A DNA stretch of 41,889 nt, taken from contig JANQHS010000147.1 of assembly GCA_028282565.1 (NCBI GenBank), forward strand, positions 1 through 41,889, given 5' to 3'. The DNA comes from Cytophagales bacterium. GTDB taxonomy: Bacteria; Bacteroidota; Bacteroidia; Cytophagales; CCMP332. Within the stretch, counting starts at the first letter, position 1, and every line of letters starts with the position of its first letter. Below are positions 1 to 41,889 of this stretch, one piece after another. The notes below the pieces were generated by a model. The model searched no databases and had not been told where the DNA came from. It was given only the letters and a program-made list of their open reading frames with translations. The translations under genes and the position numbers were made by a program.

Positions 1-361
1 CATGGTGAACAATTTCCCATTGACCAAGGGAGAAGGATTTGAGTATGAATTCAAATTTGATACCCTCGCATTCGGAAATTATCTGAATGGTGCTGTAGAT
101 ACCAGCAACAATGCTGATGTCGTGTCAAGAACGTTTTTTTCAGCCGATTTCTACTTCAGTGTTTTCAATCAGGATTATTACGACTATCAACTGATCAACA
201 ACAACTATAACCCCATAACGCAGACGAGTCCGACCTATACCAATATTAACAACGGATTGGGACTACTGGGTGGCCGAACACTGCGGATCGTTCCAGATGT
301 TCTTGTTCAAACAGCAAGACTCAATTACTACGATAACTGGCCTAATCTGAAGGTTAGATAG
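1..361 (+). CDS. C-terminal part of a DUF4249-family protein (5' end outside the window)
   Basis: The reading frame is open from the first base and stops with TAG at 359-361. The ATG at position 2 is an internal Met, because the protein clearly continues upstream. The last 120 residues resemble the C-terminus of DUF4249 proteins: an aromatic and Asn-rich stretch (YYDYQLINNNYNP), then the segment TYTNINNGLGLLGG, which matches the family's 'nIenGlGlfgg' signature near the end. DUF4249 proteins are lipoprotein-like Bacteroidota proteins, often encoded beside TonB-dependent receptors. Their function is unknown. The signal peptide and N-terminal domain are not in the window. The assignment is moderately sure and rests on the one motif and its position near the C-terminus. 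Confidence 0.6.
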   Translation, partial: MVNNFPLTKGEGFEYEFKFDTLAFGNYLNGAVDTSNNADVVSRTFFSADFYFSVFNQDYYDYQLINNNYNPITQTSPTYTNINNGLGLLGGRTLRIVPDVLVQTARLNYYDNWPNLKVR

Positions 362-476
362 TTCTGTCCTGCTTCCGAGTATGTCATTATGGCATGGAAA
401 TCTCCTGATTTCTTGATGGCATATATATTGTTGATCCCTCCCCGAGATTATAGGACAATAATTTGAAAATATAGAA

Positions 477-2405
477 ATGGGAAAAATAATAGGAATAGAT
501 CTAGGAACCACCAACTCGGTGGTATCTGTGATGGAAGGAAACGAGCCCGTCGTCATTCCTAATAGTGAAGGAAAGAGGACGACTCCTTCTGTTATCGCCT
601 TTTTGGATGGAGGAAAAGGTGAAAGAAAAGTCGGTGATCCTGCTAAACGTCAGGCGATCACCAATCCGGAAAATACGGTCTCTTCGATCAAGAGATTCAT
701 GGGAGACAAGTTCAGCGACCTGAGCAAGGAGGTCAAAAGGGTTTCATATAAGGTTGAAAAGGGAAATAATGACACACCCAGGGTGCTTATTGGTGACAGA
801 AAATATACACCGCAGGAGCTTTCTGCAATGATCCTTCAGAAAATGAAGTCTACTGCAGAGGATTACCTGGGAACATCGGTGTCCGAAGCGGTAATCACTG
901 TACCTGCTTATTTCAACGATTCGCAAAGACAGGCAACCAAGGAAGCCGGACAAATTGCCGGCCTTGAGGTCAAAAGGATCATCAACGAGCCGACTGCCGC
1001 TGCATTGGCATATGGCCTTGATAAGAAGAACAAGGACATGAAGATCGCCGTGTTTGACCTTGGTGGTGGAACATTTGATATCTCGATCCTTGAATTGGGA
1101 GATGGTGTTTTTGAGGTTAAATCGACGGATGGTGACACTCATCTTGGAGGAGATGATTTTGATCAGGTTATCATTGATTGGTTGGCCGATGAGTTCAACA
1201 AGGATGAAGGAATTGATCTGAGAAAAGATCCCATGGCCCTTCAGAGACTTAAGGAAGCTGCTGAAAAAGCCAAGATCGAGTTATCCAGCTCTGCTCAAAC
1301 CGAGATCAACCTGCCGTACATCATGCCGGTTGATGGTATTCCGAAGCACCTGGTTAAAACCTTGACAAGATCACAATTTGAAAAATTGGCTGACAAGTTG
1401 ATCCAGGATACTCTTGAGCCTTGCAAAAGAGCTCTTAAGAATTCCGGGTTTAGCGCTTCGGAAATCGATGATATTATTCTTGTTGGCGGCTCTACCAGGA
1501 TCCCAAGGATTCAGGAGGAAGTAGAGAAGTTCTTCGGAAAGAAGCCTTCAAAGGGTGTAAACCCGGATGAAGTAGTAGCTGTAGGAGCTGCCATCCAGGG
1601 CGGAGTGTTGACAGGTGAAGTGAAGGATGTGCTGCTTCTTGATGTTACTCCTCTTTCATTGGGAATTGAAACCGTAGGTGGTGTCGCAACAAAGTTGATC
1701 GAGGCAAATACCACTATCCCAACGAAGAAATCAGAGGTTTTTTCAACTGCTGCCGATAATCAACCATCGGTAGAGATCCATGTTCTTCAGGGTGAGAGAC
1801 CCATGGCCAACGACAACAGAACGATCGGAAGATTTCACCTCGACGGAATACCACCTGCACCAAGGGGAGTTCCCCAGATCGAGGTTTCTTTTGACATAGA
1901 TGCCAATGGCATTTTGAATGTTCATGCGCTTGATAAGGGAACAGGAAAAGAGCAGAAGATCAGGATCGAAGCTTCATCGGGATTGACCGAGGAAGAGATC
2001 GAAAAAATGAAGAAGGAAGCAGAGGACAATGCCGAAACCGACAAAAAGGCAAGGGAAGAGGTCGACAAGTTGAATGCTGCTGACGGCATGATCTTCAGTA
2101 CCGAGAAACAGCTTTCCGAATACGGAGACAAACTTTCGGAAGACAACAAGACCGCTATCAATGCTGCCCTTGAAAAACTGAAGAAGGCTCATGCTGATAA
2201 GAATCTTGCAGAGATCGATACAGCCATGGAAGAGATCAACAAGGCATGGCAGGATGCCTCCTCTGAGATCTATCAGGCTCAGCAGGAAGCAGGACAAGCC
2301 AATCCCGAGGGAGCAGAAGGATCAACTCCGCCTGAAGGAGAAGGAACTCAGGATGGATCCGATGTGACGGACGTGGATTATGAGGAAGTCGATGGAAATA
2401 AATAA
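477..2405 (+). CDS. dnaK: Chaperone protein DnaK (Hsp70)
   Basis: Cytosolic ATP-dependent Hsp70 chaperone that binds unfolded polypeptides together with DnaJ and GrpE. The 642-residue length is normal. The nucleotide-binding domain (about 1-380) opens with GIDLGTTNS near residue 5 and carries [36 protein letters not shown] and the VGGSTRIP adenosine-binding motif. The substrate-binding domain has [14 protein letters not shown], followed by an acidic, Lys-rich helical lid and a Gly/Glu-rich tail ending YEEVDGNK. No dnaJ or grpE lies next to it, so it is transcribed as a single gene closed by a terminator at 2424-2453. A near-match promoter box TAATTTG lies about 15 bases upstream of the ATG. 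No heat-shock operator (CIRCE-type repeat) was seen in the 115-bp upstream gap. Confidence 0.98.
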
Positions 2406-2423
2406 TCCTGAATAACTAATTTG

Positions 2424-2453
2424 AACCCCGGTTCTTTGGATCGGGGTTTTTTT
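2424..2453 (+). terminator. Intrinsic terminator of dnaK, abutting the next start codon
   Basis: AACCCCG (2424-2430) pairs with CGGGGTT (2442-2448) around an 11-base loop and is followed by a run of T to 2453. The run ends exactly where the ATG of the next gene begins (2454), so there is no room between terminator and start codon. Confidence 0.85.
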
Positions 2454-2786
2454 ATGTCCAAAAATTCATTTTTTGAAGATGTGTACGAGGTTGTTCGCCT
2501 TATTCCAAAAGGAAGGGTAACCTCCTATGGAGCCATAGCCGAATACCTGGGTACCAAAGGAAGTTCACGAATGGTCGGTTGGGCCCTGAACAAGTGTAAT
2601 GAAGTCGGAATGGGCGATATCCCTGCCCATAGGGTGGTTAACCGGAATGGACTGCTGACCGGCAAGTTTCATTTTCGAGGCAAATCCATGGAAGAGCTGC
2701 TCAGCGACGAGAATATAATAGTAAAGAACAATCAGGTTGAGGATTTTGAATCCCTGTTTTGGAATCCAAGCCAGGAGCTTCTGTAA
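2454..2786 (+). CDS. Alkyltransferase-like (ATL) / MGMT-family DNA-binding protein without the acceptor cysteine
   Basis: A 110-residue protein with the DNA-binding domain of O6-alkylguanine-DNA alkyltransferases: FEDVYEVVRLIPKGRVTSYG (helix-turn-helix start), SSRMVGWAL (the minor-groove 'R-M-V-G' arginine finger), then PAHRVVNRNGLLTG. In active MGMT/Ogt the motif is PCHR. Here the Cys is Ala (A58), as in ATL proteins, which bind O6-alkylguanine lesions and hand them to nucleotide excision repair rather than accepting the alkyl group. The ATG at 2454 is chosen over a TTG at 2421 because the TTG frame would run through the dnaK terminator hairpin. With the U-tract ending at -1 there is no leader of its own, so translation initiation is unusual: leaderless, or dependent on dnaK read-through. 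Family assignment is firm; the repair role is inferred from the family. Confidence 0.88.
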   Translation: MSKNSFFEDVYEVVRLIPKGRVTSYGAIAEYLGTKGSSRMVGWALNKCNEVGMGDIPAHRVVNRNGLLTGKFHFRGKSMEELLSDENIIVKNNQVEDFESLFWNPSQELL

Positions 2787-2828
2787 TTGAATTACAGATT
2801 GTTTTAATTTGGCGTTTTAGATAAAAGC

Positions 2829-4028
2829 ATGAGCCAAATATTATCTTCTCGGGTCAGATCCATGAAGGAATCCGCTACTATTGGGATGTCCAGAATGGCT
2901 CGGGAACTCAAAGCACAGGGGGCCCCCATCATCAGTTTGAGCCTTGGGGAACCGGATTTCGATACCCCACAATTTATTATGGATGGCGCCCGAGTCGGAA
3001 TGGAAGAGGGCTATACCCATTATCCTCCGATCCCTGGCTACATGGATCTGAGAGAGGCGATCAGCGATAAGCTGAGTAGCGAAAACGGTGTAAGCTATGG
3101 CCCTGAACAGATCGTTGTCTCAACCGGGGCCAAGCAAACCATCGCCAATATTATGCTTTGCCTGCTCGATCCCGGAGATAAAGTAGTCATCCTTTCCCCT
3201 TATTGGGTCTCATATTACGATATTGTTCAAATGGCAGGTGGACAGCAGGTCATCGTGGAAGGCAAGCTGGAAGACGAGTACAAGGTTGATCCTCAAAAAC
3301 TGGACGAGGCCATGAGCCCTGATGTCAAGGCTGTTATTTTCTCATCTCCCTCAAATCCTACCGGGTCACTTTATACCACCGATGAACTCCGGGAGTTCTC
3401 CAAGGTCTTTGCCAAATATCCTGATACACTGATCCTTTCCGATGAGATCTACGAATACATCGTTTTCGAGGGTGAGCATCAAAGCATTTCACAATTTCCT
3501 GAAGTGAGAAATAATGTGGTGATCATTAATGGGATGTCCAAAGGATTCGCGATGACAGGGTGGAGGATCGGTTATATGGCGGGTCCGGAATGGCTCGCTA
3601 AAGCCTGCACCAAAATGCAGGGTCAATTGACCTCCGGGGCCGCCTCTATCTCACAGAGAGCTTCTCTAACAGCCCTTAAAGGTCCAAGGGAGGAGGTATC
3701 CATGATGCGCGAGACCTTTAGAAAGAGGAGAGATCTTGTTTATGAGGGGCTTTCCAAAATTGAAGGATTTGACACCTATCTTCCAAAAGGAGCCTTTTAT
3801 ATGTTACCGGGGATCTCAAAATTGATCGGTAGGGCTACTCCGGAAGGTGAGGAGATCAAGGATGCCACGGATTTCTGCATGTATCTTCTGAAAAATGCCA
3901 ATGTTTCGACGGTCACCGGATTGGCCTTTGGAGCACCGGATACCTTTAGGATTTCCTTTGCTGCTTCAAATGAAGAACTGAACGACGCGATTCAAAGGAT
4001 TTCCGCAGCTGTGAGAGAACTAAAATGA
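2829..4028 (+). CDS. Pyridoxal-phosphate class I/II aminotransferase (aspartate aminotransferase-like)
   Basis: A 399-residue fold-type I aminotransferase. It has SLGEPDFDTP near the N-terminus (substrate carboxylate region), VSTGAKQTI, SSPSNPTGS (the Asn that contacts PLP), LSDEIYEYI (Asp/Tyr of the PLP pocket), the Schiff-base lysine K238 in GMSKGFAMTGWRIGY, and RISFAAS with the C-terminal Arg that binds the substrate alpha-carboxylate. This pattern fits the Igamma aspartate aminotransferases (AspC/AspB of Bacteroidota and thermophiles), which transfer amino groups between aspartate and 2-oxoglutarate. Some relatives use prephenate or aromatic acids, and the sequence does not separate these. 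The stop codon overlaps the start of the kinase gene (ATGA at 4025-4028), implying translational coupling with it. Confidence 0.93.
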   Translation: MSQILSSRVRSMKESATIGMSRMARELKAQGAPIISLSLGEPDFDTPQFIMDGARVGMEEGYTHYPPIPGYMDLREAISDKLSSENGVSYGPEQIVVSTGAKQTIANIMLCLLDPGDKVVILSPYWVSYYDIVQMAGGQQVIVEGKLEDEYKVDPQKLDEAMSPDVKAVIFSSPSNPTGSLYTTDELREFSKVFAKYPDTLILSDEIYEYIVFEGEHQSISQFPEVRNNVVIINGMSKGFAMTGWRIGYMAGPEWLAKACTKMQGQLTSGAASISQRASLTALKGPREEVSMMRETFRKRRDLVYEGLSKIEGFDTYLPKGAFYMLPGISKLIGRATPEGEEIKDATDFCMYLLKNANVSTVTGLAFGAPDTFRISFAASNEELNDAIQRISAAVRELK

Positions 4029-5032
4029 AAACCCTCGAAGAGATATTTGAGCGTTTCAACGGCCTGAAGGTCATGGTGATCGGAGACGTGATGGTCGACT
4101 CCTACGTTTGGGGTAGGGTCACCAGGATATCTCCCGAAGCTCCTGTTCCGGTTGTTGGTGCCAAATCCCGTGAAGCAAGGCTGGGTGGAGCCGCAAATGT
4201 TGCACTCAACCTGAAGGAGTTGGGTGTAGACCCCATTCTTTGTTCTGTGATCGGTGATGATCTGGAGGCCAGTTCCTTCCTCACACTTCTTGAAAAATCA
4301 GGAATACGCAGCGAGGGTATCATGAAAAGCCCATTCAGGATAACCACCATAAAGCATCGTATCATCGCCGGAAATCAACAACTTCTCAGGGTTGATCAGG
4401 AAACCGAAAAGAATCTCGATAAGAATGAGCGGGAGAAGTTCCTTGAGCAATTGCGAGGTCTCATGGATGGATTGGATGCGATCATTTTCGAGGATTATGA
4501 CAAAGGCGTATTGTCAAAATACTTGGTACAGTCTATCATTTCCATCGCTGAAGAAAAAGGGATCTTCACTGCTGTGGACCCAAAAAGGAAGAATTTCTTC
4601 ACTTATGAAAATGTTGATCTGTTCAAGCCTAACTTGAAAGAGCTTGGCGACGCGCTGGGCCTCAGCATTGATGGGGGAGACTCGAGTCAATTGATGAGTT
4701 CGGTTCATAAGCTCAGGGAGCGGATGGACCATGGAGCTACCTTGTTGACTCTAAGCGAGCATGGCGTTTTCATTGACTGGGGTGGGGAAAGCAAGAAGTT
4801 AAAGGCTCATAAAAGGGAGATCGCCGATGTGTCCGGAGCCGGTGATACCGTGATCAGCATTGCCACCGCAGCTATGGCTTTGAAGCTACCAATGGATTTT
4901 TGCGCCGATCTTTCCAATCTGGGAGGCGGCCTTGTTTGCGAGCATCCCGGAGTTGTACCTATCAATAAGATCCACCTGTTTGAAGAAGCCCGCAAGTCCA
5001 TGGCTGTGAAAGACTATGGCCTGGAAGGATAG
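4025..5032 (+). CDS. PfkB-family sugar kinase, HldA/RfaE domain I type (D-glycero-beta-D-manno-heptose-7-phosphate kinase)
   Basis: The 335-residue protein matches the kinase half of HldE: VMVIGDVMVDSYVWGRVTRISPEAPVPVV at the start (PfkB signature, 'RISPEAPVPVV' is typical of RfaE), GGAANVALNLKELG, DPKRKNFFTYENVDLFKPN, and DVSGAGDTV with catalytic base D274. These kinases phosphorylate heptose-7-phosphate at O-1 on the way to ADP-heptose for lipopolysaccharide. The nucleotidyltransferase half of bifunctional HldE is absent, so a separate HldC-type gene would be needed elsewhere. The start ATG overlaps the aminotransferase stop by 4 bp, and its own last 17 bp overlap the next gene. The family is sure; the exact sugar substrate is inferred. 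Confidence 0.88.
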   Translation: MKTLEEIFERFNGLKVMVIGDVMVDSYVWGRVTRISPEAPVPVVGAKSREARLGGAANVALNLKELGVDPILCSVIGDDLEASSFLTLLEKSGIRSEGIMKSPFRITTIKHRIIAGNQQLLRVDQETEKNLDKNEREKFLEQLRGLMDGLDAIIFEDYDKGVLSKYLVQSIISIAEEKGIFTAVDPKRKNFFTYENVDLFKPNLKELGDALGLSIDGGDSSQLMSSVHKLRERMDHGATLLTLSEHGVFIDWGGESKKLKAHKREIADVSGAGDTVISIATAAMALKLPMDFCADLSNLGGGLVCEHPGVVPINKIHLFEEARKSMAVKDYGLEG

Positions 5033-6818
5033 ACTAAACAATTTTCTTTATAACTCCAGGGTACCCGCTCAGATCCTCAGGAGAGTAGTTGTAAAGCTGG
5101 GCGCAGTCGTCGCATTGGGCCTGGTTCTGTATATCTATGGTTTTGAGGTTACCTATCTCGAGACAAAGTTGATTTTCAGGATCCTTGATATCATTTTTCT
5201 TTTATACATCCTGAATTTCTTCACTAAGCTGACCTATTCTTTTCAGCGGATCGCATTCATCCGGGAAAATCTCGGGGAGGCCATAGTGACGATAATTATC
5301 CTTTTCAATGGGATCAGCAAGTATCTGATCTCCTATATACCGGGACAGGAGGCATTGAGGTTTTTTGGGGTACAGGAATCCGAGGTGATCTACAGCACCG
5401 GAGTTACCTTCTTCATTCTGATGATCATCATCATGGATTTCCTGAAAGGAATGGCGCATGATAGGCTCTATCGCATCAAGCCTGCCTTTCTTCTGATTTT
5501 TTCCTTTTTGGGCCTGTCCCTTGTCGGCATGGTGCTACTGATGATGCCCAAAATGACGAATGTTCCCGGTCAGATGAATTGGATCGATTCGCTTTTTACA
5601 TCGGTGAGCGCCACTTGTGTCACCGGATTGATCGTTGAGGATACAGCCACCTTTTTTACATTGAGAGGAAAGCTGGTGATCCTCATGTTGATGCAGCTCG
5701 GAGGGATTGGTATCGTGTCCTTTGCAACCATATTTGCCGCCTTGGTCGGAAAGGGTTTTGGAATTCGTCAGCAATCCATTGTCCTGGATGTTTTTTCCGA
5801 GGAATCACTTTTTTCTGCCCGGGGCCTGATCAGAAGGGTAGTGGTGATTACCATATTCATAGAGATCATAGGCGCCTTTCTGATATATATTTCTTATCAC
5901 CCAAGCCTGCATTTCGATTCGGTTTGGCATAAGGCATTTCATTCGCTCTTTCACTCTGTCTCTGCTTTCTGCAATGCCGGATTCACCCTATATACGGATG
6001 GTTTTTATTCCAATCCTTACCGTCATTTCTATGTCCAGCATATGGTTATCGGATTGTTGATCGTTTTGGGAGGCATCGGTTTTGCTCCATTGCAGGACCT
6101 GTTTTCAATTTCCAAACTCAGGGAAAGACTGAACAACCCGTGGGTTGATTGGAAGCTTTCAACCAAAATAGCTGTTTACATGTCGGGAATCCTGATATTG
6201 TTCGGAGGGGTTTGTTTCTTTCTGCTTGAAAGGCATAATGCGATCAAGGATCTATCGACTAGTTCTTCCATCATTACTTCTATTTTCCAATCGATCACTA
6301 CTCGTACTGCAGGATTTAATACAGTTGATATCGGAGCGTTAAGGACTCCAACGCTTGTGCTGATCATCTTCTTGATGTTTATCGGTGCAAGTCCCGGATC
6401 TACGGGAGGAGGAATAAAGACCTCTACTTTCCTCTTGATCATGATCAGCGTTTTGGCCACCATACGGGGAAAGGACACCATTGAGATCGGACGGAGATCA
6501 ATACCCCAGGCACTTTTTTATAAGGCCTTGACCGTTTTTACCTTTGCCGCCACATATAACCTCATCCTGATTTTTCTCTTAACCATTTCGGAAAAGAACT
6601 TTGATGTTTTTCAGATAACCTTCGAACAGGTTTCTGCGTTTGCGACAGTAGGTCTCAGCACCGGAATAACTCCGAACCTGTCATCTACGGGAAAACTGTT
6701 GATCACCTCATCGATGTTTTTTGGAAGAATCGGGACTTTGACCCTTGCCTTGGCCCTTGCAGGAAGAAACAGCGCAGCCTCATATAAATACCCGGCCGCG
6801 AGGATTATGGTGGGTTAG
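5016..6818 (+). CDS. TrkH/KtrB-family potassium uptake protein
   Basis: Integral membrane K+ transporter subunit of the superfamily with four M1-P-M2 repeats. The four pore loops can be read with their selectivity glycines: TCVTGLIV, FCNAGFTLYTDGF, TRTAGFNTVD and ATVGLSTGITP. GASPGSTGGGIKTST is the family's conserved loop. At 600 residues it is longer than a standard KtrB (about 450). The extra part is an N-terminal block of about 150 residues with several hydrophobic helices before the first pore repeat (around residues 20-150), as in many Bacteroidota homologues. It starts 17 bp inside the heptose kinase gene, so the two are probably coupled. TrkH/KtrB proteins normally need a cytosolic RCK subunit (TrkA/KtrA); none is encoded in this window. 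Confidence 0.93.
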   Translation: MAWKDRLNNFLYNSRVPAQILRRVVVKLGAVVALGLVLYIYGFEVTYLETKLIFRILDIIFLLYILNFFTKLTYSFQRIAFIRENLGEAIVTIIILFNGISKYLISYIPGQEALRFFGVQESEVIYSTGVTFFILMIIIMDFLKGMAHDRLYRIKPAFLLIFSFLGLSLVGMVLLMMPKMTNVPGQMNWIDSLFTSVSATCVTGLIVEDTATFFTLRGKLVILMLMQLGGIGIVSFATIFAALVGKGFGIRQQSIVLDVFSEESLFSARGLIRRVVVITIFIEIIGAFLIYISYHPSLHFDSVWHKAFHSLFHSVSAFCNAGFTLYTDGFYSNPYRHFYVQHMVIGLLIVLGGIGFAPLQDLFSISKLRERLNNPWVDWKLSTKIAVYMSGILILFGGVCFFLLERHNAIKDLSTSSSIITSIFQSITTRTAGFNTVDIGALRTPTLVLIIFLMFIGASPGSTGGGIKTSTFLLIMISVLATIRGKDTIEIGRRSIPQALFYKALTVFTFAATYNLILIFLLTISEKNFDVFQITFEQVSAFATVGLSTGITPNLSSTGKLLITSSMFFGRIGTLTLALALAGRNSAASYKYPAARIMVG

Positions 6819-6854
6819 TAACTATATTTTGGACAGAATTAAACCGTATACCCG

Positions 6855-8681
6855 TTGAGAAAACTCCTATCACTTCTTATAATTTTCTTCGTTACGGACA
6901 TTGGCTGGGCTCAGGAACTGGTTTCAAGAATTGATCCACCCTTTTGGTGGACCGGAATGAAGGATAAACATCTTCAGCTCCTCGTATATGGGAAAGAACT
7001 GCGAGATGTAGAAGTCCACCTGCACCATCATCATGGAGTCCACTTAAAGGATATCGCCAGAGGCGAATCGTCTGACTATTTGATATTAAATCTGGAAGTA
7101 GCCCATCATATTCGTGGTGAACAACAATTTGAAATTGAGTTCAAAAAGGGAAATATGATTGAAGAGGTTACCTATCTGCTTCATCAAAGAAGGGATCCGG
7201 CACCGGTTGGTCTTGATCAGAAAGATGTCATTTATCGAATTCTGCCGGACAGGTTTGCCAATGGAAATCCGGAAAACGATATTGTGCCGGGTCTGTCGGA
7301 ATCCAAGTTAGACCGTTCGGACAATGAGGCCCGCCATGGTGGCGATCTTGCGGGTATCACTCAAAAATTACCCTACATCAAATCATTGGGGGTCACGACG
7401 GTCTTGATTGGATCACCCTTTTCTAATGATCTCCCCATGAGTTCTTACCTTTCAAATGCTGTAACCGATTTTTATGAAGTCGATCCGCGGCTCGGGAGCC
7501 TGGAGGAGTTGGGTCAGTTGGCTGAGAATATCCAAAATACGGGATTGAAACTTGGACTGGATTTCAACCTGAATCGCTTTGGGAAGAACCATTTATTTGT
7601 AACCCGCCCACCTTTTAACACCTGGGTAGAAAAAAGCGCCCCAATGTTGGGTGATGAAATTGCATCTACGGTATTCCTGGATCCTTATGCCTCAACGGCA
7701 GATAAAAGGAACGCTACCCAGATCTGGGATGATAGCCTCAGCATTTCACTAAATGTCAAGGATCCTTTCCTGATGACTTACCTCAATCAGCATACGATCT
7801 GGTGGATCGAAAGACTTGGGCTCAATGCCATTCGAGTACCTGATTATGCGACAATGGATCAGTTTTTTCTAAAATATTGGGGAAGGGCGATCCGGACGGA
7901 ATTTCCTGAGATTTTCATCATTGCAGGAGTTGATAATTCGAGCCAGGCGATCCAGGCTTATTATATGGGGCACCAGGGGACACATAAGAACTTTGAGAAT
8001 TACGTTCACTCCGTTCAGGACTATCAGCTCGCTTATGCTCTAAACGATTTGGTTTCAGGCCAGCAGGGTGTAAATAGCGTCTACCTTACCCTGAGCCAGG
8101 ACTTTCTATATCAACAACCTGAGCTTCTGATCAATTTTTTGGACGATGCCAAAATGGAAAGATGGAGGAGGCAGTGTAAGGGCAATTTTGATAGATTTCG
8201 AATGGGGGTGGTGCTTCAAAATATGTTGCGGGGAATCCCGATGATCCTATACGGTACGGAGATCTATTTGGGCAGCCCGGATAAATCGCTTTATGAAGAC
8301 TTTTCCGGTGGCTGGAGCGAGGATAAGGAGAATAAGTTTAATTCTGAAAATCTTCTGGGGAGCGAAAAAAGTGCCATTGATCTTGTAAAGAAGCTCACAT
8401 CATTTAGAAAAGAGCATCCGAAAATCTTTGAGGGAAAAATGATCCAGTTTGTTCCTCAGGAGGGTGTCTATGTGTTTTCAAGGTACTCTGAGAAAGAAGA
8501 AATTCTGGTGATGTGTAATGCGGGCAGCGATACTACAACTGTGCGGATCGATCTATACAAGGAGCGTTTCCGAGGCTTCGTCGAGTACCAGGAGATATTG
8601 ACTGATACCAACAACAGTTTTGGAAAAGATTTTCCCCTCGAACCCTGGGGTACGAGGATCTTCTATTTCAAGAGGGAATAA
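6855..8681 (+). CDS. Secreted GH13 (cyclomaltodextrinase/neopullulanase-like) protein with all catalytic residues replaced: probable pseudoenzyme
   Basis: 608 residues from a TTG start, with a signal peptide (RKLLSLLIIFFVTDIGWAQ). The N-terminal domain (about 22-115) matches Cyc-maltodextrinase_N (IDPPFWWTGMKDKHLQLLVYG). A GH13 barrel follows, with DVIYRILPDRFANG, HGGDLAGI and TDFYEVDPRLGSLEEL, and later GIPMILYGTEIYLG and a C-terminal beta domain. The catalytic motifs are gone. Region I 'DxxxNH' reads DFNLNR (His to R241). Region II 'IRxD' reads IRVP (nucleophile Asp to P329). Region III 'GE' reads AGV at 357-359 (no Glu). Region IV 'FLDNHD' reads FLDDAK (His to A432, Asp to K433). The substrate-site YHGY reads YLSN. 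The frame is intact, so loss of activity looks fixed rather than decay. It probably binds a glucan or acts as a structural or sensory protein (inference). It is convergent with a lipoprotein carrying a glycogen-binding-like domain. Confidence 0.85.
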   Translation: MRKLLSLLIIFFVTDIGWAQELVSRIDPPFWWTGMKDKHLQLLVYGKELRDVEVHLHHHHGVHLKDIARGESSDYLILNLEVAHHIRGEQQFEIEFKKGNMIEEVTYLLHQRRDPAPVGLDQKDVIYRILPDRFANGNPENDIVPGLSESKLDRSDNEARHGGDLAGITQKLPYIKSLGVTTVLIGSPFSNDLPMSSYLSNAVTDFYEVDPRLGSLEELGQLAENIQNTGLKLGLDFNLNRFGKNHLFVTRPPFNTWVEKSAPMLGDEIASTVFLDPYASTADKRNATQIWDDSLSISLNVKDPFLMTYLNQHTIWWIERLGLNAIRVPDYATMDQFFLKYWGRAIRTEFPEIFIIAGVDNSSQAIQAYYMGHQGTHKNFENYVHSVQDYQLAYALNDLVSGQQGVNSVYLTLSQDFLYQQPELLINFLDDAKMERWRRQCKGNFDRFRMGVVLQNMLRGIPMILYGTEIYLGSPDKSLYEDFSGGWSEDKENKFNSENLLGSEKSAIDLVKKLTSFRKEHPKIFEGKMIQFVPQEGVYVFSRYSEKEEILVMCNAGSDTTTVRIDLYKERFRGFVEYQEILTDTNNSFGKDFPLEPWGTRIFYFKRE

Positions 8682-8734
8682 TTCGTTCCGAACTAAGAAA
8701 AATAGACCTTGATCCAGGCGGCGATAGGCGTTGC

Positions 8735-9616
8735 TCAGTCCATCACCTTTCCCTCAGACAGTGGAATAAGAAGGTTATTTGACCTGGAGGGGCCTTTGAC
8801 CGACCAAACCCTCATGTGTGAACTGTCTATGGCTTTTGCCTCTGCAGGGATCTTTACCGTGACGCGGCTTCCGAGAACCTGATAATAGTCCTTATCCAGC
8901 AAAAGATTATTCCAGTAGATCAGGTATCGATCTGCACCATTTTGATCTTCAAACGCGAAGCCCTCCTGCTCAATGGAATCCAATTGGATACCCATTGCTT
9001 TCATGGCTGAAGCCACTTTGAATACAGAGTTATAGTTTCCTGACATTCCCATGACGGAATCGGTATTGTTGGGATCAAGGCTTTCCCGACCATCTAATAA
9101 GAGCTGATACTCATAGTTTCCGGGGTCCAGTGCCATAGGTTTTATCCAAAATCCATTTGAGTAGCCCAGGGAGTCCTTGGTTGGGTTCCAGTCGTTCATT
9201 GATCCTGATATGGTGACAGATCCGTATGCTTTTTTGGGGTCGGAAAATTGAAAAAGGTATTGCTGGGTTTTCGATCTCAAAACAGGAATATCATAAGGAG
9301 CTCCACCAACATAAGCCCGCAGATTACCGGCGCCCTCATCCATGACACCAATCAATTTTATTCCTGCATTCCCTACTAGTGGATTTGATCTTAGCCCCTT
9401 GGGAAGGTCGAAAGAATCAATGGTCTCGATCAGTGGAAAATAATCCTTCCAGATCAGGTCAGTGTATTCAAACTCCAATTGTATCGGGCTGGCAAGTCCC
9501 GGTAAAACATTGGCATCCTGAATCGGGAGTTGTTGCGTTTCCGGTTGGCAGGAAAGCAAAAGAATCGATAAGGTCAGGCAGGTAAAAAGCGATAAAATGA
9601 GGTTTCTGATTTTCAT
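8735..9616 (-). CDS. Lipoprotein with a glycogen-binding-like (CBM48/AMPK-type E-set) domain
   Basis: The 293-residue protein has a lipoprotein signal peptide with lipobox LLSC (acylated C23). The middle region (about 120-205) reads as an AMPK/CBM48-type carbohydrate-binding domain: GSVTISGSMNDWNP, then FWIKPMALDPGNYEYQLLLDG and DPNN. These match the family's 'v.laGsFndW' , 'l.pG.YeYkf.vDG' and 'DP.n' signatures. The flanking N- and C-terminal parts (beta-rich, VKIPAEAKAID near the end) are not recognised. Such domains bind alpha-1,4-glucans or glycogen. It may be an accessory starch-binding lipoprotein, or a remnant of a larger amylase whose catalytic part is missing. It points towards the GH13 pseudoenzyme gene with a 53-bp gap, so the two are neighbours but not one operon. 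Confidence 0.7.
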   Translation of the reverse strand: MKIRNLILSLFTCLTLSILLLSCQPETQQLPIQDANVLPGLASPIQLEFEYTDLIWKDYFPLIETIDSFDLPKGLRSNPLVGNAGIKLIGVMDEGAGNLRAYVGGAPYDIPVLRSKTQQYLFQFSDPKKAYGSVTISGSMNDWNPTKDSLGYSNGFWIKPMALDPGNYEYQLLLDGRESLDPNNTDSVMGMSGNYNSVFKVASAMKAMGIQLDSIEQEGFAFEDQNGADRYLIYWNNLLLDKDYYQVLGSRVTVKIPAEAKAIDSSHMRVWSVKGPSRSNNLLIPLSEGKVMD

Positions 9617-9758
9617 TTACGCAAATCGTTTGATCTTGTTCCCGGGGCTGACAAAAAGATGTTCATCAAGGCTCCGTTTTGCATTTGATGTTAGTAGCAC
9701 CCATTTGAAGGTTTGTTCTGGTTTTTACTTTCTGTTTATGAGCAGGGAAATCAAGCGA

Positions 9759-10619
9759 TCAATACCCTTGAAGCACATGATCCATGTGATATTGTATCAG
9801 TCCCTGAATGGGCTTTTTTTCGATGACCCCCAACTTCATTCCCTCATCCTTTAGCGCTACTTCCAGGATTTCCTGGTTAAAATAGGCCACAGATCCAACA
9901 AAATTTATAGGTACCTCTGATGACTCCTTGAAACAACTGACATGTATATTCAAGAATTCCTTCAGGCCTTTCATTATGAGTTCCTTGATGAAGCCATGCT
10001 GTTGATGCTCTGAAACGAACCTCATATAACTAGCCAGGTATACATTTGCCTTTGGGTTATTATAGACTTCAGAAAAGAGCGTATCCTTGTCAACGGAAAA
10101 TTCCTTTTCAAATTCCGTTTTTAAGACATCGGGTAGAGTCCTATAAAAATATGCTCTGAGAAGTGCCTTGCCGAAATAGCTCCCGCTTCCTTCATCACCG
10201 AGGATAAAGGCAAGGGAAGGAACTTCTTCTCTGATCGATTCACCGTCGAAATAACAACTGTTGGAACCTGTGCCCAGGATGCAGGCTATGCCGGGCTCTC
10301 CCGAGTAGGTAGCATAGGCAGCTCCGACAAGGTCATGATCAATGTGGATCTCGCTTGAGGTAAAAAAGAGTTTGAGCCCTTGTTCAATGATCTTGTTTTT
10401 TTCCGGTGATGAACAACCGGCGCCGTAGAAAAAGACTTTTTCAATCCTCTTTAATGGAGGAAAATGCCCACGGTTTTTAAAGAGTTCTGCCGAGATGGTC
10501 TCCCTGGTGTGAAAAAATGGATTGAAACCCATGGTGCTGAAGATGCTAATGATCTCACCGTCTGGTTGTATCAGAGCCCAATCGCATTTCGTCGAGCCGC
10601 TATCCGCTATGATTACCAC
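9759..10619 (-). CDS. BadF/BadG/BcrA/BcrD ATPase-family protein (N-acetylglucosamine kinase-like)
   Basis: 286 residues, GTG start. ADSGSTKCDWALIQPDG is the phosphate-1 motif of ASKHA sugar kinases in its BadF/NAGK form, FYGAGCSS and ILGTGSNSCYFDGE are the phosphate-2/sugar-site region, and LGDEGSGSYFGKALLRAY is the typical GlcNAc-kinase motif. FVGSVAYF near the C-terminus is the adenosine motif. Close Bacteroidota homologues of this length are annotated as N-acetylglucosamine kinases, which would feed GlcNAc from cell wall or chitin into metabolism. No other amino-sugar gene is next to it; the CBM lipoprotein lies 142 bp downstream on the same strand. The enzymatic role is inferred from the family. 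Confidence 0.8.
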   Translation of the reverse strand: MVIIADSGSTKCDWALIQPDGEIISIFSTMGFNPFFHTRETISAELFKNRGHFPPLKRIEKVFFYGAGCSSPEKNKIIEQGLKLFFTSSEIHIDHDLVGAAYATYSGEPGIACILGTGSNSCYFDGESIREEVPSLAFILGDEGSGSYFGKALLRAYFYRTLPDVLKTEFEKEFSVDKDTLFSEVYNNPKANVYLASYMRFVSEHQQHGFIKELIMKGLKEFLNIHVSCFKESSEVPINFVGSVAYFNQEILEVALKDEGMKLGVIEKKPIQGLIQYHMDHVLQGY

Positions 10620-10867
10620 TTGATATTACAGTTAAGTATTTGCTTATACCCTCAAAATTGTATCTGATCGCCAAAATGAAAAACTTCACTCCAAATCATA
10701 GTGCTCAGACCTATTTGGATTGTGAGGTCTTTCCGGAGTAATTCTATGTCCTGCCATGACCCGTACTACAATGTCTAAATCCAAATTTACGATCAATTGT
10801 TTGGTGTCGGGTTTGCAAGGAACACTTTTTGGACTTTTAAAACGAAATGAACTCAAATACTCCGGTG

Positions 10868-10899
10868 AAAGGGAATTGGTCTTATATGGGATTCCCTTT
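10868..10899. other. Unassigned inverted repeat / hairpin
   Basis: AAAGGGAAT (10868-10876) is an exact 9-bp inverted match to ATTCCCTTT (10891-10899), with a 14-base loop and one further T. The T-run is too short to call a terminator with confidence, and no gene ends nearby on the plus strand. Confidence 0.4.
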
Positions 10900-10980
10900 T
10901 GGTCGACAATTCGGATTCGAGAAAAGACAGTATTGCTTTGACCAACCCAGTGAACCCGATCGGAGCTTTGGTATTAAGGA

Positions 10981-11010
10981 AAAGAAAAACCCCGACGTTT
11001 TTGCCGGGGT
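10981..11010 (-). terminator. Intrinsic terminator of tRNA-Ser
   Basis: On the minus strand ACCCCG (from 11010 to 11005) pairs with CGGGGT (10994 to 10989) around a 10-base loop, followed by TTTTTCTTT. It lies 11 bases beyond the tRNA 3' end, so it closes the tRNA transcript. Confidence 0.8.
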
Positions 11011-11021
11011 CCTACATTATG

Positions 11022-11106
11022 CAGAGGGTGAGGGATTCGAACCCCCGGTACCTCGCGGTACAACGGTTTTCAAGACCGCCGCGTTCGACCACTCCGCCAA
11101 CCCTCT
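11022..11106 (-). tRNA. tRNA-Ser (anticodon UGA)
   Basis: An 85-nt class II tRNA. The acceptor stem AGAGGGT (5', from 11106) pairs perfectly with ACCCTCT, with discriminator G at 11022. The D arm contains GGAGTGGTCGAA. The anticodon loop CTTGAAA gives anticodon TGA (11072-11070), which reads UCA codons. There is a long variable arm of the serine type (stem around TACC/GGTA), and the T arm has GGTTCGAATCC. The 3' CCA is not encoded, as is usual in this phylum. It has its own terminator 11 bases downstream and a candidate promoter about 80 bases upstream. Confidence 0.96.
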
Positions 11107-11183
11107 TTAATTCGCCAAACTCTGTCGATGGCGAATAATGATGAAAATCTCACCCACCAAAACCGGGATCAATTATCGGCCTG

Positions 11184-11214
11184 CAAAATTAAACCACGTA
11201 TGGCTAATTCTCAA
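11184..11214 (-). promoter_or_regulatory. Candidate Bacteroidota-type promoter for tRNA-Ser
   Basis: On the minus strand TTG (11214-11212), a 20-base spacer and TAATTTTG (11191-11184) fit the TTG-N17-23-TAnnTTTG consensus of the phylum's main sigma factor. It lies in the gap between the YihY-type gene and the tRNA, and would give a leader of roughly 70 nt. Confidence 0.4.
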
Positions 11215-11225
11215 GCAAATAAATA

Positions 11226-12185
11226 TTATTCTGAAGGACCATTCTTTCCTTTGGCAAACCTCTCAAGGCGGTGGGCTTTTTCTATGCTGGCGTTCAATTC
11301 AAAGCCCAGCATTATGATGAAAGAGATGAAGTACAACCAAAGCATCAAACCGATAAAGGCTCCGATAGAGCCATACAGCTTGTTATAGGTAGAAAAATTA
11401 TTGAAATAGATCCCATAGATGAGAGAAACCAGGATGGTCAGTGCTGTGGCAAGCAATGCTCCGGGAGAAAAGAATCCGGATCTCTTATGTACGGAAGGTC
11501 CGAAGTAATATACGATCGCCAGTCCGATCAGGAATACCAGAATGATCACCAGATACTTAAAGAAGAACAATGCATAAACCGTGATCTTATCCATAAGGAA
11601 GCCTTCGTCATGCAAATAATTGATCACAAACTTTCCGACAATGATCAATACGATCGCCACAAAAAGGATTGATATTAATAGATAGGTCAAGCCGAGCGAT
11701 GTCAACCTCTGAATGAAGTAATTCCTTGTCTCCTTGGTCTTATACACCTTGTTGAATGCACTGATCAAAAAATCCATTCCGTTGGTCGCCAGGTACGTAG
11801 CAAGTAGGAATCCAAAAGACAGCAGCCCTCCGCGGGGTTTGCTTACTATATCACTTATGGTGCCCTCCATATTGATATACATTTGGGAAGGTATGATATC
11901 CGCAAGGAAATTGAGGATCATCATATCAAGGTTTTCGATCGGTATGTACGGGATCAAGGTAAATAAGAAGATCATCGATGGAAAAAGAGCGAAAGTGAAG
12001 TTGAAAGCGATGGCGTAGGCAATTGTAGAGATATCGTCTTTCCTCAGTTGATGATAGAATACTTCGATGAGCGTCAGAAGCGAGATTTGCCTTTGCAATA
12101 CCTGTTTTGTGCTCAAATAAGAAACCGACCTATGAAATAATGGGTGCTCCTTAGCTGCTTTGATATAGTCGTTGATCTTAGTCAA
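11226..12185 (-). CDS. YihY/UPF0761 (BrkB-like) family inner-membrane protein
   Basis: A 319-residue polytopic protein with about six hydrophobic helices after a soluble N-terminus. Family features include AYAIAFNFTFALFPSMIFL, LVIGLAIVYYFGPSVHKRSGFFSPGALLATAL and IGAFIGLMLWLYFISFIIMLGFELNA; the last is the conserved YihY C-terminal motif ('lyfs..illlGaelna'). The molecular function of the family is not settled. It starts with TTG, 8 bp inside the end of the upstream thioesterase gene, so translation is probably coupled, and it forms a cluster with the thioesterase and mltG. The C-terminal tail is basic (KAHRLERFAKGK), consistent with a cytosolic end. Confidence 0.88.
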   Translation of the reverse strand: MTKINDYIKAAKEHPLFHRSVSYLSTKQVLQRQISLLTLIEVFYHQLRKDDISTIAYAIAFNFTFALFPSMIFLFTLIPYIPIENLDMMILNFLADIIPSQMYINMEGTISDIVSKPRGGLLSFGFLLATYLATNGMDFLISAFNKVYKTKETRNYFIQRLTSLGLTYLLISILFVAIVLIIVGKFVINYLHDEGFLMDKITVYALFFFKYLVIILVFLIGLAIVYYFGPSVHKRSGFFSPGALLATALTILVSLIYGIYFNNFSTYNKLYGSIGAFIGLMLWLYFISFIIMLGFELNASIEKAHRLERFAKGKNGPSE

Positions 12186-12585
12186 AGAATTCCTTCAGTT
12201 TATCGATGAGGTATTTGGGAGGTTTTGTGGGCTTCCTGGTCTCTTTATCTACGAAAACCAGAATGGTTTTACCAACATGGATCAATTCCTTCTGATCGTT
12301 GTAGAATTCGTATTCAAATTCAAATTTAACACCGGGAATCTTTTTTACGAAAACCCTGATCTCTATAAGGTCATCATAATATGCCGGAGCCAGGTATTTC
12401 GACCAGTTTTCAAGAATTGGTAGTAGTATACCCTCATCCTCAAGTCTTGAATAGGTCAGACCGATCGATCTCAGTGCTTCTGTCCTGGCAACCTCATAAT
12501 AGGAAATATAATTTCCGTTGTAGGCATAACCCATACGATCTGTTTCCGAATAACGAACTCTGACCTTAGTGGAGTAACTGAACAT
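12178..12585 (-). CDS. Hotdog-fold acyl-CoA thioesterase (YbgC/4HBT family)
   Basis: A 135-residue single hotdog domain. The N-terminal YSETDRMGYAYNGNYISYYEVARTEALRSIGL is the 4HBT signature, with an Asp (in ETD) in the position used by this family. PPKYLIDKLKEFF is the usual C-terminal tail. Members hydrolyse acyl-CoA or acyl-ACP thioesters; the E. coli relative YbgC is linked to the Tol-Pal envelope system. The position where many members have a His or Tyr after 'Y' is Asn here (YNGNY). The gene overlaps mltG by 1 bp (TAATG, 12583-12587 read in reverse) and the next gene by 8 bp, so all three are likely co-translated. The substrate is unknown. Confidence 0.88.
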   Translation of the reverse strand: MFSYSTKVRVRYSETDRMGYAYNGNYISYYEVARTEALRSIGLTYSRLEDEGILLPILENWSKYLAPAYYDDLIEIRVFVKKIPGVKFEFEYEFYNDQKELIHVGKTILVFVDKETRKPTKPPKYLIDKLKEFFD

Positions 12586-13634
12586 TAGCGATAGATTCTT
12601 CTTTGATTCAGGGCATTCTGATATCTTCTGGCATTGTTGTTATGATCACGAAGATTTGTGGCAAAGTTATGTCGGCCAGAGAAGTCCTCTTTAGCGCAGA
12701 AATAGATGTAATCACTCTTCTGATAATTCAGTACGGCATCCAGGGTTCCGATTTCCGGAAGGTTGATCGGGCCTGGTGGAAGGCCTGCGTACATATAGGT
12801 ATTGTATGGAGAATCGACCTGCTTATGAATGGTTAGAACCCGGTTGATGCTGAAGTCTCCGATGGCATAGACAACAGTGGGGTCGGCCTGAAGCTTCATC
12901 CCTTTATTCAGTCTATTGATATACACCCCGGCAATAATGGGTTTTTCTTCAGAAAGATTGGTTTCGGCCTGAACTATGGAAGCCAGCACGGATACCTCGA
13001 TGGGGCTGAGTCCGATCTCTTTCGCCTTGGACTTTCTCTCGTTTGTCCAGAATTTTTCATATTCCTCGTTCATCCTTTTGAAAAAATGCGACGGAGAAAT
13101 ATTCCAGTAAACCTCATAGGTATTGGGCAGAAACATCGCCAGGAAATTCGAAGAATCGAACCCGAATTGTTCAGGGGTCTTGGGATTACTGTATGTATCT
13201 AAGAAGGAAGCCTGATCCATTTCAAGGTTTTCGCTGGCACGTTCAGCGATATCTGCCGGTATCCGCACATTGTTCAGTACCACTGAAACAGGTTTTTGCA
13301 TGCCTCCCCTGAGCATTCGTACGACCTCTATATTGGTCATATTCGGCCTTAGCAGATAATGTCCCGAACGGATGTTTTTCTGGTATTTCATCAGTTTCGA
13401 TACAAATCCAAAAGAGACAGGGTCCTTTAGGATTCTTTGATGATCCAGTATGGAGATCAGCTCATTGAAGTTTGTTCCCGAAGGAATGGTAATCTCGGCC
13501 TCCTGTCTTCCAACAAGGATATTTGGTGAAAAAAATACCTGGTAGAAATAGAAACTGAATGAAATGATCATGACGGCGCTGAACAGCATCAGGCCAAACT
13601 GTATTTTTCTTCTTTTTGTGAGGAAATCGTCCAT
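12585..13634 (-). CDS. mltG: Endolytic murein transglycosylase MltG (YceG-like)
   Basis: The 349-residue protein has one N-terminal membrane helix (about 11-33), a LysM-like segment (FNELISILDHQRIL) and the YceG catalytic domain. Catalytic Glu E224 lies in ASIVQAETNLSEEKPIIAGVYINRL, followed by MKLQADPTVVYA and SPYNTYMYAGLPPGPINLP, all diagnostic of MltG. The enzyme cuts nascent glycan strands inside the chain at the outer face of the inner membrane and helps set glycan length during elongation. Length and motifs are complete. It is the first gene of the minus-strand cluster and is divergent from the large T9SS cargo gene, sharing a 127-bp intergenic region. Confidence 0.95.
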   Translation of the reverse strand: MDDFLTKRRKIQFGLMLFSAVMIISFSFYFYQVFFSPNILVGRQEAEITIPSGTNFNELISILDHQRILKDPVSFGFVSKLMKYQKNIRSGHYLLRPNMTNIEVVRMLRGGMQKPVSVVLNNVRIPADIAERASENLEMDQASFLDTYSNPKTPEQFGFDSSNFLAMFLPNTYEVYWNISPSHFFKRMNEEYEKFWTNERKSKAKEIGLSPIEVSVLASIVQAETNLSEEKPIIAGVYINRLNKGMKLQADPTVVYAIGDFSINRVLTIHKQVDSPYNTYMYAGLPPGPINLPEIGTLDAVLNYQKSDYIYFCAKEDFSGRHNFATNLRDHNNNARRYQNALNQRRIYR

Positions 13635-13724
13635 TTGAAATTACGATTGCAAAATTAGGCTCTATTCGAAAAAAGATTTACAATTCCTTAATATTACATC
13701 GGTCAACCAACCCTTTTGCATTTG

Positions 13725-13732
13725 TAGGTTTG
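13725..13732 (+). promoter_or_regulatory. Candidate -7 box (TAGGTTTG) of the T9SS cargo gene
   Basis: This is an exact match to TAnnTTTG, 29 bases upstream of the ATG at 13762 in the divergent intergenic region. No TTG was found at the ideal -33 spacing, so only the -7 element is supported. Confidence 0.35.
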
Positions 13733-13761
13733 CCGCTCATTTTGGAAAAAGCACATTAGAT

Positions 13762-16700
13762 ATGAAAAAGTTTACTTCAGCCTTAAACCTAGGTTTATTT
13801 CTCCTTTCATTTTTATCATTTTCACAATTACATGCCACTACTCATAACGTTACCGTTATGAATTTTGGCTTTTCTCCCTCTGCTCTGAATATCACCCAGG
13901 GAGATACGGTGATTTGGACTCTCATGAGCGGTAGTCACAATGTGAACGGTACACAGGCGACCTTTCCTTCAAATCCTGCCTCTTTTGGTGGTTTTCCCGC
14001 GAGTTCTTCATGGCCACCATTCGAATTCGTCTTTGCAATCCCGGGTTCATACAACTATCAATGTGATCCACATTCCGGAGCTATGCAGGGAACAATTACA
14101 GTAGCACCTGCCGCGGCGAGCGGAGGTTGTGATCTTTTTATCTCCGAATACATTGAAGGTTCGAGCAACAACAAAGCCATCGAATTGTATAACCCTACTT
14201 CTTCAACCATAAACCTTTCGGACTATGAGATGAAAAGAGCCAACAATGGAAGTACATCCTATGGCTCGACTCTAGGGATGTCCGGTTCGCTTGGCCCTTA
14301 CGAGACTTACCTTATTGCTAATCCTTCCGCCGATTCCGCATTGTTGGGTATAGCCGATACTACCGATGGGATCACTTTTTTTAATGGAAATGATGTGCTC
14401 CATTTATTCCACATTCCTTCCGGAGATCTGATCGATGGCATTGGCAGATTAGGTGAAGATTCAATTTGGACCGTTCCTGGAGTAAACGGTGTTTCAGGAT
14501 CAACCGGTGAACATACGCTTGTCAGAGCTGGGTTTGTTACGGGTGGAGATTCTTCATGGAGCGTGGTTCGCCATGAATGGTATGTTTTTCCTCAAAATGA
14601 GTTTGGTTATTTCGGGCACCATAATGGCGCGGCCTGCGGAAGCTCGATTCCCGCATATATGATCAGTGAGGTCAAAGGATTTGATGCCAATGGTGTGGCT
14701 GATTCCAATGGTGTTGAATGCCAGTTGACAGGGGTCATTCATAATCCGGATCAGGGGTTTTTTGATGTAGAATTTGCCTTTCAGGACGGAAGTGCGGGTA
14801 TTTGGCTGGAGGGAAATCCATCACCTGATTATTCACCCATTGCCGAAGGCGACCTGATCAGGGTCTGGGGTAGGATTAATTTCAGTTCAGGTGTTACCGA
14901 ATTCGATCCGGATTCCATGGTGCTGATCTCAGCCGGCAATCCCCTGTTTGTTCCTGAGAAAATGGATACCATTAACGAGTACACCGAGGGCCGCTATATC
15001 AGGATCGACAGTGCAAGGATGTTGAACGTAAACCCAGGTGATACATTCGCAATCGGTGGAGGTGGCGTAAACTATACTTTTGTGACGATTCAAACGGATA
15101 CCTTCCAAATCAGGGTGGATCGTGCTTACGAAGATGATTGGAATGGCAATCCTCTCCCCACCGGTCTTTTTAATATGGTCGGGATTGGGAGTCAGTTTGA
15201 TGGATCTTCGCCTCACTTCGATAATTATCAAATATTCCCAAGCCGCTATTCGGATTTTGAAATACTGTCCGTAGCAGGAGAGGCTATTTCATTTGCAGGT
15301 TCTTCGGGGTCGGTACCGGAAAACGGTGGTAGCCATCTGGTTCTTGTAACGGTTGCCGATACTTTGAATTCACCTTCAACGGTGGAGGTTAATCACACGG
15401 GTGGAACAGCCGTTTCTGGTGTAGATTTTACGTTTAATGATACTACGCTGAACTTCTCCGCCGGGGAAATGGATAGTTTTTGGTTGGAAGTAACGATCAT
15501 AGACAATGCTGTTGCCAACCCTGATAAAACGGTCATTTTGAGTCTTGAGAACCTTACCGGAAGTGCGGTCTATGGAATTGATACCGTTTACACCTTGACG
15601 ATAACTAACGATGACATTCCTGCATATTCCATTGCTACAATTCGAGGTAATGACACCGATGGGATTGCTGATTCAATTGGGGTTTATTGCTCTGCCACAG
15701 GTGTGGTCTTGGGTGTGGACGTTCAAGGAACATCTGCAAATAACGCTTTCAGTTTTGATGATGGAACCGGAGGAATCTCTCTGTTCAAATTTGGTGGCTT
15801 TACACCCCCTTATACCGTAACTGAAGGTGATTCGGTGAGGGTCATAGGTGTGGTGTCGCAGTTTAACGGCCTGTCCCAATTCAATCCTGATTCCATGGTT
15901 GTTATTAGTAGCGGAGCAAATGTTCCGGCCCCGTTTGTTGTGACGGATTTGGATGAAAGTACCGAAAGCCGTTATATACGGATTAACGACGTGACCTTGG
16001 TTGATCCAAGCCAATGGAACACGGGGAATAGTTTTACAGCTCAAATCACAAATGGGACGGATACCTTTGACCTGCGAGCTGATTCGGATATCAGTGTTTC
16101 AGATATGCTCCCCCCTGTTGGCGTTTTTGATGTTATTGGCATTGGCGGGCAATTTGACTTAAACGGTCCTCCCTACACTACTGGTTACCAAATACTCCCG
16201 ATGGATTCTACGCAGATCATACCTGTGATTAATCCGGGCCCCTCAATCCCAACATATTCAATTGGTGATGTAATAGGAGTGGATTCTGACTTTTTACCGG
16301 ACTCACTGGGAGTAGAGTGCAAATTGGTTGGTGTGGTGTATGGAGAAAATTTCAGGCCATCTGGAATTGAATTGACTTTGATCGATCCTCTAAACAATGA
16401 TGACGGAATCCAAATATTTAGTGGAGGAAATCCTTTTGGTGTCTCTCTCCAAGAAGGCGATGAGATCAGGGTTATTGGAGAGATCGGATTCCTGGATGGA
16501 ATGACAAGAATTCTGCCTGATTCTATTGTTGAAATCTCCAGTGGAAATACGCTTAAGAACCCAACACCGGTTTCGATTTTTGATGAATTCTCTGAGTCAA
16601 ATCTGGTTGAAAGGGAGGGAACTTATGTTGGAGGCAGTTGGAGTCCGGGAGGTACCTTTGATGTAACCTTTGATGAGCTTGCTCCTCTCACCGGTTCTTT

Positions 16701-17127
16701 TACTGTTACTATTCATGCGGAATGTGACCTAAACTCTGCTGGGGCGGAACCAATTGATGGTGAAGATTATAGAATTATCGGCATTGGTGGCCAAAGAGAT
16801 TTATCAAGTCCCTGGAATTCAGGTTATAGGTTACTTCCGAGAAGGTCCTCTGATCTAACACTGATTAGTGGTTTTGAAGATGCTTTGAATTCTTCTTCAT
16901 TCAATATTTATCCTGTTCCATCATCCGGAATAATGAATATCGACATTTCAGAAGACGGATTTGAAGAAGTTCAGGTCATGGACATGATCGGAAATGTTAT
17001 GTTCACCAGGGAGATCAGCAAAGGTCATAATGTTCTGAATCTCGGCTCACTACCTTCAGGGAATTACCTGATCAAAGCATCAGGAGATACAAGGGTGGAG
17101 ACCAGGAAAATTACGATTGTGAAATAG
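13762..17127 (+). CDS. Secreted multidomain protein: cupredoxin, lamin-tail domain, three OB-like repeats, Calx-beta, T9SS sorting domain
   Basis: 1121 residues with a signal peptide (about 1-25). Residues 26-115 form a plastocyanin-like cupredoxin with candidate type 1 copper ligands H59, C101, H104 and M108. About 120-290 is a lamin-tail domain (CDLFISEYIEGSSNNKAIELYNP). Three repeats start at about 296, 619 and 829 with the related sequences IPAYMISEVKG, IPAYSIATIRG and IPTYSIGDVIG. Each continues through a 'gd.iRV.G.i....g...f.pDSmv.iSsG' block, resembling the OB-fold part of large extracellular nucleases. A Calx-beta domain lies at about 506-617 (VPENGGSHLVLVTV...LTITNDD). The end (about 1047-1121) is a T9SS type A sorting domain (NIYPVPSSGIMNIDI...KITIVK). 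I see no nuclease catalytic domain. It is predicted to be surface-attached or secreted; its role is unknown. A strong terminator follows. Confidence 0.85.
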   Translation: MKKFTSALNLGLFLLSFLSFSQLHATTHNVTVMNFGFSPSALNITQGDTVIWTLMSGSHNVNGTQATFPSNPASFGGFPASSSWPPFEFVFAIPGSYNYQCDPHSGAMQGTITVAPAAASGGCDLFISEYIEGSSNNKAIELYNPTSSTINLSDYEMKRANNGSTSYGSTLGMSGSLGPYETYLIANPSADSALLGIADTTDGITFFNGNDVLHLFHIPSGDLIDGIGRLGEDSIWTVPGVNGVSGSTGEHTLVRAGFVTGGDSSWSVVRHEWYVFPQNEFGYFGHHNGAACGSSIPAYMISEVKGFDANGVADSNGVECQLTGVIHNPDQGFFDVEFAFQDGSAGIWLEGNPSPDYSPIAEGDLIRVWGRINFSSGVTEFDPDSMVLISAGNPLFVPEKMDTINEYTEGRYIRIDSARMLNVNPGDTFAIGGGGVNYTFVTIQTDTFQIRVDRAYEDDWNGNPLPTGLFNMVGIGSQFDGSSPHFDNYQIFPSRYSDFEILSVAGEAISFAGSSGSVPENGGSHLVLVTVADTLNSPSTVEVNHTGGTAVSGVDFTFNDTTLNFSAGEMDSFWLEVTIIDNAVANPDKTVILSLENLTGSAVYGIDTVYTLTITNDDIPAYSIATIRGNDTDGIADSIGVYCSATGVVLGVDVQGTSANNAFSFDDGTGGISLFKFGGFTPPYTVTEGDSVRVIGVVSQFNGLSQFNPDSMVVISSGANVPAPFVVTDLDESTESRYIRINDVTLVDPSQWNTGNSFTAQITNGTDTFDLRADSDISVSDMLPPVGVFDVIGIGGQFDLNGPPYTTGYQILPMDSTQIIPVINPGPSIPTYSIGDVIGVDSDFLPDSLGVECKLVGVVYGENFRPSGIELTLIDPLNNDDGIQIFSGGNPFGVSLQEGDEIRVIGEIGFLDGMTRILPDSIVEISSGNTLKNPTPVSIFDEFSESNLVEREGTYVGGSWSPGGTFDVTFDELAPLTGSFTVTIHAECDLNSAGAEPIDGEDYRIIGIGGQRDLSSPWNSGYRLLPRRSSDLTLISGFEDALNSSSFNIYPVPSSGIMNIDISEDGFEEVQVMDMIGNVMFTREISKGHNVLNLGSLPSGNYLIKASGDTRVETRKITIVK
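14647..16866 (+). repeat. Three protein-level OB-like repeats inside the T9SS cargo gene
   Basis: Repeat units begin at about 14647, 15616 and 16246 and encode roughly 200 residues each. The first two are separated by the Calx-beta domain. They share the opening 'IP.Y.I..v.G.D..G.aDS.GV.C...GV', a central 'GD.iRV.G.i' and the ending 'D..GIGgQFD...p...gYqi.P'. Divergence is high at DNA level, so these are old duplications. Confidence 0.75.
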
Positions 17128-17148
17128 GGAACTTGTTCCTCTTAAATG

Positions 17149-17185
17149 CCCCGGATTCAAATCATTTGAGTTCGGGGTTTTTTTT
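17149..17185 (+). terminator. Strong intrinsic terminator after the T9SS cargo gene
   Basis: A 12-bp stem, CCCCGGATTCAA (17149-17160) with TTGAGTTCGGGG (17166-17177) including two G-T pairs, a 5-base loop and eight T residues (17178-17185). Confidence 0.92.
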
Positions 17186-17221
17186 ATTCCGGCAATTTGA
17201 CATTTTGGCTGTCGATTAGCT

Positions 17222-17845
17222 ATGGCAGCAGAATTCCTTAAGATACACCCGCAAAACCCGGAACCAAGAAAGATTGACAGGGCAGTAACTACTCTTAGTA
17301 AGGGAGGGATTGTGATTTACCCAACGGATACGATCTATGGAATCGGCTGTGACATCTACAATAAAAAGGCTGTGACGAGGTTGATCCAGGCCCTAGGATT
17401 GAAGTCAAAGAATCTCAATCTTTCTTTTATCTGTAATGATCTCAGCCATATTTCGAACTATGTCAGAAGGATCAATAACGATGTTTTCAAGATGATGAAG
17501 CATTACCTGCCGGGGCCGTTCACTTTTATTCTGGAAGCCTCAAACAATGTTCCCAAGATACTTGACGCCAAGAAGAAAACTGTTGGGATCAGAATACCCA
17601 ATAATGAGATCGCCAGACAAATCGTGAGGGAGCTAGGAAATCCGGTGATCACCACTACCCTCAAATCGGATGATGAGATCCTCACTTATCCTACCGACCC
17701 TGAAGAGATCCGGGAGCGTTATCAACACATGGCTGACCTGATCATCGATGGGGGCTATGGCCATAATGTGCCTTCGACAATCATTGATTGCACAGGGAAC
17801 AGTCCGGAAATCGTAAGGCAAGGCTTGGGAGAGATCAATCTCTAG
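17222..17845 (+). CDS. YrdC-domain protein, YciO-like (Sua5/TsaC superfamily)
   Basis: A 207-residue single YrdC domain. It begins [18 protein letters not shown] and has [60 protein letters not shown] and [19 protein letters not shown]. The layout, including the 'IHPdNPq.R.I..Av' opening and the DPEEI block, follows E. coli YciO rather than TsaC. True TsaC/Sua5 make threonylcarbamoyl-AMP for tRNA t6A; YciO members are related but their cellular role is less clear. The Sua5-type K-x-R and S-x-N motifs are not seen here (QALGLKSKN and TTLKSDD stand in their places). The gene ends tail-to-tail with the GWxTD gene, sharing CTAG at 17842-17845. Confidence 0.88.
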
Positions 17846-19335
17846 TTGGTTCCATCGTTCAGGATATCGGGTTCGGCAAAACGAGATGGGTCCTCGTCGA
17901 TGATGTATTTGGCCCGGATATCGTTCTTCCAATTCGGATTGCTTCTTTCTCCGATCGCATTTGAATGTACAAGCATGTAGTTGTAGTTCGCACGATCGAC
18001 TTGGGCAAAAACAAATTGGATATTGGTCTGGGGAACAGGTTTTTCGACCTTGTAATAAACCCAGATCTCGTAGGGCATATAGGAATTGTCGGTTGCCTGC
18101 CTTCTGGGATCTGACCATTCATCATCTATCCTGTTGGGTTTTCCATATAGAATGACCACACGCCCTCTTTCTGTCTGGTATCCGGGCATTGTCTGAGTGG
18201 CATATTTCTTTTCGGCCAGTTCCAGCCTATCCTTATACTCGAGAAACTGAGCAAAGGCAGGTTGATTCACGGTTGCCCTTTTGTTAAAGAAATAACAGAG
18301 GTAATTCACCTTCTGGTCTTCATCACCCGAAGCTACAACTGCATTGATAAAATCGTTTTCTCTTCCCACGGCCAAGGGCTGCAAACCATTTAGTAGAAAA
18401 TCAAGATTCCTGCGATCAACAACATCCGCGATTTCGCAATTTGCCTCGACAGATTGTGGATCAAATGATTGCTCGGGTTCCTCAAGGTCCGGGTTTACCC
18501 TGCGGAAGAATTTCCTCTTACTGGCCAGTGATTTATTCTCCTTGTTTTTCACCTCAGCCTCGAAATAATAATACCCTGATGGAACTTTACTCAGATCAAT
18601 TTCTCCAAGGAAAGGATTGACATCCCTGGCATCGTATTTGGCAAAGCTCCCCGCGCCTTCTATCACGGAAAGGTCATGGGCATTTTTTACGGTGAATGCC
18701 ACAAGGTAGGTTTCGTTCTGTCCCAGAACCTCATTCGAATTATAAACCTCACCGTAGAATTTATAACTGTCATCTACCTCACCGAAGAAATTTGAATTTC
18801 TGCTGATCAGCTTAAAGCCTGATTTGTAATCAGCCCCATTATCGGTAGACTTTTCATAGGTCTTGAGTGTCTGGACATCACTGATCTGAAGGGTTTTGCT
18901 TTCATATCCGACCTTGATCGGAATAAGCAAACTTAAGGGGTCATCATCGGCGTCCTTTCTGATGTCCTCGGCCTCAAGTGAAAATTTGTAGTCACCATTC
19001 GGCAACATGATCCGATTCTGGACCAGGAATTCCTTTGAAAACTCTGAGGAATCATAAATCGGGGGAGAGGCAATGTCGAATTTGTCATAGAGGATGATAT
19101 CATCTCCGTCCAAAACCTTCACCTCTACCTCAATATTGCTTTGATAATATCCATCCGCGACATATACATAATTCATTGAGGTTCCCTCAAAACTGATATA
19201 GTACTCAAATATTCCTGAGGTATCGTTTGCTTTGAAATTGCAATAATCAAATGTCGCTGAAAGCTGTTTGCCGAATCCGGAAACAGAAATGAGCAGTAGA
19301 AAGGCCAAATACCATTGGGTACGAGGAATTTTCAT
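17842..19335 (-). CDS. GWxTD-domain secreted protein
   Basis: 497 residues with a signal peptide (about 1-22, ending GFGKQ or nearby). The first two thirds are beta-rich and unrecognised. The C-terminal third has the GWxTD-type region: [18 protein letters not shown], then [24 protein letters not shown], where the eponymous GWxTD motif reads GYQTE. It is followed by PYEIWVYY and FVFAQVD. GWxTD proteins occur in Bacteroidota and related phyla, and their function is not established. The gene shares its stop codon bases with the YciO-like gene on the opposite strand and is divergent from the WbqC gene across 65 bp that hold an inverted pair of promoter-like boxes. Confidence 0.8.
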
Positions 19336-19339
19336 CGAT

Positions 19340-19373
19340 TATTTTTGGAGAAAACAATAATACAACAAAAATA
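19340..19373. promoter_or_regulatory. Inverted pair of TATTTTTG boxes between divergent genes
   Basis: TATTTTTG (19340-19347, plus) and its exact reverse complement CAAAAATA (19366-19373) are separated by 18 bases. Each copy fits TAnnTTTG in its own direction: the plus copy towards the WbqC gene (19401) and the minus copy towards the GWxTD gene (19335). The layout could be two overlapping promoters whose transcripts start within each other, or an operator dyad. No well-spaced -33 TTG was found for the minus copy. Confidence 0.4.
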
Positions 19374-19400
19374 GGCCAATTTTCATTCAAACCGATCCAG

Positions 19401-20063
19401 GTGAAGAAGCTCTCGCTACCCTTGTACTTCAATCCAAGCCCTCTTTTGTTTGTGCCTTTTGTTCAAGGATATCAAGTGTACTATCAGGATGTTGAAACTT
19501 TTAGCAGGAATACCCCTAGAACCAACTCAAAGTTGGTCTCTTCACATGGGGTCTTTGGGTTAAAGGTTCCTGTTCAGTCCTTTGACCAAAATGCACTCTA
19601 CCGGTCAATATGGTTAGATGAGCAAGGGAATTGGATGCGTGATCATTTGAGATTTCTCAAATCGAACTATGGAAAGGCGCCTTACTTTGTGTTTCTTCAG
19701 GACCGACTTGAAGAGATCTACCTGAAGAGGAAATTGAAGCTTGTTGATTTCAATCTGTCAATCATAAGCCTGGCACTGGATGTCCTCAGGTTACGGGAAA
19801 AGCCTGTCCTTATGTCAGGTATATCCGAAACTCAGCATATCGCAATTTATGATGAACCAGCACTGGAAAAGCTGATAAAATTGGATGAGGAGCTGCGACC
19901 GAAGACCTGGCCTGCCTATGCCCAACTTTTTGGCAGAGGTTTTGCAGGAGGTGTGGGTATCCTTGACATGGTGATGTGTCTTGGGCCTGACGGTAAAACT
20001 TATTTAGAGGATTTATCCGAACAAATAGGCGATTTTGAGGGTTTTTGTGGAAAAATCTTTTAA
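19401..20063 (+). CDS. WbqC-family protein
   Basis: 220 residues from a GTG start; no better start lies nearby. The protein follows the WbqC pattern: an N-terminal LPLYFNPSPLLFVPF, then QDVETFSRNTPRTNSKLVSSHGVFGLKVPV ('k.t.rNr..i....G...L.vPv'), a central WMRDHLRFLKSNYGKAPYFVF ('W...H...l...Y.kapyf'), and LVDFNLSIISLALDVL. WbqC was named from O-antigen loci and the family is thought to act in glycoconjugate synthesis, but its reaction is unproven. It lies 60 bp upstream of clpC in the same direction and may be co-transcribed. The promoter-like TATTTTTG box at 19340 precedes it. Confidence 0.82.
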   Translation: MKKLSLPLYFNPSPLLFVPFVQGYQVYYQDVETFSRNTPRTNSKLVSSHGVFGLKVPVQSFDQNALYRSIWLDEQGNWMRDHLRFLKSNYGKAPYFVFLQDRLEEIYLKRKLKLVDFNLSIISLALDVLRLREKPVLMSGISETQHIAIYDEPALEKLIKLDEELRPKTWPAYAQLFGRGFAGGVGILDMVMCLGPDGKTYLEDLSEQIGDFEGFCGKIF

Positions 20064-20122
20064 AGTTTGGTAACTAAAGGCCTGGAAAAAGGATTAGTTT
20101 TACAAAGGACCATTGATAAGAT

Positions 20123-22678
20123 TTGGAAGCAAAATTTTCAGATAGAGTAAAGGAAGTCATCTCTTTGAGCAGGGAAGAGGCTCTGAGATTAGGACATGAT
20201 TACATCGGCACCGAACATCTTCTGCTGGGGATGATCAGGGAAGGTGAAGGCATGGCAATATCTCTCTTAAAAAAACTGGGTGTATCTCTTGAGGAGCTTA
20301 GACTGAGCATTGAACAAGCCACCATGGGTACTGCTACCCACAATGTGAAGAACCTGTCTAATATCCCATTGACAAGGCAATCCGAAAAAGTATTGAAGAT
20401 CACTTATCTTGAAGCGAAGATCTTTAAATCAGAAGTCATCGGTACGGAGCATCTTCTGTTGTCGATCCTCAGGGACGATGATAATATCTCAACGCAAATC
20501 CTGTCAAAATTTGATGTCAATTATGACGTTGTCAAAGAATTATTGGAATACCATCTCCAAAATCCTGTAGCAGAGAGCTCTTCTGACACCGAGGACAGCG
20601 ATGAGGATTCGGGGAAACTCTTTGGCTCCGGAGGTGGAAAAGAGAGCGGGGGTAAATCACCTACCGCGGAAAAATCAAAAACCCCGGTTCTGGACAATTT
20701 TGGCAGAGACCTGACCAAGCTTGCAGAGCAAGATAAGCTTGATCCGATAGTCGGCCGGGAAAAAGAGATTGAAAGGGTCGCCCAAATTTTGAGTCGCAGG
20801 AAAAAGAACAACCCTGTGTTGATCGGGGAGCCCGGAGTGGGTAAGACCGCAATCGCCGAGGGATTGGCTCTGAAGATAGTTCAGAAGAAAGTATCTAGAG
20901 TGCTTTTTGGCAAAAGGGTTGTGACCCTTGATCTCGCCTCACTTGTTGCGGGTACAAAATACCGCGGACAGTTTGAAGAAAGGATGAAGGCTGTGATGAA
21001 TGAGCTTGAAAAAGCCACCAATGTCATTCTTTTTATAGATGAGTTGCATACCATTGTCGGAGCAGGGGGTGCAAGCGGATCGCTTGACGCTTCCAATATG
21101 TTCAAACCTGCTCTCGCCCGCGGTGAAATTCAATGTATAGGCGCAACAACCCTGGATGAGTATCGTCAATACATTGAAAAGGATGGTGCCTTAGCCAGGA
21201 GGTTTCAAATCGTAATGGTTGATTCTACTACCCCGGAAGAAACCATTGAGATCCTAAATAATATCAAAGGGAAATACGAGGATCATCACAACGTGACCTT
21301 CACCGATGAAGCACTTGAGGCTTGTGTGACCCTTTCTGATCGCTATATCAGTGATCGGTATCTTCCGGACAAGGCCATTGATGTCCTTGATGAAGCGGGT
21401 TCCAGAGTACACCTGAGAAATATTCATGTGCCGGATAACGTGATCAAATTGGAGGAGGCGATTGAGAACGTGAAAAAGGACAAAAACAACGTTGTAAAAA
21501 GCCAGAAATACGAAGAGGCAGCAAAACTGCGGGACAAGGAGAAAAAGCTTCTTGAGCAGCTTGATCATGAAAAAGGGTTGTGGGAAGAGGAGACCAAGAA
21601 GAAGAGGTACACAGTTGATGAAGAAAATGTCTCTGAAGTAGTGGCCATGATGACAGGCATTCCAACCAAAAGAGTCGCTGAGAATGAGACTGAGAAGCTC
21701 AGGAATATGGCCAAGGAGCTGTCAAAAAGTGTTATTGGTCAGGATGAAGCCATTACCAAACTGACCAAGGCAATTCAAAGGACCAGGGTAGGATTGAAGG
21801 ATCCCAGAAAGCCGATTGGATCATTTGTTTTCCTCGGGCCTACGGGTGTGGGTAAAACCGAGATGGCTAAGGTTTTGGCGACTTATCTTTTTGACAAAGA
21901 GGACTCTCTCGTCCGTGTTGATATGAGTGAGTACATGGAGAAATTCTCGGTCAGCAGACTTGTCGGTGCACCTCCGGGATATGTGGGATACGAAGAGGGT
22001 GGACAATTGACCGAAAAAGTCAGAAGGAAGCCTTACAGCGTTGTTCTTTTGGACGAGATAGAAAAAGCTCACCCCGATGTGTTTAATATTCTGCTTCAGG
22101 TCCTTGATGATGGTGTTCTCACCGATGGACTTGGTCGGAGGGTGGATTTTAGGAATTGTGTGATCATTATGACCTCCAATATCGGGGTCAGGGATCTGAA
22201 GGATTTTGGAATGGGGATCGGGTTCAACACTCAATCCAGGCAAGATAATCAGGACGATATTATTAAGGGTACCATTCAAAAGGCACTGAAAAATACCTTT
22301 TCTCCTGAATTCCTGAACCGTCTTGATGACGTTATCGTGTTCAACTCTCTGGAGAAAGAGCACATTTTCAAGATCATTGATAACGCTCTTGCAAAACTGT
22401 TCACCAGAGTTGAGGCCATGGGATATGAATTACAGGTGACCCAAAAGGCTAAGGATCATATTTCTGAGAAAGGATTTGACCCCCAGTTCGGTGCAAGGCC
22501 TTTGAACAGGGCAATTCAGAAACATCTGGAAGATCCATTGGCAGAGGAAATCCTGCAGGGAGATTTGAAGGAAGGTGATATCATTGTGGCGGATTTCCCG
22601 GCGAACAAGGAGGAGATTGTTTTCAAGATCAAGAAGAAAAAATCAAAGAAGGAAGAGCCCAAAAAGGAGCAGAACTAA
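20123..22678 (+). CDS. clpC: ATP-dependent Clp protease ATP-binding subunit ClpC
   Basis: 851-residue AAA+ unfoldase that feeds substrates to ClpP. The TTG start is chosen because the product then begins MEAKFSDRVKEVISLSREEALRLGHDYIGTEH, where Bacteroidota ClpC proteins begin. Domains: Clp N double repeat (1-145), first ATPase module with Walker A GEPGVGKT (from G235) and Walker B VILFIDELHT, a UVR-type segment in the middle region (VKSQKYEEAAKLRDKEKKLLEQL, about 455), second module with Walker A GPTGVGKT (about 573) and VVLLDEIEK, then the D2-small domain. The UVR segment separates ClpC from ClpA and ClpB. The last base triplet interlocks with the opposite-strand VWA gene (CTAA at 22675-22678). 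The C-terminus is very Lys-rich. Confidence 0.96.
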   Translation: MEAKFSDRVKEVISLSREEALRLGHDYIGTEHLLLGMIREGEGMAISLLKKLGVSLEELRLSIEQATMGTATHNVKNLSNIPLTRQSEKVLKITYLEAKIFKSEVIGTEHLLLSILRDDDNISTQILSKFDVNYDVVKELLEYHLQNPVAESSSDTEDSDEDSGKLFGSGGGKESGGKSPTAEKSKTPVLDNFGRDLTKLAEQDKLDPIVGREKEIERVAQILSRRKKNNPVLIGEPGVGKTAIAEGLALKIVQKKVSRVLFGKRVVTLDLASLVAGTKYRGQFEERMKAVMNELEKATNVILFIDELHTIVGAGGASGSLDASNMFKPALARGEIQCIGATTLDEYRQYIEKDGALARRFQIVMVDSTTPEETIEILNNIKGKYEDHHNVTFTDEALEACVTLSDRYISDRYLPDKAIDVLDEAGSRVHLRNIHVPDNVIKLEEAIENVKKDKNNVVKSQKYEEAAKLRDKEKKLLEQLDHEKGLWEEETKKKRYTVDEENVSEVVAMMTGIPTKRVAENETEKLRNMAKELSKSVIGQDEAITKLTKAIQRTRVGLKDPRKPIGSFVFLGPTGVGKTEMAKVLATYLFDKEDSLVRVDMSEYMEKFSVSRLVGAPPGYVGYEEGGQLTEKVRRKPYSVVLLDEIEKAHPDVFNILLQVLDDGVLTDGLGRRVDFRNCVIIMTSNIGVRDLKDFGMGIGFNTQSRQDNQDDIIKGTIQKALKNTFSPEFLNRLDDVIVFNSLEKEHIFKIIDNALAKLFTRVEAMGYELQVTQKAKDHISEKGFDPQFGARPLNRAIQKHLEDPLAEEILQGDLKEGDIIVADFPANKEEIVFKIKKKKSKKEEPKKEQN

Positions 22679-24744
22679 TATCCTCCGAGTCTTTTTCTAA
22701 AAAACCATTCAACAATAAGCCAGAAGGAGAGGATAAATAGTATCCACTCCAAATCTATTGCAGGGGCTTTTGATTCGCGTACCGTGATCACCTCCGGTGT
22801 ATTCTCCGAAAGCAGCGAATCAAGCTTAGGATCGTTGGGATCGTTAAAAAAGCTCCCCCCATTCCTGCTTGCAAGGCTCTTCAGCATTTTGTGATTTGCA
22901 GCCAGATCCAGCTGTTCCAACTCTGATTTGATAATGGAGAAGTTGCCATGCTCGATAAATTCTTTGCCTCCGTAATTGGTTTTTGCCTCAAACCAATAAT
23001 CGCCTTCGTCCAGGCCTGTGATCTGAAATTTTGAATCCGCACCTGAATTCGTGAACTGATAATTATACTCTTCACCTGTTTTTTCCTTCACCCTTAGACT
23101 GATCTGATTTCCAAATGTGCGCTCAAATATCTCGTTGTAGTATTCGCTTTTGAATTTGACGGCTTGCCCCTCATAGACGGTCTTTTCCGGAGCATAGAAT
23201 TTGAACCTATCCTTTTCCTCCTGAAGAACCAGATATTGTATTGTTCCATTGATGATCAGGTCGCTAAGCTCTGATGATCCGAAGAGCTGGTTTTCTGCGA
23301 GCCTCCATTTCCATAGTGAGGTGCCCATGAAAACTCCGATCCTGTGGTCTTCATCAGGATGAAAGAACAGTAAGGGTCTGTCGGTATTGACACTTCCTAT
23401 TTTTTGATTTAGAACTTTTTGGGCATTTGATGATGTGTAGTAATCTCCAAAAGGGACCACTTGCGGAGGGAATTGGTTTATACGTGGCTTCAGCTCATCG
23501 GGGATATTAAAAGAACTCCAATCCTCATCAAAAAAAGCCATTACGTCATCTACCTGGGGTTGGTATTTTCCTCTGACCGGTTGCTTGAAATCAATTCCGA
23601 GTTGCCGGAGGTCCATGGCTTTACCCCAAATGAAAAACTTGGGTATTTTCTCACGGATGGCCTTTTCGTATAGCTCTTTTCCTACACCTTGAAAGTTGGG
23701 GATCTGGTGAAAAATAATCAGATCCCATTCCTCCTGGAGGTTTAGATCAGAACCCTTGAACCAAATACTGAGTTCTATACCTTCCTTTTCCCCAAGAGCA
23801 TTTCGAATAGCACCCATATCAGGGTGGGGGGATAGCCCCGCGATCAAAACCTTTTTCTTGTCGTCTATCACATCGACATAGATGGTTCTGGAATTGTTTT
23901 GCTTGTTAAACTCTTCCTTTTCGGAGTAAAGGCTTACCGTTATTTTTTTCCGCCCCGCAGAGTCAGCAAGCAGATAAAAGACAGTTTCACCATAGTCATT
24001 CTCAGATTCGATCTTAAGCCTCTGGCTATGAAGCAGCTTGCTGTTTTCATCCCGGACGATGAGTTGAAACTCCTCAGAGGCGAATCCTTTTGAAGAGTAC
24101 TCGATTTTCATCGGGTACTTTGAACCCGTATATGCGATCCTGTTATAATCCAGAAAGGATATCTTCAAGTCGGAAGGTTTGGTGGTATCTCCTGTTCCGA
24201 GTACATGGACAGGAAAGGGATATTGATCGAAGTCAGGAGATAAGCCCGAGTTGAAAATTCCATCGGAGACCAGGAGTACACCTGATATTTTATTCGGATC
24301 ATAGGCCTTTTCCAATTCATGCAGGAATCCATCAATATCCGTTTGGGAGTATGAAAACGAATTCTTCAGAGATTCATTTTCTTCAAAGCCTGACAAATAT
24401 TCAGTAGCAGCAATTCGGTTCGATGCTTCAATTTTTGAACTATAGTTTCTGAAATCATTTTCCAATGATTCAAGGTCTATCGGATCTAATCCGGAGATCA
24501 TCGACTCAGAATCATCAACCGCCAAAATAAATGAGGTCTTTTGTGTGAACAGGTTATCTGTTTTCAGGAAAGGAGAAAGCAGAATAAGGGCAATGAAAAA
24601 TATCCCTAAGAACCTAACGCCACGTAAAACCAGATTGGCCGTTTTACTCCAGGGATGAGGCCATTGGTAATGAACCCAAACCAATCCTACGGAGATAGGA
24701 ATGATAAGGAATATCCAAAGCAGGTTTGATTCAAACTGGAGCAA
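22675..24744 (-). CDS. Membrane protein with von Willebrand factor A-like domain
   Basis: 689 residues from a TTG start; no ATG lies near. Two N-terminal membrane helices (LLWIFLIIPISVGLVWV and FLGIFFIALILLSPF) precede a VWA domain that starts SFILAVDDSESM, containing the MIDAS metal-binding DxSxS, and continues with SGVLLVSDGIFNSG. A long periplasmic part follows, with a glutamine-amidotransferase-like fold region (KKVLIAGLSPHPDMGAIRNAL ... LIIFHQIP) and beta-rich domains. The last helix is WILFILSFWLIVEWFFRKRLGG. This is the layout of large BatA-related membrane proteins found in Bacteroidota and Planctomycetes; no function is established. The gene is convergent with clpC (4-bp overlap). 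Confidence 0.82.
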   Translation of the reverse strand: MLQFESNLLWIFLIIPISVGLVWVHYQWPHPWSKTANLVLRGVRFLGIFFIALILLSPFLKTDNLFTQKTSFILAVDDSESMISGLDPIDLESLENDFRNYSSKIEASNRIAATEYLSGFEENESLKNSFSYSQTDIDGFLHELEKAYDPNKISGVLLVSDGIFNSGLSPDFDQYPFPVHVLGTGDTTKPSDLKISFLDYNRIAYTGSKYPMKIEYSSKGFASEEFQLIVRDENSKLLHSQRLKIESENDYGETVFYLLADSAGRKKITVSLYSEKEEFNKQNNSRTIYVDVIDDKKKVLIAGLSPHPDMGAIRNALGEKEGIELSIWFKGSDLNLQEEWDLIIFHQIPNFQGVGKELYEKAIREKIPKFFIWGKAMDLRQLGIDFKQPVRGKYQPQVDDVMAFFDEDWSSFNIPDELKPRINQFPPQVVPFGDYYTSSNAQKVLNQKIGSVNTDRPLLFFHPDEDHRIGVFMGTSLWKWRLAENQLFGSSELSDLIINGTIQYLVLQEEKDRFKFYAPEKTVYEGQAVKFKSEYYNEIFERTFGNQISLRVKEKTGEEYNYQFTNSGADSKFQITGLDEGDYWFEAKTNYGGKEFIEHGNFSIIKSELEQLDLAANHKMLKSLASRNGGSFFNDPNDPKLDSLLSENTPEVITVRESKAPAIDLEWILFILSFWLIVEWFFRKRLGGY

Positions 24745-24821
24745 TTTATTTCCTGAATCCTTTTTTGGCGAAATTAGTTTAACTGAGAAATAGTATAACG
24801 CTTTTTTTCCTGCTTTAATTT

Positions 24822-25553
24822 ATGAAGCTTCAAATTAGGCTCTTCATCCTTTGGATGATCACATTCTGTGTTGTTCCTTTTGAAAATGCGATCTCAAGAG
24901 ATCCCGGAAGCTATTGCCTGATTTCGGATCAAGTAATTGTAGATAGCCTGAGTCAGGTCTATGGAAAGAACAAATTGATCCCAAAGGATTTCGAGCTTCA
25001 GTGCCTCATCGTTCTCTCGCATTTTCCTGAGTTGAAAAACACCCATATAGAATTTGTGATCAAGGAGAGCTTTGCTCCTCTGTCAGCACTTCCAAAAATA
25101 GGCACGCTGTTTCTCGGCGGGGATAAAAGGAAGTTTCAGGTGACCATTAGTGATAAATCCACACAGTACATGGATCCCATACTATTGAAAAACCTTCCTT
25201 TCAATGCGCAACTAGGTGTTCTGGGCCATGAGCTTTCCCATATTGTGGATTACCTGCATCTCAGCTGGTTTGAGTTGATCGCGGTCGCGATGAATTACGC
25301 CCTTAATCCAAGTTATCATGCCTGGATGGAGAAAAAGACCGACCTGATCACCATAAACCATGGTTTAGGCTGGGGGCTGTATACTTATTATAAGTTCGCG
25401 AGATCGCTGGCCGCTAAAACCCCCGAGGCGAATTGGGCAAATGATTATTATCTGCATTACAACGAAGTCCTTTTTGAGATGCAAAAAAGACCTTACTACA
25501 ATGAGTATTTTTTGCCAAATACCCTGTTCAAATCTCGAAACCTTTCAAGATGA
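24822..25553 (+). CDS. Putative secreted zinc metallopeptidase (HExxH)
   Basis: 243 residues with a hydrophobic N-terminal signal or anchor (LQIRLFILWMITFCVVPF). The core motif LGHELSHIVDY gives a zinc-binding H136-E137-x-x-H140 with an Asp two residues on. WMEKKTDLITINHG further along could provide the third ligand (E170 or D174). I do not recognise a named peptidase family; the helix following HExxH and the 'ExxTD' segment recall SprT/M48-like gluzincins. Activity is inferred from the motif only. The TGA stop (25551-25553) directly abuts the reversed TGA of the next gene (25554-25556). It is divergent from the VWA gene across 77 bp. Confidence 0.65.
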   Translation: MKLQIRLFILWMITFCVVPFENAISRDPGSYCLISDQVIVDSLSQVYGKNKLIPKDFELQCLIVLSHFPELKNTHIEFVIKESFAPLSALPKIGTLFLGGDKRKFQVTISDKSTQYMDPILLKNLPFNAQLGVLGHELSHIVDYLHLSWFELIAVAMNYALNPSYHAWMEKKTDLITINHGLGWGLYTYYKFARSLAAKTPEANWANDYYLHYNEVLFEMQKRPYYNEYFLPNTLFKSRNLSR

Positions 25554-25745
25554 TCAAATGTCCAGATAGCTTTTCCTAGCCAGTCTGAACATATTTTCAT
25601 CCTGCTTAAAAACCTGTAATCTGGCTTGAACCGGTGTAAACCCTGACCTCACAAGGTTCAAATAAGAGATATATCTGTTGAGCAATAATTCTCTGTTGAG
25701 ATTGGGAACGGCCTTGAATTGTTTTTTGATTGAAATGGTCATCAT
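25554..25745 (-). CDS. Small protein of unknown function (63 aa)
   Basis: I do not recognise this protein. It starts with two consecutive ATG codons, is basic and mostly helical (ELLLNRYISYLNLVRSGFTPVQARLQVF), and has no signal peptide or membrane helix. The segment 'GFTPVQARLQVFKQDENMFRLARKSYL' looks like a compact helical domain. Its stop codon abuts that of the metallopeptidase gene exactly, and it lies 52 bp downstream of the WYL regulator gene on the same strand, so it could be the last gene of the fba-WYL unit. Real coding status is likely but not certain. Confidence 0.5.
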   Translation of the reverse strand: MMTISIKKQFKAVPNLNRELLLNRYISYLNLVRSGFTPVQARLQVFKQDENMFRLARKSYLDI

Positions 25746-25797
25746 CCTTTTTTGACCAAATTCAATGGGCTCAGCGCAGTATATCTGCGTCCCTAAA

Positions 25798-26805
25798 TTA
25801 TTTGTAGATCTTCGCGATCTTTTTGATCTCGGACTGAAGCGTATTGCTGAGTGATTTGGGTTTTTTCACCACCACACTGCTTCCGTAGGAAAGTATCTGG
25901 GAGATCAATTCATAGGATGCGTATACCTTTAAAGAGATCAACAGACCCTTGTCATTTTCCTTGAGAATTTTTTGGGAAAAATGAATGGGCTGGGATTTTA
26001 TGTAAGGAGCCTGTCCTGAACTGAAAAGCAGTTGGATCTCTTCTGGCTCCTGGTTTAAAGTAGAAGTGATCCCAAAAGAATATTTGAAATATTTTTTCGA
26101 GTCAAAGCCCTTACTCTTCTTATAGAATCTCTTGGACTCGGTCAGGTTGTCGATCCTGTCCAGAGCAAAGGTTGTGATCTTGTCTTTTCCATAATGAAAC
26201 CCAAGTGTATACCATCGGTTCTTGTATTCCTTGAGTATATATGGTGCAAATTCATACTCCTTGGGCTCCTTCCTTTTGAAGCTTTTATAATCAAGGAATA
26301 AGATCCTCTTCTCTCTGATCGCCTTGGCTAGGGGTAAAAGGTATTCCTGTCCACCATATTCGGGAGCATTTTCCACCTCAACATAATCCCCATCTTCCTG
26401 GAAGAGATGCCTGTTGAGTTTTACGGATTGAGAGATCTTCTCAATTGCTCCGTTCAGTGGTTTGAAAAGATCGATACCCTGAAATTGGCTGAGCAGCTTT
26501 GTCGCAAATTCCAGGGCCTCAATGTCCTCAGAGTTTAATGGGATTTTGTCTATTGAGAATTCAGGATCCGCGTATGCATATCCTTTTTCTTCTGATATAT
26601 AAACGATGGGAGCATTGAACCCGAGCTGTTCATCATACCTCATCGCTTCCATGTCCCCCTGGATCGTTCTTTTTGAAACCGGTTTTTCAAGAGCATCTTC
26701 GCAGTTTTGAATCAGCTCTTCCAGGCTGGGATACTGTTTTTGCCTGTTCCTTAAACTCCGGTTGATCACCCGGTATCTGATCAGCGCATCCTTATTGGCA
26801 GGCAT
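25798..26805 (-). CDS. WYL-domain transcriptional regulator
   Basis: A 335-residue regulator of the PafB/YafY type. The N-terminal winged-helix part includes IRYRVINRSLRNRQKQYPSLEELIQ and SKRTIQGDMEAMRYDEQLGF ('rTi.rDl..lr...g'). A middle region follows, then the WYL domain, with KNRWYTLGFHYGKDKITTFALDRIDNL containing the W-Y-[TV]-L and 'f.ldRI' motifs. WYL domains sense ligands, in some proteins nucleic acids; the effector here is unknown. It starts 7 bp after the stop of the aldolase gene, so the two are co-transcribed from the fba promoter. The 7-bp spacing with a glycolytic enzyme may be incidental. Confidence 0.9.
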   Translation of the reverse strand: MPANKDALIRYRVINRSLRNRQKQYPSLEELIQNCEDALEKPVSKRTIQGDMEAMRYDEQLGFNAPIVYISEEKGYAYADPEFSIDKIPLNSEDIEALEFATKLLSQFQGIDLFKPLNGAIEKISQSVKLNRHLFQEDGDYVEVENAPEYGGQEYLLPLAKAIREKRILFLDYKSFKRKEPKEYEFAPYILKEYKNRWYTLGFHYGKDKITTFALDRIDNLTESKRFYKKSKGFDSKKYFKYSFGITSTLNQEPEEIQLLFSSGQAPYIKSQPIHFSQKILKENDKGLLISLKVYASYELISQILSYGSSVVVKKPKSLSNTLQSEIKKIAKIYK

Positions 26806-26812
26806 ACCGGAA

Positions 26813-27883
26813 TTATGCGTTCCTGTTGATGCAATTCAGATCCTCAAAGGCTTGCGTAAGCCTTTTCACAAAGTTCTCTTCTCCTTTTCTCAGCCAAACC
26901 CTGGGGTCATAATATTTCTTATTGGGCTTGTCATCGCCATCGGGATTTCCAATTTGGGATTGCAGGTATGCCGACTTCTCATCATAATAGTTGTTTACTC
27001 CTTCCCAAAAAGCCCATTGCATGTCTGTATCGATATTCATCTTGATCACTCCATAGCCAATAGCCTCCCTGATCTCCTCCTGTGATGAACCGGAACCACC
27101 ATGGAACACAAAATTGATCGGATTGGGTCCGGTCCCTAATTTGTTCATAATGTACTCCTGAGAGTTTTTAAGAATAATGGGTTTTAACTCGACATTGCCA
27201 GGTTTATAAACACCATGGACATTTCCAAAGGCGGCTGCAACCGTGAAGTTCTTGCTGACTTCCAGCAACTCTTCACAGGCATAACAGACCTCTTCGGGCT
27301 GGGTGTAAAGCCTGGAGCTATCGACATCGGTGTTGTCAACGCCATCTTCCTCACCACCAGTGACTCCAAGTTCGATTTCCAGGATCATTCCCAGCCTGGA
27401 CATCCTTTCAAGGTATGCTTTGGAAATCGATACATTTTCTTCCAAAGGTTCCTCCGAGAGGTCCAGCATATGAGAGGAATAGAGGGGTCGTTTATTTGCT
27501 TCGAAATATTGTTCGCCATGGTCAAGAAGTCCGTCAATCCATGGGAGCAATTTTTTTGCCGCATGATCGGTATGCAAGATGACCGGAACGCCATAAGCCT
27601 CAGCCATGGTATGGACATGAAGAGCTCCTGAAACACCCCCGAGTATGGTTGCACCCTGATCTGAATTATCCAGCCCTTTTCCGGCGAAGAACTGTGCTCC
27701 GCCATTGGAGAATTGTATCATGACCGGGGAATTGACCTTTGCGGCAGTCTCGAGAACTGCGTTAACCGAATTGGTGCCAACCACATTGACTGCAGGAAGT
27801 GCAAAGTTATTTTCATTGGCATTTTGAAGCAGATCAGCGGCCTCCTGGCCCCAAACTACACCCGGGCTGAATTTTGATGACAT
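26813..27883 (-). CDS. fbaA: Class II fructose-bisphosphate aldolase
   Basis: A 356-residue class IIA aldolase that splits fructose-1,6-bisphosphate into DHAP and glyceraldehyde-3-phosphate in glycolysis, with the reverse reaction in gluconeogenesis. Motifs read in order: PVMIQFSNGGAQFFAGKG, VILHTDHAAKKLLPW (zinc His and the catalytic Asp), SSHMLDLSEEPLEENV, ELGVTGGEEDGVDN, FGNVHGVYKPGNVEL (zinc His), NFVFHGGSGS (third zinc His, phosphate-binding Gly loop), GVIKMNIDTDMQWAFW. The length and the E. coli FbaA-like insertions (GGEEDGVDN) are standard. A good promoter match lies just upstream (27903-27930). The gene is followed at 7 bp by the WYL regulator. Confidence 0.97.
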   Translation of the reverse strand: MSSKFSPGVVWGQEAADLLQNANENNFALPAVNVVGTNSVNAVLETAAKVNSPVMIQFSNGGAQFFAGKGLDNSDQGATILGGVSGALHVHTMAEAYGVPVILHTDHAAKKLLPWIDGLLDHGEQYFEANKRPLYSSHMLDLSEEPLEENVSISKAYLERMSRLGMILEIELGVTGGEEDGVDNTDVDSSRLYTQPEEVCYACEELLEVSKNFTVAAAFGNVHGVYKPGNVELKPIILKNSQEYIMNKLGTGPNPINFVFHGGSGSSQEEIREAIGYGVIKMNIDTDMQWAFWEGVNNYYDEKSAYLQSQIGNPDGDDKPNKKYYDPRVWLRKGEENFVKRLTQAFEDLNCINRNA

Positions 27884-27902
27884 AGTGATTGTGGATTTCC
27901 TG

Positions 27903-27930
27903 CAAATCTATCCACTTTCGGCACAAACAA
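27903..27930 (-). promoter_or_regulatory. Promoter of fbaA (TTG-N17-TAGATTTG)
   Basis: On the minus strand TTG (27930-27928), 17 bases, then TAGATTTG (27910-27903) match the phylum consensus exactly. The expected start lies about 10-15 bases before the ATG at 27883. The -33 TTG overlaps the T-tract of the upstream operon's terminator. Confidence 0.55.
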
Positions 27931-27987
27931 AAAAAGCCCGAAGGATTATCCGATTGCCAATTCGAGCATGGATCATCACCTTCGGGC
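27929..27987 (-). terminator. Intrinsic terminator of the sigma/DUF4252 operon
   Basis: On the minus strand GCCCGAAGG (27987-27979) pairs exactly with CCTTCGGGC (27944-27936). The 34-base loop has a second partial stem (ATGATCC/GGATAAT), and seven T residues follow (27935-27929). It sits 24 bases past the stop of the last DUF4252 gene. Confidence 0.82.
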
Positions 27988-28010
27988 GAAAAACAGTTTG
28001 ACCTCCAATA

Positions 28011-28505
28011 TTAACTGCCCTTCATATATTTTGCTTCGTCTATTTCAAGCTTGACCCCGATTTCATCAAGGTCCTCGTAACCGAACCTGCCACGGATCTC
28101 CAGTATGAAAAAGGATTCCTCCCCATCTACAAACATGACCCAATCAACAATTTTCTTCCTTTTGACGAGGGCCAGCAATTCAACATCGCTATCCCCATCT
28201 TTGAATTTTGCATAGGTCTCAAATCCTTTTTTCTTGAGTCTGTTTTCAAACTTTTGGATTTCCCTTGATTCAAGATTTCCATCTTCCTTAGCGAGAGAAA
28301 AAATTCTCACATTGTCCACTTTGTCGAGGATATCGCTTTCTCCATCGTCATCGTGCAGAAAGGATGTTCCGATGTCGAGGTGAAAAACCCCGCTTTCCTG
28401 TTTATGTTGATCGACAAATTCGTCCACCACGTTGCCGGAAGCGAACAGGTCGATGGTCAGGGCCAAGCCCAGCACCATGAGCATGATTAACACTAGCTTT
28501 TTCAT
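28011..28505 (-). CDS. DUF4252-domain protein, second copy
   Basis: 164 residues with a signal peptide (MKKLVLIMLMVLGLALTIDLFA). The mature part matches the DUF4252 pattern: an N-terminal 'vdeFvdqhk', a middle 'NVRIFSLAKEDG', then 'FETYAKFKDGDSDVELLALVKRKKIVDWVMFVDGEESFFILEIRGRF'. That last block is the domain's typical 'y..l....dg..v.i......g.i..l.l...g......v..i.G' region. The protein is acidic. Function is unknown; such proteins are encoded in Bacteroidota ECF sigma operons and presumably act outside the cytoplasm. It overlaps the first DUF4252 gene by one base (28505) and is the last gene before the terminator. Confidence 0.82.
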   Translation of the reverse strand: MKKLVLIMLMVLGLALTIDLFASGNVVDEFVDQHKQESGVFHLDIGTSFLHDDDGESDILDKVDNVRIFSLAKEDGNLESREIQKFENRLKKKGFETYAKFKDGDSDVELLALVKRKKIVDWVMFVDGEESFFILEIRGRFGYEDLDEIGVKLEIDEAKYMKGS

Positions 28506-29107
28506 TATTCCTCCAATTTTTCAAGTTGTTCCAATTCTTCTATGTCCAGGGCATCGCCGATGCTTGATATGCCTTTCAGGTCAATACTTCCGTTCAGGGA
28601 AAGGATAAAAAAGCTATCCTCATCGCAGCACTCCTCTGTCTCGTATCCAAGGAGGATCAGTTCACTGATGATCGCATCCTTTTCCTTTATGAGGATCAGG
28701 AACTCTTCCTCCCTTTCGCGCACTGTCATCAGTTCCTCATAATCATCCTTGTTGATCATGCCTCTGGCTTCGAAGTATAGATCTTTGGCAATGAGGGCAT
28801 CCTCCGGGGCCGTATTCTTCCCTTTTCCAAGCTTCAAACCACTTTCTTCATCCTCATAGTTGTTCATACTCAGGACCCAGATCCCATCGAGTTTTTGAAG
28901 GGTTTCTTTCACGTTTTCGTCATCCTCGTCATAATCGGAGTCATCATCATCCATTTGAGAGATCAGATCGAGCATCTTCCCTGAAATGTAGACCTGTGTA
29001 AACCGGTCATCGTCCCGGTACTTTTCAAAAAACGGATTCAAAGGTGGAGACTGCGCCATGCAGACTCCATAAGCAGAAAGGAATATTGCGAATACAAACG
29101 TTTTCAT
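28505..29107 (-). CDS. DUF4252-domain protein, first copy
   Basis: 200 residues with a signal peptide ending near CMAQ. It begins PPLNPFFEKYRDDDRFTQVYISGKMLDLISQM, matching the DUF4252 start ('i..ff.kY..d..ft.vyis.kmf.l'). An exceptionally acidic insertion follows (DDDDSDYDEDDEN), then LDGIWVLSMNNY, a 'YEELMTVREREEEFLILIKEKDAIISELILLGY' block and FFILSLNGSIDLKGIS. The central acidic run could bind metal ions, but that is speculation. The gene sits between the anti-sigma gene (3-bp gap) and the second DUF4252 copy (1-bp overlap), so the four genes form one operon. Function is unknown. Confidence 0.85.
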   Translation of the reverse strand: MKTFVFAIFLSAYGVCMAQSPPLNPFFEKYRDDDRFTQVYISGKMLDLISQMDDDDSDYDEDDENVKETLQKLDGIWVLSMNNYEDEESGLKLGKGKNTAPEDALIAKDLYFEARGMINKDDYEELMTVREREEEFLILIKEKDAIISELILLGYETEECCDEDSFFILSLNGSIDLKGISSIGDALDIEELEQLEKLEE

Positions 29108-29110
29108 AGT

Positions 29111-29578
29111 TTAATTTTTTAACGGTATCACCGTGTTGAATTTTTGAATCTTGTTGGCTGCCCCTGATCTGCCATGGTTCATTTTACCTCCTACCATGGC
29201 CAGGGCTTTACGTGCTTCTTCATATGCTTCTTCGGGATTCTCGAAAGAATCCGAATAGGCTTGGTCTCCTGAAGGGTTGAAAGGGAAAAGCAAGAATATG
29301 GTCGAAAGAACAATCACAATGGAGGCGGCCCACTTGAGAGTCGTCCCAAAGTTCATATGTCTGACTTTTGCTTCTGGCTGTACGAATTGAGCAGCCAGAT
29401 CCTTACTTGGATGAACTTCCTTTTCGGCTACCAATGCCAGGAACAGTGCCGACTCCGGAAACCGATGCTGCAATTCCGGATTGTTTTCAAAAGTCTCCTT
29501 GATCTTCCTTTCTTCATCAAGGCTGGTTTCGCCTTCAAAGTACTTATCGATCAGCTTTTTAAGTTCACTTGCTTCCAT
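29111..29578 (-). CDS. Probable anti-sigma factor (single-pass membrane protein)
   Basis: 155 residues. The cytosolic N-terminus (ELKKLIDKYFEGETSLDEERKIKETFENNPEL) resembles the short sigma-binding helical region of Bacteroidota anti-sigma-like proteins ('kYweGetsleEE..l..yf'). One membrane helix follows (about 81-100, LKWAASIVIVLSTIFLLFPF), then a short periplasmic tail. There is no FecR domain, so it is not a TonB-type signal receiver. The start ATG lies 14 bp inside the sigma factor gene, giving translational coupling and stoichiometric production, as is usual for sigma/anti-sigma pairs. The role is inferred from position and topology. Confidence 0.75.
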   Translation of the reverse strand: MEASELKKLIDKYFEGETSLDEERKIKETFENNPELQHRFPESALFLALVAEKEVHPSKDLAAQFVQPEAKVRHMNFGTTLKWAASIVIVLSTIFLLFPFNPSGDQAYSDSFENPEEAYEEARKALAMVGGKMNHGRSGAANKIQKFNTVIPLKN

Positions 29579-30074
29579 TGCTCGGAATTAATTTTTCTTT
29601 CAATAGCTTGCGTCCCCTGTGTATTCTGATCTTCACATCAGACAGGCTCAGGTCCAGCACTTTCTGGATCTCCTCATACCTTAGTCCTTCGACATCTCTC
29701 AGGTGAATGACCGAACGATAGCCATCGGGAAGCTCTCTGATCGCTTTTCTTAATGCAAGAACTCTCTCCTCCATGGAATCATCCTCCAGAATCTCAGCAT
29801 GATCTTGCTCAAGCGAAACCCGGGATTCTTTTTTCCGACTTTTGATCCGGTCCAGGCTTTCATTTCTGACGATGGTCATCATGAAGGCTTCGGGCTTTGC
29901 GATCTCATTGCTGTGCTCTCTTTTTTGCCAAAACTTGGCAAGAGATTCCTGAACAGCATCCTCAGCTTCCTGAATGTCGTTCAGAAAGTGAAAAGCAAAT
30001 CGGAATAATTTTCCCTGCATAGCATCGACCATCTTTGAAAACTCCTTTGCGGTCATTCTACTGGGAAGACCCAT
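29565..30074 (-). CDS. RNA polymerase ECF sigma factor
   Basis: A 169-residue sigma-70 family protein with region 2 (FRFAFHFLNDIQEAEDAVQESLAKFWQKR, then PEAFMMTIVRNESLDRIKSRKK) and region 4 (ALRKAIRELPDGYRSVIHLRDVEGLRYEEIQKVLDLSLSDVKIRIHRGRKLLKEKL, with its helix-turn-helix). It would direct RNA polymerase to a specific regulon, probably including its own operon. The start at 30074 is used; an internal ATG at residue 7 is an alternative. It is followed by an overlapping anti-sigma gene and two DUF4252 genes. No clear promoter was found in the 45 bp between it and the DUF3078 gene upstream, so read-through from there is possible. Confidence 0.94.
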   Translation of the reverse strand: MGLPSRMTAKEFSKMVDAMQGKLFRFAFHFLNDIQEAEDAVQESLAKFWQKREHSNEIAKPEAFMMTIVRNESLDRIKSRKKESRVSLEQDHAEILEDDSMEERVLALRKAIRELPDGYRSVIHLRDVEGLRYEEIQKVLDLSLSDVKIRIHRGRKLLKEKLIPSNGSK

Positions 30075-30119
30075 GACGGGTAAAAAAGTTACGGAATTGG
30101 AGAATTTTTTAATCCATAC

Positions 30120-31013
30120 CTACTCTGCGGGAGTGAAGTTTCTAAGAGTATAGGTGAAATTGAACACGAGAGCCTGGTTCCATTGGATATCCTTATCCTG
30201 GTCAGTATCATAGACCATGATCCCTGTAAATCCTACCTTGATCAATTCATTCACCTTGGCACCCAGTAGTAGATCTATCCGATGGTCCATGTCGGCGATG
30301 TCTTTTTCGTAATTCAGATAGCCCAGGTACTTGGCCTGTAGGGTCAGATTTTTCATGATCTCTTTGTCAAAATCTGCGAAGATCTGCAAGCCATTTTCAA
30401 ACCTTGTGGTTTCACCGATTTCAACACCGTAGTTGTCCGGGACTGTGAGATAAAGAGTCGTATCGGTGACGAAGGTGATTCTTGGTGCATAAGGGCTAAT
30501 CCTTAAGGAGAAGAAATCAGCTGGCTTATACTCAAATCCAATACCGAATGTGAGGTATCCGGGTGCCATGAAATCCGATATTCGTATGGCCTGCTCCCGA
30601 TCAAGAGAATCTTTTTCATACTTATAACCAGGGGCAAATTGGGTCAGAAAGTTACCCGATAGTGTGGCGGACCACTTTTTTCCGATATCATAGCCCAGGG
30701 CTGCGTCGATGTAGATCTTATCAATGGTTTTTCTGTAACCCGTGCCGTCGATGTCGACAAACCCGTATTGAAGATCAACTACGTCATTTAATCCCCACTT
30801 GTTCTTTTTCCATTTTCCGGTGTAGACCACGGCAGCGGTGATGCCAATGGAATTTGTACCCCCACCAGACCAGTTTTCTGAAAATGCTGCCTGATTGATC
30901 CCCAAGGAAAACCTTGCCTCATGTTTCCAGGTCTTCAACGAATCAGGAGTTTGGGCAAAAATGCTCAGGGGGAATAAGAAGAGAATAATTAGTAATGGTT
31001 TGATATTTTTCAT
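30120..31013 (-). CDS. DUF3078 outer-membrane beta-barrel-like protein
   Basis: 297 residues with a signal peptide ending SIFAQ. KTWKHEARFSLGINQAAFSENWSGGGTNSIGITA is the hallmark of DUF3078 ('fsqas..NWsgGG.nsi'). Alternating hydrophobic and polar strands then run to the end, ending NFTYTLRNF, as in outer-membrane barrels of Bacteroidota. Function is unknown; the family is predicted to lie in the outer membrane. It is upstream of the sigma factor gene on the same strand with a 45-bp gap, and divergent from the DUF2892 gene. It could be a target or partner of the sigma operon, but nothing in the sequence proves it. Confidence 0.87.
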   Translation of the reverse strand: MKNIKPLLIILFLFPLSIFAQTPDSLKTWKHEARFSLGINQAAFSENWSGGGTNSIGITAAVVYTGKWKKNKWGLNDVVDLQYGFVDIDGTGYRKTIDKIYIDAALGYDIGKKWSATLSGNFLTQFAPGYKYEKDSLDREQAIRISDFMAPGYLTFGIGFEYKPADFFSLRISPYAPRITFVTDTTLYLTVPDNYGVEIGETTRFENGLQIFADFDKEIMKNLTLQAKYLGYLNYEKDIADMDHRIDLLLGAKVNELIKVGFTGIMVYDTDQDKDIQWNQALVFNFTYTLRNFTPAE

Positions 31014-31109
31014 TGTTGGAGATTTTTATGCAAATAAAATGATAGAAATCGGGCTTGGGTAATACTCGCTGGTCTTTTTGCTTCGGCAAATTTTTATCAA
31101 ATTTCAATC

Positions 31110-31349
31110 ATGAAAAAGAATATGGGAGCTATGGACAGGGTGGTACGCTTCTTTTTTATACTCATGATCGCCGCCCTCTATTTTGTAGGAATCTTCTCCG
31201 ACACCATGGCAATTGTTTTTGGTGTCATTGCCCTGTACCTGTTGCTCACAAGCTTCGTAGGTACCTGCCCGATCTATTTGCCCTTTGGATGGAATACGGT
31301 TGAAAAACCGGTCGAGTCGGGAAGAAACCGGCGCAGAAGAAGGAGATAG
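31110..31349 (+). CDS. DUF2892-family small membrane protein with poly-Arg tail
   Basis: 79 residues. MKKNMGAMDRVVRFFFILMIAALYF is the DUF2892/YgaP transmembrane-domain start ('mk.Nvg..dR..R.ilg..l'). Two membrane helices follow, then GTCPIYLPFG ('g.CP.y...g'), the family's conserved C-terminal motif. The function of the stand-alone domain is unknown; in YgaP it follows a rhodanese. The last residues are SGRNRRRRRR, an unusual six-Arg end not required by the family. The stop codon is 4 bp from the stop of the opposite-strand EamA gene. Confidence 0.88.
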   Translation: MKKNMGAMDRVVRFFFILMIAALYFVGIFSDTMAIVFGVIALYLLLTSFVGTCPIYLPFGWNTVEKPVESGRNRRRRRR

Positions 31350-31353
31350 TCCA

Positions 31354-32238
31354 CTACTTTCTGATCGAAACAAAGTATACCCCCAGAAAAATCAGAAGTC
31401 CGGAAGCAATCTTTTCGGGGGTGAGTATATCCTGGAAAAGAAGGATACTGATGGTCGTGGCCAGTATTGGTTGTAAATAGATATAGATCCCTACAAGGCT
31501 AGGGTTTGCGTAGTTCAGCGCCCATGCATTTAAAAAATAAGCAAGGATCGTTACCCCGATGAGGATATAGGCCAGATTCAACCAGGACCAGTCGGGAACC
31601 TGAGAAACGGTGAAGTTGGGCCATTCCATGAGTCCGAAGGGTGCCACCATAAAAAGTCCGAAGGTGAATAGCCACTTTACTACGGTCGTGGTTCTGTATT
31701 TTTCAATGAGCGGTTTTACCATGACCAGGTATAGACCGTATGAACTCGCATTGGCGAATACCATCAGGTCCCCTCGCCAATCCCCCTGACTTACATCCAG
31801 ATTTCCAAAGGAAGAATAGATCAACAGGATGGCTCCGGAAAATCCCAAAAGAACGCCAAGGACTTTTGTGCCTTTGATCTTTTCCTTCAGGACTATTCTT
31901 GAGGCTATCAATACCAAAATTGGGGTTACGGTCATCACGAGACTGGCGTTGATCGGGGAGGTCAGGCTTAGACCTTTGAAGAACAACATTTGGTTTGTGG
32001 CGATGCCGAGCAAAGCGCATAAGGCGATCTGGAGATAATCCGATGTGCTTCGTATCCGTTCATTGGGAAAAAAGAACGAAAAGATCCAGAAGAACAAAAC
32101 CCCGAATAGCACCCTGAAGAGGACAATCAGGATCGCTGGAAAATATTCAGGCATGATTGCCTTGGCGATCACATAATTTCCTCCGTAGAGCAGAGCGACA
32201 AGGAATAAGGCTCCGTGAACAAAAATTCCCCTTTTCAC
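31354..32238 (-). CDS. EamA/DMT-family permease
   Basis: 294 residues from a GTG start with about ten hydrophobic helices arranged as two EamA repeats. The first has ALLYGGNYVIAKAIMPEYFPAILIVLFRVLFGVLFF and later SPINASLVMTVTPILVLIASRIVLKEKI. The second has MVFANASSYGLYLVMVKPLIEKY and NPSLVGIYIYLQPILATTISILLFQDILTPEKIASGLLIFLGVYFV. Such drug/metabolite transporters export small molecules such as amino acids or carry nucleotide sugars; the substrate cannot be read from the sequence. Divergent from rarA with only 35 bp between them. Confidence 0.92.
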   Translation of the reverse strand: MKRGIFVHGALFLVALLYGGNYVIAKAIMPEYFPAILIVLFRVLFGVLFFWIFSFFFPNERIRSTSDYLQIALCALLGIATNQMLFFKGLSLTSPINASLVMTVTPILVLIASRIVLKEKIKGTKVLGVLLGFSGAILLIYSSFGNLDVSQGDWRGDLMVFANASSYGLYLVMVKPLIEKYRTTTVVKWLFTFGLFMVAPFGLMEWPNFTVSQVPDWSWLNLAYILIGVTILAYFLNAWALNYANPSLVGIYIYLQPILATTISILLFQDILTPEKIASGLLIFLGVYFVSIRK

Positions 32239-32273
32239 GGCGCAAAGAAATCAATTTGATGGCTTAGCGTTGC

Positions 32274-33575
32274 ATGTATTTGAATGAATGCATGGTTATG
32301 GATAAATTGAATCGGTCAATGCAAAACCACCCTTTAGCTGATCGTATGCGCCCAAAAGACCTCGAGGATTTTGCAGGTCAGGAGCACCTTCTTGGCAAAT
32401 CTGCGATCCTGCGCTCGTCCATTGAATCCGGGATCATTCCATCCATGATCTTTTGGGGACCGCCGGGAGTCGGTAAGACCACACTCGCCAGGATCATCTC
32501 CCTGAGGATCAGGAAACCCTTTGAAAGTCTGAGTGCCATTTCTTCAGGGGTCAAGGATCTCAGGGAGGTTATTTCAAAGGCGAAGTATTCCGAGGGAGTC
32601 GTTTTGTTTATCGATGAGATCCACAGGTTTAATAAATCACAACAGGATGCCCTATTGGGAGCGGTGGAAGACGGAAGTGTCATTTTGATCGGGGCTACAA
32701 CCGAAAATCCTTCGTTCGAAGTGAATTCTGCCTTGCTCTCCAGATGCCAGGTGTATATCCTCAAAGAGTTGGGAGAGAAGGATTTGAAAGCGATTGGAAA
32801 CAGGGCTATAAAGGAGGATGAGATCCTTTCAAAAAAGAAGATCGAGGTTGATGACTGGAAGGTCATGCACTCTTTTTCAGGCGGTGATGCAAGGAAATTA
32901 TTGAATCTGATCGAGCTATGTGTAGAACATAGCACTGCTAAGTCTGTGAAGATCGATCGTAAGATCCTTGAGAAGGTCAGTCTGGAAAGGAGAATGTATT
33001 TCGACAAGAAGGGAGATGAACACTATGATATTGCATCGGCCTTCATCAAGTCCATGAGGGGATCAGATCCGGATGCCGCAGTGTATTATTTGGCTCGAAT
33101 GCTTGAAGGCGGAGAGGATCCAAAATTTATTGCCAGGAGAATGGTGATCCTTGCCGCTGAAGACATAGGCCTGGCCAATCCTACGGCATTGGTTTTGGCC
33201 AATTCGACATTTGAGGCTATCCATAAGGTGGGCATGCCGGAAGCCAGGATCATACTGTCGGAATGTGTGATCTATCTTGCTACCTCTGAAAAAAGCAATT
33301 CTTCTTATGTGGCTATAGAGAACGCATTGAGGACAGCCAAGGAGACAGGCAATCTACCAGTTCCGCAACACCTGAGAAATGCTCCAACCAAACTGATGAA
33401 GAATATAGGTCATGGAAAGGGTTATCAGTACAGCCATTCCTACGATAAGAATTTTGTGAAGCAACAATACCTCCCCAAGGACCTTGAGGGATCTGTTTTT
33501 TATGAGGCGGGAGATAACCTGAGAGAAAAGGAGATCCGCAAAAAGCAGGATGAAAGGTGGGGTGGAAAAAAGTAA
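32274..33575 (+). CDS. rarA: Replication-associated recombination protein RarA (MgsA)
   Basis: 433-residue AAA+ ATPase of the RarA/WRNIP1 family, acting at stalled replication forks. PLADRMRPKDLEDFAGQEHLLG, Walker A GPPGVGKTTLA, Walker B VVLFIDEIHRFNKSQQDALL, sensor-1 LIGATTENPSFEVN, arginine finger LLSRCQVY, then the C-terminal tetramerisation domain (YDIASAFIKSMRGSDPDAAVYYLARMLEGGEDPKFIARRMVILAAEDIGLANP) and the family end MKNIGHGKGYQYSHSYDKNFVKQQYLP. All are diagnostic. The ATG at 32274 is listed, but homologues usually start just before PLA-x-RMRP, so the in-frame ATG at 32319 is the likely true start and 32298 is another option. Confidence 0.95.
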   Translation: MYLNECMVMDKLNRSMQNHPLADRMRPKDLEDFAGQEHLLGKSAILRSSIESGIIPSMIFWGPPGVGKTTLARIISLRIRKPFESLSAISSGVKDLREVISKAKYSEGVVLFIDEIHRFNKSQQDALLGAVEDGSVILIGATTENPSFEVNSALLSRCQVYILKELGEKDLKAIGNRAIKEDEILSKKKIEVDDWKVMHSFSGGDARKLLNLIELCVEHSTAKSVKIDRKILEKVSLERRMYFDKKGDEHYDIASAFIKSMRGSDPDAAVYYLARMLEGGEDPKFIARRMVILAAEDIGLANPTALVLANSTFEAIHKVGMPEARIILSECVIYLATSEKSNSSYVAIENALRTAKETGNLPVPQHLRNAPTKLMKNIGHGKGYQYSHSYDKNFVKQQYLPKDLEGSVFYEAGDNLREKEIRKKQDERWGGKK

Positions 33576-33617
33576 GTTCCCAGATTCCATTTCAGTATTT
33601 TTGCAGCCGGAAATCAG

Positions 33618-36600
33618 ATGGAAGAGCAAGCAAAAAAGGAAAAAGCAAAAAAGGGAAGGAGATCCTTCCTGAGATGGGCTCTTGCCCTGCTATTTCTGGT
33701 GGCATTGCTCTGGGGAGCCTACGCCTTTACGGGTTATTATCTGAGGACCAATATTTCCAAAGAGGTTTATGAAAGGAGTCAGGGGATCTATACCGTTGAA
33801 TTCAGCAATTTTGAGCTTCTCGGGCTCGAAATGGGTTTTCGACTGACAGGCTTCAAGCTGATTCCCGATATAGAGCTTTATCAGAAAAAACTCAAAAGCG
33901 GAGAGGTCAAGACCTCCCTCTACGAGATTACCATTCCAAAGTGTGAGCTCAGGGGCCTGAATTTCTTCGAGGTTTTCTTGAGCCCGGGCATCGAATTGCA
34001 GGAATTGGTTATCAGCAATCCTGAGGTCAGGATACTCGCCCACATCGATTCAAGTTCCAATGAAGGCAGCAAAGAATATGATGATATTGGACCTATAGTC
34101 AGGAACCTGATGCAATACCTGCTCATCGATCATGTGCGGATCGATGAAGGCATTTTTGATCTCTTCGTCGACAAAGAAGAGCGGATTGAGAGTTTTACCG
34201 CATCGAAGATCAGCCTTGATCTACAGGGATTCAAGGTTGACAATGCCGAAGGTTTTGGTTCAAAGAACTTTCTGTACTCCAAAGACTACTATATCCATCT
34301 TCAGGACTACAAGCTGAATCTGTCCGATGGAGTGCATACACTTGAAGCAAACGAGATCGAATTCTCCAGTCAGGATTCTTCCATTTTTGCCAGGGGCTTC
34401 AATCTTTCTCCGGGCCAAAAGCATCCCGACAGCCTTTTTGAGTTGGAGAAACCCTATTATCATTTCTTTTTTCCCGAGTTGAGCGTGAAGGGTGCTGATA
34501 TTCAAGCTGCTTACCTGACCGATACCGTAGGTATTCGTTTGGTCCATTTGCAGAGACCCAATTTTCAGATCTTCAATATTCGGAAGGAAAAGGACCCTGC
34601 GACCAAGAAAGAATTCTCGGGTTTTGCGCAAAATATTTATCCGCTTGTACAGGGTTACTTCAAGGAGGTACTGATCGATTCGGTTTTGATCGGGGATGGA
34701 ACCTTTGATTTCTATGAGCCTTTTGAGGAATATCCGGAGAACATCGAGATCGAGGGTATCCACGTCGCTCTTGAGCAGTTCAAACTAGACTCCACAGCCT
34801 ATCTGGAAGAAGATAACCTTCTCTATGCAAAAGAATTCTGGTTGGATTTCGAATCGTTTAGAATGGACCTCAAGGATAGCATCCATGAGATCAAGGCCGA
34901 TTCATTGTTCGTTTCTTCAAAGCTTCAGGCGATCAGGGCCGAAGGGTTGACCTTAAATCCGAGGAATGAGGTCAATTATTCAATGAATTATGTCGACTTG
35001 AAAATCCCTGCGATCGTCATAGAAGGAATTGATTTGATCAAAGCATACCATAAGAACGTTTTGACCGCTAGCCTCTTTGACCTTGAAGATCCCGTGATCA
35101 AGGCAAATATTGGAAGAGCAAAAAAGAGGAAAATCAAGAGGGCAGACGAAGCCAAACCCGATTTTGTCCACTTGGTCTCGAAGTATTTCGACACTGTTGC
35201 GGTCAGTAGAATTCAGCTGGATAACGGCCTTGTGGATTTTTCTTTTCTGCAAAACGGAAGAAGAGAATCCGTTTTTGGTGATCAGATCAATATTGTCCTC
35301 ACCGGCTTCGAGATCGACTCTATGGCAGCACATCGCCGGAATCGCATCTTTTTCTCCAAGCAGTTGGATTTAGAGATCCATGATTATGATTTCCTTCTGG
35401 ATCAATTGCATGAGGTCAAAGTGAAAAAAATGACTGTTTCTACAAGAAAGAGTCTTATCGATTTTCAGGACATCGTTTTTGCTCCGCGAGACACTACCAA
35501 TGTGCTTGACAAGCTTAAGGAACTTGGACAAACGACGATTTTTGACCTTCACATTCCCCGACTTCGTTGGGAAGGAGTCGACCTTTTTAAGTTGATCTTT
35601 CAAGATGCGCTGATCGCTCGGAGAATTCATATGATCGATCCGGTCTACAATTTTTCGGTTTACCCCCAAAGAAGGAAACAGACCGAGATCAGGCCAATCC
35701 TTGAGAAGGATCTCAAGGATATTATCACCCAGTTTGTCAATAGAGTTCAGGTGGGAGAGTTATTTGCTGAGAATGCCATTGTTCATGTTTCCATTGAGCC
35801 TCACCGGGATGATCAGTTTTGGACCAGAGCTCCTTTGGATTTCAAGTTGATCGATTACCGTTTGGATAAGTATACCCCGGTAGACCAATCCAGATTTTTC
35901 TTCGCAAGCGATCTTCAACTAACTCTTACCGATTATGACATGGATTTCGGAACACCTGGTCATACCATGTTTGCCAAGAAAGTCTTCCTTTCCTCAAGGG
36001 AAAAAAGGCTCATTGGGGAGGGTATCAAAATTGTGCCCAAAAAATACCGCGGTGGGCTTTTTCCATTCAAAATGAAGTTCAAGGCTGATTTTCCAAAGAT
36101 CGAAGCTACGGGCCTCGACCTTAAGGTGCTGATCATGGAAAGGAAGCTTGTCATTAAGGACCTGATCGCAGATCGACCGGAATTGGAATACCATCAGACT
36201 AAGGGATTCTTTAATCAGTCACCTCCGCAGGCCGGAAAAGGAAAGAAAGGCTTGAAAGGTGTTTCGATCGAACGCTTTCTTACGAGGAACGGAAAGATCT
36301 CACTCTACGATGAGAACGGAAGGAAATTCATGGGCTCTGATTTTGAAGGGCCCATCAAATACTTTGCTGCCGACGATTATTCCACCGGACCATCGCCAAC
36401 AAGATTCCTGACCAGGCAGATCGGGTTAAAATTTACCAATGGCTTCTTCCTTTTTCCGGATGGACTTCATAAGGCCGTTTGGGACAAACTCAGCATTGAT
36501 CAAGGCAATGCAGAGATCAACTTGTACGAAGGAAAACTGGTTGCACTGCCAGGAGCTGATCCTTATAGGACTCTTTCAAGGACCCAAAAGAGTGCTTATA

Positions 36601-38015
36601 GGTCCGGAAGCATCAAAAAATTGACCATCAGTGGTTTTGACATCGATGAGTTTTATAGAACGGGTCTGGTGGAAATTGACAGGGTAACCCTCAATGATAT
36701 GGGACTGATCGAATTTGTTTTCCCCCAACTAAGGAAAAAATCAACTCTGAATCTCTCAGCGATCAGGATCAAGTTACCCAAGGGAATAACCGGGATTGAT
36801 ATTCGCACAGTGGCGATCAAGAATTTTCACTTCTTGAGATATAATGTTCAGGAAGACTCCTTGGATCTGGTTTTGGACCAGGGGAGGATCTATGGAAAGG
36901 CCTCCGGGATCAGGATCCGCGATGGAGATAGGTGGAACGACAATCGTATAGGTTTTGCCGATGACATTACACTGCTGGTTCGGAACTTTAACCGGAAGAT
37001 CCCCGGGGCGTTGATGGATATCAATGCCAAGGAAGTTGGGATCTCTACCGGAAGGAAGGAAGCCTTTGTCTATGATTTTCATGTCAAACCCTGGTATGGA
37101 AAATATCTTCATTCCAGAAAACTTGGCTATCAGGCAGACCGAACAGAGGTCAAGATCAAGAAAATATTTCTGAAGGATTTTGACCTGATCAAACTCTACC
37201 ATGATCAATATCTGCAAAGCAGAAAGCTATTGGTTGATGGACTCTGGGTAAGCGATTACAGGGACAAAAGGGTTCCCGAGAGGAAGGATTTCTATCCCCC
37301 CATGCCTCAGGAAATTCTCAAAAAGATGGAATTCAGATTTAACCTGGATACCGTTGAGGTTCAAAATGGAGAGATCAACTATGAGGAGTTCGTTCCAGAC
37401 GGAAAGGTGGCCGGGATGATCACCTTTTCGGATTTCAGTGCCGTCGCCTCAAATGTCACCTCCGATCCGGATATCTACAGGCAGGACCCCTACCTCAAAA
37501 CATTCGGAAAGGCGGAATTGATGGGAGAAGGATTGATCAATTTCAACTGTGATCTGAATGTCCGTGATCCCGGGAATAAATTTGAAATGTGGGGGAGCGT
37601 TGGTCAAATGGATATGAGAAAGATAAACCCTATGGTGGAGAATGTGGCGTTTACCACCATCAAGAGTGGTTATATAAAATCCATACTTTTTGAGGCCCAG
37701 GCTGATGATCATTTTTCTACAGGCACCATGAAGTTCCGGTATAACGATTTCAAAATCGCTCTGATCAACAAGAATACCGGTCAGGTCGAAGGGATCGACA
37801 AAGGTTTTGTTTCCTTTCTGGCCAATACATTCGTCGTGAATACGAAAAATCCTCACCTTGGATTCTTCCGCGAGGGGAGTATATTCTTCAAAAGACTGCC
37901 CAATAAGTCGATCATCAATTATTGGTGGAAATCCATATATACAGGGATCAAAACAAGTATTGGAGCTCAGAATGAAAGAAAACTTCACAAGATTGCCGAG
38001 AAATCCGATGATTAG
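33618..38015 (+). CDS. Giant AsmA-like repeat protein, candidate intermembrane lipid-transfer protein
   Basis: 1465 residues with a basic cytosolic start (KKEKAKKGRRS), one N-terminal membrane helix (about 17-38) and then an entirely beta-rich periplasmic-type part. A motif of the form 'φP-x-φ-x-φ-x-G-φ-D-φ-x-x-φ' recurs at about residues 106, 284, 463, 646, 825, 999 and 1181. Examples are IPKCELRGLN, FPELSVKGAD, IPAIVIEGID, IPRLRWEGVD, FPKIEATGLD and IKKLTISGFD. The spacing is 174-183 residues. A second motif recurs about 50 residues after each ('V.I..G.fdf'). The C-terminus (GLINFNCDLNVRDPGNKFEMWGSV...) resembles AsmA/DUF748 C-terminal regions. AsmA-like proteins (TamB, YhdP) form long beta grooves that carry lipids between membranes. 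The repeat structure is seen directly; the transport role is inferred. Confidence 0.75.
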   Translation: MEEQAKKEKAKKGRRSFLRWALALLFLVALLWGAYAFTGYYLRTNISKEVYERSQGIYTVEFSNFELLGLEMGFRLTGFKLIPDIELYQKKLKSGEVKTSLYEITIPKCELRGLNFFEVFLSPGIELQELVISNPEVRILAHIDSSSNEGSKEYDDIGPIVRNLMQYLLIDHVRIDEGIFDLFVDKEERIESFTASKISLDLQGFKVDNAEGFGSKNFLYSKDYYIHLQDYKLNLSDGVHTLEANEIEFSSQDSSIFARGFNLSPGQKHPDSLFELEKPYYHFFFPELSVKGADIQAAYLTDTVGIRLVHLQRPNFQIFNIRKEKDPATKKEFSGFAQNIYPLVQGYFKEVLIDSVLIGDGTFDFYEPFEEYPENIEIEGIHVALEQFKLDSTAYLEEDNLLYAKEFWLDFESFRMDLKDSIHEIKADSLFVSSKLQAIRAEGLTLNPRNEVNYSMNYVDLKIPAIVIEGIDLIKAYHKNVLTASLFDLEDPVIKANIGRAKKRKIKRADEAKPDFVHLVSKYFDTVAVSRIQLDNGLVDFSFLQNGRRESVFGDQINIVLTGFEIDSMAAHRRNRIFFSKQLDLEIHDYDFLLDQLHEVKVKKMTVSTRKSLIDFQDIVFAPRDTTNVLDKLKELGQTTIFDLHIPRLRWEGVDLFKLIFQDALIARRIHMIDPVYNFSVYPQRRKQTEIRPILEKDLKDIITQFVNRVQVGELFAENAIVHVSIEPHRDDQFWTRAPLDFKLIDYRLDKYTPVDQSRFFFASDLQLTLTDYDMDFGTPGHTMFAKKVFLSSREKRLIGEGIKIVPKKYRGGLFPFKMKFKADFPKIEATGLDLKVLIMERKLVIKDLIADRPELEYHQTKGFFNQSPPQAGKGKKGLKGVSIERFLTRNGKISLYDENGRKFMGSDFEGPIKYFAADDYSTGPSPTRFLTRQIGLKFTNGFFLFPDGLHKAVWDKLSIDQGNAEINLYEGKLVALPGADPYRTLSRTQKSAYRSGSIKKLTISGFDIDEFYRTGLVEIDRVTLNDMGLIEFVFPQLRKKSTLNLSAIRIKLPKGITGIDIRTVAIKNFHFLRYNVQEDSLDLVLDQGRIYGKASGIRIRDGDRWNDNRIGFADDITLLVRNFNRKIPGALMDINAKEVGISTGRKEAFVYDFHVKPWYGKYLHSRKLGYQADRTEVKIKKIFLKDFDLIKLYHDQYLQSRKLLVDGLWVSDYRDKRVPERKDFYPPMPQEILKKMEFRFNLDTVEVQNGEINYEEFVPDGKVAGMITFSDFSAVASNVTSDPDIYRQDPYLKTFGKAELMGEGLINFNCDLNVRDPGNKFEMWGSVGQMDMRKINPMVENVAFTTIKSGYIKSILFEAQADDHFSTGTMKFRYNDFKIALINKNTGQVEGIDKGFVSFLANTFVVNTKNPHLGFFREGSIFFKRLPNKSIINYWWKSIYTGIKTSIGAQNERKLHKIAEKSDD
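33933..37500 (+). repeat. Seven-fold protein-level repeat (about 179 residues per unit) in the AsmA-like gene
   Basis: Units start at about 33933, 34470, 35005, 35555, 36091, 36614 and 37159, that is 522-549 bases apart. They are conserved only as protein motifs, with little DNA identity, so the array is ancient rather than a recent expansion. The sixth and seventh copies are the most diverged (the motif reads IKKLTISGFD and IKKIFLKDFD). Confidence 0.7.
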
Positions 38016-38071
38016 TCGATTGCCGGAATAATGACATTAACTTGTAAATTGTATCCCCAATTTTGTCCACT

Positions 38072-39286
38072 ATGAAAAGATTTGAATTGAGCTTAAGACC
38101 ATTGGCCCTGGTCTTTTCTCTGATCATCATTTTTGCTGCCTGCGAAACACCCGAGGAAACTGTCATAACTACGGATGGCAAACTCCTGACATCGGAGCAG
38201 GTAGGTACAAGATTTCCGCTTGAAGCTCAAATACTTGCCCAAAGGCTTGGACTTGATTCTTTGGTGGATTCATTAAGGTTCAATTCTGACGTTTATAGGA
38301 TTACCTACAAAACGCTCTACAAAGGAAATGTGGTAACGGCTTCAGGGATCGTTTGCATACCGCGAAGAGAGGAGGCCATGGATCTTTTAAGTTTCCAACA
38401 CGGAACTATTGTGGCACATGAGGATGCTCCTTCGGTAGCAGTAACCGTGGGGGATACGAGCATTGCCGAATTCCAATATTTCTCCTGTTTGGGAATGGTC
38501 CTCATTTTTCCCGACCAAATCGGGTTTGGGAGTAGCACGCAATTTTTCCATCCCTACTATGTCGATGAACCATCGGCTTCAGCGATTATCGATATGATTG
38601 CAGCGGCGCGGGAGCTTGTCCTCGAGAAAGAAAGATTGCTTTCGGGTAAACTTTACCTTGCCGGGTATTCTCAGGGTGGATACCTGACCCTGTCAGCTCA
38701 TCGTGAAATGCAATTCCAGGGAGCACCCTTCGGTTTTAATCATACCGCTTCCTATGCGGCATCCGGGGGTTACCTGATCAAGAATGTGCAAGAATATTTC
38801 TTCAGTAAGACAAACTATCATCAGCCTTTCTATCTACCCTATGTCACCATGGCTTACAGGGATTTTTATGATTGGGATCAGCCATTAACGCTTTATTTTC
38901 AGGAACCCTATGCGAGTATGCTCCCCGATCTGTTTGATGGTACCAATTCAGGAGGCGATATCAACAGCTCTTTGACAACGGTGATGGCCGACTTGCTAAA
39001 TCCGGATTTTTTAAACGGAATAGATGACATGCCCGAATATCAGCATGTCGTTGACGCCATGGAGGCGAATAGTATTGTGGACTTTAATCCCACCACCTTT
39101 TTGGTGTTGTATCATGGGGACCAGGACTCTACGGTGCCCTATCAAAGCTCGGTTGATGCCATGGCAAAATTCAATTCACTCGGCGCAGGAAACTCTGTTT
39201 CCTTCGTGACATTATCAGGAAAAAGCCATGAGACGGGAGTGATCCCATTTGTTGAAGACTTTCTCCGCAGAATGGGATATTTCTAG
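38072..39286 (+). CDS. Alpha/beta-hydrolase lipoprotein (secretory lipase / prolyl-oligopeptidase-like)
   Basis: 404 residues. The ATG at 38072 is preferred to the TTG at 38063, as it directly precedes the basic start of the signal peptide. Lipobox FAAC (acylated C24) makes it a lipoprotein. The hydrolase fold follows: LLSFQHGTIV (oxyanion region), LAGYSQGGYLTLSA with nucleophile S200, YHGDQDSTVP with catalytic Asp (D352 fits best) and GKSHETG with H386. The 'R-I-T-Y-K-T-L-Y-K-G-x-V-V-T-A-S-G' opening recalls bacterial secretory lipases. Probable ester or peptide substrate; not resolved. It ends tail-to-tail with asnS, sharing CTAG at 39283-39286. Confidence 0.85.
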   Translation: MKRFELSLRPLALVFSLIIIFAACETPEETVITTDGKLLTSEQVGTRFPLEAQILAQRLGLDSLVDSLRFNSDVYRITYKTLYKGNVVTASGIVCIPRREEAMDLLSFQHGTIVAHEDAPSVAVTVGDTSIAEFQYFSCLGMVLIFPDQIGFGSSTQFFHPYYVDEPSASAIIDMIAAARELVLEKERLLSGKLYLAGYSQGGYLTLSAHREMQFQGAPFGFNHTASYAASGGYLIKNVQEYFFSKTNYHQPFYLPYVTMAYRDFYDWDQPLTLYFQEPYASMLPDLFDGTNSGGDINSSLTTVMADLLNPDFLNGIDDMPEYQHVVDAMEANSIVDFNPTTFLVLYHGDQDSTVPYQSSVDAMAKFNSLGAGNSVSFVTLSGKSHETGVIPFVEDFLRRMGYF

Positions 39287-40734
39287 TATTCGGCCAGTTT
39301 TGGCGCTCTGGGAAAAGGAATGACATCCCTGATGTTCCCCATCCCGGTGAGGAACACCATTAATCTTTCAAATCCCAATCCAAATCCCGAGTGGGGAACG
39401 GTTCCGAATTTCCTTGTTTCAAGATACCACCAGACATCTTTCTCCGGGATGTTGTTCTTCCTGATTTTCTCCAATAGGACATCATGCCTTTCCTCCCTTT
39501 GTGAACCACCAACGATCTCACCGATGGAAGGGAAAAGTATATCCATGGCTGCCACGGTCTTTCCATCTTCATTTTCTCTCATGTAGAAAGCCTTGATGTC
39601 CTTGGGGTAGTTATAGATGATCACCGGGGATTTGAAATGCTTTTCAACGAGGTACTTTTCATGCTCTGATTGAAAGTCCATTCCCCAATTTTCTACGGGA
39701 TATTCGAATCTCTTTTTCTTGTTCGGTTTCGAGTTTCGCAGGATCTGGAAGGCTTCATCATAAGGAACCCGGATGAATTTGTTCTCAATGACAAATTTGA
39801 TCCTCTCGATCAGGGTCCAGGGACTTCTTTCGTTTTGCGGCTTTTGCTTTTGTTCATCATCAAATCTTTTGGCTAGGAATGCCAGATCTTCAGATGAATG
39901 ATGAAGAACCTCTTTCAGTACAAATTGGAGCATTTCCTCAGCGAGGTCCATATCGTCCTCCAGGTCAAAGAAGGCCATCTCAGGTTCGATCATCCAGAAT
40001 TCCGCCAGGTGACGGGTGGTATTGGAGTTCTCGGCTCGAAAGGTCGGTCCAAAGGTGTAAACCTTGGAAAGGGCCAGAGCGGCAATTTCTGCTTCCAATT
40101 GGCCTGAAACGGTGAGATTTGTCTCTTTTCCAAAGAAATCCTCCTTGAAATCCACATCTCCATCCTCATTTTTTGGAGGATTGATCGGGTTAAGTGTGGT
40201 AACCCTGAACATTTCCCCGGCGCCTTCAGCATCCGAACCTGTGATTACCGGGCTGTGCAAATAGTAGAACCCCTTTTGATCGAAATACCTGTGGATGGCC
40301 ATTGCGAGCTGATGTCTCAGACGGAAAATGGCAGAAAAGGTATTTGTTCTGGGGCGAAGGTGGCCAAGCTCCCGAAGGAATTCCATGGAATGTCTTTTGG
40401 GCTGTATCGGGTATTCTTCCGGGTCGGCTTCACCCAAAAGCTTGATCTTTTCCGCTTTGAGGTCCATTTGCTGACCTTGCCCCTGGGATTCCTCAATGAC
40501 CCCCTCAACCTCGATCGCCGCACCCGTATTGATTTTTTTCAATAATTCCATGTCGAAACCGGCCGGATCAAGTACCACCTGCAAATTGCTGAGCGTTGAC
40601 CCATCGTTTAAAGCGATGAACTGAACGTTCTTGATTTCCCTCTTGGTCCTGACCCATCCAAGGGCTCTTACCGTTTGTCCGGGTTTTGAATTTTTGAGGA
40701 TTGAAAAAATGTTATTTTTTGGCGCGAAAGACAT
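39283..40734 (-). CDS. asnS: Asparaginyl-tRNA synthetase
   Basis: 483-residue class IIb synthetase that charges tRNA-Asn. N-terminal OB anticodon-binding domain (TVRALGWVRTKREIKNVQFIALNDGSTLSNLQVVL), then the catalytic core: HLRPRTNTFSAIFRLRHQLAMAIHRYFDQKGFYYLHSPVITGSDAEGAGEMF (motif 1 region), FRAENSNTTRHLAEFWMIEPEMAF (motif 2), and GFGLGFERLMVFLTGMGNIRDVIPFPR (motif 3 with its Arg). The 'TRHLAEFWMIEPE' form with 'HLRPRTNTF' is asparaginyl rather than aspartyl. The gene is divergent from rpoN, with 102 bp between the start codons, a neighbourhood common in Bacteroidota. Confidence 0.97.
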   Translation of the reverse strand: MSFAPKNNIFSILKNSKPGQTVRALGWVRTKREIKNVQFIALNDGSTLSNLQVVLDPAGFDMELLKKINTGAAIEVEGVIEESQGQGQQMDLKAEKIKLLGEADPEEYPIQPKRHSMEFLRELGHLRPRTNTFSAIFRLRHQLAMAIHRYFDQKGFYYLHSPVITGSDAEGAGEMFRVTTLNPINPPKNEDGDVDFKEDFFGKETNLTVSGQLEAEIAALALSKVYTFGPTFRAENSNTTRHLAEFWMIEPEMAFFDLEDDMDLAEEMLQFVLKEVLHHSSEDLAFLAKRFDDEQKQKPQNERSPWTLIERIKFVIENKFIRVPYDEAFQILRNSKPNKKKRFEYPVENWGMDFQSEHEKYLVEKHFKSPVIIYNYPKDIKAFYMRENEDGKTVAAMDILFPSIGEIVGGSQREERHDVLLEKIRKNNIPEKDVWWYLETRKFGTVPHSGFGLGFERLMVFLTGMGNIRDVIPFPRAPKLAEY

Positions 40735-40836
40735 TGAGACCCCTTATTTAAGAGGCAAAAGAACTTATTTTGTGAGCGTTTTCAAACCCGGAAGAAAATC
40801 CGGTTTTAAACCAAAAGATTGAATTAAGAAACCCGG

Positions 40837-41889
40837 ATGCAAAAGCTTTCATTAAAGCAGGCCCTGACGCAAAAGCTGTCTCCACAACAGATTCAGTTTA
40901 TCAAGCTATTGCAGGTACCCACAGCGGAACTGGAGTCCCGGATCGAAAAGGAATTGGAAGAAAACCCCGCTCTTGAGGAAGGTGCGGAAACCGATGAGTT
41001 TGCCAGCAATGAAAACAATGAGGAGGATGCATCTCAGGATTTTGATGATGACGGGGAATTCCAGGAGAATACAAAGGATTCTCAGGATGAGATCGACATT
41101 GGCGATTATTTCCAGGATGATTATTCGGGATACAAAATGCGGGGAGACGGCCCCAACCCCGACGAGGATGATAAGGTCATTCCGATCGAGGCGGCATCGA
41201 CCCTTCTGGAGCGAATGGAAAACCAGATCGGTTTTCAGGAATTAACAGAAAGGGAACAGATCATAGCAAAACAGATCATCGGGAGCCTTGACTCTGATGG
41301 CTACCTGAGAAGGGAGCTTGAGGCCATATCCAACGATATGGCCTTTGCCCAGGGAATCGAAGCGGGGATCGAAGATATCGAAGAGGTTCTGCTAAAAATT
41401 CAGGAACTGGATCCACCTGGTGTAGGAGCCCGGACATTAAAGGAATGCCTGCTGATCCAACTGTATCGTTTGGAACAAAATCCCGTTGTCAGGAAAGCTA
41501 TTGATCTACTTGAGTACTGCTTCAACGAATTCACCAAAAAGCATTACGAAAAGATCGAGAAGAAGCTTAATATCGATGCTGAAGAACTAAAGGAGGTGAT
41601 GTCGTTGATCACTAAACTGAACCCTAAGCCTGGTGGCAGCACCTCAGCCAACAAGGAAGTGACTCCATATCTGCTTCCGGATTTTCTCGTGAACAGTGAC
41701 AACGGGCAATTGGAGATCCAGTTGAATTCCAAGAATGCGCCCGAGCTTAAGGTCAGCCGTTCCTATGCCGACATGCTGGAAGCTTACGATAAGGATAAGG
41801 GGAAAAACAAGGATCTGAAAAAGACGGTTTCCTTCGTCAAGCAGAAGTTGGATTCGGCCAAATGGTTCATTGATGCCATAAAGCAAAGA
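40837..41889 (+). CDS. rpoN: RNA polymerase sigma-54 factor, 5' part (cut by the window end)
   Basis: 351 codons are open from the ATG at 40837 to the end of the window; a full RpoN has about 480-500 residues. Region I is clear (LKQALTQKLSPQQIQFIKLLQVPTAELESRIEKELEENPALEEG), the part that interacts with enhancer-binding ATPases. A long acidic region II follows (about 52-120, rich in Asp, Glu and Asn). The core-binding domain begins about 125 (AASTLLERMENQIGFQELTEREQIIAKQIIGSLDSDGYL, LQELDPPGVGARTLKECLLIQL). The DNA-binding helix-turn-helix and RpoN box lie outside the window. Confidence 0.95.
   Translation, partial: MQKLSLKQALTQKLSPQQIQFIKLLQVPTAELESRIEKELEENPALEEGAETDEFASNENNEEDASQDFDDDGEFQENTKDSQDEIDIGDYFQDDYSGYKMRGDGPNPDEDDKVIPIEAASTLLERMENQIGFQELTEREQIIAKQIIGSLDSDGYLRRELEAISNDMAFAQGIEAGIEDIEEVLLKIQELDPPGVGARTLKECLLIQLYRLEQNPVVRKAIDLLEYCFNEFTKKHYEKIEKKLNIDAEELKEVMSLITKLNPKPGGSTSANKEVTPYLLPDFLVNSDNGQLEIQLNSKNAPELKVSRSYADMLEAYDKDKGKNKDLKKTVSFVKQKLDSAKWFIDAIKQR

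Follow-up and report, generated by a model that had tools for sequence, protein, structure and literature searches.

A SusA-like GH13_46-derived pseudoenzyme probably retained after loss of a starch-utilization locus in a Cytophagales bacterium

Analysis of a 41,889 nucleotide stretch of DNA from a Cytophagales bacterium (hereafter the window) shows that a gene of SusA-type ancestry, located where a starch-utilization locus has been deleted, encodes a protein in which the three catalytic residues of the GH13 family have all been replaced and the N- and C-terminal domains remain constrained while the barrel between them has diverged rapidly (Table 1). The protein is probably a secreted pseudoenzyme retained for a binding or scaffold role of its outer domains, although both this role and the export are inferred. 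The ligand would be a glucan, a metal or a protein partner.

Table 1. Features of the pseudoenzyme gene and its genomic neighborhood (window coordinates)
Feature	Coordinates	Strand	Remarks
trkH	5016..6818	+	flanks the ancestral starch locus on the left and precedes the pseudoenzyme gene by 36 bp; gene-order comparison
susA-like pseudoenzyme gene (predicted dead GH13_46-type protein, 608 aa)	6855..8681	+	TTG start
N-terminal Cyc-maltodext_N domain, residues 25-113	6927..7193	+	Pfam PF09087; branch lengths at the orthologue's rate
Histidine cluster HLHHHHGVH, residues 55-63 (H84-H85 nearby)	7017..7043	+	this genus only
Barrel domain, residues 114-528	7194..8438	+	fast-evolving, catalytic motifs lost
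P329 codon, nucleophile position	7839..7841	+	alignments
G358 codon, acid/base Glu position	7926..7928	+	alignments
K433 codon, transition-state Asp position	8151..8153	+	alignments
C-terminal Cyc-maltodext_C domain, residues 529-602	8439..8660	+	Pfam PF10438; evolving at the orthologue's rate
Lipoprotein-like remnant, 293 aa, N-terminal CBM48/AMPK-like part of the locus's second GH13 enzyme	8735..9616	-	catalytic domain absent
BadF/NagK-type kinase, right-flank anchor common to G002	9759..10619	-	60% identical to the gene that lies past the G002 locus

A SusA-like protein without the GH13 catalytic residues

The frame of 608 codons is open throughout, with no stops or frame breaks, and its N-terminus is signal-peptide-like when judged by eye, both in agreement with a first-pass annotation of this DNA. 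TTG is the sole usable start, the frame being bounded by an in-frame stop at position 6840; the orthologue from a genome of the same genus (G001) likewise begins with TTG. The Pfam domains detected are Cyc-maltodext_N, Alpha-amylase (129-247 only) and Cyc-maltodext_C, and the nearest solved relatives by sequence alignment are 9dcq, SusA of Bacteroides thetaiotaomicron (9fyz) and the cyclomaltodextrinase of Flavobacterium sp. No. 92 (1h3g). An AlphaFold model (pTM 0.82), for which eleven relatives were included, agrees with SusA and 1h3g along its full length with TM-scores of 0.85-0.88, at about 31% identity to these two structures in the structure alignment. The product is an intact GH13 protein of the SusA/cyclomaltodextrinase type and, by similarity, belongs to subfamily GH13_46.

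Active-site residues were assigned by sequence alignment to 9fyz, 9dcq and 1h3g and from two multiple alignments. These alignments place P329 at the position of the nucleophile, G358 at that of the acid/base Glu, which the first-pass annotation had described as missing at A357-G358-V359, and K433 at that of the third, transition-state Asp; R241 and A432 stand where the two conserved histidines of regions I and IV belong, so that all the replacements proposed in that annotation are borne out. Its residual doubt about a shifted alignment in region II is removed, given that D330 aligns with an invariant Thr and P329 with the Asp. The annotation had also pointed to a structural model as a means of locating these residues; in the AlphaFold model, strands 325-328 and 354-357 precede P329 and G358, respectively, and K433 comes after 426-428, a placement that would be expected for the catalytic positions following beta-4, beta-5 and beta-7. 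To the changes already listed we add Y201N (at a conserved Tyr), N431D, the loss of the MPDLN motif, a truncated neighboring gene and the loss of the surrounding locus.

Across the seven positions of the active site, the pseudoenzyme reads NRRPGAK, with R327 the sole survivor of the seven subsite -1 residues, whereas 150 of 151 homologues read YHRDEHD. The remaining one reads YQRDEHD, and this His-to-Gln change at CSR-I (L157, G454:C137) is the only other departure at these positions. The 151 are the matches listed from searches of the order and the phylum, for the most part ordered by how similar they are to the query; every one of these other Bacteroidota homologues retains the Asp/Glu/Asp triad, and no relative with a dead triad was found among them. 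A separate homologue (L132, G712:C44:4236-6038) contains one in-frame TAA and is possibly a decaying copy.

Compared with the published definition of GH13_46 (PMC9781549), the protein shows the full-length similarity, the N-terminal Cyc-maltodext_N-type domain and the tryptophan pair between CSR-V and CSR-II (W316-W317). In contrast, the intact Asp/Glu/Asp triad, by which members were selected in that study, is replaced by P329/G358/K433, and CSR-V, MPDLN and almost invariant across the subfamily (PMC9781549), reads SISLN, with M, P and D gone. Judging from the sequence, the protein is best called a GH13_46-derived pseudoenzyme, because it is of GH13_46 descent and yet lacks the required triad. 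This term also reflects the combination of absent catalytic residues with purifying selection, as inferred from the branch lengths described below.

The substitutions have also introduced new acids. D330, D360 and D431 (7842-7844, 7932-7934 and 8145-8147) each lie 1-2 residues away from one of the lost acids; all 151 homologues have Thr at position 330 and Asn at position 431, and 137 of them have Trp at position 360. One could envisage that T330D, W360D and N431D build a different, relocated catalytic site, but we consider this very unlikely: Y201, H241 and H432 have been lost as well, so that the ancestral sugar site is dismantled, and Asp is a common residue that can be reached from Asn by a single base change. 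The pseudoenzyme should be catalytically dead.

Deletion of the ancestral starch locus

The G001 orthologue is 49% identical to the pseudoenzyme, has an intact triad and is its sister in the tree (support 1.0). It belongs to a complete starch locus comprising genes for SusD, a secreted protein, a CBM protein, SusA, an MFS transporter, a GH13 enzyme, a CBM-GH13 enzyme and GH65; on a different G001 contig, a secreted GH13 protein and then SusC come after TrkH. In another genome of the same family (G002), a single contig carries genes for DnaK, an aminotransferase, a kinase, TrkH, a 950-aa protein, SusC, SusD, SusA, three further genes, GH65, a HAD-family hydrolase and a kinase, the 950-aa gene occupying the position of the secreted GH13. 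From these two genomes we reconstruct the ancestral order as TrkH, secreted GH13, SusC, SusD ... SusA, CBM-GH13, GH65, kinase. In the window, only 36 bp separate TrkH from the dead SusA; the CBM remnant follows after a further 53 bp, and the kinase comes next, such that the deletion of the starch locus at the TrkH-kinase site is directly visible. A tRNA-Ser gene (anticodon TGA; 11021-11106, minus strand) lies near the right flank of the lost locus. Further along the window, at 13762-17127, is a gene for a 1121-aa secreted protein with a T9SS sorting signal and lamin-tail, Calx-beta, DUF5689 and copper-binding domains.

SusC/SusD and amylases alongside SusA, the hallmark of a Sus locus, are present in G001 and G002 and missing in the window genome. 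A GH13 search of this genome returned the pseudoenzyme as the only alpha-amylase family match, with no classical GH13 glycogen or starch enzyme and no second, active copy; no GH65 or SusD homologue and no SusC match above the cut-off were found in this draft assembly, which is 93.6% complete and consists of 472 contigs, so that single absences could be gaps. Within the window, tblastn searches for relics of the other locus genes gave chance-level matches apart from the pseudoenzyme and the CBM remnant. The fragmentation of the draft might prompt the suspicion that the arrangement is a product of misassembly or contamination. This is extremely unlikely, considering that the contig shares with G002 both the left-flank order (DnaK, aminotransferase, kinase, TrkH) and the right-flank kinase, that the codon-position GC of the pseudoenzyme gene is like that of the neighboring genes, and that TrkH of the window is 86% identical to that of a same-genus genome. 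The proximity to trkH had also raised the possibility that the pseudoenzyme is a TrkH partner, an ancillary subunit in the manner of 4F2hc; this candidate is no more than a weak lead, because the 36-bp spacing is explained by the ancestral order and the deletion.

The second survivor of the locus is the lipoprotein-like remnant. Its frame is open, its start is lipoprotein-like, and it aligns without gaps over 275 aa, with 48% identity, to residues 9-283 of the 783-aa CBM-GH13 enzyme of G001, ending about 20 residues short of the Pfam catalytic domain of the parent enzyme (which starts at residue 303). In five other genomes its counterpart occurs only within frames of 783-816 codons. A single-sequence AlphaFold model of the remnant (mean pLDDT 35) was discarded. 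Both surviving genes of the locus appear to have lost catalysis, one through substitution and the other through loss of a domain.

Constraint on the outer domains

Synonymous sites are saturated between the pseudoenzyme and its orthologue (dS above 4), which makes dN/dS unreliable; therefore, branch lengths were estimated for each domain, with the topology of a 26-sequence tree kept fixed. For the N and C domains combined, the branch of the pseudoenzyme (0.284) is as long as that of the active orthologue (0.295; ratio 0.96). For the barrel, by contrast, the values are 1.131 and 0.361, a 3.1-fold difference that makes the pseudoenzyme the longest terminal branch of the 26 taxa. Likewise, identity to the orthologue is 0.63 in the N domain and 0.62 in the C domain but 0.40 in the barrel (228-470), and the resulting barrel to N+C identity ratio is 0.63. 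Across 2080 pairs of active homologues this ratio never falls under 0.76, a descriptive comparison given that the pairs are non-independent. The losses are focused on the active site: 13 of the 20 conserved columns in the active-site motifs have changed, compared to 22 of the 97 conserved columns outside them (Fisher p = 0.0004).

These observations bear on whether the gene is simply a leftover that has been drifting, unselected, since the loss of the locus and is still open by chance. The absence from the genome of all functional partners, the strong acceleration of the barrel and the truncation of the neighboring gene are what such a leftover would be expected to display. Nevertheless, the N and C domains are not accelerated relative to the active orthologue, the losses are concentrated on motif columns, and the 293-aa neighbor is itself open and aligned gap-free to its parent. 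Moreover, neutrality at this divergence predicts several stops: in simulations of neutral drift to 10% residue change, the mean was 3.8 stops and only 1% of the runs had none, as is the case for the pseudoenzyme gene, which also has no frameshifts. We regard a decaying leftover as unlikely, and decay does not account for the gene, in which the outer domains are constrained and the barrel is accelerated. The branch lengths imply purifying selection on the pseudoenzyme, and together with the motif-focused losses and the absence of stops they support the earlier proposal that a dead protein has been kept for another job. The divergence of the barrel could, in part, be adaptive change toward a new pocket as opposed to relaxation. 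The dead form is known from one species, and no second genome among those sampled shares it.

Possible roles of the retained protein

In the history that we favor, the protein originated as an active periplasmic cyclomaltodextrinase/neopullulanase of the SusA type, encoded in a starch-utilization locus. Nearly the whole locus has been lost in this species while the SusA gene stayed, and of the catalytic residues of its product a single Arg is left, although the protein appears to be still folded and, presumably, exported. Selection would now act mainly on the C domain and on the N domain, which is Ig-like, resembles a starch-binding domain and carries a genus-specific histidine cluster, with the barrel serving as a spacer in what is most likely a periplasmic binding or scaffold protein. 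In the Flavobacterium cyclomaltodextrinase, the N domain has a role in oligomerization and, from docking only, has been proposed as a new starch-binding domain (PMC9781549).

A specific form of this explanation is that the pseudoenzyme and the CBM lipoprotein hold maltodextrins or starch at the cell envelope. The similarity of the N domain to starch-binding domains, for which cyclodextrin docking has been proposed (PMC9781549), and the retention of a CBM48/AMPK-like remnant next door are compatible with such alpha-glucan binding, but the genome has no detectable SusD, full-length SusC, GH65 or active GH13 to use the captured glucan, the main glucan cleft is precisely the altered part of the protein, and glucan on the N domain has been seen in no solved structure (PMC9781549). 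Altogether, we are inclined to doubt this version. The changes in the old catalytic cleft, together with the disappearance of the starch system, make binding at that site less likely, and the capture of glucan as food also becomes less likely, given that the genes for import and breakdown that were searched for were not found.

A different role is suggested by the histidine cluster. In a stretch of twelve residues, six are His in both the window protein and the active orthologue, compared to three at most in any other homologue listed. The cluster histidines do not differ between the dead protein and the active one of this genus, and hence the cluster predates the loss of catalysis. Together with the His pair at 84-85, it may form a metal site. 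The ancestral N domain could accordingly be imagined to have had a second function around the cluster, the only one kept once the locus was lost, leaving a periplasmic protein that binds metal or serves as a scaffold and whose barrel is inert; we hold this narrower scenario to be quite doubtful.

Relationship to other noncatalytic GH13 proteins

Noncatalytic GH13 proteins are already known in animals (4F2hc) and plants (ISA2), where they have usually been recognized long after the change. In the present case, a single genus or family provides the active orthologue together with both the intact ancestral form of the locus and its stripped form, so that a loss of catalysis with selection maintained can be read, and tested, domain by domain. 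The case also illustrates that GH13 matches do not equate with a capacity for starch degradation, given that the only GH13 match in this genome should be inactive. Searches of the open-access literature brought up no earlier description of a dead GH13_46 protein.

The pseudoenzyme shares with SusA and 1h3g the N-A-C domain order, the full-length fold, the RHGGDLxGI motif and the WW pair, and differs from both in lacking the triad, the two conserved His, the Tyr and MPDLN. The ectodomain of 4F2hc similarly combines a GH13 fold that lacks all three catalytic residues with a non-catalytic job (PMC8537225), but belongs to an animal membrane protein of another GH13 branch that is bound to a light-chain transporter as an ancillary subunit of amino-acid transporters. 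Plant ISA2 is likewise a GH13 paralogue with substituted catalytic residues that has been selected for a noncatalytic function (PMC12510319); it partners the active paralogue ISA1, however, whereas no active GH13 was found in the window genome. BmaN1 (GH13_45) is a further GH13 protein whose triad departs naturally from the usual one (PMC5347038), but only the third Asp is altered, to His, and activity persists, in contrast to the loss of all three catalytic residues along with both His and the Tyr in the window protein.

Follow-up and report, generated by a model that had tools for sequence, protein, structure and literature searches.

What might a bacterium do with a 1465-residue envelope protein made largely of one repeated unit? 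The question is posed by a gene in the window analyzed here, a 41,889-nucleotide stretch that represents one contig (C37) of the 3.3 Mb draft genome of a Cytophagales bacterium. The gene occupies positions 33618–38015 on the forward strand (as do all of its features given below), starting with ATG at 33618 and ending with a stop codon at 38013–38015. No Pfam or NCBIfam model matched the encoded protein above threshold, and PDB sequence searches with the protein itself and with a 12-sequence profile gave no match; a scan of genome contigs gave a single locus, from a close relative of the same genus (67% identity), a Cytophagales MAG. We consider that the protein is probably an inner-membrane-anchored lipid conduit of the AsmA superfamily, assembled from tandem AsmA/TamB N-terminal domains and long enough to cross the periplasm, with lipid transport being the part that we infer.

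The hydropathy profile contains one peak (residues 16–42) followed by a large predicted periplasmic domain, an arrangement typical of the AsmA superfamily and one that bears out the sequence-only reading, which had called for a single N-terminal membrane helix. Values above 1.6 occur only in windows starting at residues 16–24, and the transmembrane helix is placed at residues ~16–38 (33663–33731). The N-terminus is basic, with the positive-inside segment KKEKAKKGRR before the helix, and the protein is predicted to span the inner membrane once in N-in orientation, with a large portion in the periplasm.

The remainder of the protein is dominated by the repeat array, which comprises six complete units of 174–183 residues each, flanked by an N-terminal part-unit after the membrane helix and a truncated seventh unit. 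The part-unit (33786–33893) corresponds to strands f–g, in the strand lettering used below, and to profile positions ~152–185 in homologues, in which the unit HMM matches directly after the transmembrane helix; it falls within the family region related to the AsmA/TamB N-terminus. Unit 1 (residues 93–272; 33894–34433) was recognized by the unit HMM (E 3e-49) and by hhalign, and is followed by unit 2 (residues ~273–450; 34434–34967; E 7e-51), unit 3 (residues 451–632; 34968–35513; E 1e-47), unit 4 (residues 633–812; 35514–36053; E 3e-44), unit 5 (residues 815–986; 36060–36575; E 1e-33), and unit 6 (residues 987–1168; 36576–37121; E 8e-39). The truncated unit 7, or cap (residues 1176–1291; 37143–37490), retains strands a–d and matches HMM positions 15–131 (E 2e-9). 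Overall, the seven matches span E values from 1e-51 to 2e-9; as the HMM was built from units 1–6 of 12 homologues that include this protein, independent evidence for repetition comes from two other comparisons. Single-sequence Smith–Waterman alignment matched units 1–4 to one another in register along the entire unit (z 11 to 28 versus shuffles), while units 5–7 were not reliably detected by this method. Alignment of profiles built from the 12 homologues placed all 21 of 21 unit pairs in register over 157–179 columns, with probabilities of at least 99.6% for every pair within units 1–6 and 69–97% for pairs involving unit 7, compared with at most 48% for reversed profiles.

The periodicity near 179 residues proposed from the sequence is therefore real, although the array is neither perfectly regular, contrary to what had been claimed, nor made of exactly seven units. 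The two motifs on which the proposal was based survive in part. The first, said to recur at seven sites, was found by strict regular expression at residues 106, 285, 463, 646, and 825, whereas at 999 and 1181 the pattern is kept but the proline is lost (LTISGFDID and IFLKDFDLI). The second, "V.I..G.fdf", occurs in its strict form only at residues 173, 356, and 1246, but belongs to the unit consensus as "I.IDsLeI.nGsL.Y". That consensus reads "..lfdi.iPeL.L.GiDL.kLlfekeL.IgkL.LdnP.Ielf ... dLyeLL.gyL.sI.IDsLeI.nGsL.Y ..." and continues "... sisfenisL.L.nF.LDS ... kfFyaddi.LsLkdY.f.LPDSLHtIkadkV.lSSkdseI.idNLsL.P"; its pattern is that of AsmA/TamB N-terminal domains.

Turning to other genomes, 206 of the 390 genomes sampled from the order, and 110 of 395 from the phylum, were found to encode the family; with only about half of the order's genomes having a long or short member, its function is evidently not universally required. 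An automated count over 103 clean arrays yielded 1, 2, 3, 5, or 6 full units plus cap, and HMM matches supplied a four-unit case (L194, 1178 residues). Across the clean arrays, protein length equals 384 + 179 × units (r 0.996), so that the earlier suggestion that unit number sets the length of the protein holds between species. Relatives with different unit counts keep the same C-terminal module. Among Cytophagales, the long form is dominated by six units plus cap (about 1420–1480 residues), with five plus cap (about 1280–1350 residues) in some lineages, and a one-unit-plus-cap form of about 550 residues occurs throughout the phylum. The present genome carries two such short paralogues, of 573 residues (G000:C132:3489–5207 region) and 554 residues (G000:C223:6082–7743) (L067 and L068), each composed of one unit, the cap, and the C-terminal module. 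Members of ~1650–1711 residues, considered as candidates for an extra unit, instead contain an insertion of 115–180 residues inside unit 3; this insertion occurs in one lineage (L035, L094, L096, L097, and L098), and that of L035 has no Pfam match. Identity between families is about 20%, and the units of distant members could not be assigned to specific positions 1–6, the margins being a few bits. The units within some long arrays (L045, L104, and L053) resemble one another more closely than any found elsewhere, suggesting amplification or homogenization within those lineages.

This distribution bears on how far the protein reaches. It is conceivable, though rather unlikely, that lipid is bound or carried at the inner membrane only, or handed to a second component, with the protein itself stopping short of the outer membrane. 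The short members, which are widespread in the phylum and keep both ends of the architecture, could not span the periplasm alone, which lends this alternative some weight. Set against this is the narrow length range of the long form (1420–1480 residues in most sampled genera), maintained despite about 20% sequence identity, which suggests a length constraint. A broader proposal, which we advance tentatively and regard as doubtful, is that the family constitutes a phylum-wide set of modular lipid bridges whose reach would be set digitally by the count of seven-strand modules (1 to 6 plus a fixed cap), Cytophagales having arrived independently at arrays of 5–6 modules because this length fits their envelope, and the short members working with other components.

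The kinship of the repeat unit was addressed by profile comparison. Over columns 16–296, the family profile aligns with the N-terminal region of TamB/AsmA proteins from Bacteroidota (probability 96%, E 3.6e-9), with reversed controls at or below 10% (9.6%). Several later units match the same N-terminal domain at lower scores, and a unit-pair profile matches the AsmA N-terminus at 94%; one reversed control reached 59%, making this unit-level match weaker than that of the whole family. Although the 1465-residue protein itself has no Pfam clan match above cut-off, DUF748, which has been connected with TamB and AsmA (PMC4494059), was matched at E ≤ 0.01 by 15 of 38 N-terminal halves and 9 of 38 C-terminal halves of homologues (best 7.7e-10). 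Profile comparison with single E. coli TamB, YhdP, and YdbH sequences gave no signal, the scores being level with those of unrelated controls. The AsmA/TamB N-terminus has been described as Chorein-N-like by Levine (PMC6791001). Each 179-residue unit is best read, from these profile matches, as a diverged copy of the AsmA/TamB N-terminal domain, iterated in tandem.

Kinship to TamB N-termini as well as to AsmA also lends something to the main rival on cargo, namely that a groove is present and serves outer-membrane proteins or their β-strands, as in a TamB-like assembly scaffold, instead of lipid. However, the genome encodes a separate, bona fide TamB (contig C192, 1346 residues, PF04357 E 5e-53), whereas the 1465-residue protein has no match to PF04357 (DUF490, the TamB C-terminal domain) and so lacks the terminus through which TamB engages the barrel that it works with. 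Nor was an Omp85/TamL gene recognized as a conserved neighbor. A protein-assembly role is weakened by these observations, and we judge it unlikely.

At the other end of the protein, the sequence-only reading had placed an AsmA-like C-terminus; instead, detectable AsmA kinship resides in the N-terminus and the units, and the last 300 residues form a conserved module of the family's own. The C-terminal module (residues 1292–1465; 37491–38012) shows the strongest conservation in the family and recurs in all short relatives, with matches at 1150–1460 across Bacteroidota. Residues N1337, G1369, Y1375, N1403, N1411, and R1426 are invariant in the family alignment. A conserved segment near its end, SIINYWWKSIYTGIKTSIGA (residues 1431–1450; 37908–37967), has the family consensus KSIFNYWWKAxLSGxKxSIGL, with a WW pair, and is possibly a helix that contacts the membrane or a partner.

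The fold of the array was approached by direct-coupling analysis of 577 units (Meff 447) and 515 adjacent-unit pairs (Meff ~396) from about 130 proteins. In an unsupervised scan for strand ladders, the top score was obtained for strands b and c, paired in parallel at offset 47 (12.4), followed by four antiparallel ladders: e–f (9.1), d–e (7.7), a–b (7.6), and f–g (7.3). The sixth ladder runs antiparallel between strand g of one unit and strand a of the following one (6.3; sum 192), and constitutes the inter-unit join. This ladder, the decisive one, is seen for adjacent units only and is absent when units two or three apart (n,n+2 and n,n+3) or shuffled partners are compared. Two independent statistics both rank it 1 of 80, and its rank is 1 or 2 in each of eight half-data splits. 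The c–d ladder is weak and its register uncertain by coevolution, with the best hydrophobic match at sum 203 (0.80). The parallel b–c join spans a linker with a predicted helix (consensus "dLyeLL.gyL"), and no ladder closing a unit onto itself is among the top scorers. From these couplings we infer seven strands per unit with one parallel join each, in the order ...a-b / c-d-e-f-g-a-b / c-d....

In the coevolution registers, hydrophobic columns face hydrophobic columns, with correlations of 0.98 (b||c), 0.85 (d–e), 0.80 (e–f), 0.86 (f–g), 0.58 (g–a'), and 0.83 (a–b), against a null with mean 0 and standard deviation 0.32; registers shifted by one gave negative values where tried. A groove requires a sheet that is hydrophobic on one side along the whole array, as here, and this sheet may curl into a U. 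The same pattern bears on a further proposal, that the long array serves chiefly as a mechanical spacer or tether, between membranes or within the periplasm, and that its groove is incidental. The wide range of unit numbers among relatives (1 to 6), as in spacer proteins, and the low identity of just about 20% between families accord with such a role, but hydrophobic faces kept aligned along coevolving ladders would be needless for a simple spacer, and we regard this proposal as improbable. That the units are independent globular β-domains on a string is very improbable indeed, as coevolution pairs the last strand of each unit antiparallel with the opening strand of its successor, in adjacent units only, with the hydrophobic faces aligned and no self-closing ladder prominent.

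The lipid conduit that we favor would accordingly be organized in the manner of a repeating β-groove (RBG) protein, as had been supposed from the sequence: coevolution supports a single sheet running through the unit joins, a helix crossover, a parallel restart, and aligned hydrophobic faces. Each 179-residue unit would form a seven-strand antiparallel meander followed by a helix-bearing linker that crosses back, the next meander starting parallel to the last strand. Zipped edge to edge, the units would make one continuous amphipathic sheet, which may curl into a U-shaped hydrophobic groove that starts at the inner membrane and leads towards the outer one, where the conserved C-terminal module would dock, either on the membrane itself or on a partner. 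The acyl chains of lipids would slide within this groove, whose length would be given by the number of units. A β-sheet extends by about 0.48 nm per strand. At about 50–57 strands, the six-unit form would measure ~25 nm and could cross the periplasm, which the one-unit form would not. The identity of the cargo as lipid, the direction of its movement, the curling of the sheet, and the contact with the outer membrane are the elements of this model that go beyond the couplings. In E. coli, the AsmA-superfamily proteins YhdP, TamB, and YdbH are jointly required, on genetic evidence, for phospholipid traffic (PMC8912898, PMC12977461).

With the AsmA-like superfamily of diderm bacteria (AsmA, TamB, YhdP, YdbH, YicH, and YhjG; Pfam DUF748/AsmA/DUF490/DUF3971) the protein shares the single predicted N-terminal inner-membrane helix, the β-rich predicted periplasmic part, and a homologous N-terminal domain, as found in Bacteroidota TamB/AsmA, and many family members match DUF748. 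It differs in that the N-terminal AsmA domain is present in 1 to 6 tandem, near-equal 179-residue copies evident by sequence, and in that the 1465-residue protein matches no Pfam or NCBIfam model and has no PF04357 end. The organism's own TamB belongs to the same superfamily, is of similar size, and is expected to form a groove, but is encoded by a separate gene and carries the DUF490 end. The AsmA-like proteins of F. johnsoniae (PMC12045153) are likewise from Bacteroidota, the phylum across which short members of the present family occur; the passages compared from that paper describe no regular repeat array. RBG proteins are defined by a meander and a helix or loop crossing back, with each unit ending on a strand parallel to the one that opens its successor and with unit number setting length (PMC7613979). 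The eukaryotic RBG bridges (VPS13, ATG2, SHIP164, Hobbit, and Tweek) thus share with the present array, on its coevolution topology, a multimer of odd-numbered meanders with crossovers (c–d being the weak ladder here), a parallel restart, and a sheet continuous across unit boundaries. Unlike them, the present protein is bacterial, is predicted to be periplasmic and helix-anchored in the membrane, shows clear homology among all units, and has seven strands per meander by coevolution rather than five; it may therefore be said to work like an RBG protein without being filed in the eukaryotic RBG superfamily.

The AsmA-type lipid groove as a kind is known. In the open-access literature searched, we found no tandem seven-strand modules that are recognizable from sequence and form a series of integer lengths. 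Dividing the known bacterial AsmA-like proteins into units by sequence is difficult, whereas the units of the present family are clear and traceable to the AsmA N-terminal domain, which touches on how such grooves are constructed and how bridge-like lipid transporters are sized. The natural series of 1, 2, 3, 4, 5, and 6 complete units with the same ends makes the relation of unit number to reach and to function directly testable, and provides a bacterial counterpart to a possible origin of VPS13-type RBG multimers through tandem duplication.

Finally, we considered the surroundings of the gene. Its neighbors are rarA, 46 bp upstream, and an α/β hydrolase gene about 50–60 bp downstream. No gene neighborhood of the family is conserved past the genus or family level, and no retained neighbor hints at lipid. 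Elsewhere in the window, a 689-residue ORF without Pfam match lies on the reverse strand (22675–24744), and positions 13762–17127 encode a secreted protein of 1121 residues that combines a type IX secretion sorting tail with plastocyanin-like, lamin-tail, DUF5689, and Calx-beta domains. In one genus, a gene for an ABC-transporter ATPase resembling the LolD type lies upstream of the family gene and stops 13 bp short of it (L041:11927–12607, and likewise in L042–L044); running in the same direction, the two possibly form an operon.
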